Assembly: GCA_023666275.1 (NCBI GenBank)
Contig: JAMPCJ010000003.1
Coordinates: 124,001-188,000, forward strand
Source of the DNA: Treponema brennaborense
GTDB taxonomy: Bacteria; Spirochaetota; Spirochaetia; Treponematales; Treponemataceae
Reading direction: 5' to 3'
Length of the DNA stretch: 64,000 bases
Within the stretch, counting starts at the first letter, position 1, and the number at the start of each line of letters is the position of its first letter. Under the pieces are notes generated by a model that saw only the letters and a program-made list of their open reading frames with translations, had not been told where the DNA came from and did no database searches. The position numbers and the translations under genes are program-made. Of the stretch, positions 1 through 64,000 are shown piece after piece.

Positions 1-2
1 TG

Positions 3-662
3 CCTGTTACCGCGGACGGATTAAAAATCAATGATCTTGCTGTTTCGGCAAAATGCGGCAAAAAAGCCGATGGTACCGCGCGCAAAGTGGTGCTGTGGGA
101 TTTCGGGGCAAAAGCGAATATTCGGCGGGAATTGCTTAAGCGCGGATTGGAAGTGAAAATAATGCCTTGGAATGCTACCGCGGAACAAATACTTGCGGAA
201 AAACCGGACGGCATTATGCTGAGCAACGGTCCCGGCAATCCGGCGGAAAACGCAAGCATCATACAGGAACTGAAAAAGCTTTGTGCTTCCGATATTCCGA
301 TGTTTGGCATTTGCCTCGGACATCAGCTGCTGGCGCTTGCCCGCGGCGCAAAAACGGAAAAGCTCAAATACGGCCACCGCGGTGCAAATCAGCCGGTAAA
401 ACAGCTGACGACCGGCCGCGTCTATATTTCAAGCCAAAACCACGGATACGCTGTTGTTTCCGATTCGCTGCCGAAAAACGCGCAGCTGCTGTTCGTTAAT
501 ACAAATGATAATACCTGCGAAGGGATTCGCTACACGGATATTCCGGCGTTTTCTGTGCAGTTTCATCCGGAAGCTTCGGCAGGTCCTTTGGATACAGGCT
601 TTTTGTTCGATGATTTTACGCGCTTGATGGCAGACTGCCGGCAAACCGCGGAACAAGACTGA
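3..662 (+). CDS. carA: Carbamoyl-phosphate synthase small subunit, C-terminal part
   Basis: This is the glutamine amidotransferase half of carbamoyl-phosphate synthase, which hydrolyses glutamine and channels ammonia to CarB for arginine and pyrimidine synthesis. The gene enters from the left edge; the open frame begins at base 3. The class I amidotransferase core is complete: the nucleophile cysteine sits in GICLGHQLLAL and the His-Glu pair in QFHPEAS near the C-terminus. The stop at 660-662 lies 66 bp before the ATG of the carB fusion, in the same direction, so the two are almost certainly co-transcribed. The identification is secure; only the N-terminal CPSase domain is missing, because it lies outside the window. 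Confidence 0.96.
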   Translation, partial: PVTADGLKINDLAVSAKCGKKADGTARKVVLWDFGAKANIRRELLKRGLEVKIMPWNATAEQILAEKPDGIMLSNGPGNPAENASIIQELKKLCASDIPMFGICLGHQLLALARGAKTEKLKYGHRGANQPVKQLTTGRVYISSQNHGYAVVSDSLPKNAQLLFVNTNDNTCEGIRYTDIPAFSVQFHPEASAGPLDTGFLFDDFTRLMADCRQTAEQD

Positions 663-728
663 TTGCCGGACAGCAACCGGAAAATTGCAAATTCACGTCC
701 GGCATGTGCCGGTTATTCAGGAGATTTT

Positions 729-3700
729 ATGCCGCTGAATCCAAGCATCAAAAAGGTTATGGTTATCGGCTCCGGTCCGATTGTTATCGGGCAGGCCGCG
801 GAATTTGATTATGCCGGAACACAGGCATGCAAAGCGCTCAAAGAACAAGGTTTGCAGGTTGTCCTGATAAATTCGAATCCGGCAACATTGATGACGGATC
901 ATTCGATGGCCGACGCGATTTATATAGAACCGCTGATTCCCGAAACAATTAAGCGCATTATTTTGAAAGAAAAACCGGACAGTCTGCTTTCGACGCTCGG
1001 CGGACAAACCGGACTGACTCTTTCGATGCAGCTCGCGAAAGAAGGTTTTCTTGCGGAACACGGCGTGCAGCTGCTCGGCGCCCGTCCGGATACAATCGAT
1101 AAAGCGGAAGACCGCCAGATGTTCAAGGATACCATGGAATCAATCGGCGAACCGTGTATTCCTTCGAAAGTCGTTACGAATCTGGAAGATGCGCTTTCTT
1201 TCGCACAGACGATAGATTATCCGGTTATTGTACGGCCGGCGTTTACGCTCGGCGGTACCGGCGGCGGCATCGCATCGAACGAAGCCGAGCTCCGCGAAAC
1301 CGCGTCAAACGGACTGCATCGTTCTCCTATTCATCAAATCCTTGTCGAAAAATGCATTTCGGGCTGGAAAGAAATAGAATTCGAAGTTATCAGAGATGCC
1401 GGCGGAAATGTTATCACCGTTTGTTCCATGGAAAACTTTGATCCTGTCGGCGTGCACACCGGAGACAGCATTGTTATTGCTCCTGCCGTTACGCTTGCGG
1501 ACAAGGAATATCAAATGCTGCGTTCTGCCGCGCTGAATATTATTTCCGCCTTAAAAATAGAAGGCGGTTGCAACTGCCAGTTTGCGCTTAAGCCGGACAG
1601 TTTCGAATACGCAGTCATAGAAGTAAATCCGCGCGTTTCGCGCTCTTCCGCGCTTGCGTCAAAAGCAACCGGATATCCTATTGCGAAAGTTGCGGCATTG
1701 ATTGCTGTCGGATACAATCTCGATGAAATTCCGAATGCGGTTACCAAAAAAACCGCGGCGTGTTTTGAGCCGGTTCTTGATTACGTCGTTGTGAAATTCC
1801 CGAAATGGCCGTTTGATAAATTCGTATATGCAAAACGCACGCTCGGCACGCAAATGAAAGCTACCGGCGAAGTTATGGCAATCGGCATTACGTTTGAACA
1901 GGCGCTGATGAAAGCCGTCCGCGGCTGCGAAATCGGCGTGCAGTCGCTGAACTTGCCGGCATTTCGGCAGGAAAGTGACGATTCCATTATTCGGCGTGTC
2001 GGGCAGTGCACCGATCAGCGTTTGTTTGCCGTATTTGAAGCGCTGAAACGCGGCATTCTCAGCGCCGAACAAATTCATGACATTACGCAGATAGATATTT
2101 GGTTTCTCTCCAAACTTGTTTTGCTTGCCGAGCTGGAAAAAAAGCTTGTTCATGCAAAAGAAAACGGCGGACTTACGCCGGAATTATACAAAGAAGCGAA
2201 AATTTCGGGATATCCCGATACGGTGATTGAGCAGCTTTCGGACTGCAGAATCATCGGCGCGTCCGGAGTTATCTGTGCGGAAAATTGTCCGCCGCAGTCC
2301 GTGTCAGCCGGACAGATTGTCCATATGGCTCCGGGATACAAAATGGTCGATACGTGCGCCGGCGAATTTAATGCGGAAACGCCGTATTTTTATGCCGGCT
2401 ACGATGAAGAAAACGAAGCCGCCTTGTATCTTGCGGAACGCCGGTCGCGCGGCGGTGCATCGGAAAAAGGCCGCATCCTTGTTCTCGGTTCCGGACCGAT
2501 TCGCATCGGACAGGGCATTGAATTCGATTACGCGTCCGTTCAATGCGTCTGGGCGCTGAAAAAACTCGGATACGAAGTAGCTATTGTCAACAACAATCCC
2601 GAAACTGTTTCCACGGATTTTGATACGGCAGACCGCCTTTATTTTGAACCGCTTACGCCGGAAGACGTTATGGGTATTATCAAAACGGAGCAGCCGCTTG
2701 GCGTTGTTGTGGCATTCGGCGGCGGAACGGCGATTAAGCTGACGAAATTTCTTGACAATCAAGGCATCCGCATTCTCGGCACGAGCGCCGATTCCATAGA
2801 TACTGCCGAAGACCGCGAACGATTTGACGCGCTTTTGGAAAAATTCCATATAAAACGTCCTGTCGGCGAATCGGTTTTGACGCTGGAAGAAGCGCTGCGT
2901 GCGGCAGAACACGTCGGATATCCGGTACTGATGCGCCCTTCGTATGTTCTCGGCGGGCAAAATATGATTATTGCGTTCACGGAAGATGATATACGCGAAT
3001 ACATGAATATTATTTTGGCGCAGAATATCGAAAATCCCGTTCTTATCGATAAATACTTAATGGGAACCGAGCTTGAAGTAGACGCCATCTGCGACGGCAC
3101 AGATATTCTTATCCCCGGCATTATGGAACATATCGAGCGTACCGGAATCCATTCGGGGGATTCCATTGCTGTGTATCCGGCATGGAACATCAATGACATC
3201 CAAACGGAAAAAATCGTCAGCCAATCGCGTGAACTTGCGCTTGCGCTCGGCACAAAAGGGCTGGTAAATATTCAGTACCTTATTTATCAAAATGAATTGT
3301 ACATTATAGAAGTGAATCCCCGTTCGAGCCGTACGATTCCGTATATCAGCAAAGTTACCGGCGTGCCGATGGTGGAACTCGCGACTCGCGCCATGCTCGG
3401 CGAAAGTCTTGCTTCAATGGGCTACGGAACCGGATTGTACCGCACGCCGCCGTATGTCGCGGTAAAAGTTCCCGTATTCAGTTTTGAAAAACTCAGCGAT
3501 GTCGATACGCATCTCGGCCCGGAAATGAAGTCTACCGGCGAAGTGCTCGGCATTGCGCGCACAATGGACGCGGCGTTATACAAGGGGCTTGTCGCTGCCG
3601 GATACCGCATGAAGCGGCACGGCGGCGTGCTCATCAGCGTGCGAAAAACGGATCAATTTGAAATTGTCGATGTGGCACGGAAATTTTATGATCTCGGCTT

Positions 3701-4943
3701 TACATTATACGCAACGGAAGGCAACGCCCGCCTGCTGCGTGATTTCGGCATGGAAGTCATAGAATGCAATAAAATTCATGAAAATCCGGCGGACAACACG
3801 CTTACGCTGCTTGATTCCGGCCGCATCGATTACGTAATTTCGACATCGGCAAAAGGCAGAATTCCCACGGCGGACAGCGTAAAACTGCGCCGCAAAGCAG
3901 TCGAGCGGGATATTCCCTGCCTGACGTCAATCGATACGGCAAATGCTATTGCAAACTCTCTGCTCAGCAGGTATTCGCCCGAAAGTCTTGAACTGGTGGA
4001 CATAAATGCGCTGAGCAGCAAAAAAATATCTTTGCGGTTTTCGAAAATGCAGAGCGCCGGAAATGATTTTATTGTGTTCAATGCGATGGAGCAGGAAATT
4101 ATAAATCCGGAAGGACTTGCCGTTCGTTTATGCAATCGGCGGACGGGCATCGGCGCGGACAGCCTTGTCCTGATTACCCGTTCAAATACGGCGGATGCCG
4201 GAATGCGCCTGTTCAATCTTGACGGTTCGGAAGGGCAAATGGCAGGCAACGCGATCCGCTGTGTTGCGAAATATTTGTATGACAATAATATAAACGGCAT
4301 AGCGGAACAGCACGGGGAATCTGCCCATACCGCGTCCTTGAAAATCGAAACAGGCGCCGGCGTAAAAACGCTCAAATTGTATAAACAGAACGGAAAAGTT
4401 TCATCCGTTTGCGTTGATATGGGCGCGCCGGTGTTTAGTCCCGCGCAAATTCCCGCTTCGCTTTGTGAACAGACACTTCCCGCAGCGGCGGCGCTGTATA
4501 AAGACGCGCTGCCTCAAAAAGCAATAATATGCGCGCCGCTTGTTGTTGCCGGCACAGAATACGCAGTTACGGTTCTTTCTGTCGGCAATCCGCATTGCGT
4601 TATTTTCAGCGATTTTGTGGATAAAGTCGCAATTGCTGAAATAGGACCGCTTTTTGAAAGCAATCCTGCGTTTCCGAAACGCATCAATACGGAATTTGTG
4701 CGGGTTGCCGGACGCAATACATTGAAAATGCGTGTCTGGGAACGCGGCAACGGCGAAACTCCCGCGTGCGGAACAGGCGCCTGCGCCGCAGCGGTTGCGG
4801 CAGTACTGAACGGTTTTTGTCCTATGGACGAAAACATTACCGTAAAAGTCAAAGGCGGCGATTTAACGGTGAATTATACCGGCAATACCGTTTTCCTCAC
4901 AGGTCCGGCATCTCTTGTATATGAAGGTTCTGTGGAAATTTAA
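729..4943 (+). CDS. carB: Carbamoyl-phosphate synthase large subunit fused to a DapF (diaminopimelate epimerase) domain
   Basis: One uninterrupted 1404-residue frame. Residues 1 to about 1090 are a complete CarB: two ATP-grasp synthetase halves (each opening with a GSGPI-type nucleotide loop) and the MGS-like regulatory domain (GGVLISVRKTDQFEIVDVA onward). From about residue 1097 to the end is a full-length DapF, beginning KMQSAGNDFIVFN. The second catalytic cysteine of DapF is present in TPACGTGAC (Cys about 1347). The first, expected in the NxDGSxxxxCGN signature, is alanine (residue about 1172, codon 4242-4244, read as MAGNAIRC). I chose the ATG at 729 because AGGAGA lies five bases upstream; an in-frame TTG at 663 would only add an unconserved tail. 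CarB activity is expected. The epimerase activity is doubtful unless another residue substitutes. Confidence 0.93.
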   Translation: MPLNPSIKKVMVIGSGPIVIGQAAEFDYAGTQACKALKEQGLQVVLINSNPATLMTDHSMADAIYIEPLIPETIKRIILKEKPDSLLSTLGGQTGLTLSMQLAKEGFLAEHGVQLLGARPDTIDKAEDRQMFKDTMESIGEPCIPSKVVTNLEDALSFAQTIDYPVIVRPAFTLGGTGGGIASNEAELRETASNGLHRSPIHQILVEKCISGWKEIEFEVIRDAGGNVITVCSMENFDPVGVHTGDSIVIAPAVTLADKEYQMLRSAALNIISALKIEGGCNCQFALKPDSFEYAVIEVNPRVSRSSALASKATGYPIAKVAALIAVGYNLDEIPNAVTKKTAACFEPVLDYVVVKFPKWPFDKFVYAKRTLGTQMKATGEVMAIGITFEQALMKAVRGCEIGVQSLNLPAFRQESDDSIIRRVGQCTDQRLFAVFEALKRGILSAEQIHDITQIDIWFLSKLVLLAELEKKLVHAKENGGLTPELYKEAKISGYPDTVIEQLSDCRIIGASGVICAENCPPQSVSAGQIVHMAPGYKMVDTCAGEFNAETPYFYAGYDEENEAALYLAERRSRGGASEKGRILVLGSGPIRIGQGIEFDYASVQCVWALKKLGYEVAIVNNNPETVSTDFDTADRLYFEPLTPEDVMGIIKTEQPLGVVVAFGGGTAIKLTKFLDNQGIRILGTSADSIDTAEDRERFDALLEKFHIKRPVGESVLTLEEALRAAEHVGYPVLMRPSYVLGGQNMIIAFTEDDIREYMNIILAQNIENPVLIDKYLMGTELEVDAICDGTDILIPGIMEHIERTGIHSGDSIAVYPAWNINDIQTEKIVSQSRELALALGTKGLVNIQYLIYQNELYIIEVNPRSSRTIPYISKVTGVPMVELATRAMLGESLASMGYGTGLYRTPPYVAVKVPVFSFEKLSDVDTHLGPEMKSTGEVLGIARTMDAALYKGLVAAGYRMKRHGGVLISVRKTDQFEIVDVARKFYDLGFTLYATEGNARLLRDFGMEVIECNKIHENPADNTLTLLDSGRIDYVISTSAKGRIPTADSVKLRRKAVERDIPCLTSIDTANAIANSLLSRYSPESLELVDINALSSKKISLRFSKMQSAGNDFIVFNAMEQEIINPEGLAVRLCNRRTGIGADSLVLITRSNTADAGMRLFNLDGSEGQMAGNAIRCVAKYLYDNNINGIAEQHGESAHTASLKIETGAGVKTLKLYKQNGKVSSVCVDMGAPVFSPAQIPASLCEQTLPAAAALYKDALPQKAIICAPLVVAGTEYAVTVLSVGNPHCVIFSDFVDKVAIAEIGPLFESNPAFPKRINTEFVRVAGRNTLKMRVWERGNGETPACGTGACAAAVAAVLNGFCPMDENITVKVKGGDLTVNYTGNTVFLTGPASLVYEGSVEI

Positions 4944-4963
4944 AAGCGCATTTTGTGCCTTTG

Positions 4964-4984
4964 CCGAATGCAGCTTCGGTTTGC
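4964..4984 (+). terminator. Possible weak terminator after carB-dapF
   Basis: A five-base-pair hairpin (CCGAA, loop of six, TTCGG) followed by a short T-rich run lies in the 55-bp gap between two convergent genes. The stem is short and the T-run is poor, so this is a weak call. Confidence 0.3.
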
Positions 4985-4998
4985 CGAGCGAATAACTT

Positions 4999-5922
4999 TT
5001 AGAGCATCATAGCCAGCGATATTACAAGGGGCATGGTTATGATTGAAAAAATCGTAGAAACCGCTATGATTGTGGTGGCAAGCGTTGTGTCGCGGTTAAA
5101 TTTCAAAGCAAAAATTGCAGTGTTGGCGGCTGCCGGCGCGCTTGCGGCGATTATCACAGAAGCAAGCAGACTGCCGCGCAAACCGGCAAAAACCAGCAGC
5201 GCAAAAGCAATGCAGGGAATAACGGCGAGCCGTAAAAATAAGATAAGATGCAATTTGCGGTCTTTCAGTATTGCGGCAGGAACGACTCGTGCCAGATAAA
5301 AACCAAGCACAAGCATCGGAAGCGGCGTATTTAAATCCGCAAGGTATTGAACCGGCTGCAAAATTATATCAGGCAGATGCAGCGGTGTCAGAAAAAACAG
5401 CAGTCCCGCTGTAATGCCGATAACGCCGGGGTTGATGCATAACCGCCAAAGCGGCAAATGCTTCCCATTGCCGTTCATCAACGCATATCCGTATGTCCAG
5501 TTGAAAATATTGAAAACACCGATATATGCCGCGCCGAAAAAAACGCCGCTGCTGCCGAGAAGCGCGTTTTGCAGCGGAAGCGCCATATATCCGCAATTTG
5601 AAAAAACGGTTCCGAATATCAGTACGCGGCGGCGGGAATCCGAATCATCGTGGACGCATAAATGCGCAGTCAGAATGCTCAGCGAATGCACGCCGATTGC
5701 GCCGAGCGCGGACAAACCGAAACCGCGCAGCATATCCGCATCGAAATCCCGATGGAATGAAGAAATAATTACGCAGGGAGTAACAAGATACAGCAATACA
5801 TCGGCAATGCAGCGGACGCCGCTTTCCGTCAGTATATGTTTTTTGGTGCAGATAAATCCGATTCCCATCAATACAAATAAAATCAGTACCTGCTTTGCAA
5901 CGACACAAAAACTTGTCAGCAT
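4999..5922 (-). CDS. AEC-family (auxin efflux carrier-like) membrane transporter
   Basis: A hydrophobic protein of about 307 residues with roughly ten predicted membrane segments, beginning MLTSFCVVAKQVLILFVLMG. The paired helical bundles, the LYLVTPCVIISSF segment and a C-terminal half rich in small residues (SAPAAANTAIFALKF) match the AEC/membrane-transport-protein family, which exports or imports small organic acids and related solutes. Substrate cannot be told from sequence. The ATG at 5922 overlaps the end of the upstream U32 gene by seven bases, pointing to translational coupling. A longer reading with 35 more residues is possible but its N-terminus is polar and unlike the family. Confidence 0.85.
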   Translation of the reverse strand: MLTSFCVVAKQVLILFVLMGIGFICTKKHILTESGVRCIADVLLYLVTPCVIISSFHRDFDADMLRGFGLSALGAIGVHSLSILTAHLCVHDDSDSRRRVLIFGTVFSNCGYMALPLQNALLGSSGVFFGAAYIGVFNIFNWTYGYALMNGNGKHLPLWRLCINPGVIGITAGLLFFLTPLHLPDIILQPVQYLADLNTPLPMLVLGFYLARVVPAAILKDRKLHLILFLRLAVIPCIAFALLVFAGLRGSLLASVIIAASAPAAANTAIFALKFNRDTTLATTIIAVSTIFSIITMPLVISLAMML

Positions 5923-7319
5923 TTGGATAGTATACTCCCTGCCGGCGTATTTGCGGTACGAAATCGGACAATCCAGTTTTCTTCTGCCGGTTTTTCGGTA
6001 TACAGCAGACAGGCGTGACCGTGGCATATCCAGTCCGCAATGCGCGCAGTTTCCGGATGTACGAGCTGATAAGTGCTGTCGGGCATTGAAATAATATCGG
6101 GACTGATATATTCAAGTTCCGTGCCGGCTGTTATTTTATTCATCGGAATATATTCGAAAAAATGATAGCCCTGCTTTTTTGCCGCAAAGCGCGGACGTTT
6201 ATGCGGATTTGCGGCGAAATCCTGTTCCAGCGCCGAACGTGCCGCCGGATGCATAGCTTGTGTTTCTTTTTGGATTGCCTGCTCCGCCTTTTGCGCGGCG
6301 GCAAAAACGGCATTTTCTTCCGCTTCGGAAAGCTGCGCGCCGATTGTTCCGGCAAATTCATATTCGCCGTCCGATTCTCCTGAGGTTGTTTTGTCCGCGT
6401 CTTCTTTATTGTAATAAAAACCGGTTGAAAATTCCCGATGCGCGGCGTTGTACAATTCCGCAGTGAACGGCGCCGCTTGTTCCGCCGTAATTTTTCCTTC
6501 CAGCAAATCAAGCGCTTTGCGGTACGCGCGCGTTGTCAAAGCGGCGTAATACAAACTTTTCATGCGGCCTTCGATTTTCAGCGCGTCGATGCCGGCTTTT
6601 TTCATATCATCAAGATGATCAATCATGCAAATATCTTTGGAAGAAAGCAGAGCGGTAAAACCGTCGCCTTCGAAAACCGGAAAATATTCTCCCTGCCGCT
6701 GCTGTTCTTCCAACGCGAGCCGATAATTCCACCGGCATGAATGCGAGCAAAATCCGCTGTTCGCGCTTCTGGCGGTAAGATATGCGCTCATCAGGCAGCG
6801 CCCTGAATACGAAATGCACATGGCGCCGTGGCAGAACACTTCCAGTTCCATATCGGGCACAGCGTCTTTTATTTCGCGTATTTCGGCGAGCGAAGCTTCC
6901 CTGCCGAGCACAATCCGATTGAAGCCGAGGGATTGGTATACTTTGACCGCTTCTTTGTTTATGCAATTTGCCTGCGTGCTCAAATGCAGCGATGCGTTCG
7001 GAAAATGCGTGCGGATAATATGTATCATGCCCGGATCTTGTATAATAAATGCATCGAACGGATATTTCTTAAAGTAATCGATATCGGAAATAAATTGGCT
7101 GATGTCTTTATTATGAAAACTGATATTCAGTGCGCAGAACAGCCGCTTATTCGGATAGCGCGCTTTCAGTTGTTTTATTTCGGCATATTCGTCTGCATAA
7201 AAATTATCCGCTTTTGCCCTCAGCGAAAATTTTTTCAAGCCGATATATGCTGCGTCTGCTCCGTAAGAATATACGTACTGCAGTTTTTCTATATTGCCCG
7301 CCGGAGAAACAAGTTCCAT
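5916..7319 (-). CDS. Peptidase U32 family protein (TrhP/RlhA-like)
   Basis: A protein of 467 residues opening MELVSPAGNIEKLQYVYSYG, the usual start of the U32 family. The family signature is present as EVFCHGAMCISYSGRCLMS, and a second cysteine pair follows in SGFCSHSCRW. Members were named as collagenases, but several characterised ones (TrhP, RlhA, UbiU/V) are Fe-S proteins involved in RNA or ubiquinone hydroxylation. The conserved cysteines here fit an Fe-S role better than a protease. AGGAG lies six bases before the ATG. The gene heads a two-gene operon with the AEC transporter. Assignment to a particular subfamily is not possible by eye. Confidence 0.88.
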   Translation of the reverse strand: MELVSPAGNIEKLQYVYSYGADAAYIGLKKFSLRAKADNFYADEYAEIKQLKARYPNKRLFCALNISFHNKDISQFISDIDYFKKYPFDAFIIQDPGMIHIIRTHFPNASLHLSTQANCINKEAVKVYQSLGFNRIVLGREASLAEIREIKDAVPDMELEVFCHGAMCISYSGRCLMSAYLTARSANSGFCSHSCRWNYRLALEEQQRQGEYFPVFEGDGFTALLSSKDICMIDHLDDMKKAGIDALKIEGRMKSLYYAALTTRAYRKALDLLEGKITAEQAAPFTAELYNAAHREFSTGFYYNKEDADKTTSGESDGEYEFAGTIGAQLSEAEENAVFAAAQKAEQAIQKETQAMHPAARSALEQDFAANPHKRPRFAAKKQGYHFFEYIPMNKITAGTELEYISPDIISMPDSTYQLVHPETARIADWICHGHACLLYTEKPAEENWIVRFRTANTPAGSILSKC

Positions 7320-7345
7320 CGCGCGCTCCTCTTAATGCTTATGGT

Positions 7346-8257
7346 TTATTGTGTCTGCACGATGCGCGGATAAGGCAGCGATTTTATGAATGCACCGGCG
7401 CGTTCAACGGCAAGATGCGCTTCGCTGATAAATTCGTCTGCCATTTGGAACATAAACATCATTCCGTCCCATATATCCATTATGTACGGAATATTGCAGA
7501 TTTTCAAATTTTCGGCGAAACGCTTCGTATCGAAAACTGCCAGTTCCTGCGAGCCAAGCTGAAAAAAAATCTGCGGAAAATTTATCAGTTCCTCTTTTTT
7601 GGCGTACATGGGAGATACAAGCGGATTCGTAAGATTTGAGTGATACGTATAAATGTCGGCGCAGCGGCGCAGCGACTCTGTGGAATAAATTTCGTCCGCT
7701 CGTTTTTTTGCCGAAAAAAGCGGCGATGCAGGAGAAAGATCCAGCCACGGAGAAAAAAGCATAACGGCGGCAATGCGCTTTCTGATTTGTTCGTTTGCGT
7801 TGATTACCGCTGCCAGCGCGATTGATGCACCGGAACTGTCTGCGCCGATGATGATGCTTCCGTCCGAAAGAATAAGTTTGTCAAGCACCTCCGCGACATC
7901 TTCGAATGCTGCCGGAAACGGATGTTCCGGCGCAAGGCGGAATTCGGGAACAATTGTCGTTGTTGACGCTGCGTGTGCAAGCGACGCGCAAAAACTGCGC
8001 CAGGAAACGCGGCTGCCGCCGACAAATGAACCGCCGTGCACGTACAGCATCGTTCTGTTTTGCGCCGCGGCTTCCGGCGTTAAAACATCGCAGACAACAC
8101 CGCCGATGTTTTTTTCTTCACGCTCCACGTTATTGGGAATATAGTCCAGAAAAAACGTTTTTTCGATTTGTTCCCGAAATGCCGCGATTTCAGATTTCTG
8201 TGTGAACACCAGCTGCCGCAGTTTTTTTACAGCGGATCGTTTATCATTTGCAGACAT
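7346..8257 (-). CDS. Alpha/beta hydrolase fold-3 (HSL-like) protein with altered active site
   Basis: A 303-residue protein of the hormone-sensitive-lipase branch of alpha/beta hydrolases. The oxyanion motif HGGSFVGG is at residues 74-81 and the nucleophile elbow reads GADSSGAS around Ser141, where GDSAG is usual. A candidate acid lies in GSQELAVFDTKRF. The catalytic histidine expected two residues after DGM is phenylalanine (DGMMFMFQ, Phe268). The fold is clear, but esterase activity is uncertain. There is no Shine-Dalgarno; TATACT lies seven bases before the ATG, so the mRNA is probably leaderless. The promoter is back to back with that of metA. Confidence 0.85.
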   Translation of the reverse strand: MSANDKRSAVKKLRQLVFTQKSEIAAFREQIEKTFFLDYIPNNVEREEKNIGGVVCDVLTPEAAAQNRTMLYVHGGSFVGGSRVSWRSFCASLAHAASTTTIVPEFRLAPEHPFPAAFEDVAEVLDKLILSDGSIIIGADSSGASIALAAVINANEQIRKRIAAVMLFSPWLDLSPASPLFSAKKRADEIYSTESLRRCADIYTYHSNLTNPLVSPMYAKKEELINFPQIFFQLGSQELAVFDTKRFAENLKICNIPYIMDIWDGMMFMFQMADEFISEAHLAVERAGAFIKSLPYPRIVQTQ

Positions 8258-8264
8258 ATCGAGA

Positions 8265-8270
8265 AGTATA
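8265..8270 (-). promoter_or_regulatory. -10 element for the hydrolase gene; predicted leaderless start
   Basis: TATACT on the minus strand lies seven bases upstream of the ATG at 8257, placing the expected transcription start at or within a base or two of the start codon. No purine-rich ribosome-binding site fits in between. No convincing -35 is visible. Confidence 0.55.
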
Positions 8271-8291
8271 GCAAAAGAAGATAAAACATGC

Positions 8292-8297
8292 TACACT
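8292..8297 (+). promoter_or_regulatory. -10 element for metA; predicted leaderless start
   Basis: TACACT ends seven bases before the metA ATG at 8305, with no Shine-Dalgarno between. Its -35 region would overlap the -10 of the divergent hydrolase gene, so the two promoters occupy the same 47-bp gap. Confidence 0.5.
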
Positions 8298-8304
8298 CCG
8301 ATTT

Positions 8305-9213
8305 ATGCCGATAAAAATACAGTCCGGTTTGCCTGCGAAAAGCGTGCTTGAACGGGAAAATATTTTTGTTATGACGAATTCGCGCGCGAAACAGCAGGAT
8401 ATTCGTCCGCTGCAAATCGCTATTGTCAATCTTATGCCGACAAAAATATCCACAGAAACGCAGCTGCTCCGCCTGCTCGGCAATACGCCGCTGCAAGCCG
8501 AAATATCGCTTGTGCACATGGAAGCGCATCATTCGAAGCATACCGGCGCGGAACATTTGGAAAAATTTTATATTACCTCGCAGGAAGCGCTTGAAAGAAA
8601 ATTTGACGGCATGATTATTACCGGAGCGCCGGTGGAACAGCTTCCGTTTGAAAATGTCGATTACTGGGATGATTTGCGCCGCATTATGGATTACGCGCGG
8701 CAGAACGTTTTTTGCACGCTGTACATTTGCTGGGGCGCGCAGGCAGGACTGTATCATCATTACGGCATTCAAAAATATCCGCTTGAAAAAAAAATGTCCG
8801 GCGTATATTTGCATTACCGCACTACGCACGCGGATCCGCTGCTGCGCGGGTTTGACGATGTGTTCCCTTCGCCTGTTTCCCGCTATACGGAAGTACGTGA
8901 AGCAGACATAGCAGCGTGTCCGCGGCTTACCGTGCTTGCCCGTTCCGACGAATCGGGAGTTTTGCTTGTCAAATCAAACGACAACCGCCAAATTTTTATG
9001 ACGGGGCATCTTGAATACGACGCCGACACATTGGCTTCGGAATATTTCCGCGATTTGCAGAAAGGGATTGCGCCTGAAATTCCGGCGCATTATTTCCCGT
9101 CGGATGATCCGCAGCTTGCTCCCTTATCCGTCTGGCGCAGTACAGCACATTTGTTTTATTCCAATTGGCTCAATTATTACGTGTACCAAGAAACGCCGTT
9201 TGAATTCGTATAA
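8305..9213 (+). CDS. metA: Homoserine O-acetyltransferase (MetA family)
   Basis: A 302-residue enzyme that acylates homoserine in the first committed step of methionine synthesis. The family opening MPIKIQSGLPAKSVLERENIF, the nucleophile Cys142 in ICWGAQAG, and the His-Glu pair in GHLEYD are all present. Residue 111 is glutamate (GAPVE). In this family Glu111 has been linked to acetyl-CoA and Gly111 to succinyl-CoA, so acetyltransfer is predicted despite the MetA name. The cytoplasmic enzyme stands alone, divergent from the hydrolase gene. No SAM riboswitch is possible in the 47-bp upstream gap. Confidence 0.96.
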   Translation: MPIKIQSGLPAKSVLERENIFVMTNSRAKQQDIRPLQIAIVNLMPTKISTETQLLRLLGNTPLQAEISLVHMEAHHSKHTGAEHLEKFYITSQEALERKFDGMIITGAPVEQLPFENVDYWDDLRRIMDYARQNVFCTLYICWGAQAGLYHHYGIQKYPLEKKMSGVYLHYRTTHADPLLRGFDDVFPSPVSRYTEVREADIAACPRLTVLARSDESGVLLVKSNDNRQIFMTGHLEYDADTLASEYFRDLQKGIAPEIPAHYFPSDDPQLAPLSVWRSTAHLFYSNWLNYYVYQETPFEFV

Positions 9214-9272
9214 ACTAAAGCGGATGCATGTTATGCTTTCAGAATAATGCGCCGCTGCATTTTTATGAAAAT

Positions 9273-9791
9273 TCAGTGCACAATAACGGCGGAGCCCTTT
9301 ATTTCTTTTTCTTTCGGTTCGCCGCCTTTATGTCCGATTGCCGCGCAGCCGTACACGCCGTGGTTTTCGGGAATGCCGAATTCGGTCAGCACCGCGCGCA
9401 CCGCCGGATCGTCATAACAGTCCAGCAGCTGATTTATCCACACGCAGCCGAGATTAAGCGATTCGCAGGCAAGATAAATGTTTTCCATGGCGCAGGCGTT
9501 GTCAACTTCGCGGAACTTGCTGTTTTTTTCGTTCGACGTGATGATGAGTACATCCGGATCATACATAGTGTATTCCGGACCGCGGCTGAGCGCTGCTGCG
9601 ACCGCGGCAGCAAGCTGCCGGATTTTATCTTTGTTTATCACTGCGGTGAAGCGCCATGTTTGTTTTCCCATGCCGGACGGCGCGGCGAGCGCACAGTCGA
9701 GAACAGTTCGAATATCTTGTTCCGAAACCGGCGCTCCGGTAAATGCGCGGCAGCTTCTCCGCCGCAAAATCGTTTCGATAGTTTGATTCAT
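9273..9791 (-). CDS. Nitroreductase family protein
   Basis: A 172-residue FMN-dependent oxidoreductase of the nitroreductase fold. It starts MNQTIETILRRRSCRAFTGAPV with the arginine cluster (RRSCR) that binds FMN phosphate, has the APSGMGKQTWRF segment, and a later NIYLACESLNLGCVWI helix typical of small nitroreductases. The C-terminal motif PENHGVYGCAAIGHKG matches the usual flavin-contact strand. The physiological substrate is unknown. AGGAG lies close before the ATG. It is transcribed convergently with metA and has no operon partner. Confidence 0.92.
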   Translation of the reverse strand: MNQTIETILRRRSCRAFTGAPVSEQDIRTVLDCALAAPSGMGKQTWRFTAVINKDKIRQLAAAVAAALSRGPEYTMYDPDVLIITSNEKNSKFREVDNACAMENIYLACESLNLGCVWINQLLDCYDDPAVRAVLTEFGIPENHGVYGCAAIGHKGGEPKEKEIKGSAVIVH

Positions 9792-9971
9792 CTGCTGCTC
9801 CTGTAAAATCGGGAATGATGTTTGTCTTCAGACAAAATACAAGCATACTGTTTTTTTGAAAAATTTGCAGCGGTACATACTTGTTTTTTGTCAGCGACAA
9901 TATATTTTAAAATTTGCTTTATGAAAAGCGGTTTTTCGGAACGGCAAAACGGGTTCCTCGGTGTTTGTGCG

Positions 9972-10000
9972 TTGCAGTGTGCTTTTTTTTCCGTTATACT
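9972..10000 (+). promoter_or_regulatory. Promoter of the TIM-barrel isomerase gene
   Basis: A -35 of TTGCAG (9972-9977) and a -10 of TATACT (9995-10000) are separated by exactly 17 bp. The transcript would start near 10007, leaving a leader of about 48 nt that carries a normal AGGAG. Confidence 0.75.
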
Positions 10001-10054
10001 GAATGCATCTTCTGAAAGCGTTAAATCATCGTTGAAAAAACACAGGAGCACAGT

Positions 10055-10882
10055 ATGAAGTTATGCATCAGACCTCATGATGTCGGCAAATCATCCGCCG
10101 CCGAACTTGGGAAAAAAATCAAAGAATTGGGTTTCGACGGCGTGCAGCTTGCAATTGCAAAAGCAATTGAGGGACAAAACGGAGAGCCGGATACGCTGAC
10201 TCCGGCTGTTGCAAAAGAAATAGCAGACGGTTTCCGTTCAAACGGCGTGGAAATCGCTTTGCTCGGCGCGTATTTCAATCCGGTGCACAGCAACAGAGAA
10301 AAAGCAATGAAAGGCGCCGCAAAATTTATCGATCACTTGAAAAAAGCCTCGTTGTTCGGTACATCGTTTGTGGCAACGGAAACGGGTTCATATAACGACG
10401 ATAAATGGACATACAATCCGAAAAATCAGACGGAAGAAGCGTTTCAATTGGTAAAAGAAACGTTTGCGCCGATTGCTGCCGCTGCCGAAAATGCGGGCGC
10501 ATATATGGTTATTGAAGGCGCATGGCATCACTGCATGTATTGTCCGCGGCAGCTTAAACGGCTGTTTGATGAATTGGACAACGGACATATCCGCATTACC
10601 ATGGATATTCTTAATTATTTATACATCGGCAATTACGACCGGCGCGCGGAAATTTTCGAAGAAGCGCTTGAATTGTTCGGCAGCAATATTCAGGTGTTTC
10701 ACCTTAAGGATTTTGTTCCGGAAAACGACAAACTTAGGGAAGTGCCGCTTGGTCAGGGCATTATGGGCTGGGATACGTTTCTCCCCGCGATTCAAAAAGC
10801 CCGTCCGGATGCGTATTTGGTTTTTGAAGGCGTGCCTGATATTGAAAACAGCCTGAAATATGTAAAATCGATTCTTTCCTGA
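10055..10882 (+). CDS. Sugar phosphate isomerase/epimerase-like TIM-barrel protein
   Basis: A 275-residue protein of the xylose isomerase-like (AP endonuclease 2) TIM-barrel superfamily. Metal-binding acidic and histidine residues fall in the expected strands: YMVIEGAWHH, ITMDILNYL, VFHLKDF and the late VFEGV. The opening MKLCIRPHDVGKSSAAELG and LGFDGVQLAI match hypothetical family members that act on sugars or sugar phosphates. The exact substrate cannot be inferred; the neighbours give no pathway hint. AGGAG stands seven bases before the ATG and a good 17-spaced promoter lies upstream. Confidence 0.85.
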   Translation: MKLCIRPHDVGKSSAAELGKKIKELGFDGVQLAIAKAIEGQNGEPDTLTPAVAKEIADGFRSNGVEIALLGAYFNPVHSNREKAMKGAAKFIDHLKKASLFGTSFVATETGSYNDDKWTYNPKNQTEEAFQLVKETFAPIAAAAENAGAYMVIEGAWHHCMYCPRQLKRLFDELDNGHIRITMDILNYLYIGNYDRRAEIFEEALELFGSNIQVFHLKDFVPENDKLREVPLGQGIMGWDTFLPAIQKARPDAYLVFEGVPDIENSLKYVKSILS

Positions 10883-10942
10883 AAACGCGGAAAGACTGCC
10901 GCCGATTCAGAAAAATCATGTCGGCTTTAACGGAGGTGTGTT

Positions 10943-11764
10943 TTGGCAGAATGTTCACATAATTGCGATTCATGCGCCGAAGATTGTGCTGATCGCGAAA
11001 AAACGGATTTTCATGAAAATCCGCATCGGAAAAGTTCCATAAAAAAAGTTATCGGCGTAGTAAGCGGCAAAGGCGGTGTCGGAAAATCGATTGTTACATC
11101 GATGCTTGCTGTATTGGCGGCGCGCAGCGGAAAACGTGCCGCGATTCTTGATGCCGACATAACCGGTCCTTCTATTCCGAAAGCATTCGGAATTACCGCG
11201 CGCGCATGTGCCGATGACGACGGCATGATGCCGGTTTTATCGAAAAGCGGCATCCAAATTATGTCGCTTAATTTGCTGCTCGAACACGACAATGATCCCG
11301 TCGTGTGGCGCGGACCGGTGATTGCCGGCGCGGTCAAGCAGTTTTGGACGGATGTCATCTGGGAAAATGTGGATATTATGTTTATTGATATGCCGCCCGG
11401 AACCGGCGATGTACCGCTGACTGTTTTTCAAAGCATTCGAACGGACGGCATAATTATTGTTACTTCTCCGCAGGAGCTGGTAAAAATGATTGTCGGCAAA
11501 GCGGTAAAAATGGCGCACATGATGAATATTCCGGTTTTAGGCTTGGTTGAAAATATGAGTTATGCGGAATGTCCCGACTGCGGGGAAAAAATCGAGATTT
11601 TCGGCAAAAGCCGCGTGCAGGAAACGGCTGCGGAATTCGGAATAAAAAATACCGCCGCCATTCCGCTTCGCCCTGAATTAGCCGCTCTTGTAGACACCGG
11701 AAAAATAGAAGATTTTTCCGGTTCCTGGCTGGATGCGGTAATCCGGGATTCAGCGGAATGCTGA
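10943..11764 (+). CDS. Mrp/NBP35-type P-loop ATPase, Fe-S carrier
   Basis: A 273-residue member of the Mrp/ApbC/Nbp35 family, which binds and delivers Fe-S clusters. The deviant Walker A is GVVSGKGGVGKSIVTSML, and the paired cysteines CPDC near the C-terminus are the bridging cluster ligands. The N-terminus carries four more cysteines (AECSHNCDSCAEDC), resembling the Nbp35-type N-terminal cluster rather than the plain Mrp form. The start is TTG at 10943, supported by GGAGG six bases upstream. It is in the same direction as the isomerase gene 60 bp upstream and may share its transcript. Confidence 0.92.
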   Translation: MAECSHNCDSCAEDCADREKTDFHENPHRKSSIKKVIGVVSGKGGVGKSIVTSMLAVLAARSGKRAAILDADITGPSIPKAFGITARACADDDGMMPVLSKSGIQIMSLNLLLEHDNDPVVWRGPVIAGAVKQFWTDVIWENVDIMFIDMPPGTGDVPLTVFQSIRTDGIIIVTSPQELVKMIVGKAVKMAHMMNIPVLGLVENMSYAECPDCGEKIEIFGKSRVQETAAEFGIKNTAAIPLRPELAALVDTGKIEDFSGSWLDAVIRDSAEC

Positions 11765-11783
11765 CAACCGCCGCAGCGCAAAA

Positions 11784-12524
11784 TTAGGCGTTCGTCAAAG
11801 TCAGTTCTTTGAGCCGTGCTATGTCCGCATCGGAAAAATCGTACTTGGCAAGATAATCCGCGAGATTGATTTCTTTAAAAAATGCAACCAGCTGTTCCAT
11901 ATTTTCCGCGTCGGAAAACAGCAGCGGCTGCAAATCTTTGAAATTCGGCATGGTATCTTGAAAGCGGAAAAAACCGCGCCGGTTATATGTGTACGATACT
12001 TCATATTCGGCAACGATGTCGGCAGAATCTGCGCCGAGCAGAAAAAGCAGCGCGGCGGCGAGCACGCCGGTTCTGTCTTTGCCCGCGGTGCAATGGAATA
12101 ATACCGCGCCTTTTTCGAGTCCGCAGAGTACCTCTTTCAGCGCGCAGACAAGAAGCTGCGGCGTATCCAAAAGCATGCTGCGGTATCCTGTCGTTAAACT
12201 GCCGCCGAATGCCTTGCGGGCGGCAGTAACTTCATCTTCGTTTTGATCGGGAAGTCTGTCTTTCTGCATGGAACAATGGATGCTTTTTATGGAATTCGGC
12301 GGCGTTTCTTTGCAGCGTGCGCGTTCCGCGGAGCTGCGCAAATCAATGACGGTTTTGATGCCTGCGTCTTCGAGCCGCTTCCATTCCTGCGGCGAAAGTC
12401 CGTGCAGGGAATCGCTTCGGTACAATCGCTGCCATTCGGTAACGCGTCCGTCTGCCGTTTCTATGCCGCCCATATCGCGCACGTTGTATGCGTGTTCAAG
12501 TTTCAGTCTTTTTACGGGTATCAT
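11784..12524 (-). CDS. Tyrosine-specific protein phosphatase (Y_phosphatase3 type)
   Basis: A 246-residue cysteine-based phosphatase. The P-loop is HCTAGKDRTGV, the CX5R motif with lysine after glycine that marks the LipA/PtpB-like bacterial branch, which can also act on phosphoinositides. The N-terminal N-V-R-D-M-G-G segment and the YRSD motif are typical of the same family. It has no signal peptide, so it should be cytoplasmic. It follows the fused peptide-ABC ATPase gene by 13 bp, with GGAAGGA before its ATG, and so is the last gene of that operon. Why a phosphatase sits with a peptide importer is unclear. Confidence 0.9.
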   Translation of the reverse strand: MIPVKRLKLEHAYNVRDMGGIETADGRVTEWQRLYRSDSLHGLSPQEWKRLEDAGIKTVIDLRSSAERARCKETPPNSIKSIHCSMQKDRLPDQNEDEVTAARKAFGGSLTTGYRSMLLDTPQLLVCALKEVLCGLEKGAVLFHCTAGKDRTGVLAAALLFLLGADSADIVAEYEVSYTYNRRGFFRFQDTMPNFKDLQPLLFSDAENMEQLVAFFKEINLADYLAKYDFSDADIARLKELTLTNA

Positions 12525-12537
12525 TTTCAGTCCTTCC

Positions 12538-14136
12538 TTAATCGTATTTTCCTAAAAGCATATTTTTTCCGGCGGCGAGCAGGTGTTTTGTGTATGAATG
12601 CTGCGGGGAAAAATATATATCATCCGCATTTCCTTGTTCGACAATTTTCCCTTGGCACATAACAGTTATTGTATCGCAAAAAGAGTGAACAACGGAAAGA
12701 TTATGGGAAATAAATAATATCGAGATGCCGAGCGTTTTATTCAGCCGCGCGAGCAATTTGAGGATTTGCGCCTGTACGGGCGGATCCAGTGCGGAAACCG
12801 CTTCATCCGCAATGAGAATATCGGGCGACAGCATCAAGGCACTGCCGATAGCAATCCGCTGCTTTTGCCCGCCGCTTAATTCATGCGGATACCTGTCAGC
12901 GTATTCCGCTTCGAGTTCCATTAAACGGAGCATGTCGAGCGCTTTTGTCCGCCGTTCCGCGGATGTCCCGAGTCGATGGGTGTACAGCGGTTCCTGCAGT
13001 ATTTGCAGAACCGTGCGGCGCGGATTCAATGCCTGCGCCGGATTCTGAAAAATCATCTGAATGGTTCCCGCAGTTTTGCGCCGCGTGTTTTTCGTGTTTT
13101 TTCCGCGATTTTGCGGCGCGCTTCCGCAGCATCGGATTGTTCCTGTGTACGCAGTGTCAAGGTTTGCGATGCAGCGGGCAAGCGTTGTTTTTCCGCATCC
13201 GGATTCTCCGACAATTCCCGCAATTTCTCCTTTCCGCAGCGAAAACGAAACGCCGTTCAGCGCCGTTTTTGCGGGCTTTCCGTAATGTCTGCATACATCG
13301 CGGACTTCGAGAATTGTTTCGCCTGACGGACAAAACGGCATTTTTTTTTCTTGCTTGGGAACGGACAAAACGAGTGCTTTTGTGCATTCATGACGCGGAT
13401 GCATAAAAATTTCGCGGACGGAATTCGTTTCCGCAATGCTGCCGTTGTTCATAACAGCGACTTTTTCGCATAATCCGGCGACAGTTTCGAGATCGTGCGA
13501 AATAAACAAAACGGATGTGTTTGTTTCCCTGCATGCGGATTTCAGCTGCTCCAATATTCCATAGCGAATGCACGCATCGAGCGCGGTTGTCGGTTCGTCT
13601 GCAATCAGCAAAGCCGGTTTGCATATAAGCGCGAGCGCAATCATAACCCGCTGGCATAATCCGCCGGAAAGCTGATGCGGGAAAAACGAATATAATTTTT
13701 CGCATTCCGGAAGTCCCGCCCGTTCCATTGCCTCAAGTACAAACGGATATGCTTGTTTTTCGGAAAAATGCCGATGCACGCGCAGCGGTTCGGAAATTTG
13801 TCTGCCGACCGGAACAAGCGGATTGAGAGAAGATGCCGGTTCCTGAAAAATCATGGATATAACGCTGCCGCCGAGTTTCCGCCGTTCGCGTTTTTTGAGC
13901 GCAAGCACGTCTCTCCCGCATACGGTTATCGAGCCTCCGCTAATTTGCGCTGTGTCCGGCAGCAGCCCCGCGACAGCAAGCGCGGTTATTGTTTTTCCGC
14001 ATCCGGATGCTCCGACAAGCGCTGTCATCTGTCCTTTTTCAACGGATAAATTCATGTTTTGCACGACAATATGTTTTCTGCTTGTATCCGCGTGAAACGT
14101 AATTTCAAGATTTTTAACGGACAATATTTCATTCAT
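12538..14136 (-). CDS. Peptide/nickel ABC transporter, two ATPase domains fused (DppD-DppF)
   Basis: A 532-residue cytoplasmic protein with two complete ABC ATPases in one chain. Domain 1 has Walker A GASGCGKT and signature LSGGLCQR; domain 2 has GESGCGKT and LSGGQKQR, each with a downstream Walker B (LLIADEPTTALD, ILIADEAVSALD). In most peptide importers these are two separate proteins; here they serve together as the nucleotide-binding pair. The gene overlaps the end of the permease gene by eight bases, so translation is probably coupled. This architecture is also known from other peptide and glutathione importers (GsiA-like), so the fusion by itself is not novel. Confidence 0.94.
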   Translation of the reverse strand: MNEILSVKNLEITFHADTSRKHIVVQNMNLSVEKGQMTALVGASGCGKTITALAVAGLLPDTAQISGGSITVCGRDVLALKKRERRKLGGSVISMIFQEPASSLNPLVPVGRQISEPLRVHRHFSEKQAYPFVLEAMERAGLPECEKLYSFFPHQLSGGLCQRVMIALALICKPALLIADEPTTALDACIRYGILEQLKSACRETNTSVLFISHDLETVAGLCEKVAVMNNGSIAETNSVREIFMHPRHECTKALVLSVPKQEKKMPFCPSGETILEVRDVCRHYGKPAKTALNGVSFSLRKGEIAGIVGESGCGKTTLARCIANLDTAYTGTIRCCGSAPQNRGKNTKNTRRKTAGTIQMIFQNPAQALNPRRTVLQILQEPLYTHRLGTSAERRTKALDMLRLMELEAEYADRYPHELSGGQKQRIAIGSALMLSPDILIADEAVSALDPPVQAQILKLLARLNKTLGISILFISHNLSVVHSFCDTITVMCQGKIVEQGNADDIYFSPQHSYTKHLLAAGKNMLLGKYD

Positions 14137-14926
14137 AGTCTGCCCGCGCCAATCCTGCGCTCAAGCTGTAAAAACAGAAAACGGCAAGTACTATCACCGT
14201 TCCGGGAAAAATGCACATCCATGGCGCGCGCAGCATGTTGGACTGCGCTTCGGAAAGCATTCTGCCGAGGCTTGCGTCCGGCGGCTGAATGCCGAGCCCC
14301 AGAAAACTCAGCGCCGCTTCGGAAAGCATTGCCTGTGCAAATCCCGTCGCCGCCGCGGAAAGCAGTTCCGGCACGATATTCGGCAGAATGTGCACAAACA
14401 TAATTCTGAACGGTCCCGCGCCGGCAAGTGCCGCTGCCTGTACATATTCACGTTTCTGCTGTGCCAAATAACACCCTCTGATGACGCGCGCGTATACAGG
14501 CACGAACAAAATGCCAAGCGCGCAGATAATTTGCGGCAGCCCTGCGCCGGCAGCACTGACAATTACCAATGCCACGAGAATTCCGGGAAATGATTTTATG
14601 ATATCGCAGCAGCGCATGCATATTTCATCGAATATTCCGCCGAACCAGCTTGCCGACGCGCCTGCCGCGGTACCGACTGCGCCGCCGAATGCAACAGCAA
14701 AAAGCGCTGTCAGCAGTGAATTTATAAGTCCGTATGCCGACCGTGATAATATATCCCTGCCGAAGTTATCTGTTCCGAATATATGCCGGATTGACGGCGG
14801 CGCAAATCGTTCGGAAAGATTCATATCATTCGGGGCGGCTCCGAAAAACACGGCATACGCAAGCAGGAGTGCAAGCAGCGCCGCGGAAAATATGCCGGCA
14901 TACATATTGTAATTTTTGGCTTTCAT
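14129..14926 (-). CDS. Peptide ABC transporter permease, DppC-like
   Basis: A 265-residue inner-membrane protein with about six hydrophobic segments. It has the DppC-type early loop (HIFGTDNFGRDILSRSAYGL) and the EAA motif region (AAALAGAGPFRIMFVHILPN) that couples to the ATPase. A C-terminal ALSFLGLGIQPPDASLG is strongly conserved in this family. The start overlaps the preceding permease stop by four bases (ATGA), typical of tightly coupled operons. It forms the transmembrane channel together with the DppB-like protein encoded just before it. Confidence 0.94.
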   Translation of the reverse strand: MKAKNYNMYAGIFSAALLALLLAYAVFFGAAPNDMNLSERFAPPSIRHIFGTDNFGRDILSRSAYGLINSLLTALFAVAFGGAVGTAAGASASWFGGIFDEICMRCCDIIKSFPGILVALVIVSAAGAGLPQIICALGILFVPVYARVIRGCYLAQQKREYVQAAALAGAGPFRIMFVHILPNIVPELLSAAATGFAQAMLSEAALSFLGLGIQPPDASLGRMLSEAQSNMLRAPWMCIFPGTVIVLAVFCFYSLSAGLARADYE

Positions 14927-15894
14927 TTTGGCGCCGCTCCTATCCGAATACGGGGATCGATGCAGCTGTACAGTATATCAACTGCAAAATTGACGATAAC
15001 GACAATGGCGGCGGAAAAAACAACAAGCGTTTCAAGCAGCGGAAAATCACGCGCATTTATTGCCGATACAAGGAGCTGACCCGTTCCCGGAACAGAAAAA
15101 ATCTGTTCCACAACGATGCTTCCCGAAAGCATGTTCGAAACCATCATGCCGATAACGGTAACGGCAGTCAGCGCCGAATTTCTGAAGACATGGAACAGCA
15201 CTATCCATGTTTCACCGCAGCCCTTGCTTCGAGCCGTCCGGATATATCCCGATGACAGCTCGGAAAATGCGGACGAACTGATGTATTTTATCAAAACCGC
15301 ACTGTTCGGAACGGCAATTGCCGCGGCCGGCCACAAAAGATACTGCATAAACGGCACAAATCCCTGTGACGGCGGAATAAATCTCCCCGGATGAAACAGG
15401 TGAAATATAATGCCGCACACATACAGCACAATCATGCTGAGAAAAAACGGCGGAACGGCAGTGCAGATGCTGCTTGCCGCCGTGATAATTTTTTCCGGCA
15501 GCCGAGCATGAAAGCGTGCGCACAAAAGTCCCGCAGGAAACGCAATTGCAAGTGCAAATGCCAATGAAAAGAACGAAAGCGCCGCCGTAACCGGAAGACG
15601 TTCGCGGACAAGTTCTGCTACCGGCAGCTGATATTTTATGGAAGTTCCGAAGTTGCCCCGAAACAAGCCGCTTATCCAAAGCAAATATCTGACTGCCGGC
15701 GGCTTGTCAAGCGAAAGTTCTTCGGATAAAGCAGCGGCTCGTTCCGGGTCGGCATCGGTGCCGAGCATAACCGTAATCGGATCGCCGGGCAGAATATTGC
15801 ATGCCAAAAATGTCAGCAGAGAAATCGATATCAGTACAATGACAAATGAAACTGTTTTTCCCGCTATATATCGTATCACCCGGCGTCCGTCCAA
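14923..15894 (-). CDS. Peptide ABC transporter permease, DppB-like
   Basis: A 323-residue membrane protein opening with a helix rich in Ile/Val/Ser, then NILPGDPITVMLGTDAD, the standard DppB N-terminal motif. The EAA loop is YIRTARSKGCGETWIVLFHV and the C-terminus has VEQIFSVPGTGQLLVSAI, both typical. The start is not certain: the frame opens with TTG at 15894 with AGGA very close, and a GTG at 15879 would give MIRYIAGKT, closer to family N-termini. It lies 9 bp after the binding-protein gene. Confidence 0.92.
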   Translation of the reverse strand: MDGRRVIRYIAGKTVSFVIVLISISLLTFLACNILPGDPITVMLGTDADPERAAALSEELSLDKPPAVRYLLWISGLFRGNFGTSIKYQLPVAELVRERLPVTAALSFFSLAFALAIAFPAGLLCARFHARLPEKIITAASSICTAVPPFFLSMIVLYVCGIIFHLFHPGRFIPPSQGFVPFMQYLLWPAAAIAVPNSAVLIKYISSSAFSELSSGYIRTARSKGCGETWIVLFHVFRNSALTAVTVIGMMVSNMLSGSIVVEQIFSVPGTGQLLVSAINARDFPLLETLVVFSAAIVVIVNFAVDILYSCIDPRIRIGAAPK

Positions 15895-15903
15895 TATCCT
15901 GAT

Positions 15904-17478
15904 TTAGTTTTCCGTGTAATACACCGTGGAAAGATCCTGGACGTACAGCGGATACGGATAATATCCGGCGATGTTCGGCTTCATGACATTCAAAAACTGC
16001 GGGTCTTGAATAAAAACGGCCGCCGCGTCGTCATTCAGGATTTTCTGCAGTTCGCGGTATTTTTTGACACTTTCCGCGTCGTTTGTTTCCGTGTCTGCGG
16101 AAGCGTACAGCGCGTCATATTCGGCGTTCGAGAAATTCAGAAAATTTTTGGCATCGCCGGAAACATAGCGCGAAAGCCATCTGCGCGGAGAAAGTTCGCC
16201 GGAAATTCCGACGATTGTTCCTTCGTATTTACGCTGTCTGTACACTTCGGAAAGCCACACGCCCCATTCTATTTTTTCTATTTTCGCGGTGATTCCCGCT
16301 TCCGCAAGCTGCGCCGCAGCAAGTTCCGCCGTGTACACATGGAAACCGTAATTCGACGGAACTCGGATGGTAAATGAAAAACCGTCGGGATAGCCGGCTT
16401 CCGTCAAGAGCGCTTTTGCTTTTTCCGTGTCCGCGCGGTAATTATCGCATAATGCTTCATTGAAATATTTTTTGAAGCCGGGAATAACCGCGGAACCTAT
16501 TTTCGTTCCGTAGCCGTTTGATACAACTTCGATAATCTGATCTACATCGACAGCGTAATTCACCGCCTGCCGCACGCGTGCATCATCAAACGGTGCGGCG
16601 GCATTATTCAGCGCGAGCATCTGTACTATATTCCGGTATCCGGGAATAAGCACGAAGCTGTCTTTTAATTCGCCGAAATGCGTTGTGTCCATATTCGGAA
16701 ACAAATCAATTCCGCCGGCAAGCAAATCCATGTAGGCGGCGTCCGGATTGTTGTAAAGCTTGAAAATAACTTTGTCCAGATATACGGAATCGGCATCGCG
16801 GTATTCCGCGAATTTTTCCAGCACAACGTTTTGCTGCACGGAATACGATGCAAAGGCAAACGGACCGGTTCCCACCGGACGGACGCTTGATTCCGTATAA
16901 TTTTCCGGAATGACGGCGGTAAAATCCGTGGTCAAAAACGGCAGCAAATCCGTGTCGCTTTCTTTCAGTTCGATGACAACGTAATTCCCATCCTGCCGTA
17001 TGGCGGAAATATTTTTGAACACGGAAGCCCGCTTGGAATCGACTGCCTTTTTCAGCGAATATATAACATCGGATACGGAAACGTCCGCGCCGTTGTGGAA
17101 TTTCATGTTTTCCCTGATTTTGAATGTGTACGTTTTGGCGTCGGAAGAAACAGTATACGATTCCGCGGCGGCGGGCACTACGCTTCCGGCGGCGTCATAC
17201 TTAAATAATCCCTCGAATATATTGAATAAAATTTCCGATGTGCCGGCGGCTTCCGCCAAATACGGATCGAGAGAATCTATTTCATTGCATACCGCAACCG
17301 TTACGGTGCCGCCGTGTTTCGGCTTGCCGGACGGAACCGGCAGTCCGCCGGATATGCCGGCGTTTTCTGCGGAGCGTGCCGCTGTCTGCGGGGCAGTCCC
17401 GCTGCGGGAACATGCGCTGCATGCCAAACCGATTGCCGCGGCAAAAAAAGCGGTGTATAATCCGAAATTTTTCTTCAT
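15904..17478 (-). CDS. Peptide-binding lipoprotein of ABC importer (SBP family 5)
   Basis: A 524-residue extracytoplasmic solute-binding protein. The N-terminus MKKNFGLYTAFFAAAIGLACSACSRSG is a lipoprotein signal peptide with cysteine at the cleavage site, so it is anchored outside the inner membrane. The body carries the family 5 signature region (YTFKIRENMKFHNGADVSV) and late conserved GTIVGISGELSPRRW. It captures oligopeptides or similar ligands for the DppB/DppC/ATPase complex encoded downstream. I chose the ATG at 17478, which has AAAGGA upstream; the frame extends 14 residues further but that extension lacks signal-peptide character. First gene of the operon. Confidence 0.93.
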   Translation of the reverse strand: MKKNFGLYTAFFAAAIGLACSACSRSGTAPQTAARSAENAGISGGLPVPSGKPKHGGTVTVAVCNEIDSLDPYLAEAAGTSEILFNIFEGLFKYDAAGSVVPAAAESYTVSSDAKTYTFKIRENMKFHNGADVSVSDVIYSLKKAVDSKRASVFKNISAIRQDGNYVVIELKESDTDLLPFLTTDFTAVIPENYTESSVRPVGTGPFAFASYSVQQNVVLEKFAEYRDADSVYLDKVIFKLYNNPDAAYMDLLAGGIDLFPNMDTTHFGELKDSFVLIPGYRNIVQMLALNNAAAPFDDARVRQAVNYAVDVDQIIEVVSNGYGTKIGSAVIPGFKKYFNEALCDNYRADTEKAKALLTEAGYPDGFSFTIRVPSNYGFHVYTAELAAAQLAEAGITAKIEKIEWGVWLSEVYRQRKYEGTIVGISGELSPRRWLSRYVSGDAKNFLNFSNAEYDALYASADTETNDAESVKKYRELQKILNDDAAAVFIQDPQFLNVMKPNIAGYYPYPLYVQDLSTVYYTEN

Positions 17479-17597
17479 GCTGTATCCTTTTATGTTATTA
17501 AATTTTGCTTTTAATAACATTTTTTATCATATTTTGTCAACATAACGAATATTATACGGAATTATATTGCGCATAAAGGATTGTTTTACAAAGTCTT

Positions 17598-17626
17598 TTG
17601 CATTATACATATAATCCGTATATAAT
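17598..17626 (+). promoter_or_regulatory. Promoter of the small ORF at 17648
   Basis: TTGCAT (17598-17603) and TATAAT (17621-17626) are separated by 17 bp. The transcript would begin near 17633, just before the GAAAGAGG that serves the small gene. Confidence 0.75.
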
Positions 17627-17647
17627 ATCAGTGAAAGAGGTACAGTA

Positions 17648-17875
17648 ATGAGTGAATTATACGTTTCTTATTCGGCGGCAAAAGGTTTCGCCCGCAGCGC
17701 CGACAAAGCATCTTTATCGGGAAAAGTTCTTCCCTATCAGGATTTCAAAAATATATGCGCGGACATTGCGCCCGGTTCGACTGATGAATACGGCATTATT
17801 CTTGCGCCGACAGACGTGCAGGAATTTATCGCGAATTTCGAATGCGACTCGATATTTTCCGACGCGGAAAAATAG
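17648..17875 (+). CDS. Small protein of unknown function, 75 residues
   Basis: I do not recognise this protein. It begins MSELYVSYSAAKGFARSADK and is soluble, mildly acidic and without signal peptide or membrane segment. A strong promoter and a purine-rich GAAAGAGG before the ATG support that it is a real gene. It lies alone between the divergent peptide-importer operon and purL. There is an 84-bp gap to purL, which has its own promoter. Confidence 0.65.
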   Translation: MSELYVSYSAAKGFARSADKASLSGKVLPYQDFKNICADIAPGSTDEYGIILAPTDVQEFIANFECDSIFSDAEK

Positions 17876-17924
17876 CCGCGCGTGCTGCATAAAATCGGGA
17901 TTCTTTTATGGCGTTCGGGCTTTA

Positions 17925-17953
17925 TTGCATTATTTTATTGAAACAAATATAGT
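17925..17953 (+). promoter_or_regulatory. Promoter of purL; predicted leaderless start
   Basis: TTGCAT (17925-17930), a 17-bp spacer, and TATAGT (17948-17953). Only six bases separate the -10 from the ATG at 17960, so transcription should start at or next to the start codon. No Shine-Dalgarno is present. Confidence 0.75.
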
Positions 17954-17959
17954 ATTGCT

Positions 17960-20900
17960 ATGCACCGCATTTATGTAGAAAGGCGGGCGGATTTTCGGAA
18001 CGAAGCTGCCCGTATTAAATCAGAACTGACGGAATTCCTTGGAATAACCGGCATTGCGCATGTCCGTTACCTGAATCGCTATGACATAGAAAACATATCG
18101 GATGATGTGGCGCAGGCAGCGGCGCGGCGTATTTTCTCGGAACCGCAAAGCGATTTTTGTGTTTTTTCCGATATACAAGTTGACCCGGAAGATACCGTAA
18201 TCCTGTGGGAATTCCTTCCCGGACAATATGATCAGCGCGCGGATTCCGCGGAACAGTGCCTTTCTCTGCTTCAGGCGGAAATATCCGCTGCGTGCGGAAA
18301 TGCGGACAATGAAAATCCGCGCGTGCGCTGCGCAAAAATGATTATTATTTCCGGCAGCGTTTCTGCGGAAGAAGCCGACCGCATCAGCGCGTATTTGATA
18401 AATCCCGTCGATTCGCGCAAAGCCGCGCGGGAACTGCCGAAAACGCTTAATGTGCACAGCGGCGCTGCGGCGGATATTCCTGTTTTTGCCGGCTTTAATG
18501 CGCGCGGCGACGAGGAACTCGCGGAGCTGCATGAAAGCATGGGTCTTGCCATGGATATGGCGGATTTGAAATTCCTGCGGGAATATTTCAGGAATGAGGG
18601 ACGGGATCCCACGGAAACGGAAATCCGTGTGCTTGATACGTATTGGTCCGATCATTGCCGTCATACAACGTTCAACACGGAACTTGAACATATCGAATTC
18701 GAAGACGGCGATTTCCGCGATTTGTTTCAGTCCTCATACGAAAATTATGCCGATATGCGCCGTGAACTCTACGGAAGCCGTGCGGAACCGGATGCTCCGA
18801 ATGCGAAGCCCGTTACGCTTATGGATATGGCGTGCATCGGTGCGAAATATTTGAAAAAGCACGGCAAGCTGGATGACCTTGAAATTTCGCCGGAAATAAA
18901 CGCGTGTTCTGTTTTTATCGATGTCGACGTGACGGATACGTCTTCCTGCGGCAAAGACGGAACGCCTGCGGCAAAAACAGAACGCTGGCTTCTTCAGTTT
19001 AAAAACGAAACGCACAATCATCCCACGGAAATAGAGCCGTTCGGCGGTGCGGCTACCTGCATCGGCGGCGCAATCCGCGATCCGCTTTCCGGAAGAGCTT
19101 GGGTTTATCAGGCTATGCGCGTAACGGGCGCCGGAGATCCGAGAACGCCGCTTTCCCAGACGCGGGAAGGAAAACTGCCGCAAATGAAAATTACCCGCGA
19201 AGCGGCGCAGGGATTCAGCTCGTATGGGAATCAAATCGGTCTGGCGACGGGGCAGGTAACGGAGATATATCACCGCGGTTTTGAAGCAAAACGCATGGAA
19301 CTCGGCGCTGTTATTGCGGCGGCGCCCGCGGATGCCGTAATGCGTGAAGAACCGGAAGCGGGCGACTGCGTTATTCTTATCGGCGGAGGAACCGGCAGAG
19401 ACGGCATCGGCGGCGCGACAGGTTCGTCAAAAGTGCACACTGCGGCTTCCGTAGCAACCGCGGCGGCGGAAGTCCAAAAAGGAAACGCCGTGGAAGAACG
19501 GAAAATCCAGCGACTTTTCAGAAACAAAAATATCAGCCGCATGATCCGCCGCTGCAATGATTTCGGCGCCGGCGGTGTTTCCGTCGCCGTCGGAGAACTT
19601 GCGGCAGGGCTTGAGATAAATCTGGATGCTGTTCCCAAAAAATACGAGGGGCTTAACGGCACGGAACTTGCCATATCCGAATCACAGGAACGTATGGCAA
19701 TTGTCGTGCGCGAAAAAGATGTGCCGGCTTTTACGGAAGCGGCAGCCGCGGAAAACCTGAATGCCGCGGTCATTGCAAGAGTTACCGACACCAGCCGCCT
19801 TGTTATGAAATGGCGCGGAAAAACTATTGTCGACATCAGCCGTGAATTCCTTGATACGGCAGGAGCATCACGTTCCGCAAAAGTGAAAATCGCATCTCCG
19901 CAGCGCATCGATTCTCCGCTTTGCTGCCCGCTGGATTCTGTCCTCAGCATACTTGAAAAAGAACGCACGCCGCAGGGAATTTCTCCGGAAACGCTGAAAA
20001 AAGCCTGGCTTGCGAATCTTACCGATCCGGCTGTTTGTTCCCAGCGCGGACTTTCGGAACGTTTTGACGGATCAATCGGCGCGGCGTCGGTTTTGTTTCC
20101 GATGGGCGGAAAATATCAGTCAACGCCGGAAGCCGGCATGGCGGCGAAAATTCCGGTTCTGCCGCCGTATGAAACGCGGACGGCGAGCCTTATGGCTTTC
20201 GGATACGATCCGCGCGTTTTTTCCTGGAGTCCCTGGCACGGCGCGCAGTTTGCCGTGCTTCAGTCTTTGGCAAAAATTGCGGCGATGGGCGGAAATCCCG
20301 AATCATGCCGCCTTACTTTTCAGGAATATTTCGAACGCCTTGAATCCGAAACGTCCTGGGGAAAACCTGCCGCCGCTTTGCTCGGCGCGCTGGATGCTCA
20401 GAAAAAAACCGGCACGGCGGCGATCGGCGGCAAAGACAGCATGTCCGGTACGTTCCGCGATATTTCCGTTCCGCCGACGCTTGTATCATTCGCGGTTGCA
20501 ACGGAAAACGCCGAACATGTCGTATCGGGCGCGTTTAAACATGCCGGTTCGTATATTTATGCGGCGGTGCAGCCGTATTCGGAAATGCTCAGTCCCGATT
20601 TTGAGGCTTTCAAAGCGAATGCCGCTCGTTTGTATGATATGAATAAAGCCGGAAAGATATTGTCGATGTATCCGGTTTCTGCCGGCGGAATTGCGGAAGC
20701 TGTTTCAAAGATGGCTTTCGGAAATAAAATCGGCTGCACGATGAATACTTTCGTGCAGGAATTGCTGTTCATGCCGCTGTACGGATCCGTAATTATCGAA
20801 ACCGCGGAAAAACTTGAGCCTTGCGAAAATCCGCTGAACTGGATGCTTATCGGCAGAACACAGGAACAGCCGGAAATCGATGTGGAATTGTCTTCGCCGG

Positions 20901-21940
20901 ATGGCAGTTGCAGAAAAATGTCTGTTTCAATAGACGAAGCGCTGGCTGAGTGGGAAAAGCCGCTGAGCCGCATATTTCCGCCTGTTTCGGGCAAACCGCC
21001 GCTTTCGTTTCCGCGGTTTGCGCAGCGCGTTCACAAATCGCTTGTCAAAGCTCGGAAAAAAGGCGCTGAAGAAAAACGCGCACGCAAAATAAAAAGCATC
21101 GGTGTTTCGGCAAAGCCGCGCGTGCTGCTGCCTGTTTTTCCCGGCACAAACTGCGAATACGATATGGCGCGCGCGTTTTCGCTTGCGGGTGCGGAAACGA
21201 AAATCGTCGTGTTCCGCAATAATACGCGGGATGCGCTCGAACAGTCTTTGCGGGAATTGCAGGCGGAGCTTTCGCACGCAAATATTCTTGCGCTTTCCGG
21301 CGGTTTTTCTGCGGGAGACGAACCGGACGGTTCCGGGAAATTTATCGCAAATGTTCTTCGGGAAAACCGCATAGCGGAACAAATTATGCGGCTTTTGAAA
21401 GACAAAGACGGATTGGTTCTGGGTATCTGCAACGGATTTCAGGCGCTGATAAAAACGGGACTTGTTCCGTACGGAAAAATTATCGAGGCGGACGAAGCTA
21501 TGCCGACGCTGACGTTCAATACTGTCGGGCGGCATATATCACGCATGGCTCGAATCAGGACAGTATCGGCAATTTCGCCTTGGGCATCGGATAAAACAGT
21601 TATTTCCGAAGAAAATCCGTATATTGCCGTGTCGCACGGGGAAGGGCGTCTTATCGTGCAGGAGCGGCTTGCAAAAAAATTATTTGCCCGCGGACAGGTT
21701 TTCAGTCAGTATGTCGATGAAAACGGAAATCCCGCCGCTGCGGAACCCGATAATCCGAACGGCTCCGCCTTTGCAATCGAGGGATTGACAAGCCCGGACG
21801 GAAGAGTACTTGGAAAAATGGGACACAATGAGCGTTCCGTCGGCGCCGGCACTGACGGAACGGCGGACAATTTGCTGAAAAACATCGGCGGCAGTACGTG
21901 TCAGAATATTTTTGCCGCCGGCGTCAGATATTTCCGATAG
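17960..21940 (+). CDS. purL: Phosphoribosylformylglycinamidine synthase, single-chain form
   Basis: A 1326-residue enzyme that converts FGAR to FGAM with glutamine and ATP, the fourth step of purine synthesis. The chain carries the N-terminal PurS-like region, the two AIR-synthase-like halves (TYWSDHCRHTTFNTEL marks the FGAM synthase domain) and a C-terminal glutamine amidotransferase with nucleophile GICNGFQAL and catalytic pair around SHGEGR. Length matches the large proteobacterial/clostridial type rather than the split PurS/Q/L set. A 17-spaced promoter places the transcript start at the ATG. The following lipoprotein gene starts 42 bp later and may be co-transcribed. Confidence 0.96.
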   Translation: MHRIYVERRADFRNEAARIKSELTEFLGITGIAHVRYLNRYDIENISDDVAQAAARRIFSEPQSDFCVFSDIQVDPEDTVILWEFLPGQYDQRADSAEQCLSLLQAEISAACGNADNENPRVRCAKMIIISGSVSAEEADRISAYLINPVDSRKAARELPKTLNVHSGAAADIPVFAGFNARGDEELAELHESMGLAMDMADLKFLREYFRNEGRDPTETEIRVLDTYWSDHCRHTTFNTELEHIEFEDGDFRDLFQSSYENYADMRRELYGSRAEPDAPNAKPVTLMDMACIGAKYLKKHGKLDDLEISPEINACSVFIDVDVTDTSSCGKDGTPAAKTERWLLQFKNETHNHPTEIEPFGGAATCIGGAIRDPLSGRAWVYQAMRVTGAGDPRTPLSQTREGKLPQMKITREAAQGFSSYGNQIGLATGQVTEIYHRGFEAKRMELGAVIAAAPADAVMREEPEAGDCVILIGGGTGRDGIGGATGSSKVHTAASVATAAAEVQKGNAVEERKIQRLFRNKNISRMIRRCNDFGAGGVSVAVGELAAGLEINLDAVPKKYEGLNGTELAISESQERMAIVVREKDVPAFTEAAAAENLNAAVIARVTDTSRLVMKWRGKTIVDISREFLDTAGASRSAKVKIASPQRIDSPLCCPLDSVLSILEKERTPQGISPETLKKAWLANLTDPAVCSQRGLSERFDGSIGAASVLFPMGGKYQSTPEAGMAAKIPVLPPYETRTASLMAFGYDPRVFSWSPWHGAQFAVLQSLAKIAAMGGNPESCRLTFQEYFERLESETSWGKPAAALLGALDAQKKTGTAAIGGKDSMSGTFRDISVPPTLVSFAVATENAEHVVSGAFKHAGSYIYAAVQPYSEMLSPDFEAFKANAARLYDMNKAGKILSMYPVSAGGIAEAVSKMAFGNKIGCTMNTFVQELLFMPLYGSVIIETAEKLEPCENPLNWMLIGRTQEQPEIDVELSSPDGSCRKMSVSIDEALAEWEKPLSRIFPPVSGKPPLSFPRFAQRVHKSLVKARKKGAEEKRARKIKSIGVSAKPRVLLPVFPGTNCEYDMARAFSLAGAETKIVVFRNNTRDALEQSLRELQAELSHANILALSGGFSAGDEPDGSGKFIANVLRENRIAEQIMRLLKDKDGLVLGICNGFQALIKTGLVPYGKIIEADEAMPTLTFNTVGRHISRMARIRTVSAISPWASDKTVISEENPYIAVSHGEGRLIVQERLAKKLFARGQVFSQYVDENGNPAAAEPDNPNGSAFAIEGLTSPDGRVLGKMGHNERSVGAGTDGTADNLLKNIGGSTCQNIFAAGVRYFR

Positions 21941-21981
21941 AAGAAGCGTTCGGCGCTGCTGCGGAATTTTCGGGAGATTTT

Positions 21982-22926
21982 ATGAAAAAACAAACAGCTG
22001 TATTTCGCGGACAATTATATACGGCAGCCGTTGTATGTGCCGCGATGTTTTTGCTGCACGGCTGCGGAACAAAGACGAAAGCGGAGTGGCAGACAAACTA
22101 CGCGGAAGCGAAAAAACTTGCCGCCGCGCAGAACCGCGGTGTCGCCGTGCTGTTTACCGGCATTTCATGGGACGGAATCAGCCGCCAGCTGAATGATGAT
22201 GTTTTTTCGGCAGACAAATTTCTTGCGCAGCTTTCAAAGGATTTTGTTCCCGTCAGCATCGATTTTCCGCAGCTGCCTGAAAATCCCGACGAGGAAACGC
22301 TGGAAAAATTGTCTGTCGCCGAAAAATTTTACGTGCAGAGAACGCCGGCGCTTATCCTTGAAACAGCGGATGAATTTGTCGCTGCGTCTGTTTCGTTCGA
22401 TTCTCCGGATATAACTGCTCCGACTGCTTTCAAGATGCTGAAACAGGCAATTTCAAACGCAGATGAATTAACGGCGCTCCGCAAAAAAATCGAAAAATCC
22501 TCCGGCATAGAAAAAGCCGGATTTATCGCAGATATGATTCGGCAGCTTGAATCCGTGCCTCAAGGCAAAACCGCCGTGCTGGCAAAAGAAGCTCTGGCGC
22601 TTGATCCGGAAAACGCTACCGGAAAAATGATTCGGCTGAAAATGCTGGCTGCCTATTCCGATGCGGTAGAATTATTCCGTTTCGGCAAAGTCGAAGATGC
22701 GGTCGGTTTGTTTACGGCAATTGCGGAAGACGCTCATGCTTCCGCGGCGGAAATACAGGAAGCCTACCATAATGCCGCGTATTTGCACGCTATGGCAGGA
22801 AATGAAGACGAAATTATTATCGGCTATCTGCAAAAAGCATACGATGCGGCGCCGGACTCGGAAAGTGCCGTGCCGATACGCGAATTGATTGAGCAGATGA
22901 AATCACGGGAGGGACCCGTTCAATGA
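21982..22926 (+). CDS. Lipoprotein with a thioredoxin-like domain lacking CxxC, plus C-terminal helical repeats
   Basis: A 314-residue protein. The N-terminus ends in a lipobox (FLLHGCG), so it is predicted to be a lipid-anchored periplasmic or surface protein. Residues about 35-140 resemble the thioredoxin_7 fold (EAKKLAAAQNRGVAVLFTG, VFSADKFLAQLSKDFVPVSI), including the cis-proline region RTPALILE. The redox motif position reads WDGIS, so the paired cysteines are missing. The C-terminal part (VEDAVGLFTAIAED to the end) has TPR-like helices. GGGAG lies before the ATG at 21982. It overlaps the next gene by four bases (ATGA), so it is coupled to the CNNM genes. Confidence 0.7.
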   Translation: MKKQTAVFRGQLYTAAVVCAAMFLLHGCGTKTKAEWQTNYAEAKKLAAAQNRGVAVLFTGISWDGISRQLNDDVFSADKFLAQLSKDFVPVSIDFPQLPENPDEETLEKLSVAEKFYVQRTPALILETADEFVAASVSFDSPDITAPTAFKMLKQAISNADELTALRKKIEKSSGIEKAGFIADMIRQLESVPQGKTAVLAKEALALDPENATGKMIRLKMLAAYSDAVELFRFGKVEDAVGLFTAIAEDAHASAAEIQEAYHNAAYLHAMAGNEDEIIIGYLQKAYDAAPDSESAVPIRELIEQMKSREGPVQ

Positions 22927-24227
22927 ATTCGGAGGAACCGCCGCCTGCGCAGTTTCAGCACATAACGGGTCTGCTCATTCTGGCAGCGGTATTGCTTGTG
23001 CTGTCCATGATTTTTTCGGCATCGGAAAGCGCGTTTTTATCGATAAATAAGCTGCGCATACGTTTTTTGCGCAACAAAAAAGATAAACGTGCTGTCCGCG
23101 CAGGCAAACTTCTTGACAACAGAGAGAAATTGCTGAATACGCTGCTTGTTGCGAACAATATTGTCAACATTACGTTGTCTGCGGTTCTTACGTCGCTTGC
23201 GCTGGAAATTTTCGGTGCCGCAGGAGTCGGACTGGCGGCCGCGGCGGTTACGATATTGCTGCTTGTATTCGGAGAAATCACGCCGAAAACAATCGGATCG
23301 CATCATCCGGAACAGATAGCGTTTGCCGCGACGGGCATTGTCCGTTTTTTCGAAATAGTGCTCGCTCCGTTTGTTTTTGCTTTTTCGGCTGTGTCGCGGC
23401 TGCTTGTGCGCGCTGCCGGAATATCTTTGACAAATCCCGAAGTTTCATTCACGGAAGACGATATAAAAAGTTTCATCGATACGGGAGAAGAAGAAGGAAT
23501 CCTCGAAAGCGGCGAAACTTCCATGATGCACAGAGTTTTCAAATTCAGCGATCTTGCCGCAAAAGATATTATGATTCCCCGCACGGAAATAACAGCGGTA
23601 TCTTTGCATGCCGGCTATCGGGAAATAATAGAACTTTCGCAGAAAACGCATCTTTCGCATCTGCCGGTATTCGAGAAAAATATCGATGACATAAAAGGCG
23701 TTCTTTACATGAAAGATGTGCTGTTTTATGCCGGCAATCCGCTGGATTTTTCCGTGAAAGATGTCATGCGCCCGCCGCTTTTTATTCTGGAAACAAAAAA
23801 AATGTCTTCTATTCAGCAGATGCTCAGGGAAAACCGCCAGAGCATTGCTATCGTACTGGATGAATATTCCGAAACTTCCGGGCTGCTTACGCGGGAAGAC
23901 ATTGCGCAGGAAATATTCGGGGTTATGTATGACGAATATGATACGGCGGCGGTTTCCGGCATTGCGGCAATCGAGGCGGATGCGAACGAAGCCGTTGTTC
24001 TCGGCAGCACGCGGCTCATGGATATAAATGAGAAAATGCAGATTCAGCTCGAATCCGATTTTTACGATACAATTGCGGGATATATCACGGAAAAGATGGA
24101 CTGCATTCCGAAACAGGGCGCGGTATTTACTGCGGACGGCTGCGTTTTTACTATTCTTGATGCGACTGACCGCAGAATTTTGCGCGTTTCCGTTCAAAAA
24201 ACCGGACAAACAGGAGCTGCAAACTGA
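22923..24227 (+). CDS. CNNM/CBS-domain membrane protein (HlyC/CorC family), copy 1
   Basis: A 434-residue protein of the UPF0053/HlyC-CorC family. Domains in order: CNNM (DUF21) membrane domain with four hydrophobic segments to about residue 190, two CBS domains (starting DIMIPRTEITAV and DVMRPPLFILET), and a C-terminal CorC_HlyC domain. Relatives influence magnesium and cobalt homeostasis. The segment ASESAFLSINKLRI is the conserved CNNM N-terminal motif. It is followed by a paralogue whose ATG overlaps its stop. Confidence 0.92.
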   Translation: MNSEEPPPAQFQHITGLLILAAVLLVLSMIFSASESAFLSINKLRIRFLRNKKDKRAVRAGKLLDNREKLLNTLLVANNIVNITLSAVLTSLALEIFGAAGVGLAAAAVTILLLVFGEITPKTIGSHHPEQIAFAATGIVRFFEIVLAPFVFAFSAVSRLLVRAAGISLTNPEVSFTEDDIKSFIDTGEEEGILESGETSMMHRVFKFSDLAAKDIMIPRTEITAVSLHAGYREIIELSQKTHLSHLPVFEKNIDDIKGVLYMKDVLFYAGNPLDFSVKDVMRPPLFILETKKMSSIQQMLRENRQSIAIVLDEYSETSGLLTREDIAQEIFGVMYDEYDTAAVSGIAAIEADANEAVVLGSTRLMDINEKMQIQLESDFYDTIAGYITEKMDCIPKQGAVFTADGCVFTILDATDRRILRVSVQKTGQTGAAN

Positions 24228-25483
24228 TGTATATATTTTGTGTGTCCTGCGGTTTGGTTTTGCTCATTATATGTTCCGCGTTTTTTTCGTCGTCGGAAAC
24301 AGCGTATCTTTCGATACCGCGAACAAGAATTCGCCAGCTGAAAAAAGAGCAGTCCAAAAAAACACAGCGGCTTGTTGCGCTGAAATCCGATATGGATGCG
24401 CTGCTGACAGTTATTTTGATCGGCAACAATTTTGTAAATACGCTTGCATCTTCTGCGGCAACGGCGCTTGCCGTTTCTCTTGCCGGCGAAAAGGGCACGA
24501 TTTATGCTTCCGTCGGCATGACGATACTGCTTGTCATTTTCGGTGAAATTCTTCCGAAAACTATTGCCGGCTATAAAAGCGAAGAAATTGCGGGCAGTTT
24601 TGCTCCGGCATTGAATGTCATCAAAAAATTGATGGCGCCGGCAGCTTTTTTGTTCAAAAGCTTGTCGAAAACAATCGCCAAGCTGGAAGAAAAAATCTGG
24701 AAAACAAAAATACCTTTAATCACCGAAGAAGAATTAAAAACGTTAATTGATGTCGGCAGCAAAGAAGGTACGCTTGAACACAGTGAAAAAGAAATGCTGT
24801 ATAAAATATTCGAATTTTCCGATCTCCGTGCAAGAGATATTATGAAGCACCGCTCGCTTGTGTCGTCGGTAAAAATTTCGTCGAATTACGATGAAACGGT
24901 GAAAGCTTTCGCGGCGTCGGGATATTCGAGGCTTCCGGTTTTTAAAGAATCCGCGGATGAAATTTGCGGACTTGTTCATTACAAGGACGTACTGTTCCGC
25001 AGCGCGGATAAACACAATTTTACCGCAGGCAGCGTTATGCGTCCCGTTTTATTTGTTCCGGAAACAAAAACGGCGGTTTCTTTGCTCCATTTATTTAAAT
25101 CGGAACGCCAGAATTTTGCGGTGATAATTGACGAACACGGAAGCATCAGCGGCATCGTAACCATGGATGATATTCTGAAAGCCGTTTTCGGACGCATAAC
25201 TGATGAATACGGCTCCACGGGACTTGATCCGGAAGAACGCATTGCCATTATAAGCAGCGATACATTTCGGGTTCCGGGCGATATTCCCATTTCTGCGGTT
25301 AACGGAATATTCAATTTACAGCTTGAATCCGAAAATTTCGATACAATCGGCGGCTGGCTGCTTGAGCAGTTCGGAAGTCTTCCTTCCACAGGAGAAACCA
25401 TTCGGCGCGGAAATGTAATTTACACGGTCGAAGATCAAGCGGCGCGCCGCATTCAGTCCGTGCGCATGACATTGAAAAATTGA
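24227..25483 (+). CDS. CNNM/CBS-domain membrane protein (HlyC/CorC family), copy 2
   Basis: A 418-residue paralogue of the preceding gene with the same order of parts: CNNM domain opening SSETAYLSIPRTRI, CBS pair (DIMKHRSLVSSV, SVMRPVLFVPET) and CorC_HlyC tail (DTFRVPGDIPISAVNGIFN). The two proteins differ throughout, so this is an old duplication rather than a recent one. Translation should be coupled to the upstream copy through the TGATG overlap. The tandem may encode a heteromeric ion-exporting or regulatory complex, which is inference. Confidence 0.92.
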   Translation: MYIFCVSCGLVLLIICSAFFSSSETAYLSIPRTRIRQLKKEQSKKTQRLVALKSDMDALLTVILIGNNFVNTLASSAATALAVSLAGEKGTIYASVGMTILLVIFGEILPKTIAGYKSEEIAGSFAPALNVIKKLMAPAAFLFKSLSKTIAKLEEKIWKTKIPLITEEELKTLIDVGSKEGTLEHSEKEMLYKIFEFSDLRARDIMKHRSLVSSVKISSNYDETVKAFAASGYSRLPVFKESADEICGLVHYKDVLFRSADKHNFTAGSVMRPVLFVPETKTAVSLLHLFKSERQNFAVIIDEHGSISGIVTMDDILKAVFGRITDEYGSTGLDPEERIAIISSDTFRVPGDIPISAVNGIFNLQLESENFDTIGGWLLEQFGSLPSTGETIRRGNVIYTVEDQAARRIQSVRMTLKN

Positions 25484-25550
25484 ACGGATTGCGGGCTGCG
25501 GGCGGCAAATTTCCGCGGCGCTTCCTGCGCATTCTGGCGTTATTGCAGGC

Positions 25551-26531
25551 TTAAAATGAATGCTGGAGCGAAATACTGATTCCGGCGGATTTCCAAGCGG
25601 AACCGCCTTCCGTGTCGGATAACTTTGAGTATTTTTCCGAATGTGCGTAAGATAAATACGAGTTTCCCTGAATTGCCGGAAAATAACTGCCGGCGGCGCA
25701 TAACCGCAGATTATTTTTTTTCGAAAACTTCCATGACATGCCGATTTCCGCCGAAAAACCGCGGAAAATTCCGTGCGTCGCATCAAGATAATTTTTGTAC
25801 GGCGCATTGTTTTTGTAGTGGCAGTCTTTGCCGCGCGAAGAAATATACGGCGTTATCCAGCCTCCGCAGAAAAGCGAAATTTTTTCAAAAGCCAGCGTAT
25901 AAACAATTCCTGCGCGCACATACCAAGACGACACCGAATATGTTGTAACGGTTGTGCCGTCGTATTCGGATGTATGCGCCATGTCTTCTGTCCAGTAAAC
26001 GCCGCTTCTGCTGCCGTGCTGCGCATAACCGTTTTCCGCGCGGAAGTGTATGTTCCGATAATTTGCGCCGAAAGAAATGCCGAAGCCTTTCCAGAAGCGC
26101 CAATTTATCAGCACGGAAAAACCGATTAACGATTCTGTGGAATTATCATGTTTTGAATAATCCGTCAAAATGCCGTCGCACGTATATGTTCCCGAAGCAT
26201 TTGTTTTTGCCCAATCGTAATCCTGCATAATTCCGGCAGTTCCGACAATTCCGAAGTCGAAAGCGGCGGAAAATTCAAATAATCCCGCGCGCTTTGTTTT
26301 TGCGGCAATGTCGGCGGATACTCCCGCTTTCCATAAAAAAGGCATTTCCCAGTCAAGGCGGCTGAGCGTATAATCGCCGGCGGAAGGGATAAACACGTAT
26401 TCATTGTAAGCGCCGGATTCAAAACCTGTCTGCGTGCCGACTGCGAAATTCCATTCGGTTCCTTCCGCAAAAGCGCGGGCTAATCCGGCAGCTATGAAAA
26501 TAACAATAATATGCTTTCTTAATGTTGTCAT
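25551..26531 (-). CDS. Omptin-family outer-membrane protease
   Basis: A 326-residue protein with a signal peptide (MTTLRKHIIVIFIAAGLARAFA) and a C-terminal phenylalanine, as in outer-membrane beta-barrels. Omptin landmarks are in order: LSRLDWEMPFLWKAG, then MQDYDW corresponding to the Asp83/Asp85 pair of OmpT, the YSKHDNST segment, and KDCHY corresponding to the Asp210/His212 pair. All four catalytic positions thus appear kept. Omptins cleave extracellular peptides between basic residues and are best known from Enterobacteriaceae. The ATG at 26531 is preferred to the upstream in-frame TTG; no clear ribosome-binding site was seen. Confidence 0.82.
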   Translation of the reverse strand: MTTLRKHIIVIFIAAGLARAFAEGTEWNFAVGTQTGFESGAYNEYVFIPSAGDYTLSRLDWEMPFLWKAGVSADIAAKTKRAGLFEFSAAFDFGIVGTAGIMQDYDWAKTNASGTYTCDGILTDYSKHDNSTESLIGFSVLINWRFWKGFGISFGANYRNIHFRAENGYAQHGSRSGVYWTEDMAHTSEYDGTTVTTYSVSSWYVRAGIVYTLAFEKISLFCGGWITPYISSRGKDCHYKNNAPYKNYLDATHGIFRGFSAEIGMSWKFSKKNNLRLCAAGSYFPAIQGNSYLSYAHSEKYSKLSDTEGGSAWKSAGISISLQHSF

Positions 26532-26601
26532 TTGCAACCAATGCCGGCTTTTGCGCGTGCGAGCCGGCGTCCGGAATTTACGGCTTTTTTCATAACAAAA
26601 A

Positions 26602-27363
26602 TTATAGCGCAGAAATCGGCGCGAATGGATTTATCCGAAAAATTTTTTCGAATTGTTTCCGGACAGCTTCCATATCATGCTGATACGGCGCGGTAAACAG
26701 CATTTCTTCGCCGGATGCCGGATGCGCTAATTTCAGCTGATATGCATGCAGCGCAAGCCGTTCGAGAAGCGGACGTTCTTCGAACGGATCGCCTTTCCAG
26801 GAGCGCTTTATTTCGGAAAGTCTTATCGGTTTTTGATTCCCGCTGTACAATGGATCGCAGACAATCGTGTGTCCGGCTTCGCGCAAATGCGCACGGATTT
26901 GATGTGTCCTTCCGGTTTCGGGACGGGCTTCTATCCAGGAATAACTTCCGCACGAGCAAAGAAGCCGAAAATCCGTTACGGAAGGTTTTCCCTGCCGCCT
27001 GTTTGCAACGGTTCTGTGCCGAATGTCGCCGTCAATAACAAGCGGAACGTCTATGCGCAGTGTGTTCCATGAGGGACGGCCGTGTATAAGCGCGTGATAT
27101 ATTTTCTTGACAGTCCGTTTTTCAAATGCCATGGAAACGCTGCGGTGCGCCTCTTCCGTTCTGGCGTACAATACAAGTCCCGATGTATCTTTATCTATGC
27201 GGTGGACTGCAAATAAATGTCCGAATTCTTTTTCCGCTTCAATATCAAGCCGCGGCGCATCGGCATTATATCTGTCTGCGGCAACAAGCAGTCCGGACTT
27301 TTTATTCAAAACAACAATGCTGTCATCTGCGTAAATTGTTGTATACGGCAAAATTTGTTTCAT
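26602..27363 (-). CDS. RluA-family pseudouridine synthase
   Basis: A 253-residue enzyme that converts uridine to pseudouridine in rRNA or tRNA. The catalytic-aspartate motif is AVHRIDKDTSGLVLYART, followed by YHALIHGRP and RTHQIRAHLREAGHTIVCDPLY, all diagnostic of the RluA group. No S4 domain is present, so it is the short form, like RluA itself. TATAGT lies six bases before the ATG at 27363 with no ribosome-binding site, predicting a leaderless mRNA. The frame extends 47 residues upstream of this ATG but that part is not conserved in character. Confidence 0.93.
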   Translation of the reverse strand: MKQILPYTTIYADDSIVVLNKKSGLLVAADRYNADAPRLDIEAEKEFGHLFAVHRIDKDTSGLVLYARTEEAHRSVSMAFEKRTVKKIYHALIHGRPSWNTLRIDVPLVIDGDIRHRTVANRRQGKPSVTDFRLLCSCGSYSWIEARPETGRTHQIRAHLREAGHTIVCDPLYSGNQKPIRLSEIKRSWKGDPFEERPLLERLALHAYQLKLAHPASGEEMLFTAPYQHDMEAVRKQFEKIFRINPFAPISAL

Positions 27364-27369
27364 GCGCAA

Positions 27370-27375
27370 ACTATA
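27370..27375 (-). promoter_or_regulatory. -10 element for the RluA-family gene; predicted leaderless start
   Basis: TATAGT on the minus strand is separated from the ATG by TTGCGC. The -35 is not well conserved. Confidence 0.55.
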
Positions 27376-27519
27376 CCAGAAAATGCGTCTTGCGTCATGA
27401 TTCGTGCGGAAAATATGCGCGCGGTTTTTTGCCTTCGAAAAATATATCCGTGTGCGTGCAATGTTTTGCGGAATAACAGTCTGAAAGTTTTTGTGCGCTG
27501 ACACATTTTGCCGTGATTC

Positions 27520-27548
27520 TTGATTCTTGTTCCGCTGCTTTGTATACT
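27520..27548 (+). promoter_or_regulatory. Promoter of the phosphofructokinase gene
   Basis: TTGATT (27520-27525), 17 bp, TATACT (27543-27548). Transcription would begin near 27555, giving an untranslated leader of about 176 nt, by far the longest visible in this window. Confidence 0.65.
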
Positions 27549-27580
27549 GAACAACGGAGCTGCGTTGATTTGCGCGGAAA

Positions 27581-27723
27581 AGTACTTATTTCTGATTCCA
27601 AACCGAAAAGGAATGTACTCGCCCGCGGTATTTCATGAGAACGGACAATGTTCAAATAATCTGCTGCTGTGTCCGTTCATTTTGCGCATTTCTATATTAC
27701 AATTACAGTTTTTTTTCAGGAGG
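27581..27723 (+). promoter_or_regulatory. Structured leader of the phosphofructokinase mRNA
   Basis: This fills most of the 367-bp gap between rluA and pfk. Two hairpins can be drawn. The first pairs AGTAC and ATTCC (27581-27599) with GGAAT and GTACT (27610-27619), with a one-sided internal loop. The second pairs GAACGGACA (27639-27647) with TGTCCGTTC (27670-27678), nine perfect base pairs with a 22-nt loop. AGGAGG at 27718-27723 then serves the TTG start. I recognise no known riboswitch class; function is open. Confidence 0.45.
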
Positions 27724-27730
27724 CAATCCT

Positions 27731-29092
27731 TTGAAAGGACGTTTTGATTTTACTGTCGAAGAACTCGGTCAATGCAAAGTGCCGTCGCCCATTAAACTTT
27801 CGAAAGTGCACGGAGATTTTATCGCCAATTATGTACGCGATGATGAATTTGTTCGTTTTAATATTGATGTATATGATGATGTGCTGGTAAAAGAAGCCGA
27901 CGCATACAACAACAATTTGATTCAAAAAGCCGGTCCGCGGGAATTTATTTATTTTAATCCGAAACACGTGAATGCGGGCATTTGCACCTGCGGCGGATTG
28001 TGCCCCGGTTTAAACGACGTTATCCGCGCGATTGTCCGCTGCCTGTATTACCGCTACGGAGTCCGCCGCATTCGCGGCATCCGCTATGGCTTCAAAGGTT
28101 TGCTGCCGGAACACGGTTATGATACCATCGATCTCGATCCGGAACTTGTCGACGATATACACAAAACCGGCGGTTCGTTTTTGGGAACAAGCCGCGGCGG
28201 CGGCGACAGAATCACGGAAATCGTCGATGCAATCGAAGCGCTGAATATGAACATGATTTTTATCGTGGGCGGCGACGGCACACAAAGAGGCGCCCTCGAA
28301 ATCGCCGAAGAAATAGAACGGCGCAATTTGAAAGTTTCCGTTATCGGTGTTCCGAAAACGGTTGACAACGATCTTGTGTTTATCCAGCGTTCATTTGGAT
28401 TTGACACCGCCGTGCAAAAAGCATCGGAAGCTGTTGCCGCCGCGCACATGGAAGCAAAATCGCATATAAACGGCATCGGACTGATAAAACTTATGGGGCG
28501 GGAATCCGGATTTATTGCAACGGCAACGGTGCTTGCCAGCCATGAAGCGAACTTCTGCCTTATTCCGGAAGTGCCGTTTGATATTGACGGCGAGCAGGGC
28601 TTCCTTGCGGCGCTTGAACGGAGACTGGAAACGCGGCATCATGCGGTCGTTGTTGCCGCCGAAGGCGCCGGTCAGCAGCTTTTGCGGACGACAGATGAAA
28701 AAGACGCTTCCGGAAATAAAAAACTCGGCGACATCGGCGTGTACTTAAAAGAAAAAATTACCGAATATTTTGCCGCGAAAAACATTCACATAAATTTGAA
28801 ATACATAGATCCCAGTTATCAAATACGGTCTTCCGTCGCGACGCCGTCCGATTCCATTTATTGCGAACGGCTCGGAAACAACGCAGTTCATGCGGCAATG
28901 GCCGGAAAAACAAAAATTGTCATCGGACTTGTTCATGATAAGTATGTGCATCTTCCGACGCGGCTTGTTACAAAAAAGCGCAACAAAGTGAATCCTGAGG
29001 GGTCTTTGTGGCGCGACGCCATGGACGCCACGCGGCAGCCGATTCTCATGCTGAACGACACATCAAAGTATACTCATATTGCCGAAGATTGA
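27731..29092 (+). CDS. 6-phosphofructokinase, spirochaete long type
   Basis: A 453-residue phosphofructokinase. The substrate and phosphoryl-donor motifs are visible: [20 protein letters not shown] and a later MGRESGFIA. Two positions are used to tell donors apart. Here the first is glycine (GGDGT), usually read as ATP-type, and the second lysine (PKTVDND), usually seen in pyrophosphate-type and in the ATP-using trypanosomal/group X enzymes. ATP use is the better guess. The start is TTG at 27731 with AGGAGG seven bases upstream; a longer frame begins 96 bp earlier but enters the leader hairpin. Confidence 0.9.
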
Positions 29093-29137
29093 CCGTGCTT
29101 GTACATTTTGCCTCATGCCGAAATTCCGTCTGAATTT

Positions 29138-29158
29138 CCGGCAGCGGCTGCCGGTTTT
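29138..29158 (+). terminator. Intrinsic terminator after phosphofructokinase
   Basis: Stem CCGGCA/TGCCGG with a five-base loop followed by TTTT. A further hairpin overlaps just upstream (TGCCG-AAATTC against GAATTTCCGGCA). Confidence 0.65.
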
Positions 29159-29215
29159 AAATTGCAGCAGCATATTCGCATATTTTCAAATCGTGTGCCG
29201 CAGCTGTTCGGATTT

Positions 29216-30073
29216 TCAGAGAAATTTATCGCGCAATTCCTGTTCTCTTGCAGCACAGTCTGCGTATCCGGCTTCGTAGAGCTGCTGCAGTTTCCGTCTG
29301 TTTCTGCATAGTCTGCTTGTTACGGCTTGCGGATTCGGACGGAATACGAACGCGCAGCCTTGTTTTTCGAGCTTTTCGACAGCTTCCAGCGTTTTGTTGT
29401 ATGTTTCCGCGCGCCGCAAATTTGCTTCTATTAAGGCGGGATATTGCGCGTACATGCGCCGCAAAACTTTTTCCGCAGTCCGTGAAAGCGGAGATTTTCG
29501 GTATCCAGCAGGTCTTGTCAGTATAATGATATGTTTGGTGTGTCCGTCGTTCTGCGCTTTTTGCAGAGGAATTGAATCCGCAATGCCGCCGTCAAAATAA
29601 ATTTCGCCGCCTATTTCTGCCGGTTTTCCGATTACCGGCAGCGAAGATGACGCGCGCGCATATAAAATTGTTTGTTCTGCTGTTTCAGGTATGAGATATA
29701 CGGCGCTGCCTGTGCGCGCGTTTGTTACGGCTATATTAAAACGTCGGTTTTCGTTTTGATTTTCGAAAAACGTATACCAGTCTATCGGTTCCCGCGCGGG
29801 AATATCGTGAAATATGTAGTCAAAGCCGAAAAAAGTTCCATGCCGCAGCATGCAGTATAATCCGGAATATTTCGGGCTTCCGACATAATTCACGTTGACG
29901 CGGCGCGCGCGGTCAAACTGTTTCGATATGTACGAGATGCCGTGGCAGGCGCCCGCACTGACGCTGTACACATTATTCCAGTACATATTGTGCTGAATAA
30001 AAAAATCAAGCACGCCCGCCGCGTACAAGCCGCGCATTCCGCCGCCTTCGATAATAAGCGATGTTTTTTCCAT
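29216..30073 (-). CDS. Patatin-like phospholipase family protein
   Basis: A 285-residue serine lipid acyl hydrolase of the patatin/YjjU type. The glycine-rich oxyanion motif is EGGGMRGLYAAGVLDF, the nucleophile serine is in VYSVSAGACHG, and the catalytic aspartate is in FDGGIADS. No signal peptide is seen, so it is cytoplasmic or membrane-associated. The ATG at 30073 gives the canonical short N-terminus; the frame continues 44 residues upstream without conserved features. No good Shine-Dalgarno is present. Confidence 0.92.
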   Translation of the reverse strand: MEKTSLIIEGGGMRGLYAAGVLDFFIQHNMYWNNVYSVSAGACHGISYISKQFDRARRVNVNYVGSPKYSGLYCMLRHGTFFGFDYIFHDIPAREPIDWYTFFENQNENRRFNIAVTNARTGSAVYLIPETAEQTILYARASSSLPVIGKPAEIGGEIYFDGGIADSIPLQKAQNDGHTKHIIILTRPAGYRKSPLSRTAEKVLRRMYAQYPALIEANLRRAETYNKTLEAVEKLEKQGCAFVFRPNPQAVTSRLCRNRRKLQQLYEAGYADCAAREQELRDKFL

Positions 30074-30254
30074 AATAAATCTGCGGAAAAATTGTAGCAT
30101 TTTTGCACAGTTCGGGCAATCTGCGGAAAGTGGCAGAACTTGCCCGCAATGCATTCCGCGGATGCTGCACGCGCACAACGATGCACTTTGCGGAATGCCG
30201 CGCATTCGGCTGCGGCACAGGCAAGGCGCACGGGGAAAATATGTTTTTCAGGAG

Positions 30255-31451
30255 CTAGGAGCGCGTTTTATATTTTTTTACCATTTGCGCGATTCGAGAA
30301 ACTGCTTCTTTAAGCTTTGAAATATCTGTGGCGTAGGAACAGCGGATAAAGCCTTCGCCGCCCTCGCCGAAGACCGAACCGGGAACAACTGCCACCTGAT
30401 ATTCCTGAATAAGCCGCGCTGCGAATTCTTCCGATGTAAAACCGGTCTGCCGTATGTCGGGGAATATATAAAATGCGCCTTCCGGTTCTGTTACGGGCAA
30501 CCCTATTTCGGCAAACGCTTTATACATTAAATTGCGCCGCTGCTGATATGAAATCCGCATTTTTTCTACTTCTTCCGCACCGTGCCGAAGCCCTTCGATT
30601 GCCGCATACTGGCTCATAATCGGCGCGCATATCGTGGAATACTGATGCAGCTTGTATACTTGCTTCATCAAATCCGCGGGACAGCACACATAGCCGATGC
30701 GCCAGCCTGTCATGGCAAACGCTTTTGAAAATCCGTTTAAAATTATTGTGTACGGTTTCATGCCGGGAAAAGACCCGATGGAACAGTGCTTGTGTCTGTC
30801 GTAGGTGAGTTCGCAGTATACTTCGTCGGAAAAAACCCACAGCTGATGTTTTTTTACAACTTCCGCGATTTTTTCGAGTTCCGCCGCCGGAATAATTCTT
30901 CCTGTCGGATTGCTCGGCGAACACAGCATCAGTGCTTTTGTTTTCGGCGTTACGGCTTTTTCGATGTTTTCCGCGGTGGGATAAAATCCGGTATGCGAAG
31001 TGTCAAGATGAATCAGTTTCGCATCGCACAGGGCGGCAAGCGGCTGATACGATACGTAACACGGTTCGCAGACGATAATTTCATCTCCCGGATTCAGCAC
31101 GCTGCGCAGTACGGCGTCAACTGCTTCGGAAACACCGATAGTTATCAGTATTTCCTGTTCGCTGCTGTAATGCAGGTTGTATTTTTCGAGGTAGCGCGCG
31201 ATTTCGGTGCGCAGTTCCGCAAGTCCCCAGTTGGACGTGTACGATGTATGTCCCTGTTCAAGGTGATAATATGCTTCTTCCCGTATAAGCCACGGCGTAG
31301 TAAAATCCGGTTCGCCGACGCCGAGCGATATAATATCATCGCGGCCGATTATCAGTTCGAAAAATCTTCTGATGCCGGACGGCGGCGTGCGTTCTATTTT
31401 CACGGAAAAACGATCTTGTCTTGTGTTCGTTTCTGGCTGTGTTTCTTTCAT
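30255..31451 (-). CDS. Class I/II PLP aminotransferase
   Basis: A 398-residue aminotransferase of the aspartate aminotransferase fold. The PLP-binding lysine lies in NGFSKAFAMTGWRIGYVC and upstream motifs include SLGVGEPDFTTPW and SPSNPTGRIIP. The amino acid substrate cannot be fixed. It follows the Lrp/AsnC regulator by 9 bp and is almost certainly its co-transcribed partner, a pairing seen in other bacteria, which suggests amino-acid-responsive control. Confidence 0.93.
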   Translation of the reverse strand: MKETQPETNTRQDRFSVKIERTPPSGIRRFFELIIGRDDIISLGVGEPDFTTPWLIREEAYYHLEQGHTSYTSNWGLAELRTEIARYLEKYNLHYSSEQEILITIGVSEAVDAVLRSVLNPGDEIIVCEPCYVSYQPLAALCDAKLIHLDTSHTGFYPTAENIEKAVTPKTKALMLCSPSNPTGRIIPAAELEKIAEVVKKHQLWVFSDEVYCELTYDRHKHCSIGSFPGMKPYTIILNGFSKAFAMTGWRIGYVCCPADLMKQVYKLHQYSTICAPIMSQYAAIEGLRHGAEEVEKMRISYQQRRNLMYKAFAEIGLPVTEPEGAFYIFPDIRQTGFTSEEFAARLIQEYQVAVVPGSVFGEGGEGFIRCSYATDISKLKEAVSRIAQMVKKYKTRS

Positions 31452-31460
31452 ACGACGTTC

Positions 31461-31946
31461 CTATGCCGTAACGCTTTCCCGGCTGTCTTTTTTTTCATCT
31501 ACATAAAATACATCGTTTTCTTTATAGCGTCTGAGCACGAAATGAGTTTTTGTGCTTTTTACGCCGTTCAGTGTCGAAAGTTTCTGCGCAACGAACAAGG
31601 CAACTTCCTGCAATGACTGTCCCTCAATGATAACCTGCAAATCGTAGCCGCCGGACATTAAGTAGAGCGATTTTACCTGTGGAAAACGGTAAATGCGTTC
31701 CGCGATAGCATCAAAGCCGTGTTCGCGTTCGGGAGTAACTTGAATTTCTATGACGGCGCGGACGTTTTCTTTTTCCGAAGCGATTTTATCCGGATTGACG
31801 ATAGCGGAATATTTGAGGATAACGCCGTCTTTTTCCAATTTGGCAATAATTTCGTTTACTTCTGCCGGCGTTTTTTTTGTCATGGCGGCAATGTCTTCGA
31901 CAGAAAGACGCGCGTTGTTTTGCAGCAAATTTAATATTTCTTCCAT
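31461..31946 (-). CDS. Lrp/AsnC-family transcriptional regulator
   Basis: A 161-residue DNA-binding protein. The N-terminal winged helix-turn-helix (LLQNNARLSVEDIAAMTKKTPAEVNEIIAKLEKDGVIL) is followed by the RAM/AsnC ligand-binding domain (RAVIEIQVTPERE, SGGYDLQVIIEGQSLQEV). It should sense an amino acid as an octamer or similar oligomer. Being the first gene of the pair with the aminotransferase, it probably regulates its own operon. AAGGGAG precedes the ATG. Confidence 0.94.
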   Translation of the reverse strand: MEEILNLLQNNARLSVEDIAAMTKKTPAEVNEIIAKLEKDGVILKYSAIVNPDKIASEKENVRAVIEIQVTPEREHGFDAIAERIYRFPQVKSLYLMSGGYDLQVIIEGQSLQEVALFVAQKLSTLNGVKSTKTHFVLRRYKENDVFYVDEKKDSRESVTA

Positions 31947-32208
31947 ATATTAAACTCCCTTTGTAAAAAACAATGGAGAAAATTCCGCACTCTGATTTCT
32001 GCGGATACGTTCACTGTATAGTAAAACCGCAGTGTTGTGCAATGGCAGTTTGCGGCAGGCGCGGTGCGTCCGAATTGCGGGCGTTCGGCGCCGCCGATTC
32101 AGGTTATTCAAAGCGCTTTCGGCAGCGCGCGGAACTTTGAATACGCATCGTCCGATTTATTATTCTTTTTTAAGATATTTGCCAAACAGCCGATACTGAA
32201 ATAAATAC

Positions 32209-32238
32209 TTGTTTGAATAACGTAAAATGAGGTATCAT
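32209..32238 (+). promoter_or_regulatory. Probable promoter of the large TPR protein gene
   Basis: TTGTTT (32209-32214), 18 bp, TATCAT (32233-32238). The ATG is five bases after the -10 and no ribosome-binding site fits, so the message is probably leaderless. Confidence 0.5.
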
Positions 32239-32243
32239 ATATC

Positions 32244-35200
32244 ATGCCCGGTTTAAAACAACTGCAAAAGTTTACGGAAGATGTTGCGGATCTGGGGCAG
32301 GAGCTGTCAAAACGTGCTGCCCGCGGAGAACCTCAAGCAACGTATCCTCTGCCGCAGGGCATTTCGGAAGCAGACGATTCCGATGATTTTATATCCGGAC
32401 TTCCGCATCAGGATAGCAGCGGTTTTGCGGAAGCCGAAAACACGGACATGCAAGCCGCAGAACAGGATGATTTCGTGCCGGCTGATAATGAGGCACCGTC
32501 TGTTTCTGCCGATGATTTTTCGGAACCGTCTTTAAATGATGTTCCGGAAGCCGATGCCGCGCCGCCGCAAGACGCGTTTTCCTCCGACGACAGTCTTGAT
32601 TTTTCCCTGCCGGATCTCGATTTTTCCGATGATGCGGTTTCCGATATGTCGGATCTTTTCAATACAGATACGGATTTCGGTACTGACAGCAATCCGCTTG
32701 ACATAGATTCTGTCTTGGCAGATGAAAACGCCGCGCAGGATTCGATTGACAATTCGGAAAGCGGCGAAAGTGCGGAACGGGATTCCGACGTGCCGCCGGA
32801 AACAGATTTTCAGGCGCAATCCGATTTTCCTGCGGATGAAGCGAGTGAGCTGCCGCCTGCGGATTTGCAAATGCCCGATGATTTTTCGCTGCCGGACGAT
32901 TTTTCCGATAATTTTTCGGCGGATTTTGAAACGGAGCCGTTTGCTCCGGAAGTTCCCGACGTTGACGTGCTTGCCGAACTTGAAAGCTTGGAGCCGGAAC
33001 ATTTCGGCGCCGATGAAAATGCCGAAATTTTATCGGATGCGGCTGATACTATTCCGAAGGAAAACGCATCGGCTGAAGACACGGCAGACGGCGAGTTTGC
33101 GGCGGAAAATTCGGATTTTGAAACCGATATTGCCGCGGATTTTCCCGCCAGCGATTTTGATTTGCCTGATTTTCAGGAACCTTCGGCGGATGCCGATTCT
33201 GTTTTCAGCACGCCGGAACAATTTCCCGAAAACATCGCCGGCAATGAGTTTTCTGCCGATGATTTTTCTGCCGATGCCGGCGATAATCTTCAAGCCGCCG
33301 CGCTGTCTGACGAATTCGCCGTTCCCGATTCGGATTCTTCCGATTTTCCGTCTGACATTTCGGCGGATGCTGATGTGCCGCCGGATAGTGATGCCGATAA
33401 CGGCGCACCGCTTGAATTCGATTCGCTGCCTGATTTTGACATCGATTCCGCACTTGCCTCGGATGCTCAGACGGGTGCGGCGGAAGCGCCTGAAAATTCC
33501 GATGCCGCCGCCGATGCAGACGCCCTCGATGATAACGCGGATTTTCTTCAGGGACTTGACAGCATAGATACAACGGACGGATTGCTGGAAAACAGCGAAA
33601 AAACAGCTGACAATGATTTGGAAGAAGACAGCGATTTTGATTTATCCGATTTTCAGTTTAATCCTTCCGAGCCGGGCAAGCCGTCGGGCGGCGGATCCGA
33701 TTTTGAATCCGGCAGCGTTGAACACAGAACATCGCTTACCGATGCGGAATATCAGACTTTCCGCAAAAATCTTTCCGGTTATCCGCTGAATTTGCGTATC
33801 GCGGTTGAAGATTTAATCGTAAAAAATGATTTTACCGATGATGCGGTTTTTTCCGTCATTGAAAAAATACTGAAAAAACAAACGGCACGCCAAGTCGCCG
33901 CGCATATCGAAAAATATCTTGATATTCATATTTCCGTTCCGCGTGATTTCGAGCGCCGAACCGCCGCGCAGTATGAAGAATACAAATCTTCCATCGAATA
34001 TCAGCTGAAAAATAAAATTGTTCCGCTGTTCTTTGTTTCGATATGTTTGCTTGCGGTTTTCAGCGGTATTTTTTATCTGACGAATCGTTTCGTGTACCGT
34101 CCTCTTGCGGCGGATAAATTGTATAAGCAAGGATACGAGCTGCTTGAAGACGGATCGTATTCGCTTGCCGAAATAAAATTCGCGCAGGCGGCGTCCATGA
34201 AACCGAAAAAAAAGTGGTTTTTTGCGTTTGCCCGCGGTTATCGGAAAAAAAAGCAATACGAACACGCTGCCGCAATGTATGAACGAACATTGAAATGGTT
34301 TAATCAGGACAAAAGAGCCGGCATTGAATATGCGGAAATGGAGCTGACTGATTTATGTGATTATGAGCGCGCGGAAAAAATTCTGCGACGGGAAGTTTTG
34401 GATTATCATATCAATGATAAAGACGGGCTGCTGCTTTTGGGCGATACGTGTCTTGAATGGGCATCGGAAAAAGCGCCCGAAAAATTTCCTGTTGCGCTGG
34501 AGCAATACACAAAGTTAGTGCAGCTCTACGGCAGTTCCGACATATATATGGAGCGTTTCTTAAAATATTATATGCGCACCAATAATTTGCGCGAAGTGCT
34601 GAATCTCAAAGAATATTTCAGCGGAAAAAGAATTATTCCCGATCCTGCCGTTCTCGTTGAATTAGGCGGATATTTGGTTGAAAAATTATCCGGCTCGCTG
34701 CTTCCTTCGGAAGAATATCTGAGCGGAAACATCAGCGGCGTGCGGAAACTGCTTGAAGACGGTCTGGAGCGGGCGCCCGATCTGCCTGAATCGCAGTACA
34801 ATTTGGGAAGGTATTTTATTCATTCCGGCAATAATGAAACGGCGGCATACTATTTCGACAAATCGCTTCCGCTGTTCCGCGACGCACCTGTCAGAAAAAA
34901 GCAGCGCATATACCGCCAGCTTGATGCGTATCGCCAGCTTGGCGAAATATACTTGGATAAGCAGGAATATTTGCGCGCCGGAAAATATCTTTCGGACGGC
35001 ATAGAGTTATTTAAATTTGAAAACAAACACAGTTCGCTGCTGCCTGTCGAAAATATCGGAAAAATGTACGCTGATTTTGCCGATATCGATTATTTTATTT
35101 CCGGCAATATGGAGCAGGCTGCGTCGTATTATAAAGATGCCGTTTCTTTCGGGTATGATACGCCGTCTGTGCGCTATCGTCTCGGCGTTATTCAATACGG

Positions 35201-35747
35201 CAGGCAGAATTATAATGAAGCGCTGGGATATTTTATAAAAGCGGTAAATGAAGAACCTGACGATCCGAATGCGCTGCTGGCATTTGCAAATGTGCTGTCC
35301 TTTCGGAATGATGCGTATGCTGCGGAAGGATACTATCAAAAATTGATTGACCTTTTGAATATTGAGCGCGCTAAATATGATGTTTTTATTCCGCAAGTCC
35401 GCACAGACCAAGGCGAACTGGTTGATTTGTACATGAAAGCTTCCAATAATCTCGGCGTAACGCTGGCACGTCTTGCGCAGCGCACCGGAGACAGCCGGAA
35501 ACAGGCGCAGGCAATGGTGTGCTTATCGGAATCCATGCGGGCGTATGACGCACTGACGAGAAATCCCGAAACATTGATACGGCTTGACGGAAGCAATCTT
35601 GCCGCTCAGAATTTGAAATATATGACATATCCGGGAATTGCCTATGAACCGGTTATTTATGCCGAAATACCCCGAACTCTGCACGGGGAGAAAAAATTGC
35701 GGCAGTCGCTGGACGCTCTTGACGCCAATCAAAATACAAATTACTAG
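32244..35747 (+). CDS. Large membrane-anchored TPR protein, candidate flagellar-collar protein (FlcA-like)
   Basis: A 1167-residue protein in three parts. Residues 1 to about 30 are a basic helix (MPGLKQLQKFTEDVADLG). Residues about 40-490 are an extremely acidic, low-complexity tract of Asp, Ser, Ala, Phe and Pro, with recurring DDFS and LPDF units. A folded helical region follows (about 497-590). A single membrane helix (about 593-615, VPLFFVSICLLAVFSGIFYL) precedes a C-terminal half of about 550 residues containing tetratricopeptide repeats. The layout places the acidic tail in the cytoplasm and the TPRs in the periplasm. The combination resembles Borrelia BB0326 (FlcA), which builds the periplasmic flagellar collar. 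That name is inference; the gene itself is certain. Confidence 0.6.
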   Translation: MPGLKQLQKFTEDVADLGQELSKRAARGEPQATYPLPQGISEADDSDDFISGLPHQDSSGFAEAENTDMQAAEQDDFVPADNEAPSVSADDFSEPSLNDVPEADAAPPQDAFSSDDSLDFSLPDLDFSDDAVSDMSDLFNTDTDFGTDSNPLDIDSVLADENAAQDSIDNSESGESAERDSDVPPETDFQAQSDFPADEASELPPADLQMPDDFSLPDDFSDNFSADFETEPFAPEVPDVDVLAELESLEPEHFGADENAEILSDAADTIPKENASAEDTADGEFAAENSDFETDIAADFPASDFDLPDFQEPSADADSVFSTPEQFPENIAGNEFSADDFSADAGDNLQAAALSDEFAVPDSDSSDFPSDISADADVPPDSDADNGAPLEFDSLPDFDIDSALASDAQTGAAEAPENSDAAADADALDDNADFLQGLDSIDTTDGLLENSEKTADNDLEEDSDFDLSDFQFNPSEPGKPSGGGSDFESGSVEHRTSLTDAEYQTFRKNLSGYPLNLRIAVEDLIVKNDFTDDAVFSVIEKILKKQTARQVAAHIEKYLDIHISVPRDFERRTAAQYEEYKSSIEYQLKNKIVPLFFVSICLLAVFSGIFYLTNRFVYRPLAADKLYKQGYELLEDGSYSLAEIKFAQAASMKPKKKWFFAFARGYRKKKQYEHAAAMYERTLKWFNQDKRAGIEYAEMELTDLCDYERAEKILRREVLDYHINDKDGLLLLGDTCLEWASEKAPEKFPVALEQYTKLVQLYGSSDIYMERFLKYYMRTNNLREVLNLKEYFSGKRIIPDPAVLVELGGYLVEKLSGSLLPSEEYLSGNISGVRKLLEDGLERAPDLPESQYNLGRYFIHSGNNETAAYYFDKSLPLFRDAPVRKKQRIYRQLDAYRQLGEIYLDKQEYLRAGKYLSDGIELFKFENKHSSLLPVENIGKMYADFADIDYFISGNMEQAASYYKDAVSFGYDTPSVRYRLGVIQYGRQNYNEALGYFIKAVNEEPDDPNALLAFANVLSFRNDAYAAEGYYQKLIDLLNIERAKYDVFIPQVRTDQGELVDLYMKASNNLGVTLARLAQRTGDSRKQAQAMVCLSESMRAYDALTRNPETLIRLDGSNLAAQNLKYMTYPGIAYEPVIYAEIPRTLHGEKKLRQSLDALDANQNTNY

Positions 35748-35749
35748 TT

Positions 35750-36373
35750 ATGAAAAAGCATATATTATCGCCTGCTGCAGGAATACATGTTCGAAAGCAT
35801 ATCAATGAAATCGTAAAAGAATTGTTCAGAAAAAGCATTCACCTGTGTACTGCATTTATACCTGTTCTTCTGCACCGTATTGGTACTCCCGTGCTTTATG
35901 CATTGTCATTCATGCTTGTGTTGTATTGCATCTCGGAAGTACTGCGGTTTTCCGGAAAAAATATTCCGCTTATATCAGCCGTTACACAAGCAGCGGCACG
36001 GAAACGGGATGAAAATCGTTTTGTACTTGGTCCGGTAACGCTTGTATGCGGCGTAATTTTAACGGCTGTTGTATTTGAACCGCTGCCCGCTGCGGTCGGC
36101 ATTTATGCGCTTGCGTTCGGAGACGGATTGGCAAGCCTCTCCGGAAAATTATACGGACATATTCAAATTCCCTTTACAAAAGGAAAAACCGTTGCGGGAA
36201 GTCTGACATGTTTTGCGGCGATTTTTATTTCGGCATTTTTGTCTGTCGGTTCGGCGGGCGCTGCGCTTATAATCGCATTCGCAGGCATGTGCATAGAATT
36301 GCTGCCGCTGAAGGACTTTGATAATTTGTTTATTCCTATCGTTATAGCTTTATGCTGTCAAGTCATGCTTTAA
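35750..36373 (+). CDS. Diacylglycerol/polyprenol kinase family protein (DGK1/SEC59-like)
   Basis: A 207-residue membrane protein with about six hydrophobic segments. Conserved motifs of the CTP-dependent lipid kinase family are visible: ELFRKSIHL, DENRFVLGPVT, FGDGLASLSGKLYG and KGKTVAGSL. Relatives phosphorylate dolichol, phytol or diacylglycerol. The acceptor lipid here is unknown. It starts two bases after the stop of the large TPR gene, so it shares that transcript. It is convergent with the following membrane-protein gene. Confidence 0.8.
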   Translation: MKKHILSPAAGIHVRKHINEIVKELFRKSIHLCTAFIPVLLHRIGTPVLYALSFMLVLYCISEVLRFSGKNIPLISAVTQAAARKRDENRFVLGPVTLVCGVILTAVVFEPLPAAVGIYALAFGDGLASLSGKLYGHIQIPFTKGKTVAGSLTCFAAIFISAFLSVGSAGAALIIAFAGMCIELLPLKDFDNLFIPIVIALCCQVML

Positions 36374-36383
36374 ATTGCGCCTG

Positions 36384-37223
36384 CTATTTCCAAAGATAAT
36401 ATCGATGGATGGAAATCAAATATGCGTACGAGCCTGACGCTAACAGAACCGCGCCTATTGCGCAGGCGGCAAAGGAATCCGCAGCGCACAATGTTTTGTA
36501 TCCGGTCATAATCATCAGAAATCCGGCTGAAATAAATGTATGCCGATATTCGGCTTTTGTTCTTCCGAAAAAAAATAAAATGAGTGCAGTGATTATGACG
36601 ATGACATACAGAATGACTGTGCATGTGCTTTGAAAACCTATTTGCGGAAGAAAATTCGCATAAATAATATCGGTTTTTACCGGAATCAATGATGCGAGTA
36701 TGACTGCAACCGTACATAAAATATATATGTTTCTGTCTGCGTCCTGCACTTGGTTGTCTGATGAAAACAGCGCGGAAAACAAAAAACTTCCCGCCGTCAG
36801 TGATTGGCCTGTAAAATATATTCTGGTAATCAGCACGAAAAAATTGTTGTATCCCTGCCAAAGATGAAAAATCGGAACGCATAATCTCATGCATTGTAAA
36901 AATATGCCGACGAGGAAAAGCGAAAAATAAATTATTTCCGGCGATTGGGTTTTTTCGAATGTTCGGCGGATAATGATGCTGGCCAGCAGAACATACATCA
37001 GCAGAATGCAGATGCCGCTGATTGCCGCTGCCGTGCTTTTTTCGGAAAACGGGATAAATGCGGGAAGCTGCTGTGAGCCTGCAAAATCAGGAATCGATTG
37101 AAGTGTATGTGCCGCAGCAAAATATATTGCTGTTATGCCGAGCGCAGCGGCAGCGAAAAGCGATACGGCGATGAAGACGGACATTAAGGTGTTCCGTATA
37201 TTTAATGTCATAAAATTCAGCAT
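36384..37223 (-). CDS. Multi-spanning membrane protein of unknown function
   Basis: I do not recognise this 279-residue protein. It has seven or eight hydrophobic stretches separated by short polar loops, with a conserved-looking IRRTFEKTQSPEIIYF loop and a C-terminal YLISIHRYYLWK. There is no signal peptide beyond the first helix. Start is the ATG at 37223; one four residues later (37211) is equally possible. It is convergent to the lipid-kinase gene, with only 10 bp between stops. Confidence 0.75.
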   Translation of the reverse strand: MLNFMTLNIRNTLMSVFIAVSLFAAAALGITAIYFAAAHTLQSIPDFAGSQQLPAFIPFSEKSTAAAISGICILLMYVLLASIIIRRTFEKTQSPEIIYFSLFLVGIFLQCMRLCVPIFHLWQGYNNFFVLITRIYFTGQSLTAGSFLFSALFSSDNQVQDADRNIYILCTVAVILASLIPVKTDIIYANFLPQIGFQSTCTVILYVIVIITALILFFFGRTKAEYRHTFISAGFLMIMTGYKTLCAADSFAACAIGAVLLASGSYAYLISIHRYYLWK

Positions 37224-37337
37224 AACCTACTGAAAAAATTATGTAAAGCTGTTCTGTCTGCAAACCGAAAATAAAACAGAAGAAATACTGTTTATGGTAT
37301 TGCAGCAAACTGCCAATTGCTTTCAAAGGGAATATGT

Positions 37338-38045
37338 ATGAAAGATAAACTTATATGGTATGCCGTTTGTTTTTTGTGTGCCGGCGCGGCGTTTGCCGGC
37401 GATGTCGCTGAATTCAAAGATCTCGGATTTTCCGAAGACGGAAAAATATATTTTTTTGCTCAGTACGGTGTTACGGACAGAACTTTTCAGGGATATGCGG
37501 AATTATATGCTGTAGATGTCGGCAAAAATACATTTGTTCCCGACGGCATTTTCAGAATTCAGCAGTCGCCCGCTACTTCCGGAAAAAACGGCGCCGCTGT
37601 ATATAATCAGCTTGCGGAAAAAAGCGGCTGGTTTCTCAAAAAATACAATCCGCAGCCGGTGTCTATGGATGCCGTGCTTTACTTGCGCAGCTACGCGGAT
37701 AAGCAGCCGGGTACCGAAATTAGATTCAAGGATTTCGAAAATTCGACCGTTGATAATCCTGTTTGGTATTATTTGACATTGGTTGCGGATACGGAAAAAT
37801 CCAACGGCACGGTTTCTTCGTCCTTTTTTATTGCGGTTGAAAAAAAAGATTCCGCCGGTTCGATTATCAGCCGAAAGACAGCCGGAAATCCTCAGTATAA
37901 ACGTGCCGGAGTGCTTGGCTATCGCATTGAAAAGGTATTTTTTGAACCAAAAAATAAAAACCTTGTAATTGTTGTCGAAAAACAAATTGAAGATAAAAAC
38001 GGTGCATCGATTCGCTATATGATAGAAACATGCAGCGCAGAATAG
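37338..38045 (+). CDS. DUF2259-type predicted secreted protein
   Basis: A 235-residue secreted protein with a signal peptide (MKDKLIWYAVCFLCAGAAFAG). The body (FKDLGFSEDGKIYFFAQYGVTDRTFQGYAELYAVDV, in two pieces of the family signature) matches the DUF2259 group found mostly in spirochaetes. Role is unknown; the sequence suggests a beta-rich periplasmic protein. AAAGGG stands before the ATG at 37338; an in-frame TTG 21 bp upstream is less likely. It precedes a TPR gene by about 100 bp in the same direction. Confidence 0.75.
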   Translation: MKDKLIWYAVCFLCAGAAFAGDVAEFKDLGFSEDGKIYFFAQYGVTDRTFQGYAELYAVDVGKNTFVPDGIFRIQQSPATSGKNGAAVYNQLAEKSGWFLKKYNPQPVSMDAVLYLRSYADKQPGTEIRFKDFENSTVDNPVWYYLTLVADTEKSNGTVSSSFFIAVEKKDSAGSIISRKTAGNPQYKRAGVLGYRIEKVFFEPKNKNLVIVVEKQIEDKNGASIRYMIETCSAE

Positions 38046-38143
38046 AATATTTAAAATAAGCCGGATTGACTGCTTATTTTATTTGCGTGTTCGCCTGCAT
38101 GAATGAATGCAGGCTCGCAAAAATATTCTATGGTGGAAAAATA

Positions 38144-40075
38144 ATGGCATCAAACAATGACTTTGCATTTGCTGCACAGTTTCAGCAGGCTTTGCAAGCC
38201 GGATATGCGCGCAATTATAAGAAAGCTGCCGCGATATTGGAAAGTGCGGCGCCTGCTGATATTGCGGAAAATCCCGAAATTTTATTATACCTTGCCCGTG
38301 CGTATCATGCGCTCGGCAAATATGCGCTCGCTGTTTCCGCGTTGAATTCCTTTTTAACGCTTGAACCGGAATCCGGCGCCGGCTGGTTTTTTCTTGGTCG
38401 CGTGTATCTTGCTATGACGTCGTATTCAATGGCGGTAAAATGCTTGTCGCGCAGTCTTGAACTGAATCCCGACTCGACTGCGGCGCTCGGCTTGCTGGGA
38501 ACCGCGTATTTAAAATCAAACCGCAGCGCAGATGCCTTAAAAATATTTGAACAGGCGCTGTATCTTGACCCCGACGATAAACGTCTGAATCAAGGCTACC
38601 GCAATGCGCTTCTTATAGAAGCGATTCATACCTATTCGAACGGGAATGCAGAACTTGCCGCAAAAATGTTTGATTTTTTAATCAAAAACGGCATGAGCAG
38701 CGTTTTGCTTCATTTATACTGCGCTCATTCGCTCCGTGATCTCGGTGATTATCAGGCAGCCGTCGAACAATACGCTGCGGCGGTTGATCTTGCGCCCGAC
38801 GATCCGGCTTTGCGCTGGTATGAAATATCCGTGCTGTATGCAATGGGGCGCCGCGAAGAAGCACGCGACATGCTTGTGCAGTTCGGCAGGCAGTTTCCCG
38901 ATTCTGGAATCGTTCCCGATGCCGCTGCTTTCGGGACGGATGATGCGGCCGCTGCCGCCAGCGGGCAGGGCACATTTCTTCAGATGATAAAAAATGCCGT
39001 GTTCGCCGGAAACTGGAAATCCGCCGCGGAAAACGGACGCATGTTCATAAAAACATTCGGAAGCAATGCCGTAGTTCATTGCTTTATGGGAGAAGCTTTC
39101 AGAAATCTTTCCCGCTTCCGCAACGCCGAAATGCATTTCAAGAAATCCGCTGCGCTTGATCCGTCATTCCCTGCCGCAAGATTCGGGCTGCTTTTAACGT
39201 ATCTTGACTGCGGAGATTGGGATCGGCTGGAATTCGAATTGCATCGGGAAGCGGAACCGGGCGAAGCCGAAATAGATGAGGATACAAAAGCATATTACGC
39301 GGCATTTTGTGCGGCACATACGGAAAAAAATCCCAAATCGGCGCTTGAGAAAATTCAGGCTGTGTACCGCAAACATCCTGCGGATACTGCGCTGATGCAG
39401 CTGCTGGCGGATCAATATGCGCTTGTCGGTTTGTTTGAGCTTGCCGAAAATTGGTATCAGCGCCTGATTCGAATCAGCGAACAAAATGAAAACGCCTGGA
39501 TTGGTCTTGCCGGCTGTTATGAGCATCTCGGAAAAAAACGCGATGCGGAAAAAACGTATTCGGCATATTTTTCCCGCTGGAAAGGAAAACCGGCTCTGCG
39601 CCAAAAGTATATAAAACTGCTTGTTTCTCTCAAAAAATGGAAAAAAGCGGCTGATGAAACGGAAAAACTGCTGCCGTATGCAGTCCGTTCGGAAAATGTG
39701 CGGCGGAGACTTGCTATGTATCGCAGAAAAGCCGGAAATTTTTCCGCTGCCGCGGTACTGTACCGCACGATTCTTCAGCAAGAACCACAGGACAGGACAA
39801 TGATGCATCAATATGTTTTCTGTCTGGTAAAATGCGGACGCTGTGCCGATGCACTGCGTTTTTTGCGCTTATGGCATTCTACGTACACTTTGGATGCGGA
39901 AGGCGTGCTTATTGAAGCCAGTTTATGCCTTCAATTATGCGAACCGGAACAGGCGCTGGAAGTCCTCCGCAACGGGAAAAAGCAGTTTCCTGCCGATTCC
40001 CGCATTGCCGACAAAATCAACGCCGTTTACGTAAAGCAGGGACACTCAAGTTTTTGCACAACATTGAAAAATTGA
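38144..40075 (+). CDS. Tetratricopeptide-repeat protein
   Basis: A 643-residue protein made largely of TPR units. Helical repeat pairs are plain in, for example, YLARAYHALGKYALAVSAL, LGLLGTAYLKSNRSADAL and WIGLAGCYEHLGKKRDAEKTY. No signal peptide or membrane segment is seen, so it is probably a cytoplasmic scaffold. The ATG at 38144 has GGTGG upstream; the frame extends 26 residues further but that part lacks repeat character. Partner and process are unknown. Confidence 0.85.
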   Translation: MASNNDFAFAAQFQQALQAGYARNYKKAAAILESAAPADIAENPEILLYLARAYHALGKYALAVSALNSFLTLEPESGAGWFFLGRVYLAMTSYSMAVKCLSRSLELNPDSTAALGLLGTAYLKSNRSADALKIFEQALYLDPDDKRLNQGYRNALLIEAIHTYSNGNAELAAKMFDFLIKNGMSSVLLHLYCAHSLRDLGDYQAAVEQYAAAVDLAPDDPALRWYEISVLYAMGRREEARDMLVQFGRQFPDSGIVPDAAAFGTDDAAAAASGQGTFLQMIKNAVFAGNWKSAAENGRMFIKTFGSNAVVHCFMGEAFRNLSRFRNAEMHFKKSAALDPSFPAARFGLLLTYLDCGDWDRLEFELHREAEPGEAEIDEDTKAYYAAFCAAHTEKNPKSALEKIQAVYRKHPADTALMQLLADQYALVGLFELAENWYQRLIRISEQNENAWIGLAGCYEHLGKKRDAEKTYSAYFSRWKGKPALRQKYIKLLVSLKKWKKAADETEKLLPYAVRSENVRRRLAMYRRKAGNFSAAAVLYRTILQQEPQDRTMMHQYVFCLVKCGRCADALRFLRLWHSTYTLDAEGVLIEASLCLQLCEPEQALEVLRNGKKQFPADSRIADKINAVYVKQGHSSFCTTLKN

Positions 40076-40215
40076 TTGCAAAATTAGCAGACAGATTATA
40101 TACTTTATACAGATGTGCAGAATTTTGTCGGCGCGAAGTGTAATCTGCGTGCTTTTGCCGCAGTTGCTCTTATTGCACTGTTTCTGCGGCGTAAAGTTTT
40201 TTTCAGGAGTTTTTT

Positions 40216-40887
40216 ATGCAGACTAAAGCAATGGATTTGTATGAAGCTTATGTCCAGAGTAAATTGCCGAAAGATGAAGGATATGTCGTTTCCGCTTTTT
40301 TCCTAGCAGATACGCCGTATTCGATTTTTGAGGTTGTGTCATATACGGAAGTAAAAAATTTTTATACGTCAGGAGACGGCATTACATTCCAATCCAACGG
40401 GAAAAAAATATACGTTTTGGTAGAACCGACAACATACACACAAAAATCCGTTGAACCGTATGTCCGCCCGTCTAAATATCAAATACCGCTCCGCTTTGCG
40501 GATTTGAATACGTATGTGGCAAAAAACCAATACCGCATCATGTACAATAAAGAGCCGGTGTCTGTTATGTCTTCGTTTACGGTTTTGAAATCAAAAGGTA
40601 TGAATTTTTCTTTTATTTTGTACCAGCAGCCGGAAATAAAACAAACCTTGGGAAAACTTTTCGAAAAAGCGTTTAACGGACAATGCAACATTCCGCTCAG
40701 CGATTCCAAAAAAGTCAGCGATCAAATTGCATCGTTAATCACGACAAAAATGGTGTGGCTGAATAAGAAATCCGAAGCTGCCGATACTGCCGCAAAAAGC
40801 GCGGCAGATGAAAAATCTTCGCCGGCTAAACCGAAAAAACGTGCGCCGGCGGCAAAAACGGCAAAATCAAAAGCACAAAAACGCTGA
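40216..40887 (+). CDS. Hypothetical protein with a basic C-terminal tail
   Basis: I do not recognise this 223-residue protein. Residues 1 to about 180 are a mixed alpha/beta region (MQTKAMDLYEAYVQSKLP, YEVKNFY-like and SFILYQQPEIKQTLGKLFEK segments). The last 40 residues are rich in Lys, Ala and Pro (PAKPKKRAPAAKTAKSKAQK), resembling the nucleic-acid-binding tails of histone H1-like proteins. It lies 23 bp before the STAS gene and should be co-transcribed with it, so a role in signalling is possible but unproven. Confidence 0.7.
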   Translation: MQTKAMDLYEAYVQSKLPKDEGYVVSAFFLADTPYSIFEVVSYTEVKNFYTSGDGITFQSNGKKIYVLVEPTTYTQKSVEPYVRPSKYQIPLRFADLNTYVAKNQYRIMYNKEPVSVMSSFTVLKSKGMNFSFILYQQPEIKQTLGKLFEKAFNGQCNIPLSDSKKVSDQIASLITTKMVWLNKKSEAADTAAKSAADEKSSPAKPKKRAPAAKTAKSKAQKR

Positions 40888-40910
40888 AATTATAAAATTT
40901 TGAGGGTGGA

Positions 40911-41462
40911 ATGATCAACAATAATGCTATTGTTCCCGGTTTTGATGACGAGAGGGATGACAGTTTAAAAATACAGCTTAATAATATTTCTTCTGTCGAG
41001 AATTGCATTGTGTTGTATTTGAACGGATATATCGATACATATAATTCGAGCTTTTTTCAAAAACGGGTGGCAAGCGTTATTGAAGCAGGATATGTAAATC
41101 TTATTTTTAATTGCGCCGCGCTTAATTATGTATCATCTACCGGAATAGGTTCATTCACGGCTTTTTTAAAAATGATAAAGCCGAAAGGCGGCGATATTGT
41201 TTTATTGGAAATCCAGTCAAAAGTGTACGAAGTATTTCAGCTGCTTGGATTTTCGCAATTCTTCAATATAAAAGGTTCTCTGGATGAAGCTGTTAAGTTT
41301 TTTGACCGCGAAACTGCGGCGGAAAACGGACTTTTCCCCAAAATTTTTTCGTGTCCGCTCTGCGAAAAAAAACTCAAAGCGATGAAGTCCGGCCGATTCC
41401 GCTGTTCCGGATGCAAAACTATTCTTGCAATAGATGAGCAAGGTCAGGTTTTTCTGGGATAA
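40911..41462 (+). CDS. STAS-domain anti-sigma-factor antagonist with C-terminal zinc ribbon
   Basis: A 183-residue protein. Residues about 20-130 form a STAS domain of the SpoIIAA/RsbV class. The phosphorylatable serine sits in NYVSSTGIGSF. A C-terminal extension from about residue 145 has two CxxC pairs (CPLC, CSGC) fitting a zinc ribbon, which is not part of classical RsbV. In partner-switching, such a protein is inactivated by phosphorylation and restored by a SpoIIE-type phosphatase; one is encoded at 45717-47366. A direct link between the two is inference. Confidence 0.88.
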   Translation: MINNNAIVPGFDDERDDSLKIQLNNISSVENCIVLYLNGYIDTYNSSFFQKRVASVIEAGYVNLIFNCAALNYVSSTGIGSFTAFLKMIKPKGGDIVLLEIQSKVYEVFQLLGFSQFFNIKGSLDEAVKFFDRETAAENGLFPKIFSCPLCEKKLKAMKSGRFRCSGCKTILAIDEQGQVFLG

Positions 41463-41481
41463 CATAACATAATTATTTTGC

Positions 41482-41500
41482 CGCCGAATACGGCGTATTT
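41482..41500 (+). terminator. Possible terminator after the STAS gene
   Basis: Perfect five-base stem CGCCG/CGGCG with an AATA loop, followed by TATTTT. The stem is short, hence low confidence. Confidence 0.4.
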
Positions 41501-41874
41501 TGGCGTTTGCGTTTCTTTTTTTTGATAAATGTGCAAAACCTGTGCATTTATCTTGCTTTATCGAAATTTTCACGTGTTTTTTGAGAAAAATAAATGCGTT
41601 TTTGTCAATATGCGGCGTTCATACGGCAATTTTCTCTATTTGTATATACTATAAGTAAATAAATGAAAAATGATAATATCTGCGGAAAAAAATATTTTTT
41701 ATTTGCGTTTATTTTTTCGAATCTTCGGAAAGATAATGTGGAAAACCTGTAGATAAACCGGTGGAGAAATTGCTCCGCCGGATCGGCAATCTGACGCGGA
41801 CTGTTTTTGTTCCGTTTTTTTTACTGAACGCCGCTGAATTTTGCGCTGCGTTATTTTCTATGCAATATTCCTTG

Positions 41875-41880
41875 TATACT
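41875..41880 (+). promoter_or_regulatory. -10 element for the GNAT gene; predicted leaderless start
   Basis: TATACT ends seven bases before the ATG at 41888. No Shine-Dalgarno is present and the -35 is poor. Confidence 0.5.
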
Positions 41881-41887
41881 GCTTTTT

Positions 41888-42544
41888 ATGGAAACAGAAT
41901 CATTGAAATTGGCTCGAAAAAAAATTCAGCCAAAGGGAAAAGAAAATTCAGAGTCGGGTCATTTGTATGACGCATATATCCGCAGACTTGTTGCCGTTGA
42001 TCTTGACAAGGTTACCGCGCTTCAGGATTACGTGAAAAGAACGCTTGAGAATCAGCAGTGGTTTGCGCCCAGCAGTCATGATTGTATTGCGGAATTGCTT
42101 GCAGAACCTTCTGTGTATGCGCCCGGAGTGTTTGTTCATATACATCAGAAAGATTTGCTGATGTCCGAATATCCGCAAGCCGAAAATCTTGCGGCGGAAA
42201 CTTTCGGCGACGTGCTTGTCGGATTTTGGTTCTCGATTCCTTGGAAGAACAACGAAGAAAATTACGGATACGATTTGAATTTATCGGAACAAGACCTTTT
42301 GCAGTGCGTTAATTTCGAACTTGCGGTCGTACATCCGGAATGGCGCGGCAACGGGCTGCAAAAAATGCTGCTGGAACGCTGTCTTGACTATCAGCGCCGC
42401 CGAGGGTTTTCGATTGCCGCTGCGGTAACTGCGCCTGATAATATTTTCAGCCGTCGAAATATCGAGAGCTTAGGATTTTCCGAATTCTGCCGCAAAGAAA
42501 AGTACGGCGGATATTACCGCAGTGTCCTATGGAGGAAATTGTAA
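41888..42544 (+). CDS. GNAT-family N-acetyltransferase
   Basis: A 218-residue acetyltransferase. The acetyl-CoA-binding motif A is visible as FELAVVHPEWRGNGLQKMLLERCLDYQ, with the Q/RxxGxG-type pyrophosphate loop in WRGNGLQ. The N-terminal 25 residues are polar and lysine-rich and probably flexible. The acceptor substrate is unknown. It is a single gene with its own -10 element directly ahead of the ATG. A 200-bp gap follows before prmC. Confidence 0.88.
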   Translation: METESLKLARKKIQPKGKENSESGHLYDAYIRRLVAVDLDKVTALQDYVKRTLENQQWFAPSSHDCIAELLAEPSVYAPGVFVHIHQKDLLMSEYPQAENLAAETFGDVLVGFWFSIPWKNNEENYGYDLNLSEQDLLQCVNFELAVVHPEWRGNGLQKMLLERCLDYQRRRGFSIAAAVTAPDNIFSRRNIESLGFSEFCRKEKYGGYYRSVLWRKL

Positions 42545-42744
42545 AAACCTGCCGCCGATTGAATTGTTTTTGTATGTGATATACTCTTATGCTGGGTTTA
42601 GAGTATGGCTGTTCTTCTTCGATTATTTTATCGCGGCAGAATAATTCAATGCGGCAGCGGTAACGGCGATTTTCTCAGGTTTTTCCCGATACGGCAGCGT
42701 TTTCGGCGGCTGTCGTGTGTTTCATTTCTGCGGGGAAGAATATT

Positions 42745-43713
42745 GTGATTATCCGCGAACTCCGTGCAAGAGCCGTGCGCCTGCTGCGTGCGGCTGTCAG
42801 CAGAATAGGGAAGCCCGTTACCCTGACTCCGCTGCTCGATGCCGACTGCCTGCTTGCCTGGGTTCTCGGAAAAAATCGTGCCTGGCTGCTTGCGCACGAT
42901 GACGCTCCTGTTGCTTCGGACGAAGAACAGCAGTTTGAATCGTGCCTGCGCTGCCGTCTTGCGGGGCTTCCTCTTGCGTATATTACCGGCCATAAAGAAT
43001 TTTTCGGATACGATTTTGCGGTTACGCCCGATGTGCTTATTCCGAAGCCCGATACGGAATTGCTTGCAGAACATGCGCTTTTTCTGGTGGAGGAATGCTG
43101 TGCCCGCCTGCCGTATGAGCAGCTTCGATTTGCCGATGTATGTACCGGTTCCGGATGCGTCGCGGTTTCCGTGCTTGCTGCCCTTTTCGAAAAGCACGGC
43201 GGCAAAACACGTTTTGCGGAACTTCTCCCGCACTTGACATTTTTTGCTACGGATATTTCTTCTTCGGCGCTGAACATCGCGGAAAAAAATGCCGATACGC
43301 TGCTGGATAATGCTGTCCGCAGCCGCTTGATATTTTTGCAAGCCGATTTATTGGATATGCCGGATTGCCGGTGCCCTTGCCGGGAGCTTTCATTTGATAT
43401 TATCATGTCCAATCCTCCGTATGTTCCGTCCGCTGCTGCAGATGTGCTGCTCCGCGACGGCCGCTCCGAACCGCGTCTTGCGTTGGACGGCGATGAAAAC
43501 GGCAGCACCGACGGACTTGGAATTATCCGGCGGCTTATTCCGCAGGCGTGGTCGCATTTAAAAAAAGGCGGATGGTTTTTGCTGGAAATAGGGGAATACA
43601 ACGCGGATGCCGCCGCGGAACTGATGAAGAATCAGGGTTTTGCCGATGTGCAGACATTTGCGGATATGGCGGGACTGCCGCGCTTAACGCAGGGACAAAA
43701 AACGATTTTGTAA
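42745..43713 (+). CDS. prmC: Peptide chain release factor N5-glutamine methyltransferase
   Basis: A 322-residue SAM-dependent methyltransferase that modifies the GGQ glutamine of RF1 and RF2. The N-terminal helical domain is followed by YITGHKEFFGYDF, the SAM-binding motif I (FADVCTGSGCVAVSV) and the catalytic NPPY in IIMSNPPYVPSA. All are diagnostic for PrmC/HemK. The start is GTG at 42745, supported by GGGGAAG upstream; another GTG lies 30 bp earlier. The enzyme is slightly longer than usual owing to a few loop insertions. The Rel gene downstream has its own promoter. Confidence 0.94.
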   Translation: MIIRELRARAVRLLRAAVSRIGKPVTLTPLLDADCLLAWVLGKNRAWLLAHDDAPVASDEEQQFESCLRCRLAGLPLAYITGHKEFFGYDFAVTPDVLIPKPDTELLAEHALFLVEECCARLPYEQLRFADVCTGSGCVAVSVLAALFEKHGGKTRFAELLPHLTFFATDISSSALNIAEKNADTLLDNAVRSRLIFLQADLLDMPDCRCPCRELSFDIIMSNPPYVPSAAADVLLRDGRSEPRLALDGDENGSTDGLGIIRRLIPQAWSHLKKGGWFLLEIGEYNADAAAELMKNQGFADVQTFADMAGLPRLTQGQKTIL

Positions 43714-43762
43714 AATCATACTGCTTTTGCTCAAGCTCAGATTCAGGCGGATTTGCGAATAA

Positions 43763-43791
43763 TTGCAGTGTGCCGCTGTTTTTGGTATAGT
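43763..43791 (+). promoter_or_regulatory. Promoter of the Rel gene; predicted leaderless start
   Basis: TTGCAG (43763-43768), 17 bp, TATAGT (43786-43791). The ATG is six bases on, at 43798, so the mRNA should begin at or beside its start codon. Confidence 0.75.
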
Positions 43792-43797
43792 GTGCGC

Positions 43798-45678
43798 ATG
43801 ACGGTTCAGGAATTTCAATTAAATACAGAAATAACAAATCCGGAAGAACTTATCGGGATTTTTTTCAGATTGTATCCTGATTTTTCGGCAGAGGAACAAA
43901 GCCGCATTTATTCTTCATGGATGTATTTGTATTCATTGACAAAAAACATGACGCGTTTTTGCGGAAAGGCGTATTATCTGCATCCGATGCGTGTGGCTGC
44001 GATATTGGCGGAAAATCATCTGGATGCGGATTCGATTATCGCGGGGTTTTTTCATAATATTCTTGAAATCGAAAATGCCGATGCCGAAGAAATTCAAAAT
44101 AAACTCGGAAAAAGTGTATACGGAATTATATCCGGTACGGCAAAAATAACCGCTCTGCATATAAACACCAAGACGCTTGCGCAGGCGGATTCAATCCGCA
44201 AAATGCTGTTTGCAATGATTGACGACATACGCGTGATTTTGGTGAAACTCGCGGATCGGCTTGACCGAATGCGGCATCTGAAACTCGTCAGCCCTGAAGC
44301 GCAGCGTGCCGTTGCGCAGGAAGTAATTGATGTTTGGGCGCCGTTGGCGAATCGGCTCGGCATGTCTTCCGTAAAAACGGAATTGGAAGATTTAAGCCTC
44401 AAGTTTTCCAATCCCGAAGTTTTCCGTCAGTTAAAACGCCTTGTCGATATGAAGAAAAACGAGCGTGCCGAATATTTGGAAAAAGCCCAAAAAGATATTT
44501 ACCGCGCAGCTTCCCGCGTCGGAATCGATATTACGGTTACAAGCCGTGCGAAACATTTTTATTCGATTTATCAAAAAATGCGGAAGCGCAATAAAGCCGC
44601 CGAAGAATTATATGATTTGCTTGCGATGCGCATAATCTGCGAATCGGAAACCGAATGCTATACGCTTGTCGGCTTGGTTCACAATTTGTGGAAGCCGCTG
44701 GATGGCCGCTTCAAAGATTATATTGTGATGCCGAAAGCGAACGGATATCAGAGTCTGCATACAACAGTTATGTGCTGCGGCAAGCCGCTTGAGATTCAAA
44801 TCCGTACCCGCAAAATGCACGAAGTTGCGGAACTCGGCGTTGCCAGTCATTGGCTGTACAAAAAGGGAACGAATCATGATGCGGTCGATGCGGGCAACCT
44901 TTCTATCATCAATCAGCTGCGGGAACTTCGGCAGGAGCATTTGAATGATGATGATTTTTTCAACGAAATAAAAGATGAATTGCTCGGAGATTCTATTTTT
45001 GTGTTCACGCCGAAAGGAGATGTTCGCGAACTTCCAGCCGGCGCGACTGCGGTTGATTTTGCTTACAGCATTCATTCCAGAATAGGAGAAACGATTTCCG
45101 GTGCGAAAGCGAACGGACACATTATTCCGTTGTCGCGTCCGCTGAAAAATACGCAGATAATTGAAATACTCACTTCGCCGCAATCTCATCCGACTGAAAA
45201 TCAGCTCCGATTTGTAAAAACCGCGCGTGCTAAAAGCAAAATTCGTGCATGGCTTGCGGCGCATGATTCGGTGTCTGCGGAGAAAAATTTATCCGCGGCG
45301 GTTTCGGCGAATTCTGCGGCGGCTGCCGAAGAATCTGTTCAAAAGAATACGCATCATTCTTCCGGCGATTATATTTCCGACAAAAATCATGCCGATGTTC
45401 ATGATACTGCTGCGGAAACGCAGCATGTTTCGGCACGGATACGCATCGGCGATACAACAAACTTTCTTGTTACCAAAGCCCGCTGCTGCAATCCCGTTTA
45501 CGGAAACGATATTGTCGGCTATGTATCACGCGGTCGCGGAATTGTTGTGCATTGTACGGATTGCCGTAATTTTTTGTGCATTCCAAACGTTGCCGCACGA
45601 ACGATTGCCCTGACATGGGAACCGCCTGCGGGAACAGAGAATGCGCAGAAAAGCAGCCGGCAGAAGAAACAGGTTTAA
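43798..45678 (+). CDS. RelA/SpoT-type (p)ppGpp synthetase with a degenerate hydrolase domain
   Basis: A 626-residue protein, shorter than the usual 730 or so. Domains in order: HD hydrolase-like (about 35-190), synthetase (about 230-345, with YQSLHTTVMCCG and RTRKMHEVAELGVASHW), TGS (IFVFTPKGDVRELPAGATAV) and a zinc-finger-like region with paired cysteines (RCCNPVYG, CTDC). The chain then ends, so the ACT domain is missing. In the HD domain the HD pair reads HN (FFHN), the ED pair reads EI, and RLHNM reads RLDRM, so hydrolysis is unlikely. The synthetase keeps RFKD, the bifunctional-type motif. A synthetase-only role is predicted. Confidence 0.9.
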   Translation: MTVQEFQLNTEITNPEELIGIFFRLYPDFSAEEQSRIYSSWMYLYSLTKNMTRFCGKAYYLHPMRVAAILAENHLDADSIIAGFFHNILEIENADAEEIQNKLGKSVYGIISGTAKITALHINTKTLAQADSIRKMLFAMIDDIRVILVKLADRLDRMRHLKLVSPEAQRAVAQEVIDVWAPLANRLGMSSVKTELEDLSLKFSNPEVFRQLKRLVDMKKNERAEYLEKAQKDIYRAASRVGIDITVTSRAKHFYSIYQKMRKRNKAAEELYDLLAMRIICESETECYTLVGLVHNLWKPLDGRFKDYIVMPKANGYQSLHTTVMCCGKPLEIQIRTRKMHEVAELGVASHWLYKKGTNHDAVDAGNLSIINQLRELRQEHLNDDDFFNEIKDELLGDSIFVFTPKGDVRELPAGATAVDFAYSIHSRIGETISGAKANGHIIPLSRPLKNTQIIEILTSPQSHPTENQLRFVKTARAKSKIRAWLAAHDSVSAEKNLSAAVSANSAAAAEESVQKNTHHSSGDYISDKNHADVHDTAAETQHVSARIRIGDTTNFLVTKARCCNPVYGNDIVGYVSRGRGIVVHCTDCRNFLCIPNVAARTIALTWEPPAGTENAQKSSRQKKQV

Positions 45679-45716
45679 TGCCCCCTGCGATGACTGCAAT
45701 ATCCGAGCCGGAAGAT

Positions 45717-47366
45717 TTATTTGAATGTTATTTCCAGCAGAGATACGTCGTCATCAAATTGACCGTTTTTGCTTAATGTTTCAATGCGCCGAACAAACTG
45801 CAGACAAGTTTCATTCGCTGTTTGGCTGTGCTTTTTCAGTTCCGTAAAAAATGTGTCCTGCGCCATCATGCAGCCGTTTTTGTCTTGGATTTCGAAAATA
45901 CCGTCGCTGAATACATATAATTTCGAGTCGGGCGGTATGTCGCGTTCATCGTTTTTGTATATGAAATCTTCGTCCGCGCCGATTATTGCGCCGTTCGTAG
46001 ATATTTTTTCGGCTTCCGCAGACGGAAAGAACAAAAATGCCGGCGGCGAACCTGCGCTTGAAAACCTGAGTTTTCTCGATGCTATATCGTATACGCCGTA
46101 CCATACTGTGAAAAACATATTGTTCTGACTTTCCATATCAAAAGTTCTGTTCAGTTCCATAAGTATTTCCGCGGGATTTGAAAAATCCGCATTGCGCAGC
46201 AACCGATGTTTCAGCAAATTCATGATAGTAACGGAATACAAAGAAGCTCCGAGACCGTGTCCGCTTACATCGAGCAAATACAAATATGTTTCCGTATTGG
46301 ACAGCATTCCGTAGCCGAATATATCGCCGCCGAGCTCGATTGACGGCAAAAACGCCCAGTCGATTGTCAGCGATTTCGAGGAAATCCGCGGCGGCAGCAG
46401 CGCCGTAACATATTCGGACGCCATGCGGAATTCTTTTGCGATGCTGTGCCGGTCAATTTCAAGCGCACGCATATACAGCTGCTGATAATAACCGCTTCTG
46501 TGCCAAACCGATATCGACTGAATTCTTGAAAAAAGCAATTCAAGACTGCGCCCCGGCGAAAAATAATCTATTGCAGAATTTTTCAAAAAACGCATGGCAA
46601 TTTCGTCGGAATATGTGTCGCCGCAGACAATATACGGCAGCATTTCCAGTTCGGGAGTCTGCATCATTTTCAAATATGCCGCGTAACTTTGTTCGTACTT
46701 GCTGCCGCAGTCGTAACAGATAAAATATATATCAAGCTGTTCGGCTGTTTTATTCAGAGAATCGTTTTGTGTGAGCACGATTGTTCTGAATCCCGCTTTC
46801 GTAAAGAGCGGACGCAGGAGCGCCGATGATTTTCCGTTTTCGCCCATAATGACAATGTTGCCTGCCGCCGCATGGGATGCGCGGGTATCCGCCGAAAAAT
46901 ATTGGGCAACCGGAGTGTCAAGCTGATTCTGCAAATTATCAACCGATATGCCGGAAGCGGCTTCTGTCGTAATGCCGAAAATCTGCTTGCAGTACGCTGT
47001 CAATTCTGCCGTAAGCCGCGAAATTGTTTGCCGCAAATAATTGATGTTATTTCTGGCATCCGGCGGCAGCTCGATGTCTTCGGGAATCTGCACGGGAATA
47101 TCGTTCAGTCTGAATCGTATGATATAACAGCGGCGGGAAAGTTCTTCACGCACGGCTTCTTCGAAAATTTTTGTATCCGGAGGAACTTGCACGGCTGCCG
47201 CAATAATGCGCCGTATTTCCGCTGCTTCGGAAATAACCGGCAAGACGTAATTTGCAAGATCAATAAGTTTCAGCAGCAATGCATCTGTGTACAAAATTTC
47301 CGTGCACGCGGAAATGTGATGCGCCAGCAGCTGAAGTTTCATTTGCAAAGCAGGTGTAATATGCAT
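45717..47366 (-). CDS. SpoIIE/RsbU-type PP2C phosphatase with a receiver-like N-terminal part
   Basis: A 549-residue protein. The C-terminal half is a PP2C/SpoIIE phosphatase with metal-binding aspartates in IELGGDIFGYG, LLDVSGHGLGA, FSDGIFE and FDDDVSLLEI. The segment about 165-285 has the alternating pattern of a CheY-like receiver (GNIVIMGENGKSSALLRPLF, then IYFICYDC and LPYIVCGDTY), but the phospho-acceptor aspartate position is not clearly kept. The first 160 residues are a helical region I do not recognise. The enzyme probably dephosphorylates a STAS protein such as that at 40911-41462. AAAGGAG precedes the ATG at an unusual distance of about 12 bases. Confidence 0.88.
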   Translation of the reverse strand: MHITPALQMKLQLLAHHISACTEILYTDALLLKLIDLANYVLPVISEAAEIRRIIAAAVQVPPDTKIFEEAVREELSRRCYIIRFRLNDIPVQIPEDIELPPDARNNINYLRQTISRLTAELTAYCKQIFGITTEAASGISVDNLQNQLDTPVAQYFSADTRASHAAAGNIVIMGENGKSSALLRPLFTKAGFRTIVLTQNDSLNKTAEQLDIYFICYDCGSKYEQSYAAYLKMMQTPELEMLPYIVCGDTYSDEIAMRFLKNSAIDYFSPGRSLELLFSRIQSISVWHRSGYYQQLYMRALEIDRHSIAKEFRMASEYVTALLPPRISSKSLTIDWAFLPSIELGGDIFGYGMLSNTETYLYLLDVSGHGLGASLYSVTIMNLLKHRLLRNADFSNPAEILMELNRTFDMESQNNMFFTVWYGVYDIASRKLRFSSAGSPPAFLFFPSAEAEKISTNGAIIGADEDFIYKNDERDIPPDSKLYVFSDGIFEIQDKNGCMMAQDTFFTELKKHSQTANETCLQFVRRIETLSKNGQFDDDVSLLEITFK

Positions 47367-47420
47367 TTAAAACGGATACTCCTTTATTATACACGGCAAA
47401 GTCTTTGCAGGAAAAATGCA

Positions 47421-48734
47421 TCAAGCGTTCTCGAATAAAGAAAGCAGCTGTGCGACGGCATCCTTTTCCGCTGGCAATGTTTTTGCCGGCGTTTCCTTTG
47501 CATATAAACGTTCCAATTCTTTCGGCAGAACAGGGGTTTCTCCGCACCAATGCCGAATCGTTTCCGATTGAAGCGCCGGATGATCGCGGGAAATGAGCAC
47601 AACGGAACCGTCATCGTCTTCCACAAGTTTTTTTCGTTTGCGCGCCGCGGCGTATGCTTTTGCCGTCTGCGGATCGATGAACTGTCCGTATTTTTTGAAA
47701 AAATCCTGCATGGCTGCTGTTTGTTCCTGCGGCGAAATATCTGCCGGAAATACCAAGCCTTTTAAAATGGCGGGATTTGCACAGAATATTTCTTCGAGCC
47801 GTTCTATGTTTGACGGGGTTGCCGGATCCGCCGCTCCGCGGCTGCGCAATTGAATAATTGAATCCAGCACGCAGCATTTTCCGAAAGCGTCAACGGTGAG
47901 CGACGGCGTGCAGTCCGTAATAAATCCGGTTACCGGCAGCGAGAATTTCCAGCTGTACAAACCTGCCGTAAGATTTCCGTAATTTCCGGCGGCAAGTGCG
48001 TAAAAAATATCGCCGGGAACCAGGCGTTTTATTCTGGTGAAAGCAAACGTATAAAAAAATGCCTGCGGAAGCAGTCTGCCGATATTGACGGTGTTTGCAA
48101 GCGTCAGGCTGTGTTTTTGCACAAGTTCTTTATCCGCAAATAATTCTCTGACTACACGCGCACAGTCTTGTTCCGTTCCGTTTATTTCTATCGGAAGGAT
48201 ATTGCCTCCGTTTTGCAGACAGTCTTCCGGCGAAAAGCCGCGCAAAGTCCCTTTGCTGTATAACAGCAGCGCTTTTACCCGTTTTTTTCCGCGCAGTGCC
48301 GCTGTAATGCAGGAGCCGGTTTCTCCGTTTGTCGATGTAACGATAAGCGCGTTTTTATCCGCAAGCAAAAGAATGTGTTCCATGCAGGAAGCAAGATACG
48401 ACACACCGAAATCTTTATGGCAGCCGGTTGCACCGTGAAATAATTCGAGCACAAAAAGCCGGTCATCAAGCTGTTTTAAGACCGGACTGAACGGAAACGC
48501 ACGGGTTGCAATGTATTCCGAAACAATCGGGCTGAATTCTTCCTGCAGCAGTGCAGATGTAAGCGCGCCGGCTATGGATGTAAAAGGCGTGTTTTCGTCC
48601 ATGTGCATAATCCAGGGACGCAGATTTTCCTCATGCGCGGGAACGTACAATCCGCCGTCGTCGGACATGCAATTGAGAATTGCTTGTGAAAAAGATATTT
48701 TTTTTTCCGCATTCCGCGTGCTGACAAACTGCAC
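47421..48734 (-). CDS. thrC: Threonine synthase
   Basis: A 437-residue PLP enzyme that converts O-phosphohomoserine to threonine. The PLP-binding lysine lies in FHGATGCHKDFGVSYLA, where FHGPTLAFKDF is common; the phosphate-binding and central glycine-rich segments (SGTNGETGS-like, here TSTNGETGS, and YALAAGNYGNL) follow. It opens MQFVSTRNAEKKISFSQAIL, the usual N-terminus. The start is GTG at 48734, supported by CGGAGG upstream. It shares homoserine metabolism with metA but lies 39 kb away. The nearby DUF2156 gene is in the same direction, with 69 bp between them. Confidence 0.94.
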   Translation of the reverse strand: MQFVSTRNAEKKISFSQAILNCMSDDGGLYVPAHEENLRPWIMHMDENTPFTSIAGALTSALLQEEFSPIVSEYIATRAFPFSPVLKQLDDRLFVLELFHGATGCHKDFGVSYLASCMEHILLLADKNALIVTSTNGETGSCITAALRGKKRVKALLLYSKGTLRGFSPEDCLQNGGNILPIEINGTEQDCARVVRELFADKELVQKHSLTLANTVNIGRLLPQAFFYTFAFTRIKRLVPGDIFYALAAGNYGNLTAGLYSWKFSLPVTGFITDCTPSLTVDAFGKCCVLDSIIQLRSRGAADPATPSNIERLEEIFCANPAILKGLVFPADISPQEQTAAMQDFFKKYGQFIDPQTAKAYAAARKRKKLVEDDDGSVVLISRDHPALQSETIRHWCGETPVLPKELERLYAKETPAKTLPAEKDAVAQLLSLFENA

Positions 48735-48803
48735 AAGCGCCTCCGTTGCAATTATTTTATCATATTTATAAAGAAAAATTTCAATTTTAAAATTAAATTT
48801 TTT

Positions 48804-49712
48804 TCAAATCATTTGTACCTTGTATTTTTTTATAAACCGATCCGGACGATATGTTTCTTTTGCCTGCCGCAATCCGGGATCATCGAGATCCTGTTCTCGG
48901 TTGATATATCGGACAGTTTCCGGCAATGCCGATGCTGCCGCGCAGTTTATGAATTGGTAAATTCCGTTATATCCGGGAACGCATTTTTCAAAATGAGTAA
49001 AAAAACACGAGCCGTCTGCGGACAATTCCCCGATTGAAATGCCCGCCGGCTTTCCGTCCGCATATACGCAAATGCCGGACTGCATGCCGCTTTTGACAAG
49101 GTTAATGGCTTCTCCGCACGGCTGATAATCGTCGGAAGTATCCGGATGCGCCGCTTTATGTGCTTCGTGCCATGAATCGAGCACGAAATGCGCGTCCGCA
49201 ATCAATTGCCCGCTGCTGCCGGTGTCCAATTTTTTTACTTCGGATGAATATAAACTGTTAAATGCGTGTATTTTATTTCTTTTTTTGTGAAACGCTCTTC
49301 CGGAAAGTTCCGCCAGCTGCTGCCGAGTATAAACGTAGTCGGAACTGCCGCGCAGGAACTCAACGGAAAACACCGTCGGATCAAGCATATCCGCCTGCTT
49401 TTGGCTGACGGCATCCCAGTATGCTTCGGGCAGTGCGCCGAAAACGGATTGAATAATATTGTCCGCAGGAACGATTTCCGGCACATAAAAAAACGGACAG
49501 GGATTTTTGCCGCGGATGATATAAAACGGGTTTTCGTTTGCAGGCAGCGGGATGCGTGCAATTTCGTACTGAAATTGCTTTTGATGAATCAGTAAACCAG
49601 AAAATGTAAATTCGGATATGCCGTCCGTGAGTTTCGTAAAAAACGGGTGCAGTTCATTTTTCATGTCCGCGGAAATCGGCGCGAATTCCGGAAAAAACGG
49701 GATGCTTTGCAT
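48804..49712 (-). CDS. DUF2156 (LPG synthase C-terminal-like) protein
   Basis: A 302-residue protein of the DUF2156 family, related to the catalytic C-terminal domain of lysyl-phosphatidylglycerol synthase and to GNAT-fold aminoacyl transferases. The recognised parts are DYVYTRQQLAELSGRAFHKK, KRNKIHAFN and a C-terminal YINREQDLDDPGLRQAKE followed by RPDRFIKKYKV. No membrane domain is present, so it is a free-standing soluble form. The ATG at 49712 gives the normal N-terminus; the frame extends 32 residues upstream into the ArsR promoter region. Confidence 0.85.
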   Translation of the reverse strand: MQSIPFFPEFAPISADMKNELHPFFTKLTDGISEFTFSGLLIHQKQFQYEIARIPLPANENPFYIIRGKNPCPFFYVPEIVPADNIIQSVFGALPEAYWDAVSQKQADMLDPTVFSVEFLRGSSDYVYTRQQLAELSGRAFHKKRNKIHAFNSLYSSEVKKLDTGSSGQLIADAHFVLDSWHEAHKAAHPDTSDDYQPCGEAINLVKSGMQSGICVYADGKPAGISIGELSADGSCFFTHFEKCVPGYNGIYQFINCAAASALPETVRYINREQDLDDPGLRQAKETYRPDRFIKKYKVQMI

Positions 49713-49759
49713 ATATGCAAAAATACTCTTTTTTTTGGGGAAAGTCAAAAAAATCCGTA

Positions 49760-49820
49760 TTGACAGAATTGAATAACTTGATATATAAATATATGAACAT
49801 TTATTCATTTGTTTATATAT
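49760..49820 (+). promoter_or_regulatory. Metal-sensor promoter and 40-bp palindromic operator
   Basis: A perfect -35, TTGACA (49760-49765), is followed by -10 candidates TATATA or TATAAA (49782-49789). These lie inside an imperfect palindrome at 49781-49820 in which 16 of 19 positions per arm match around a central TT. Its core is ATGAACA-TT-TATTCAT, the 12-2-12 form bound by SmtB/CzrA-type ArsR repressors. Binding here would block the promoter, so the two genes downstream should be autorepressed and released by metal. Confidence 0.75.
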
Positions 49821-49888
49821 TTATTGCTGTGAACTGCGCACTGTTTCGGCGGAAGTTTGCTCGGCAGTATTTTTGCAAGGAGGTATCG

Positions 49889-50212
49889 GTGAATCAAAAT
49901 TATTCGGCTTTGGAAATAGATGAGGATTTATTGTTCGAGCTGGCGGAATTTTTTAAGGTGTTCGGAGATTCGACACGCATCAGACTTTTGTATGCGCTTC
50001 TTTCGGGAGAAAAAAATGTTTCCGAGCTTGCTTCCGATATTGAAGCAAGCCAGTCCGCCGTATCGCATCAGCTGCGGGTGCTCAAGTCGGCGCGTCTTGT
50101 CCGCTTTCGGCGCGACGGCAAAGAAATTCGGTACGCATTAAATGACGGACATATAGAAAGCATCCTTGCCACAGGCATGGAACATATTACGGAAGGAGGT
50201 TCCAATGAATAA
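49889..50212 (+). CDS. ArsR/SmtB-family metal-sensing repressor
   Basis: A 107-residue winged-helix repressor. The recognition region is SELASDIEASQSAVSHQLRVLKSARLVRFRR. The C-terminal helix carries D86, H88, H99 and E102, spaced as in the alpha-5 zinc site of SmtB (Asp, His, His, Glu), so zinc, cadmium or cobalt is the likely inducer. There is no alpha-3 CxC pair. The start is GTG at 49889 with AAGGAGG five bases before it; an upstream ATG in frame would extend it by 58 residues through the operator and is rejected. It overlaps the ATPase gene by eight bases. Confidence 0.93.
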   Translation: MNQNYSALEIDEDLLFELAEFFKVFGDSTRIRLLYALLSGEKNVSELASDIEASQSAVSHQLRVLKSARLVRFRRDGKEIRYALNDGHIESILATGMEHITEGGSNE

Positions 50213-52415
50213 CCGCAAAGATAAAGAGCAGGCAGGCGCCGCGCCGGCGGCTTCTGCAAATGCAGCGAACGCTGTCTGCATCGATAATCACAATCACGCT
50301 GTTCATGAGCATAAACATGAACACGAACATGAGCATCACCATGAGCACAAGCACGGCTGCTGCGGGCATTGCTGCCATGACGGCGGCGAGCATGAAGAGT
50401 CGCTGAAAACAAAATGCATTCGTTTGATATGTGTTGCCGTATTGTTTGCGGCGGCTGTATGTGCTCCGAATTTTCCGCTTGCCGAAAAATCGGCGGCGGT
50501 ATTGAAAATCGTGCTGTTTGCGGCAGCCTATCTTGCCGCCGGCGGCGATGTGCTTTTGAATGCGGCAAAAAACATTATTCACGGGGAAATATTCGACGAG
50601 AATTTCTTAATGTGCATTGCGACGCTCGGCGCGTTTGCGATCGGCGAATATCCGGAATGCATCGGTGTTATGGTGTTTTATCAGATAGGCGAGGCATTCC
50701 AAGATTATGCGGTAGGAAAATCCCGCAAATCCGTTGCGGCTTTAATGGATATACGGCCTGATACGGCGCATATTGTCCGCGGGGACACAGAAGAAACTAT
50801 CGCGGCGGAAAAAATCTGTGCCGGCGATATTGTCCGCGTGCATCCGGGGGAACGCGTGCCGGCTGACGGAACAATTATTTCCGGAGAGTCTTTTATTGAC
50901 GCCTCATCGCTTACCGGCGAAAGCGTGCCGTTCCGCGCGGGCATCGGGAATTCGGTATTGAGCGGTTATATTAACGGCGGCGGCGTTCTCACGGTGAAAA
51001 TAGAAAAACCTTATGCGGAATCGACAGCTTCCAAAATTCTCGAACTGACGGAACATGCCGCTTCACGGAAAGCTTCGGTCGAAAAATTCATCACGCGTTT
51101 TGCCCGCTATTATACGCCCGCGGTTTGTGCGGCTGCACTGATTATTGCGGTCGTGCCTCCGCTGTACGCGATAATAACAGGCGCGGCAGGCGAAGCGTAT
51201 TCCGCGCTGTTTTCGGCATGGATGTACCGCGCGCTGGTATTTCTTGTTGTGTCGTGTCCGTGCGCGCTTGTTATTTCCGTTCCGCTTAGCTTTTTCGGCG
51301 GAATCGGCGCTGCGTCCCGCAACGGCATCCTGATAAAAGGAAGCAGTTATTTGGAACTGCTTGCAAAAGCGGGCATTGCCGTATTTGACAAAACAGGAAC
51401 TCTTACGAAAGGCGAATTCGAAGTAACCATGACGCATGTTGCGGAAGGCTGCGGCATGACTGCGGCTGAACTTCGCGCCGTTGCCGCGCATGTCGAATAT
51501 TATTCATCGCATCCGGTTTCCGTTTCGCTGAAAAAAGCGCATATCAACGATGCCGCTGCCGGACTGTCCGAAAATGCTTCGGAAGCAGCTGTTCCCGAAT
51601 GCTGCAAAAACAATGTACTTTCCGATGTATCGGAAATTGCGGGATGCGGGATAAAAGGATGCCTTAACGGCAGAAATATTCTTGCCGGAAACAGCAGACT
51701 GATGGAATCGCATCATGTAGATGGATTTTCTTGTGAAAAAACATGCGCGGAATGTGCCGAAAACGGCGGTTCCGGCAGCAAAGGAACCGTCGTGCATGTT
51801 GCGGTAGACGGACAATACGCAGGACATATCGTCATTTCGGATACGATTAAGCCTGATGCCGCCGCCGCGCTTGCCGAGCTGAAAAAAGCGGGCATCAAAA
51901 AAACCGTAATCCTGACGGGCGATTCGCAAAAGGCGGCGGAAGAAACGGCAGCTGCTGCCGGTGCCGACGAAATATGCGCGGAACTGCTTCCCGACGGAAA
52001 AGTGGAACAATTGGAACGGCTGTACAAAGAACTGCCGTCCGGAATGTCCTTAATTTTCACAGGGGACGGCATAAATGACGCGCCGGTTCTTGCCCGCGCT
52101 GATGTCGGAATTGCTATGGGCGCGCTCGGCAGTGATGCCGCGATAGAAGCCGCCGATGTCGTTATCATGGATGATAAGCTTTCCGGAATTGCGGAATCTG
52201 TACGTATCGCACGCCGCACGGTAAAAATTGCCCGGCAGAATATTGTGTTTTCTCTCGGAGTAAAAGCCGTGATTCTTATTGCGGGCGCTGCCGGTATAGC
52301 CGGCATGTGGGCTGCCGTAGTCGGGGATGTCGGCGTTTCGCTGCTTGCAACGTTGAATGCTATGCGGGTTCTGCGATTCCGCGGAACGCGTGAAAAAGCC
52401 AAAGCAGCTGCATGA
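50205..52415 (+). CDS. P1B-type heavy-metal ATPase, zinc/cadmium exporter (ZntA/CadA-like)
   Basis: A 736-residue inner-membrane pump. The N-terminus has no HMA ferredoxin-like domain. It is instead a histidine-rich stretch, roughly residues 25-65, with about 20 His plus a CCGHCC cluster that may bind metal. Then follow the transmembrane helices with the CPC motif (VVSCPCALVISV), the actuator TGE in SSLTGESVPF, the phosphorylation site DKTGTLTKGE, and GDGINDAPVLARADVGIAMG. The late helix aspartate (GDVGVSLLATLNAMRVL) fits zinc/cadmium specificity. AAGGAGG precedes the ATG. Expression should be controlled by the repressor encoded just upstream. Confidence 0.94.
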   Translation: MNNRKDKEQAGAAPAASANAANAVCIDNHNHAVHEHKHEHEHEHHHEHKHGCCGHCCHDGGEHEESLKTKCIRLICVAVLFAAAVCAPNFPLAEKSAAVLKIVLFAAAYLAAGGDVLLNAAKNIIHGEIFDENFLMCIATLGAFAIGEYPECIGVMVFYQIGEAFQDYAVGKSRKSVAALMDIRPDTAHIVRGDTEETIAAEKICAGDIVRVHPGERVPADGTIISGESFIDASSLTGESVPFRAGIGNSVLSGYINGGGVLTVKIEKPYAESTASKILELTEHAASRKASVEKFITRFARYYTPAVCAAALIIAVVPPLYAIITGAAGEAYSALFSAWMYRALVFLVVSCPCALVISVPLSFFGGIGAASRNGILIKGSSYLELLAKAGIAVFDKTGTLTKGEFEVTMTHVAEGCGMTAAELRAVAAHVEYYSSHPVSVSLKKAHINDAAAGLSENASEAAVPECCKNNVLSDVSEIAGCGIKGCLNGRNILAGNSRLMESHHVDGFSCEKTCAECAENGGSGSKGTVVHVAVDGQYAGHIVISDTIKPDAAAALAELKKAGIKKTVILTGDSQKAAEETAAAAGADEICAELLPDGKVEQLERLYKELPSGMSLIFTGDGINDAPVLARADVGIAMGALGSDAAIEAADVVIMDDKLSGIAESVRIARRTVKIARQNIVFSLGVKAVILIAGAAGIAGMWAAVVGDVGVSLLATLNAMRVLRFRGTREKAKAAA

Positions 52416-52498
52416 TTTATGATTTATGATTTATGCGCATATAATTATTTCGGCGTTTTCCGTTAAAAGGAATTCCGTTCGGAAAATTATATGCGCAT
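52413..52498. repeat. Tandem TGATTTA repeat followed by a 14-bp inverted repeat
   Basis: Three copies of TGATTTA start within the ATPase stop codon. They are followed by ATGCGCATATAATT (52433-52446), whose exact reverse complement occurs at 52485-52498, with 38 bases between. The inverted repeat lies in the gap between the converging ATPase and thioredoxin genes. It may act as a terminator, although it has no T-run, or be a remnant of a small mobile element. Confidence 0.6.
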
Positions 52499-52515
52499 TG
52501 ATTTGCGGCGCTGCT

Positions 52516-52824
52516 TTAATTGAACATGGCAAGAATTTCTTCTTTTTGTTTTGCACCGACGGCTTGATTCACGATTTTTCCTGCTTTAAATACAAACAAT
52601 GCCGGAATGCTCATGATGTTGTATTCTGCCGCAAGTGCTTCCTCCTCATCGACATTTACTTTGCCCGCTTTTAATTCCGGGTGTTCTTCTGCGATTTCAT
52701 CGATAACCGGCGCCGTCATTCTGCACGGACCGCACCAAGATGCCCAAAAATCCACAAGGACCGGTTTATCGGATTCCAGAACTTCTTTTTGAAAATTCTG
52801 CTTTGTCAACGTAATTACAGCCAT
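52516..52824 (-). CDS. trxA: Thioredoxin
   Basis: A 102-residue cytoplasmic thioredoxin that reduces disulfides in ribonucleotide reductase and other proteins. The active site is WASWCGPCR, and the cis-proline motif is [11 protein letters not shown]. The ATG at 52824 gives [11 protein letters not shown] and has GGGAGA close upstream; a longer frame adds 43 residues of unrelated sequence. It is a single gene that converges on the metal ATPase gene. Confidence 0.97.
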
Positions 52825-52990
52825 ATTATTTCTCCCGTTAAAAACAAATAGTTTTTTATGATTAAAATTTCCGCGGAGTAACGCTTTCTTAAAAAATACG
52901 TCGGTTTGCAGAAAAAGTCCAATGCATTTTAATTGTATTTTTATGTACTGCAATTTGCTTTGCGCCGAACCGAAAGAAAACGAAAAGCTT

Positions 52991-54214
52991 TTATTGTCCG
53001 TCGGTCTGCGAATATAAAACGGGAACCGTACAGATTACCGCCCGCACCGGCAGATGATCGGAATACCCGCGCCCGTTGAAAACCGTATACCTGAACGGGG
53101 CACCTGACGACGATACATGTTCTCCCCTGTCCGCCGCCGAAAAATCCGACACGTACACGCCGCTGCCGGTAAAAAAGTGATCTATTTTTTCCCAAGACTG
53201 CCGATACATGTACGAACCCTCGGAAGAAGAATCACTCCAGGGATTATACGCCGGAACAAATATCGGTGTTCCGTCCTCATATCGGGAAAAAGCGGCAAGA
53301 AGCACATTCGGCGGATTGTACGGCGTTTCGCCCGCATTTTTTCTGTCCGCAGTATAAGCCGCAGAAGATGAAAACGGATTGATAATAAATTCACTGATAT
53401 CTTGATTAAAATCCCCGCATGCAACGAATTTATTTCCGTTTTTTTGTTCGCAGAAAAGCTGTTCGGCAAGCATTTGTTCCTGTTTTTTCCGCCATATTTC
53501 CGAGTCCGTGCCGCCCGCTTTTGATTTCCAATGGCACACATACAAAGAAAAAAGGCGGAACCGCGCTCCGTTTTTTTCCGCAAAAACGGTTGTCTTTAAA
53601 AGCGGCCGCATCGGCGGCTGATTTTTGCCGGAACGTACATCAACCTGATGCACGGAGCATTTTCCGAGCGGATAGCGGGAGAGCACCGCGTTGCCGAATA
53701 CGCCGTTCGGTTCTTTGGCAAAACACGAATATCGGTAGGCTTTGCGCGAAGAAGCTTGCTGCGGAAGATAATTGATAATATCCTGAACAACAGAAGCGTT
53801 TTCTATTTCCTGCAGCGCCACAATGTCCGCATCAAGCGCAGTTATGACGCGGCTGATTCTTTCAAGCCGCTGCGAATATTTTTCTTCAGTCCAAGATGTC
53901 TGCGAACCTGAAAAATCTTTATATTCCGTGCCGTCTGCCGCCGCATCGAAAAAAGTCTGTGCATTCCAGCTGGCGACTGAAACGCGCATTTCCGATAATT
54001 CCCGCGGCGCCGCCGTACTTACGGCAATTGCGTCGGGACGGCAGCCGAACAGCAAAAAAAGCAGGAAAAAGACGCTGCTTAAAAATGACGGGAGCGCGAA
54101 ATAAAAACGGAAAGAGCAGCATTTCGCTGATAATGCAGCACGCCGCCGATGTATTGAAATTGTTCCGCCGCGTATGCCGCGGTATTTTTTGCATCCGGTA
54201 TTTGTACGAGTCAT
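52991..54214 (-). CDS. Endonuclease/exonuclease/phosphatase (EEP) family lipoprotein
   Basis: A 407-residue exported protein. A hydrophobic stretch ends in [11 protein letters not shown], a lipobox, though about 40 basic residues precede it, which is long for a signal peptide. The EEP catalytic residues are visible in [38 protein letters not shown] and the terminal YSDHLPV. Members cleave DNA, sphingomyelin or phosphoinositides; here the substrate is unknown. GGAGG lies four bases before the ATG at 54214. Confidence 0.85.
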
Positions 54215-54318
54215 AAAACCTCCGCTTTTATAATAGCCGCGGCAGGTACGTTTTTTTCGAAAATGCAGTGCACTCCGGTTTCCGCGCCCGTTAATTTGCA
54301 TGCAAATTGCATCACGAC

Positions 54319-54347
54319 TTGACAGATATAGTTTTTTCTTGTACCAT
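54319..54347 (+). promoter_or_regulatory. Promoter of tRNA-Gln
   Basis: TTGACA (54319-54324), 17 bp, TACCAT (54342-54347). The tRNA begins 14 bases further on. Confidence 0.65.
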
Positions 54348-54360
54348 AAATTTGTTTTAT

Positions 54361-54431
54361 TCCCCGATTGTGTAATGGTAGCACCTCAGATTCTGGTTCT
54401 GATTGTGGGGGTTCGAATCCTCCTTGGGGAA
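54361..54431 (+). tRNA. tRNA-Gln (anticodon CUG)
   Basis: Cloverleaf of about 71 nt. Acceptor arms TCCCCGA and TTGGGGA pair with one G-T wobble, the anticodon stem TCAGA/TCTGA encloses TTCTGGT with anticodon CTG, and the T-arm GGGGG/CCTCC encloses TTCGAAT. No encoded CCA is seen. Confidence 0.95.
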
Positions 54432-54436
54432 AGAAA

Positions 54437-54466
54437 AGCTGATTCCGATAAAGGAATCGGCTTTTT
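54437..54466 (+). terminator. Intrinsic terminator after tRNA-Gln
   Basis: A ten-base-pair stem with one wobble (AGCTGATTCC against GGAATCGGCT), six-base loop, then a T-run. It should separate tRNA-Gln from tRNA-Glu. Confidence 0.85.
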
Positions 54467-54511
54467 GCTTTTCATAACATTCTGCGCATCGCGGAAGCTT
54501 TAGGCATTTCA

Positions 54512-54583
54512 GGTCCCTTCGTCTATCGGCTAGGACGAAAGATTCTCAATCTTTAAAGACGGGTTCAACTCCCGTAGGGACCG
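54512..54583 (+). tRNA. tRNA-Glu (anticodon CUC)
   Basis: A 72-nt cloverleaf. Acceptor GGTCCCT pairs with AGGGACC, the anticodon stem AAAGA/TCTTT encloses TTCTCAA with anticodon CTC, and the T-loop is TTCAACT. No CCA is encoded. I see no clear promoter in the short gap behind the preceding terminator. Confidence 0.95.
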
Positions 54584-54694
54584 AAAACCGCATATTTTCG
54601 TTCAACACCGATATCAATCAATATACCGGCGGAATTTGCCGATTTCGAAAATCCGATATATATTGAATAGAAATACATTTTACAGGAGATATAT

Positions 54695-55069
54695 ATGAAG
54701 AAAATTGTTGCAGTGCTGCTGCTGGTTTCACTGTGCGCGGCAGGAATGTTCGCAGTCGATTTAGGCGATTTTCCGAAAGGAACGTGGACCGATGAAAAAT
54801 GGAATGCGGAATGGGTATTCGGTCTTGATTCCATTCAGCTTTTTGACGCAAAAACCGGAGATCTCGTTTTTGATTTTGCAAAAGACAAATTGTCGGATTT
54901 CAAGCTGACGCCGTCAACGTCCGGACTGCGGCTTTCTTTCAGATGCGATGAAACGCATCGTTCTTATGCGTTTGTCAAGCCGGTTTCGTTCGATACAAGC
55001 ATCGATCTTGAAGTATTGCCGGACTGGGCTGACAGCGCGTATAAAGTTACGATGCCGCTGAAAAAATAA
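54695..55069 (+). CDS. Small secreted protein of unknown function
   Basis: A 124-residue protein with a clear signal peptide (MKKIVAVLLLVSLCAAGMFA, cleaved before VDLGDFPKG). The mature part is about 100 residues and rich in Trp, Phe and Asp, with GTWTDEKWNAEWVFGLD and SFRCDETHRSYAF segments that look like a small beta-sandwich. Such short exported proteins are common in treponemes; I know of no function. AGGAG lies before the ATG, and a strong bidirectional terminator follows. Confidence 0.75.
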   Translation: MKKIVAVLLLVSLCAAGMFAVDLGDFPKGTWTDEKWNAEWVFGLDSIQLFDAKTGDLVFDFAKDKLSDFKLTPSTSGLRLSFRCDETHRSYAFVKPVSFDTSIDLEVLPDWADSAYKVTMPLKK

Positions 55070-55132
55070 AAATTCCGCGGACTGCCGCAAAGCTGTGCGG
55101 ATGCTGCGGTTTTGCCGCTGCAATCGCGCTCC

Positions 55133-55172
55133 GAAAAAAATGCCGCGACGGTTTTACCGACGCGGCATTTTT
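55133..55172. terminator. Bidirectional intrinsic terminator
   Basis: A-run, TGCCGCG, loop, CGCGGCA and T-run form a strong hairpin that can end transcription from both the small secreted-protein gene and the convergent purine permease. Confidence 0.85.
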
Positions 55173-55210
55173 GTTTCATCCATATAAAATTCCGTACGGA
55201 ATACAGAACG

Positions 55211-56608
55211 TTAATGCGTTACAAAGAACATAACGGCAAACAAAATGCCGATTGCAAAGGTGCCGGCTTTTATTTCTTTTATTTTTCCCGAAAACAATTT
55301 TATAAAAATATACGAAATAACGCCGAAAGCGATGCCGTAAGAAATATTGTATGTCATCGGCATCATTGCCGCAGTCAAAAAGGCAGGAACAGCCGTTTCC
55401 GCATCAAGCCAATCGATGTCCCTGACGCAATTCATCATCAGTACGCCCACATAAACCAGCGCGGCTGCTGTTGCACAGCCGGGCACAAGCGCAGCTATAG
55501 GACTGAAAAACATAGCGATAAAGAATAACGCTCCGGTTACCATTGCGGAAAGTCCTGTTTTTCCGCCTTCCGCAACGCCGGCAGAAGATTCCACGTATGT
55601 CGTTACCGTTGATGTACCGCACACAGCTCCGCACGTGGTTGCAATTGCGTCGGCAAGCATGGCTTTGTTCATGGAAGGCACTTTGCCGTCTTTTGTCAAA
55701 AGATTTCCGCGGGCACATGCGCCGTACAGCGTGCCCAATGTATCAAACATATCGACAAGGCAAAAAGCCAGCGCGGTTGTGATTATTAAAATAATCAAAT
55801 CCGCCGAACTATGATTTGCCAAATATGCGGAAAAATCGAAACCTTCCGTAAATACTTTGCCGAATGCCTGCGCCGCGAATTCTTCAAAAGCGGTGAATGG
55901 ATTGAAATTGAGCTTTGACGAAAAGCCTTTGTAAAAATCGGGCACCGTACAGCCGAGAACGTAATACGCTGCCGCGCCGCCGATAATTCCCCATAATACC
56001 GCTCCTCTCATGCCTTTTTTGGTCATTACCGCAATGGCGATGACGGAACCGATTGTAACAAGCACCGGCATAACAGACGCCCAGGTTGCCGAACCGGAAA
56101 AAACATTCAGAGAAACCAAATTGACGCACGTGGCGCTGTCGCTTACCACAATGCCGGCATTCTGCAAACCGATAAAAGCGATGAACAAACCTATGCCGGC
56201 AGGAATCGCAATCCGCACTTGATTCGGAATCGCTTCGAATATTTTTTCTCTGAGCCCCGTCAAGGTTAATATAATAAAAACAATGCCGTCAAGCAGTACA
56301 AGCACAAGCGCGTTTGCGTACGTCAGCCCGAAGCCGAAGCACACGGTGTACACAAAAAATGCGTTCAGTCCCATGCCGGAAGCCATTCCCAGCGGCAGAT
56401 TCGCGAGCACGCCGATTAAAACCGTCCCGATGACAGCGGAAATTGCCGTCGCAATGTAAATTGCATTGTAGGAAACCGTTCCCAGCTCCGAAAACATGCC
56501 GGCGTTTACCATTAAAATATACGCCATTGCCATAAAAGTGGTTAAACCTGCCAGTATTTCCGTTTTTACGGCAGAACCATTTTCTTTTACCTTGAAGAAT
56601 TTTTCCAT
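55211..56608 (-). CDS. NCS2-family purine permease (AzgA type)
   Basis: A 465-residue membrane protein with about twelve to fourteen hydrophobic segments. It opens MEKFFKVKENGSAVKTEILAGLTTFMAMAYIL, in family style, and contains the signature around VTTYVESSAGVAEGGKTGL. AzgA-type members import adenine, guanine or hypoxanthine with protons. A guanine-type riboswitch in its leader supports a guanine or hypoxanthine role. AGGGGA stands before the ATG and overlaps the segment predicted to be hidden by the riboswitch. Confidence 0.95.
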   Translation of the reverse strand: MEKFFKVKENGSAVKTEILAGLTTFMAMAYILMVNAGMFSELGTVSYNAIYIATAISAVIGTVLIGVLANLPLGMASGMGLNAFFVYTVCFGFGLTYANALVLVLLDGIVFIILTLTGLREKIFEAIPNQVRIAIPAGIGLFIAFIGLQNAGIVVSDSATCVNLVSLNVFSGSATWASVMPVLVTIGSVIAIAVMTKKGMRGAVLWGIIGGAAAYYVLGCTVPDFYKGFSSKLNFNPFTAFEEFAAQAFGKVFTEGFDFSAYLANHSSADLIILIITTALAFCLVDMFDTLGTLYGACARGNLLTKDGKVPSMNKAMLADAIATTCGAVCGTSTVTTYVESSAGVAEGGKTGLSAMVTGALFFIAMFFSPIAALVPGCATAAALVYVGVLMMNCVRDIDWLDAETAVPAFLTAAMMPMTYNISYGIAFGVISYIFIKLFSGKIKEIKAGTFAIGILFAVMFFVTH

Positions 56609-56779
56609 AATTTCCCCTCGTGCGGATTTTAACAGCGGAAAAACGGCTGTTTCGGAATATCGTTTCGCGGCATATCGGGGAAAAGCAGGAACTCCTGCGC
56701 CGGAGCGTGGCTTTTCTTCCGATAGTCAGGCATTTGCGGCGCCTGGTAGAAACTCCCGAACCATATTATCGGGATTATA
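56608..56779 (-). promoter_or_regulatory. Guanine-class purine riboswitch and promoter for the purine permease
   Basis: Reading the minus strand, TATAAT (56774-56779) is followed by an aptamer at about 56719-56772. P1 pairs CCGATA with TATCGG. The core reads ATATGG, then TTTCTACCAGG, and ends TGACTATCGG, with cytosine at the specificity position, indicating guanine or hypoxanthine. Downstream, TATCGGAAGAAAAGC can pair with GCTTTTCCCCGATA, excluding P1. The same TTTCCCC can pair with the GGGGAAA ribosome-binding site (56611-56617). This suggests translational control in which ligand binding turns the gene off. Confidence 0.85.
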
Positions 56780-57027
56780 TCGAAAAGCTGTTTTCTGCCG
56801 TTTTACAGTGCGGACTGCCGGTATTGTTCGGTGCGGTTTCCCGCCGAAAGCAGCAATCCACCGCATTGCCGGCAGTATAGCATAATATCGTCATTACCAC
56901 AATGAAATGAACGGAATCTGCGGCGGATGTTTGGGGCGCCGTTTAATTCCGCCGAGCGGCCGCAGCCGCGTGCCGAAACGCGGGCATTCGGAGCGTTGTT
57001 TTGCTGCGCATGCGGTGCACGTAAACA

Positions 57028-58410
57028 CTAAAAATCACGCGTATTTCCGCGGCGCAGCAATGTTTCCAGCGTAATTCCGCTTCCGAGAGCAGTGCGCAGC
57101 GCCGTGTATGCTTCGGACGGTTTTGCGGCAGGCGCTTCCGCCGTTTTTTTCACCGCACGGATAAGCAGGTTTTTCGGCGTATGTTCCGTATCGATAAATT
57201 CGAGTATCTGCGTTTTGTATCCCGCCTGCTCCAAAAGTTCCGCGCGCATCACGTCGGTTGCAAGCGAAGCAAAACGTTCTTTTATGATGCCGTGTTTCAG
57301 CAGTGCAAGAAACGGGTTCGCCGTGATGTTCGTCCGCAAATCGGACGCATTCAGTGCCGCATTCAATTCATGCTGACAGCACGGCACGGAAAGAACTGCG
57401 CCTGCACCGGAAGACACGGCATAGGCGAGCGCGGAATCTGTCGCGGTGTCGCAGGCGTGGAGCGAAATCACAAGGTCGGGAACGGTTTGCGCCCGAAACG
57501 AATTGATGTCCGCGCACAAAAAATGCAGACCGCGGCAGCCGCATTCTGCGGCGGTTTTTTCGCACACTTCGATAACGGATTGCTTTAAATCGACGCCGGT
57601 AATATCGGCGCTGATGCCGCGTATTTCCGTCAAATAATGATACAGCGCAAACGTGAGATACGATTTTCCGCACCCGAAATCTATGATGCGCAGCGGTTCG
57701 GAATTTTCCGCAGCATTCGGCATGGCGTTTTGATTCTGTGCAGCGGAAAGTTCCTGCCGTTTTTTCCGCGCGGCAAGCATATCCGGCAGAATATCATCCG
57801 CAAATTCGAGAAATCTGTTTATCTGCCGAAATTTCCCGTATTTTTTGGCAATGATGTTTCCCGACGCTGTCATGATGCCGAGCTTTACAAGGTACGGCAC
57901 GGGAACGCCTTCTTTGATTATGTAGTGCTTGCGGCGTGCGGGCGTGAAGTGCCGTTCCGCCGCATCGGCTGCCTGAGCCTGAAATTCCGGCGAAATCGAA
58001 TATGCCGCCGCGTTTTCGCTCGGTGTTTTTTCGCTGCGGTTTTGCGCGGCGCCGGTTTTCGCATCCGTTTGTTCTTTTGCCGGCTGCGTCAAAACAACGG
58101 TTCTGCCTTTTTTGTTTGTCAGCAGCCGAACGTATTTTCTTTTTCCCGTTATTCCGAATGTCTGCGCGGATACATCTTTGTATATTGCGCCGACATTGGA
58201 CTGCAAAAAATCGAGCAGTTCCGCCTGCGAAAATGTGCCGTGAAAACTTTGCGTCGCGGTAAATTTTTCGGCAAAAAAGCGGCTTGTCATGCCCAGACGA
58301 GTAATCCGTATTTTTTTATACACAGCTTTTTCGGACGGTTTTGCGAGCGTCATTGCTGCAAGTTCTTCGGCAATCGAAGCAAGCATATCTTTTGTCAGTT
58401 CACGGCTCAT
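57028..58410 (-). CDS. SAM-dependent methyltransferase, Methyltransf_32-like
   Basis: A 460-residue cytoplasmic protein. The C-terminal 280 residues are a class I methyltransferase: SAM motif I is IIDFGCGKSYLTFALYHYL, and later motifs read ISLHACDTATDSALAYA and VLSVPCCQHELN. The CCQHE segment with paired cysteines marks the Methyltransf_32 group, whose substrate is not established. The first 180 residues are basic and of unknown fold, possibly RNA-binding. The ATG at 58410 has AAGGAT six bases upstream; the frame continues 19 residues further. It is divergent from parA. Confidence 0.85.
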   Translation of the reverse strand: MSRELTKDMLASIAEELAAMTLAKPSEKAVYKKIRITRLGMTSRFFAEKFTATQSFHGTFSQAELLDFLQSNVGAIYKDVSAQTFGITGKRKYVRLLTNKKGRTVVLTQPAKEQTDAKTGAAQNRSEKTPSENAAAYSISPEFQAQAADAAERHFTPARRKHYIIKEGVPVPYLVKLGIMTASGNIIAKKYGKFRQINRFLEFADDILPDMLAARKKRQELSAAQNQNAMPNAAENSEPLRIIDFGCGKSYLTFALYHYLTEIRGISADITGVDLKQSVIEVCEKTAAECGCRGLHFLCADINSFRAQTVPDLVISLHACDTATDSALAYAVSSGAGAVLSVPCCQHELNAALNASDLRTNITANPFLALLKHGIIKERFASLATDVMRAELLEQAGYKTQILEFIDTEHTPKNLLIRAVKKTAEAPAAKPSEAYTALRTALGSGITLETLLRRGNTRDF

Positions 58411-58481
58411 GTCGGCATCCTTCTGCACCGTTTCCGCGCGGCGCATTTTTTCAAAATATATACGCAAATAAAAAAAAATGA

Positions 58482-58487
58482 TATACT
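58482..58487 (+). promoter_or_regulatory. -10 element for parA; predicted leaderless start
   Basis: TATACT lies eight bases before the parA ATG at 58496, with no Shine-Dalgarno between. The -35 is not evident. Confidence 0.5.
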
Positions 58488-58495
58488 GATATTGT

Positions 58496-59251
58496 ATGTC
58501 TAAAGTGTATGTATTCGTAAATCAAAAAGGCGGTGTCGGCAAAACCACTTCCGTGGTGAATATCGGCGCATATCTTGCCGAAGCCGGAAAAAAAGTGCTG
58601 CTGATTGATTTTGATTCTCAGGGAAACATGTCTTCCGGTGTGGGAATTACCCGCGAAAAGCCGACCGTATACGAACTGATTGCGGAGCTTGCTTCGGCGC
58701 AGCAGGTCATTCGGCAGACGCCTGTCGATAATCTGTACGCCGTTTCCGCGTCCATCGATTTGTCGGGCGCGGCGGTGGAACTGGTTGATAAAGACGGCAG
58801 GGAATATTTTTTGAAAAACGCGCTTTCTCCTGTCCGCGGAAATTATGATTACATTCTGATAGATTGTCCGCCGTCTTTGGGAATACTTACGCTGAACGGT
58901 CTTGCCGCCGCGGATGCCGTACTGATTCCGCTGCAATGCGAATATTTTGCATTGGAAGGCGTTTCGCTGCTGCTGCAGACAGTTCGCCGCGTGCAGCAGT
59001 CAATCAATCCCCAACTCGGCATAGGCGGCATTTTTTTTACGATGTACGATTCCCGCACGCGCCTTGCGAATGATGTTGTTTCACAGGTGAAATCTTATTT
59101 CAAAGATATTGTGTTCAATACTATTATTCCGCGCAATGTGCGGCTTTCGGAAGCGCCGTCGCACGGACTGCCGATCAATAAATACGATCCGCTTTGCGTC
59201 GGTGCGCGCAGCTACAAAAGTCTTGCGGAAGAGGTGATGCGCCGTGGCTAA
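58496..59251 (+). CDS. parA: Chromosome partitioning ATPase ParA (Soj)
   Basis: A 251-residue Soj-type ParA that binds DNA as an ATP dimer and moves the ParB-bound origin. The deviant Walker A motif is NQKGGVGKTTSVVNIGAYLA, Walker A' is DFDSQGNMSSGVG, and the Walker B is ILIDCPPSLGILT. There is no N-terminal helix-turn-helix extension, so this is the short chromosomal form. It precedes parB with an eight-base overlap and appears to have a leaderless start. Confidence 0.96.
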   Translation: MSKVYVFVNQKGGVGKTTSVVNIGAYLAEAGKKVLLIDFDSQGNMSSGVGITREKPTVYELIAELASAQQVIRQTPVDNLYAVSASIDLSGAAVELVDKDGREYFLKNALSPVRGNYDYILIDCPPSLGILTLNGLAAADAVLIPLQCEYFALEGVSLLLQTVRRVQQSINPQLGIGGIFFTMYDSRTRLANDVVSQVKSYFKDIVFNTIIPRNVRLSEAPSHGLPINKYDPLCVGARSYKSLAEEVMRRG

Positions 59252-60200
59252 ATCAGGACTTGGAAAAGGAATCGATGCGCTGATGGGCGGAACCGCCTTT
59301 CAGCCGGAAGAAAATTTTCCGCAGCACGGCGGCGGTTCGGCAGACAATTCTGCCGCAGCACAAAAAAACGCCGTGCCGTTTGCCGGCATAACGGTATCCG
59401 ATTCCGGCGAATTGCTGGCGGATGTATCGCTTTTGAAGCCGAATCCGCGGCAGCCCCGCACGGAGTTCGACGAAGCTTCGCTGCGGGAACTTGCCGATTC
59501 CATAAAAGAGCACGGCATTATTCAGCCGGTGCTTATCGAGAACGCCGAAGACGGTTTCTTCTATATAATAGCCGGTGAACGGCGGACACGCGCGGCGCGG
59601 CTTGCCGGTTTGGAAAAAATACCGGTGCGCATCAATAATTTTTCGGAACAGCAGAAGCTGGAAGTAGCGCTCATTGAAAATATCCAGCGCGAAAATCTCA
59701 ATCCGCTTGAAGAAGCGCTTGCCTACCGCAGTCTTATGGAACTCGGCGACTTAAGCCAGGACGAAACGGCGCGGCGCGTAGGAAAAAACCGTTCCACTGT
59801 CGCAAATGCGCTGCGGCTTTTGAAACTGCCGGAAGATATGCAGAGCGCGCTTGCCGACGGGCAGATAACGCCAGGGCACGCCCGTGCGCTGCTTTCCGTA
59901 ACGAATCCCGCGGATCAGCGCGTGCTGTTTGCAAAAATCACCGGCAATGCTTTGTCTGTGCGCGATGCGGAACGCGCCGCCTCCGAATTGAACGGCAGCG
60001 CCGCAGTTATGCCGTCTCCGAAAAACGCAAAACCCGCTCCGGCAAAAGATCCCGATCTGGCGCATATCGAACAGCAAATGATAGAAAAGCTCGGTACAAA
60101 AGTTTCCGTGAAAGGTTCTTTCGAGCGCGGCTGTGTTCAGATAGAATATTTCTCGCGCGATGACCTTGATCGGCTGTACTCTCTGATTCTCGGAGAATAA
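59244..60200 (+). CDS. parB: Chromosome partitioning protein ParB (Spo0J)
   Basis: A 318-residue CTP-dependent DNA clamp. The N-terminal CTPase domain has the [14 protein letters not shown] opening and the [16 protein letters not shown] box; the helix-turn-helix is [24 protein letters not shown]; the C-terminal dimerisation domain ends the protein. An insertion of about 60 residues at the N-terminus is rich in Gly and Ser. The start is GTG at 59244, with AGAGG upstream. Directly after its terminator lies an array of palindromes. Confidence 0.96.
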
Positions 60201-60250
60201 CGCCCGTAAAAGCCGCCCCGCGCACATTTTTCAATACCGAAAGATTTCTC

Positions 60251-60286
60251 AAAAAGGCCGCATTCATCAGTATGCGGTCTTTTTTT
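60251..60286. terminator. Intrinsic terminator after parB
   Basis: A 13-base-pair stem with one wobble (AAAAAGGCCGCAT against ATGCGGTCTTTTT) and a T-run. The A-run on the other arm means it can work in both directions. Confidence 0.85.
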
Positions 60287-60484
60287 CATACGTATGAAAT
60301 GGCAAAATATCGGCATAAAAACGCGTTTTTTCCCCGTTTCATACGTATGAAAAATTCTGTTCATAAGTATGAAATGATCGGTTCATACTTATGAAGTGCA
60401 TGCGTTCATAAGTATGAAACAGTTCGTTTATACGGATGAAATAAAAGCGCCATACGGATGAAATGCGGCGTTCATGCGCATAAA
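60285..60484. repeat. Array of eight 14-bp palindromes, TTCATAnnTATGAA
   Basis: Copies start at 60285, 60338, 60360, 60382, 60405, 60427, 60449 and 60471. The last seven are 22 or 23 bp apart. The first five are exact palindromes or differ only in the two central bases; the last three carry one or more changes in the arms. The eight or nine bases between copies are not conserved. This fills most of the 356-bp gap between parB and the tRNA. The regular two-turn spacing and conserved dyads point to an array of binding sites for a dimeric protein, which is inference. Confidence 0.9.
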
Positions 60485-60513
60485 ATCCCTGCTGTTCGGC
60501 TGGAATCTTCGTC

Positions 60514-60543
60514 TTGACTAAAGCAAAGATTCTTTGCTAGAAT
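60514..60543 (+). promoter_or_regulatory. Promoter of the CAU tRNA
   Basis: TTGACT (60514-60519), 18 bp, TAGAAT (60538-60543). The tRNA begins 13 bases beyond. Confidence 0.7.
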
Positions 60544-60556
60544 ATGCATCTGTTTA

Positions 60557-60630
60557 GGGCCTATAGCTCAGTTGGTTAGAGCTGCGGACTCATAATCCGT
60601 CGGTCCCTGGTTCAAGTCCAGGTGGGCCCA
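60557..60630 (+). tRNA. tRNA with CAU anticodon, probably tRNA-Ile2
   Basis: A 74-nt cloverleaf. Acceptor GGGCCTA pairs with TGGGCCC, the anticodon stem GCGGA/TCCGT encloses CTCATAA, and the T-arm is CCTGG/CCAGG with loop TTCAAGT. CAU alone would mean methionine. The GACTCATAATC stem-loop together with CGGTC before the T-arm resembles tRNA-Ile2, in which TilS converts the C to lysidine. Elongator tRNA-Met cannot be excluded by eye. No CCA is encoded. Confidence 0.85.
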
Positions 60631-60634
60631 AAAA

Positions 60635-61096
60635 TTACATTTCGCTGTTCCCGCTTTGATTCAAATATGTTCCGTTTTTATTTTTATGGCATTCCGAACA
60701 TCCGGCTATATGTACGTGGCGTTTTCTTCCGGGTTTTATAAACATCCGTGAAATAAGATAGCCGTCTGTCGGCACATGTTTGCGGCAGACGGGACATTCG
60801 CGGCGGACGTTTTCGGTTTCCGACGGATAGCAGTACGGGCAGCCGTTTATGATGCACCGCTGATCCGAGCCGTTTGCGGACGGATATACTTTGGAAAGCA
60901 GTCTGTCGTTTGCTCCGAGCGGAGAATTGCAGAGCGGGCATTTTGCGCCGCTTTTCGCAGGAGGTTTTGTTTGGCTGCTCTGTGTTTGCCGCGCATGTTT
61001 TTGCCGCCGGCTGTTTGCCCGCATAAAAAAAACGCGCATTGCGAAAAACAAAATAACCAGCGCGAGCGCTGTCAGAAAAAGTACCGCGGTATCCAT
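60635..61096 (-). CDS. Membrane-anchored protein with zinc-ribbon motifs
   Basis: A 153-residue protein of unknown function. One N-terminal membrane helix (LFLTALALVILFFAMRVFFM) is followed by a basic linker and then a region with several Cys-x-x-Cys pairs: CPLC, CPYC, CPVC and CSEC, which fit two zinc ribbons. The soluble part should lie in the cytoplasm. A good promoter (TTGCAG, 17 bp, TATACT) stands immediately before its ATG. It is convergent to the tRNA, with only four bases between them. Confidence 0.75.
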   Translation of the reverse strand: MDTAVLFLTALALVILFFAMRVFFMRANSRRQKHARQTQSSQTKPPAKSGAKCPLCNSPLGANDRLLSKVYPSANGSDQRCIINGCPYCYPSETENVRRECPVCRKHVPTDGYLISRMFIKPGRKRHVHIAGCSECHKNKNGTYLNQSGNSEM

Positions 61097-61105
61097 GTCC
61101 GATAC

Positions 61106-61134
61106 AGTATAAATTCTCCGCGGATACTCTGCAA
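61106..61134 (-). promoter_or_regulatory. Promoter of the zinc-ribbon membrane protein gene
   Basis: On the minus strand, TTGCAG (61129-61134), 17 bp, TATACT (61106-61111). The ATG is only nine bases beyond the -10, so the leader would be at most two or three bases. Confidence 0.75.
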
Positions 61135-61189
61135 GCGCGTATTTCGAATGCTTTTATCTTTTAGCGATATTTGTTACTATGAAACGGCG

Positions 61190-63475
61190 ATGAAAAAAAC
61201 AAATATTCTGCGCGGAATGTATGTATTCCGCAATTATAAACACATACAAAAAATATTGCTTTCGGCAGATTTATGCAAAGTCTTTCGTTTGTTCCGCGGA
61301 TGCAAGGCCGCGCTTTGCTTTGCTTTGCTGGCAGCGTGTCTTCCGTCGTTTTTCGCGCAGACACAAGCTGCGATTCCGCCGCAAATGCAAACCGCGGCTG
61401 CGGAAACGCCGTTTCCGCTTGTGGGAACGGAATTCGGATTGTTCCGCATAACCGACGGCGGAAATATTCCGCTGTGGACAGACGCCGCTGTCTATAAAAT
61501 CGTGCGGACGGCGCAGGGATATTATCTGCTCACGGAAAACGGCATCTATTTCAGTGCGGATTTGCGGGAATTCGAACCGCGCAACGAAGGACTGCCGTTT
61601 TTGACGATAAAAAAATACGACGGCACGCAGAAAACATTCGAAAAGCAGTTTCAAATGCTTAAGGATTTGAAAGCGCATCCGCAGGATCCGTCTGTGCTGG
61701 TAACGGCGGTGCGCAATGCCGTTTTTTTGACGCGCGACGGCGGACTTTCCTGGAAAAGTCTCGGCTTCAGCGCAAAAACAATGGGACTGAAATCCGTTGC
61801 CGTAGCGACAATGCCGCCGAATTCGTCGGGAGCGGGCGGTCTTGCGGTTTTTATGTCGCATTCGATGTACGGTCTTTCGTATATTCTGCCGGATGCGTCG
61901 CGTCCGCAGTGGATTGACATAAAATCCGGATTCGAAATTCTGCCCACGCTTTCTTCTCCGGATGAAATCGCCGATATTCTGCCTGTCGTGCAGAGGGATG
62001 AATCGGGCGCGGAGTCCGTGGAAATTTATCTGACGCAGACATTTATACCGCGCCTGTACCGCCTGAACTGGCAGACAATGCGCGGGGAACTTTTGTGGAA
62101 CGGCGGCATGAAAAACGCCACGTATGACGGACTTGTGTATCTTCCCTCGTCAGACGGAAGCCCGAAACTTATGTGCGCGCGTTCCGGCGGATTCAGCAAA
62201 TTCGATTTGCAGACACATGAAATGACGGATAACGCCGCCGCTGCTTTTTTATGGAAGAAATATATAGACCGTGCGGAATATCATCCGAACTGCGCGTATT
62301 TTTACCGCGGCATGACATCTTCCGAAAACGATGCGGCGCTTTCGGAATTATGGCTTTTGTATCCGGACGTGTACAACACCAAATACGGAACACTGCTCAC
62401 GGATAAAAAATGCCTGTATATTCCGCCGTATCAGGCGAGCGTCGCTTCCAAATTGGAAGAACATATTGCGACTATCAAAAAAAACAAGCTGAACGGCGCC
62501 GTTATCGATATGAAAGACGACTACGGGTATCTGCGCTACGACACAAAAGATCCGCTGGTGCTTGAAAAAGGAATGACAAGCCGCTATGCGGTGCAGCTTG
62601 AATCGATGATCAGCCGCTTAAAAAAAGAAAATTTGTATTTAATTGCGCGTCTTGTCGTTTTCAAAGACAAAACGCTTGCCGGCTATAAGGGAAAAAAATA
62701 CGCCGTATGGGATTCCCGCAGAAACGATCAATGGCTCGGCATAAAAGGATATACGCAAGTCAAAGATGACGACGGCGCCGTAATACGAACGGAAACAAAT
62801 TATTACGACGAAGTATGGGTCGATCCGTACTGCGAAGAAGTGTGGGAATATAATATCGCCGTTGCGCGGGAATTGATTGCGCGCGGCTTTGATGAAATTC
62901 AGTTTGATTACATCCGTTTTCCTACGGACGGCAGAAATATCCAAAATGCTCAATACCGCTGGCGCGATAAATCCATGGATATGGAAAGCGCGCTTATTTC
63001 CTTTTTGTCGTATGCGCGGGAACATCTTGATGCTCCTATCGGCATTGATATTTACGGCGCAAACGGATGGTACCGCAGCGGTGCGCGCACCGGACAGGAT
63101 GTGGAACTGCTTGCGCGGTATGTGGACTTGATTCATCCGATGCTGTATCCGAGCCATTTCGAACAGCCGTTTCTCGCTTATCAGCCTGCTTCGGAACGTC
63201 CGTACCGCGTATATTATTTCGGCACATACCGCAATACCGTTATCGGAAGACATACCGTTATTGTCCGTCCCTGGGTGCAGGCGTTTTATCTGCCCGTGTC
63301 TTATGACAAGCAGTATTACAACGCCGATTATGTGCGCCGCGAAGTTTTCGGCGTGCGCGATTCCGTGAACAACGGATATTTGTACTGGAATAATTCCGGC
63401 AGATACGACGACATCAGCGCCGATCCGGAAGAAACGGAACCGTATTTGTACAACGGCGGCGAACCGCATCGTTAA
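61190..63475 (+). CDS. Exported DUF4015 putative glycoside-hydrolase-like protein
   Basis: A 761-residue protein. An N-terminal hydrophobic stretch (CKAALCFALLAACLPSFFA) acts as a signal. Residues about 75-330 resemble a beta-propeller (EFGLFRITDGGNIPLW and FLTRDGGLSWKSLGF, the latter a sortilin/BNR-like repeat). From about 410 comes a TIM-barrel of the DUF4015 type: NGAVIDMKDDYGYLRYD, FDEIQFDYIRFPTDG, IGIDIYGANGW and DLIHPMLYPSHF. The acidic residues in these strands suit a glycoside hydrolase. I chose the ATG at 61190; an earlier in-frame opening adds 138 residues antisense to the preceding gene. Confidence 0.82.
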   Translation: MKKTNILRGMYVFRNYKHIQKILLSADLCKVFRLFRGCKAALCFALLAACLPSFFAQTQAAIPPQMQTAAAETPFPLVGTEFGLFRITDGGNIPLWTDAAVYKIVRTAQGYYLLTENGIYFSADLREFEPRNEGLPFLTIKKYDGTQKTFEKQFQMLKDLKAHPQDPSVLVTAVRNAVFLTRDGGLSWKSLGFSAKTMGLKSVAVATMPPNSSGAGGLAVFMSHSMYGLSYILPDASRPQWIDIKSGFEILPTLSSPDEIADILPVVQRDESGAESVEIYLTQTFIPRLYRLNWQTMRGELLWNGGMKNATYDGLVYLPSSDGSPKLMCARSGGFSKFDLQTHEMTDNAAAAFLWKKYIDRAEYHPNCAYFYRGMTSSENDAALSELWLLYPDVYNTKYGTLLTDKKCLYIPPYQASVASKLEEHIATIKKNKLNGAVIDMKDDYGYLRYDTKDPLVLEKGMTSRYAVQLESMISRLKKENLYLIARLVVFKDKTLAGYKGKKYAVWDSRRNDQWLGIKGYTQVKDDDGAVIRTETNYYDEVWVDPYCEEVWEYNIAVARELIARGFDEIQFDYIRFPTDGRNIQNAQYRWRDKSMDMESALISFLSYAREHLDAPIGIDIYGANGWYRSGARTGQDVELLARYVDLIHPMLYPSHFEQPFLAYQPASERPYRVYYFGTYRNTVIGRHTVIVRPWVQAFYLPVSYDKQYYNADYVRREVFGVRDSVNNGYLYWNNSGRYDDISADPEETEPYLYNGGEPHR

Positions 63476-63500
63476 AAGCGGAAAGCAAGAGGCGAAGAAA

Positions 63501-64000
63501 ATGGACTGGGTGTACGAATGGGGACTTTCGGTAATACGCGTTTTTCAGAGCAATACGCATCCGCTGCTTGTTTCGGCGGTAAAAGCCGTTACATGCCTGG
63601 GCGCGCCTGAAGCGTATTTAATCGTCATTCCGATGATATTTTGGTGTTTGGACGCCAAGAAAGGGATTAAGCTGGGCATGTTTTCGCTGATTGCCGTTAT
63701 GCTGAATATCGGAATCAAACAAGTACTGCGCGTGGAACGCCCGTTCGTAATCGATCCGACGGTGGCTTTGGCGTATGAAAGCGGATATTCGACGCCTTCC
63801 GCTCATGCAATGGGAATGGCGTTTATCATTCCGTATTCGGCATTTTTATTCCGCTGGAAAAAACAGGCAAAAATAGCGGCGTCTGTTTCGATTCCGCTGC
63901 TTATAGGGCTTACGCGGATATATCTCGGCGTGCATTATCCTTCCGACGTTTTTCTGGGCTGGTGCTGCGGATATTTGTTCGCGGCAGGCGTAATTTTATT
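63501..64000 (+). CDS. PAP2-family membrane phosphatase, truncated by the window end
   Basis: The first 166 codons of a PAP2 (type 2 phosphatidic acid phosphatase) gene; no stop occurs before the right edge. The three catalytic motifs are visible: KQVLRVERP, STPSAHAMG (PSAH in place of PSGH) and TRIYLGVHYPSDVFLGW. Hydrophobic helices alternate with short loops. It follows the DUF4015 gene by 25 bp and is likely in one operon with it. The substrate may be undecaprenyl pyrophosphate or a lipid phosphate. Confidence 0.9.
   Translation, partial: MDWVYEWGLSVIRVFQSNTHPLLVSAVKAVTCLGAPEAYLIVIPMIFWCLDAKKGIKLGMFSLIAVMLNIGIKQVLRVERPFVIDPTVALAYESGYSTPSAHAMGMAFIIPYSAFLFRWKKQAKIAASVSIPLLIGLTRIYLGVHYPSDVFLGWCCGYLFAAGVIL

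Follow-up and report, generated by a model that had tools for sequence, protein, structure and literature searches.

The window, i.e. the whole 64,000-nucleotide stretch of Treponema brennaborense DNA that was analysed, contains the genes parA and parB and, downstream of them, a tRNA gene. An array of short palindromes lies between parB and the tRNA gene (Table 1). Eight dyads of the TTCATAnnTATGAA type start exactly at the positions given in a preliminary description of this DNA, and the near two-turn spacing reported there for the last seven was confirmed: successive starts are separated by 53, 22, 22, 23, 22, 22 and 22 bp. The 53-bp gap between dyads 1 and 2 corresponds to 5.05 turns at 10.5 bp per turn, which is also near a whole number. 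Dyads 1-5 match the motif exactly. A ninth, partial dyad (TTCATCAGTATGCG, 60263-60276) is located within the hairpin of the terminator; it starts 22 bp ahead of dyad 1 and keeps the same 22-bp register. With up to three mismatches allowed, the window contains 54 matches to the motif, compared to 32.8 +/- 5.4 in shuffled sequences; the number of 54 was reached in 0 of 100 shuffles. In the 2.35-Mb genome the exact motif occurs 14 times, always within arrays, and the reversed control pattern does not occur.

Table 1. Features surrounding the palindrome array in the window, and the further copies of the repeat on contigs C13, C1, C10 and C15.
Feature	Position	Strand	Remarks
parA	58496-59251	+	AAA_31; neighbour judged incidental
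parB	59244-60200	+	ParB_N, HTH_ParB, ParB_C; neighbour judged incidental
Interspersed repeat, window copy	60208-60491	+	blastn against C13, C10, C15 and C1
Intrinsic-terminator-like hairpin and T-run	60256-60286	+	GGCCGCAT / ATGCGGTC; common to the C10, C13 and C15 copies
Dyad 1	60285-60298	none	TTCATACGTATGAA, exact
39-bp spacer	60299-60337	none	common to the C13 and C1 copies, not in C10 and C15
Dyad 2	60338-60351	none	TTCATACGTATGAA
Dyad 3	60360-60373	none	TTCATAAGTATGAA
Dyad 4	60382-60395	none	TTCATACTTATGAA
Dyad 5	60405-60418	none	TTCATAAGTATGAA
Dyad 6	60427-60440	none	TTTATACGGATGAA, 2 mismatches
Dyad 7	60449-60462	none	GCCATACGGATGAA, 3 mismatches; C13 copy identical
Dyad 8	60471-60484	none	TTCATGCGCATAAA, 3 mismatches
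tRNA	60557-60630	+	CAT anticodon; neighbour
Repeat copy C13	C13:8102-8322		blastn 87%
Repeat copy C1	C1:75086-75294		blastn 79%
Repeat copy C10	C10:5388-5531		blastn 84%
Repeat copy C15	C15:7901-8006	minus	blastn 85%

The array is part of an interspersed repeat of ~260 bp (the INTERSPERSED repeat), which is present in five copies in the genome. The coordinates of the copies were determined by means of blastn, with positions 60270-60490 of the window as the query against the genome. For the repeat, the identities are 87% over 259 bp (C13), 94% over 67 bp and 84% over 144 bp (C10), 82% over 93 bp and 85% over 106 bp (C15), and 79% over 209 bp (C1). Homology of the window copy to C13 and C10 begins at 60233, and homology to the 3' tail of an HU_rel gene on C15 begins at 60208. 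The hairpin, previously assigned to parB as its terminator, belongs to the repeat and is present in other copies. Because homology spans the spacers and the terminator, the copies represent duplications rather than independent operators. In the C10 and C13 copies the gene is missing, and the HU promoter region is joined to the terminator and the array; the window copy contains the HU 3' tail, the terminator and the array; the C1 copy is essentially the array alone. They appear to derive from a single ancestral HU_rel-array locus. The repeat was absent from the 148 related genomes that were searched (0/148).

The comparison of the copies modifies two earlier statements. The spacers of 8-9 bp do vary within the window array, but they are conserved between the genomic copies (87% identity with C13 over 221 bp including the spacers), so that their description as freely variable was rejected. 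Likewise, the outer dyads 6-8 carry mismatches, but their decay is inherited, because C13 has an identical GCCATACGGATGAA at the same place. With dyads of 14 bp and spacers that are conserved between copies, the array is not a CRISPR, in agreement with the first assessment; the identical 23-50 nt repeats and unique spacers of a CRISPR are lacking in the window array.

On contig C15, the same terminator and array are located just downstream of an HU_rel (HU-HIG) gene (C15:8108-8593, minus strand). The encoded protein scores above the curated cut-offs, with 72.7 bits for TIGR01201 (cut-off 68.6) and E = 1.1e-20 for PF18291, and is a member of the HU-HIG / HU_rel proteins defined by these two models. 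The window array shares the dyad spacing of 22 +/- 1 bp with the HU_rel-linked arrays described below and, via its homologous C15 copy, also their position beside an HU_rel gene. In an alignment with HU (5fbm), the C15 protein is covered over residues 38-120; the arm region aligns poorly and the usual RNPxTG stretch is missing. The mode of DNA contact may therefore differ from that of ordinary HU. A tblastn search with HU_rel gave one weak match in phages and four matches in plasmids, including pTS1 of T. saccharophilum; a pattern scan of viral contigs found nothing. HU_rel was too poorly conserved to yield a profile suited to scanning viruses.

Adjoining the C15 HU_rel gene is a divergent gene for an ATPase (AAA_21), whose best PADLOC match is AbiLi (1.6e-68). 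A restriction-modification pair, consisting of an Eco57I-type methylase and a BsuBI/PstI-type endonuclease, also adjoins the locus, and all of these genes are found together at C15 L064:8108-12764. This cluster is likely a defence island. The arrangement of ATPase, HU_rel and array is a recurrent module in spirochaetes: in 10 clan-A loci, and also on pTS1, HU_rel has a divergent AbiLi-like ATPase gene beside it. The match of the ATPase constitutes a likeness to the AbiL abortive-infection system; unlike in AbiL, no AbiLii partner was identified, and HU_rel together with the array appears to be the partner.

The association of HU_rel genes with phased arrays was assessed in a census of 95 HU_rel loci from spirochaete relatives and Parabacteroides, from which duplicates had been removed. 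Lag autocorrelation was computed for 700 bp on each side of the gene with a threshold of z >= 5.5; this measure was chosen because a detector of dyad chains is too strict for arrays of half-sites. A periodic flank was found at 45 of the 95 loci, and in 43 of these the lag is 21-23 or 43-45; the remaining two are N-runs. At this threshold, 52 of the 95 genes are without an array. None of 20 control loci of ordinary HU has an array (highest z 4.9). Sampling 400 kb of the genome to which the window belongs gave 11 arrays with a lag of 21-23 or 42 and z >= 5.5, and therefore ~3.6 in 95 loci are expected by background. The excess corresponds to a Poisson P of ~4e-31, which is a guide only, as the loci are related and their independence is overstated. 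The arrays lie either downstream of the HU_rel gene or upstream of it, where the start of the array window is 150 to 607 bp away from the gene. Their dyads are highly diverse (e.g. TTTATCTTGATAAA, TCATCTAGATGA, TTCTCACTGAGAA, TTTCCACTGGAAA, AACGCACTGCGTT, GGGAACGTTCCC and AACTACCTGTAGTT), so that they do not represent one inherited sequence. For the Bacteroidota, 50 HU_rel loci of the family of Parabacteroides (G254) were also examined, and 15 of these have arrays with a lag of 22-23 or 42-44 and z >= 5.5, a figure that stands without a matched control and includes one weak case (lag 42) that is not clearly dyadic. HU_rel genes are abundant and reach a number of 27 in a single genome sampled from this family. 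Taken as a type, the arrays consist of dyads of ~12-16 bp repeated every 22 +/- 1 bp, that is, every two helical turns; they often accompany HU_rel genes in spirochaetes and Bacteroidota, and the dyad differs from one HU_rel clade to another.

Within the 400 kb sampled, most of the remaining phased arrays are located away from HU_rel genes. A second family of phased dyads (TGTTAGTAACTAACA), likewise dispersed, was seen at L230:5604 (C2 ~25604) and L234:11356 (C10 ~71356) with no HU_rel nearby, and a third with CGTATTTCCGTAAATA-like dyads at L243:7273 (C13 ~67273) and L246:1488 (C15 ~61488); one copy of the CGTATTTCCGTAAATA type adjoins a gene resembling an XRE-type HTH regulator. For these two families, no HU_rel parent could be found.

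For pairs of HU_rel proteins with less than 60% identity, protein identity correlates with the sharing of 7-mers between the arrays (Mantel r = 0.33; 0 of 2000 permutations). In the HU_rel tree, on which dyad labels were assigned by eye, proteins of the same clade from different genomes share dyads, and paralogues within one genome often differ. In the clade of the C15 protein, the dyads have the form TTyATnnnnATrAA, the arrays follow the gene and a terminator, and in 10 loci the divergent AbiLi-like ATPase gene is present, as noted above. Judged from these sequences, the dyad follows the HU_rel protein and not the genome. One case departs from this: the Parabacteroides HU_rel with adjacent TTCATAACTATGAA arrays is not placed in the spirochaete clade with TTCATACGTATGAA, and distant HU_rels can therefore have identical dyads. 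At one locus (L210; G255 C58:28300-29600) a compound array was observed, whose dyads shift from TTCATACGTATGAC to TTTATACGGATAAA and then to a TTTATCTTGATAAA-like site and CATCTAGATGAA types; it is perhaps a record of changing specificity.

Satellite arrays were found in three genomes, namely that of the window (G000), Spirochaetia SUG108 and Parabacteroides. Counted with at most one mismatch, TTCATAnnTATGAA has 174 occurrences in Parabacteroides Marseille-P3160, compared to 22 for the control, and 63 compared to 14 in Spirochaetia SUG108. The Parabacteroides genome contains dozens of dispersed arrays; most of the satellites examined consist of three or four dyads with a spacing of exactly 22 bp, and roughly inverted-repeat ends surround four dyads (gtgtcaaaag...cttttgacac). 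For the window copy, neither clear terminal inverted repeats nor clear target duplications were seen. A AAACTCACTGAGTTT array at L236:9055 (C10 ~269055) looks like a satellite of a C13 HU_rel (113985). On C1, a 100-bp repeat with a GTCATCGCGAGGAGTGCCGCAGGCACGACGAAGCGATCC-like palindromic sequence is present twice (L020 ~7390-7490 and 9399-9500; 95% identical), preceding two small related genes for secreted proteins. Pairs of TTCATAnnTATGAA dyads were also observed in Nonomuraea (L056, L059, L063; 22 bp apart) and in a Rhizobium MAG (L058; 20 bp apart), where they adjoin genes that by eye resemble ArsR-type regulators. As two-site, operator-like occurrences without satellites, they were set aside, and it seems that the dyad was reached there independently as an operator.

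The dispersal, the phasing, the association with HU_rel and the agreement of dyads with clades can be read directly from the DNA. We consider it most likely, with a probability of about 0.6, that the arrays are binding sites of HU_rel proteins with dispersed satellites and that the window array is a satellite of the HU_rel-linked cognate array. The earlier proposal that a dimeric DNA-binding protein occupies the array cooperatively remains the best type of explanation, the likely partner being HU_rel and not ParB. In the simplest reading, an HU_rel homodimer would recognise its own dyad, and dimers would line up along one face of the DNA at intervals of two helical turns. Since the two-turn spacing places successive dimers on the same face, they could cooperate and bend or wrap the DNA. 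Speculatively, a bent or wrapped nucleoprotein filament would be built first at the array that adjoins the gene of the protein and subsequently at the satellites in other parts of the chromosome, and in the C15-type clade the divergently encoded AbiLi-like ATPase may act with the HU_rel-array complex. It counts against HU_rel as the binder that more than half of the HU_rel genes in the census are without an array at the threshold used, that most of the remaining arrays in the sampled 400 kb are away from HU_rel genes and two families lack an HU_rel parent as far as could be found, that distant HU_rels can have identical dyads, and that ordinary HU binds DNA by its shape and not by a palindromic sequence.

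The repeat could instead be a selfish miniature mobile element of the MITE or REP type, mobilised by a transposase in trans, with HU_rel as cargo or accessory and no host role at parB. Since flanks and spacers are common to the copies, spread by duplication is evident, and both the inverted-repeat-like ends of the Parabacteroides satellites and the gene-less deletion derivatives at C10 and C13 suit a mobile element. However, no conserved transposase adjoins HU_rel, no clear target duplications were observed for the window copy, and mobility alone does not account for strict 22-bp phasing and symmetry across unrelated dyads. Furthermore, the genome has no PF01797 match and thus no RAYT/Y1 transposase, so that a RAYT-driven REP was rejected. 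We regard a purely selfish origin as rather unlikely. It is improbable that the array serves as operator for a conventional dimeric regulator of the ArsR, TetR or XRE type encoded elsewhere: the dyad pairs beside the ArsR-like genes of Nonomuraea and Rhizobium would speak for it, but these comprise two sites and lack satellites, and the spirochaete arrays follow terminators or lie upstream of a gene, the recurrent nearby gene being HU_rel.

A role as a centromere-like site, or as an accessory site of ParB or the ParAB system, which the position directly behind parB and the suitability of phased dyads for a dimeric protein had suggested, is very improbable, as four further copies lie away from parAB, 0 of 148 relatives have a copy and the canonical parS sits beside gyrA. 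This site (TGTTTCACGTGAAACA), the one perfect parS of the genome, adjoins gyrA and gyrB at C3:29680; a further site with two mismatches lies at a distance of 664 bp. The array was rightly described as not parS-like, since the TGTTnCACGTGnAACA sequence is absent from it, and the window indeed lacks parS (0 matches at <=3 mismatches). The repeat was consequently rejected as a parS element, having neither a parS sequence nor parB-linked conservation. Genome-wide scatter and absence from related parB neighbourhoods, named in the preliminary description as evidence against its own proposal, are largely what was found.

ParB-parS and plasmid centromeres such as sopC and parC are known cases of a gene beside a helix-phased dyad array for its dimeric product. 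The HU_rel gene beside a phased dyad array resembles these systems in this respect, but differs from them by the absence of a ParA/ParB partner, many copies per chromosome, an HU-fold protein and a clade-specific dyad. REP/REPIN elements and their RAYT transposases are likewise dispersed extragenic palindromes with a parental copy that adjoins a dedicated gene (PMC3116915, PMC3733652). The five dispersed extragenic copies of the repeat fit this description, and a gene-adjoining parental copy with gene-less satellites elsewhere is common to both. In contrast to REP/REPIN, HU_rel replaces the Y1 tyrosine transposase, there is no common GTAG/CGTC tag, and the HU_rel-linked arrays have 4-9 dyads at strict 22-bp phasing.

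A comparative study of HU clades reportedly appeared in Cell Cycle in 2017. No description of palindrome arrays cognate to HU_rel was found in the open-licence literature, and our findings point to an undescribed pairing of protein and site. Tentatively, at somewhat less than even odds, the HU_rels would be a large family of binders of clade-coded palindrome arrays at their own genes and at satellites, unlike ordinary HU and possibly tied to anti-phage ATPases. For the parB locus, the false lead of a second centromere is removed. The HU_rel-array rule provides a candidate DNA code for each protein, so that its function is open to direct binding assays, and it would account for one kind of intergenic repeat that is dispersed in the genomes of spirochaetes and Bacteroidota.
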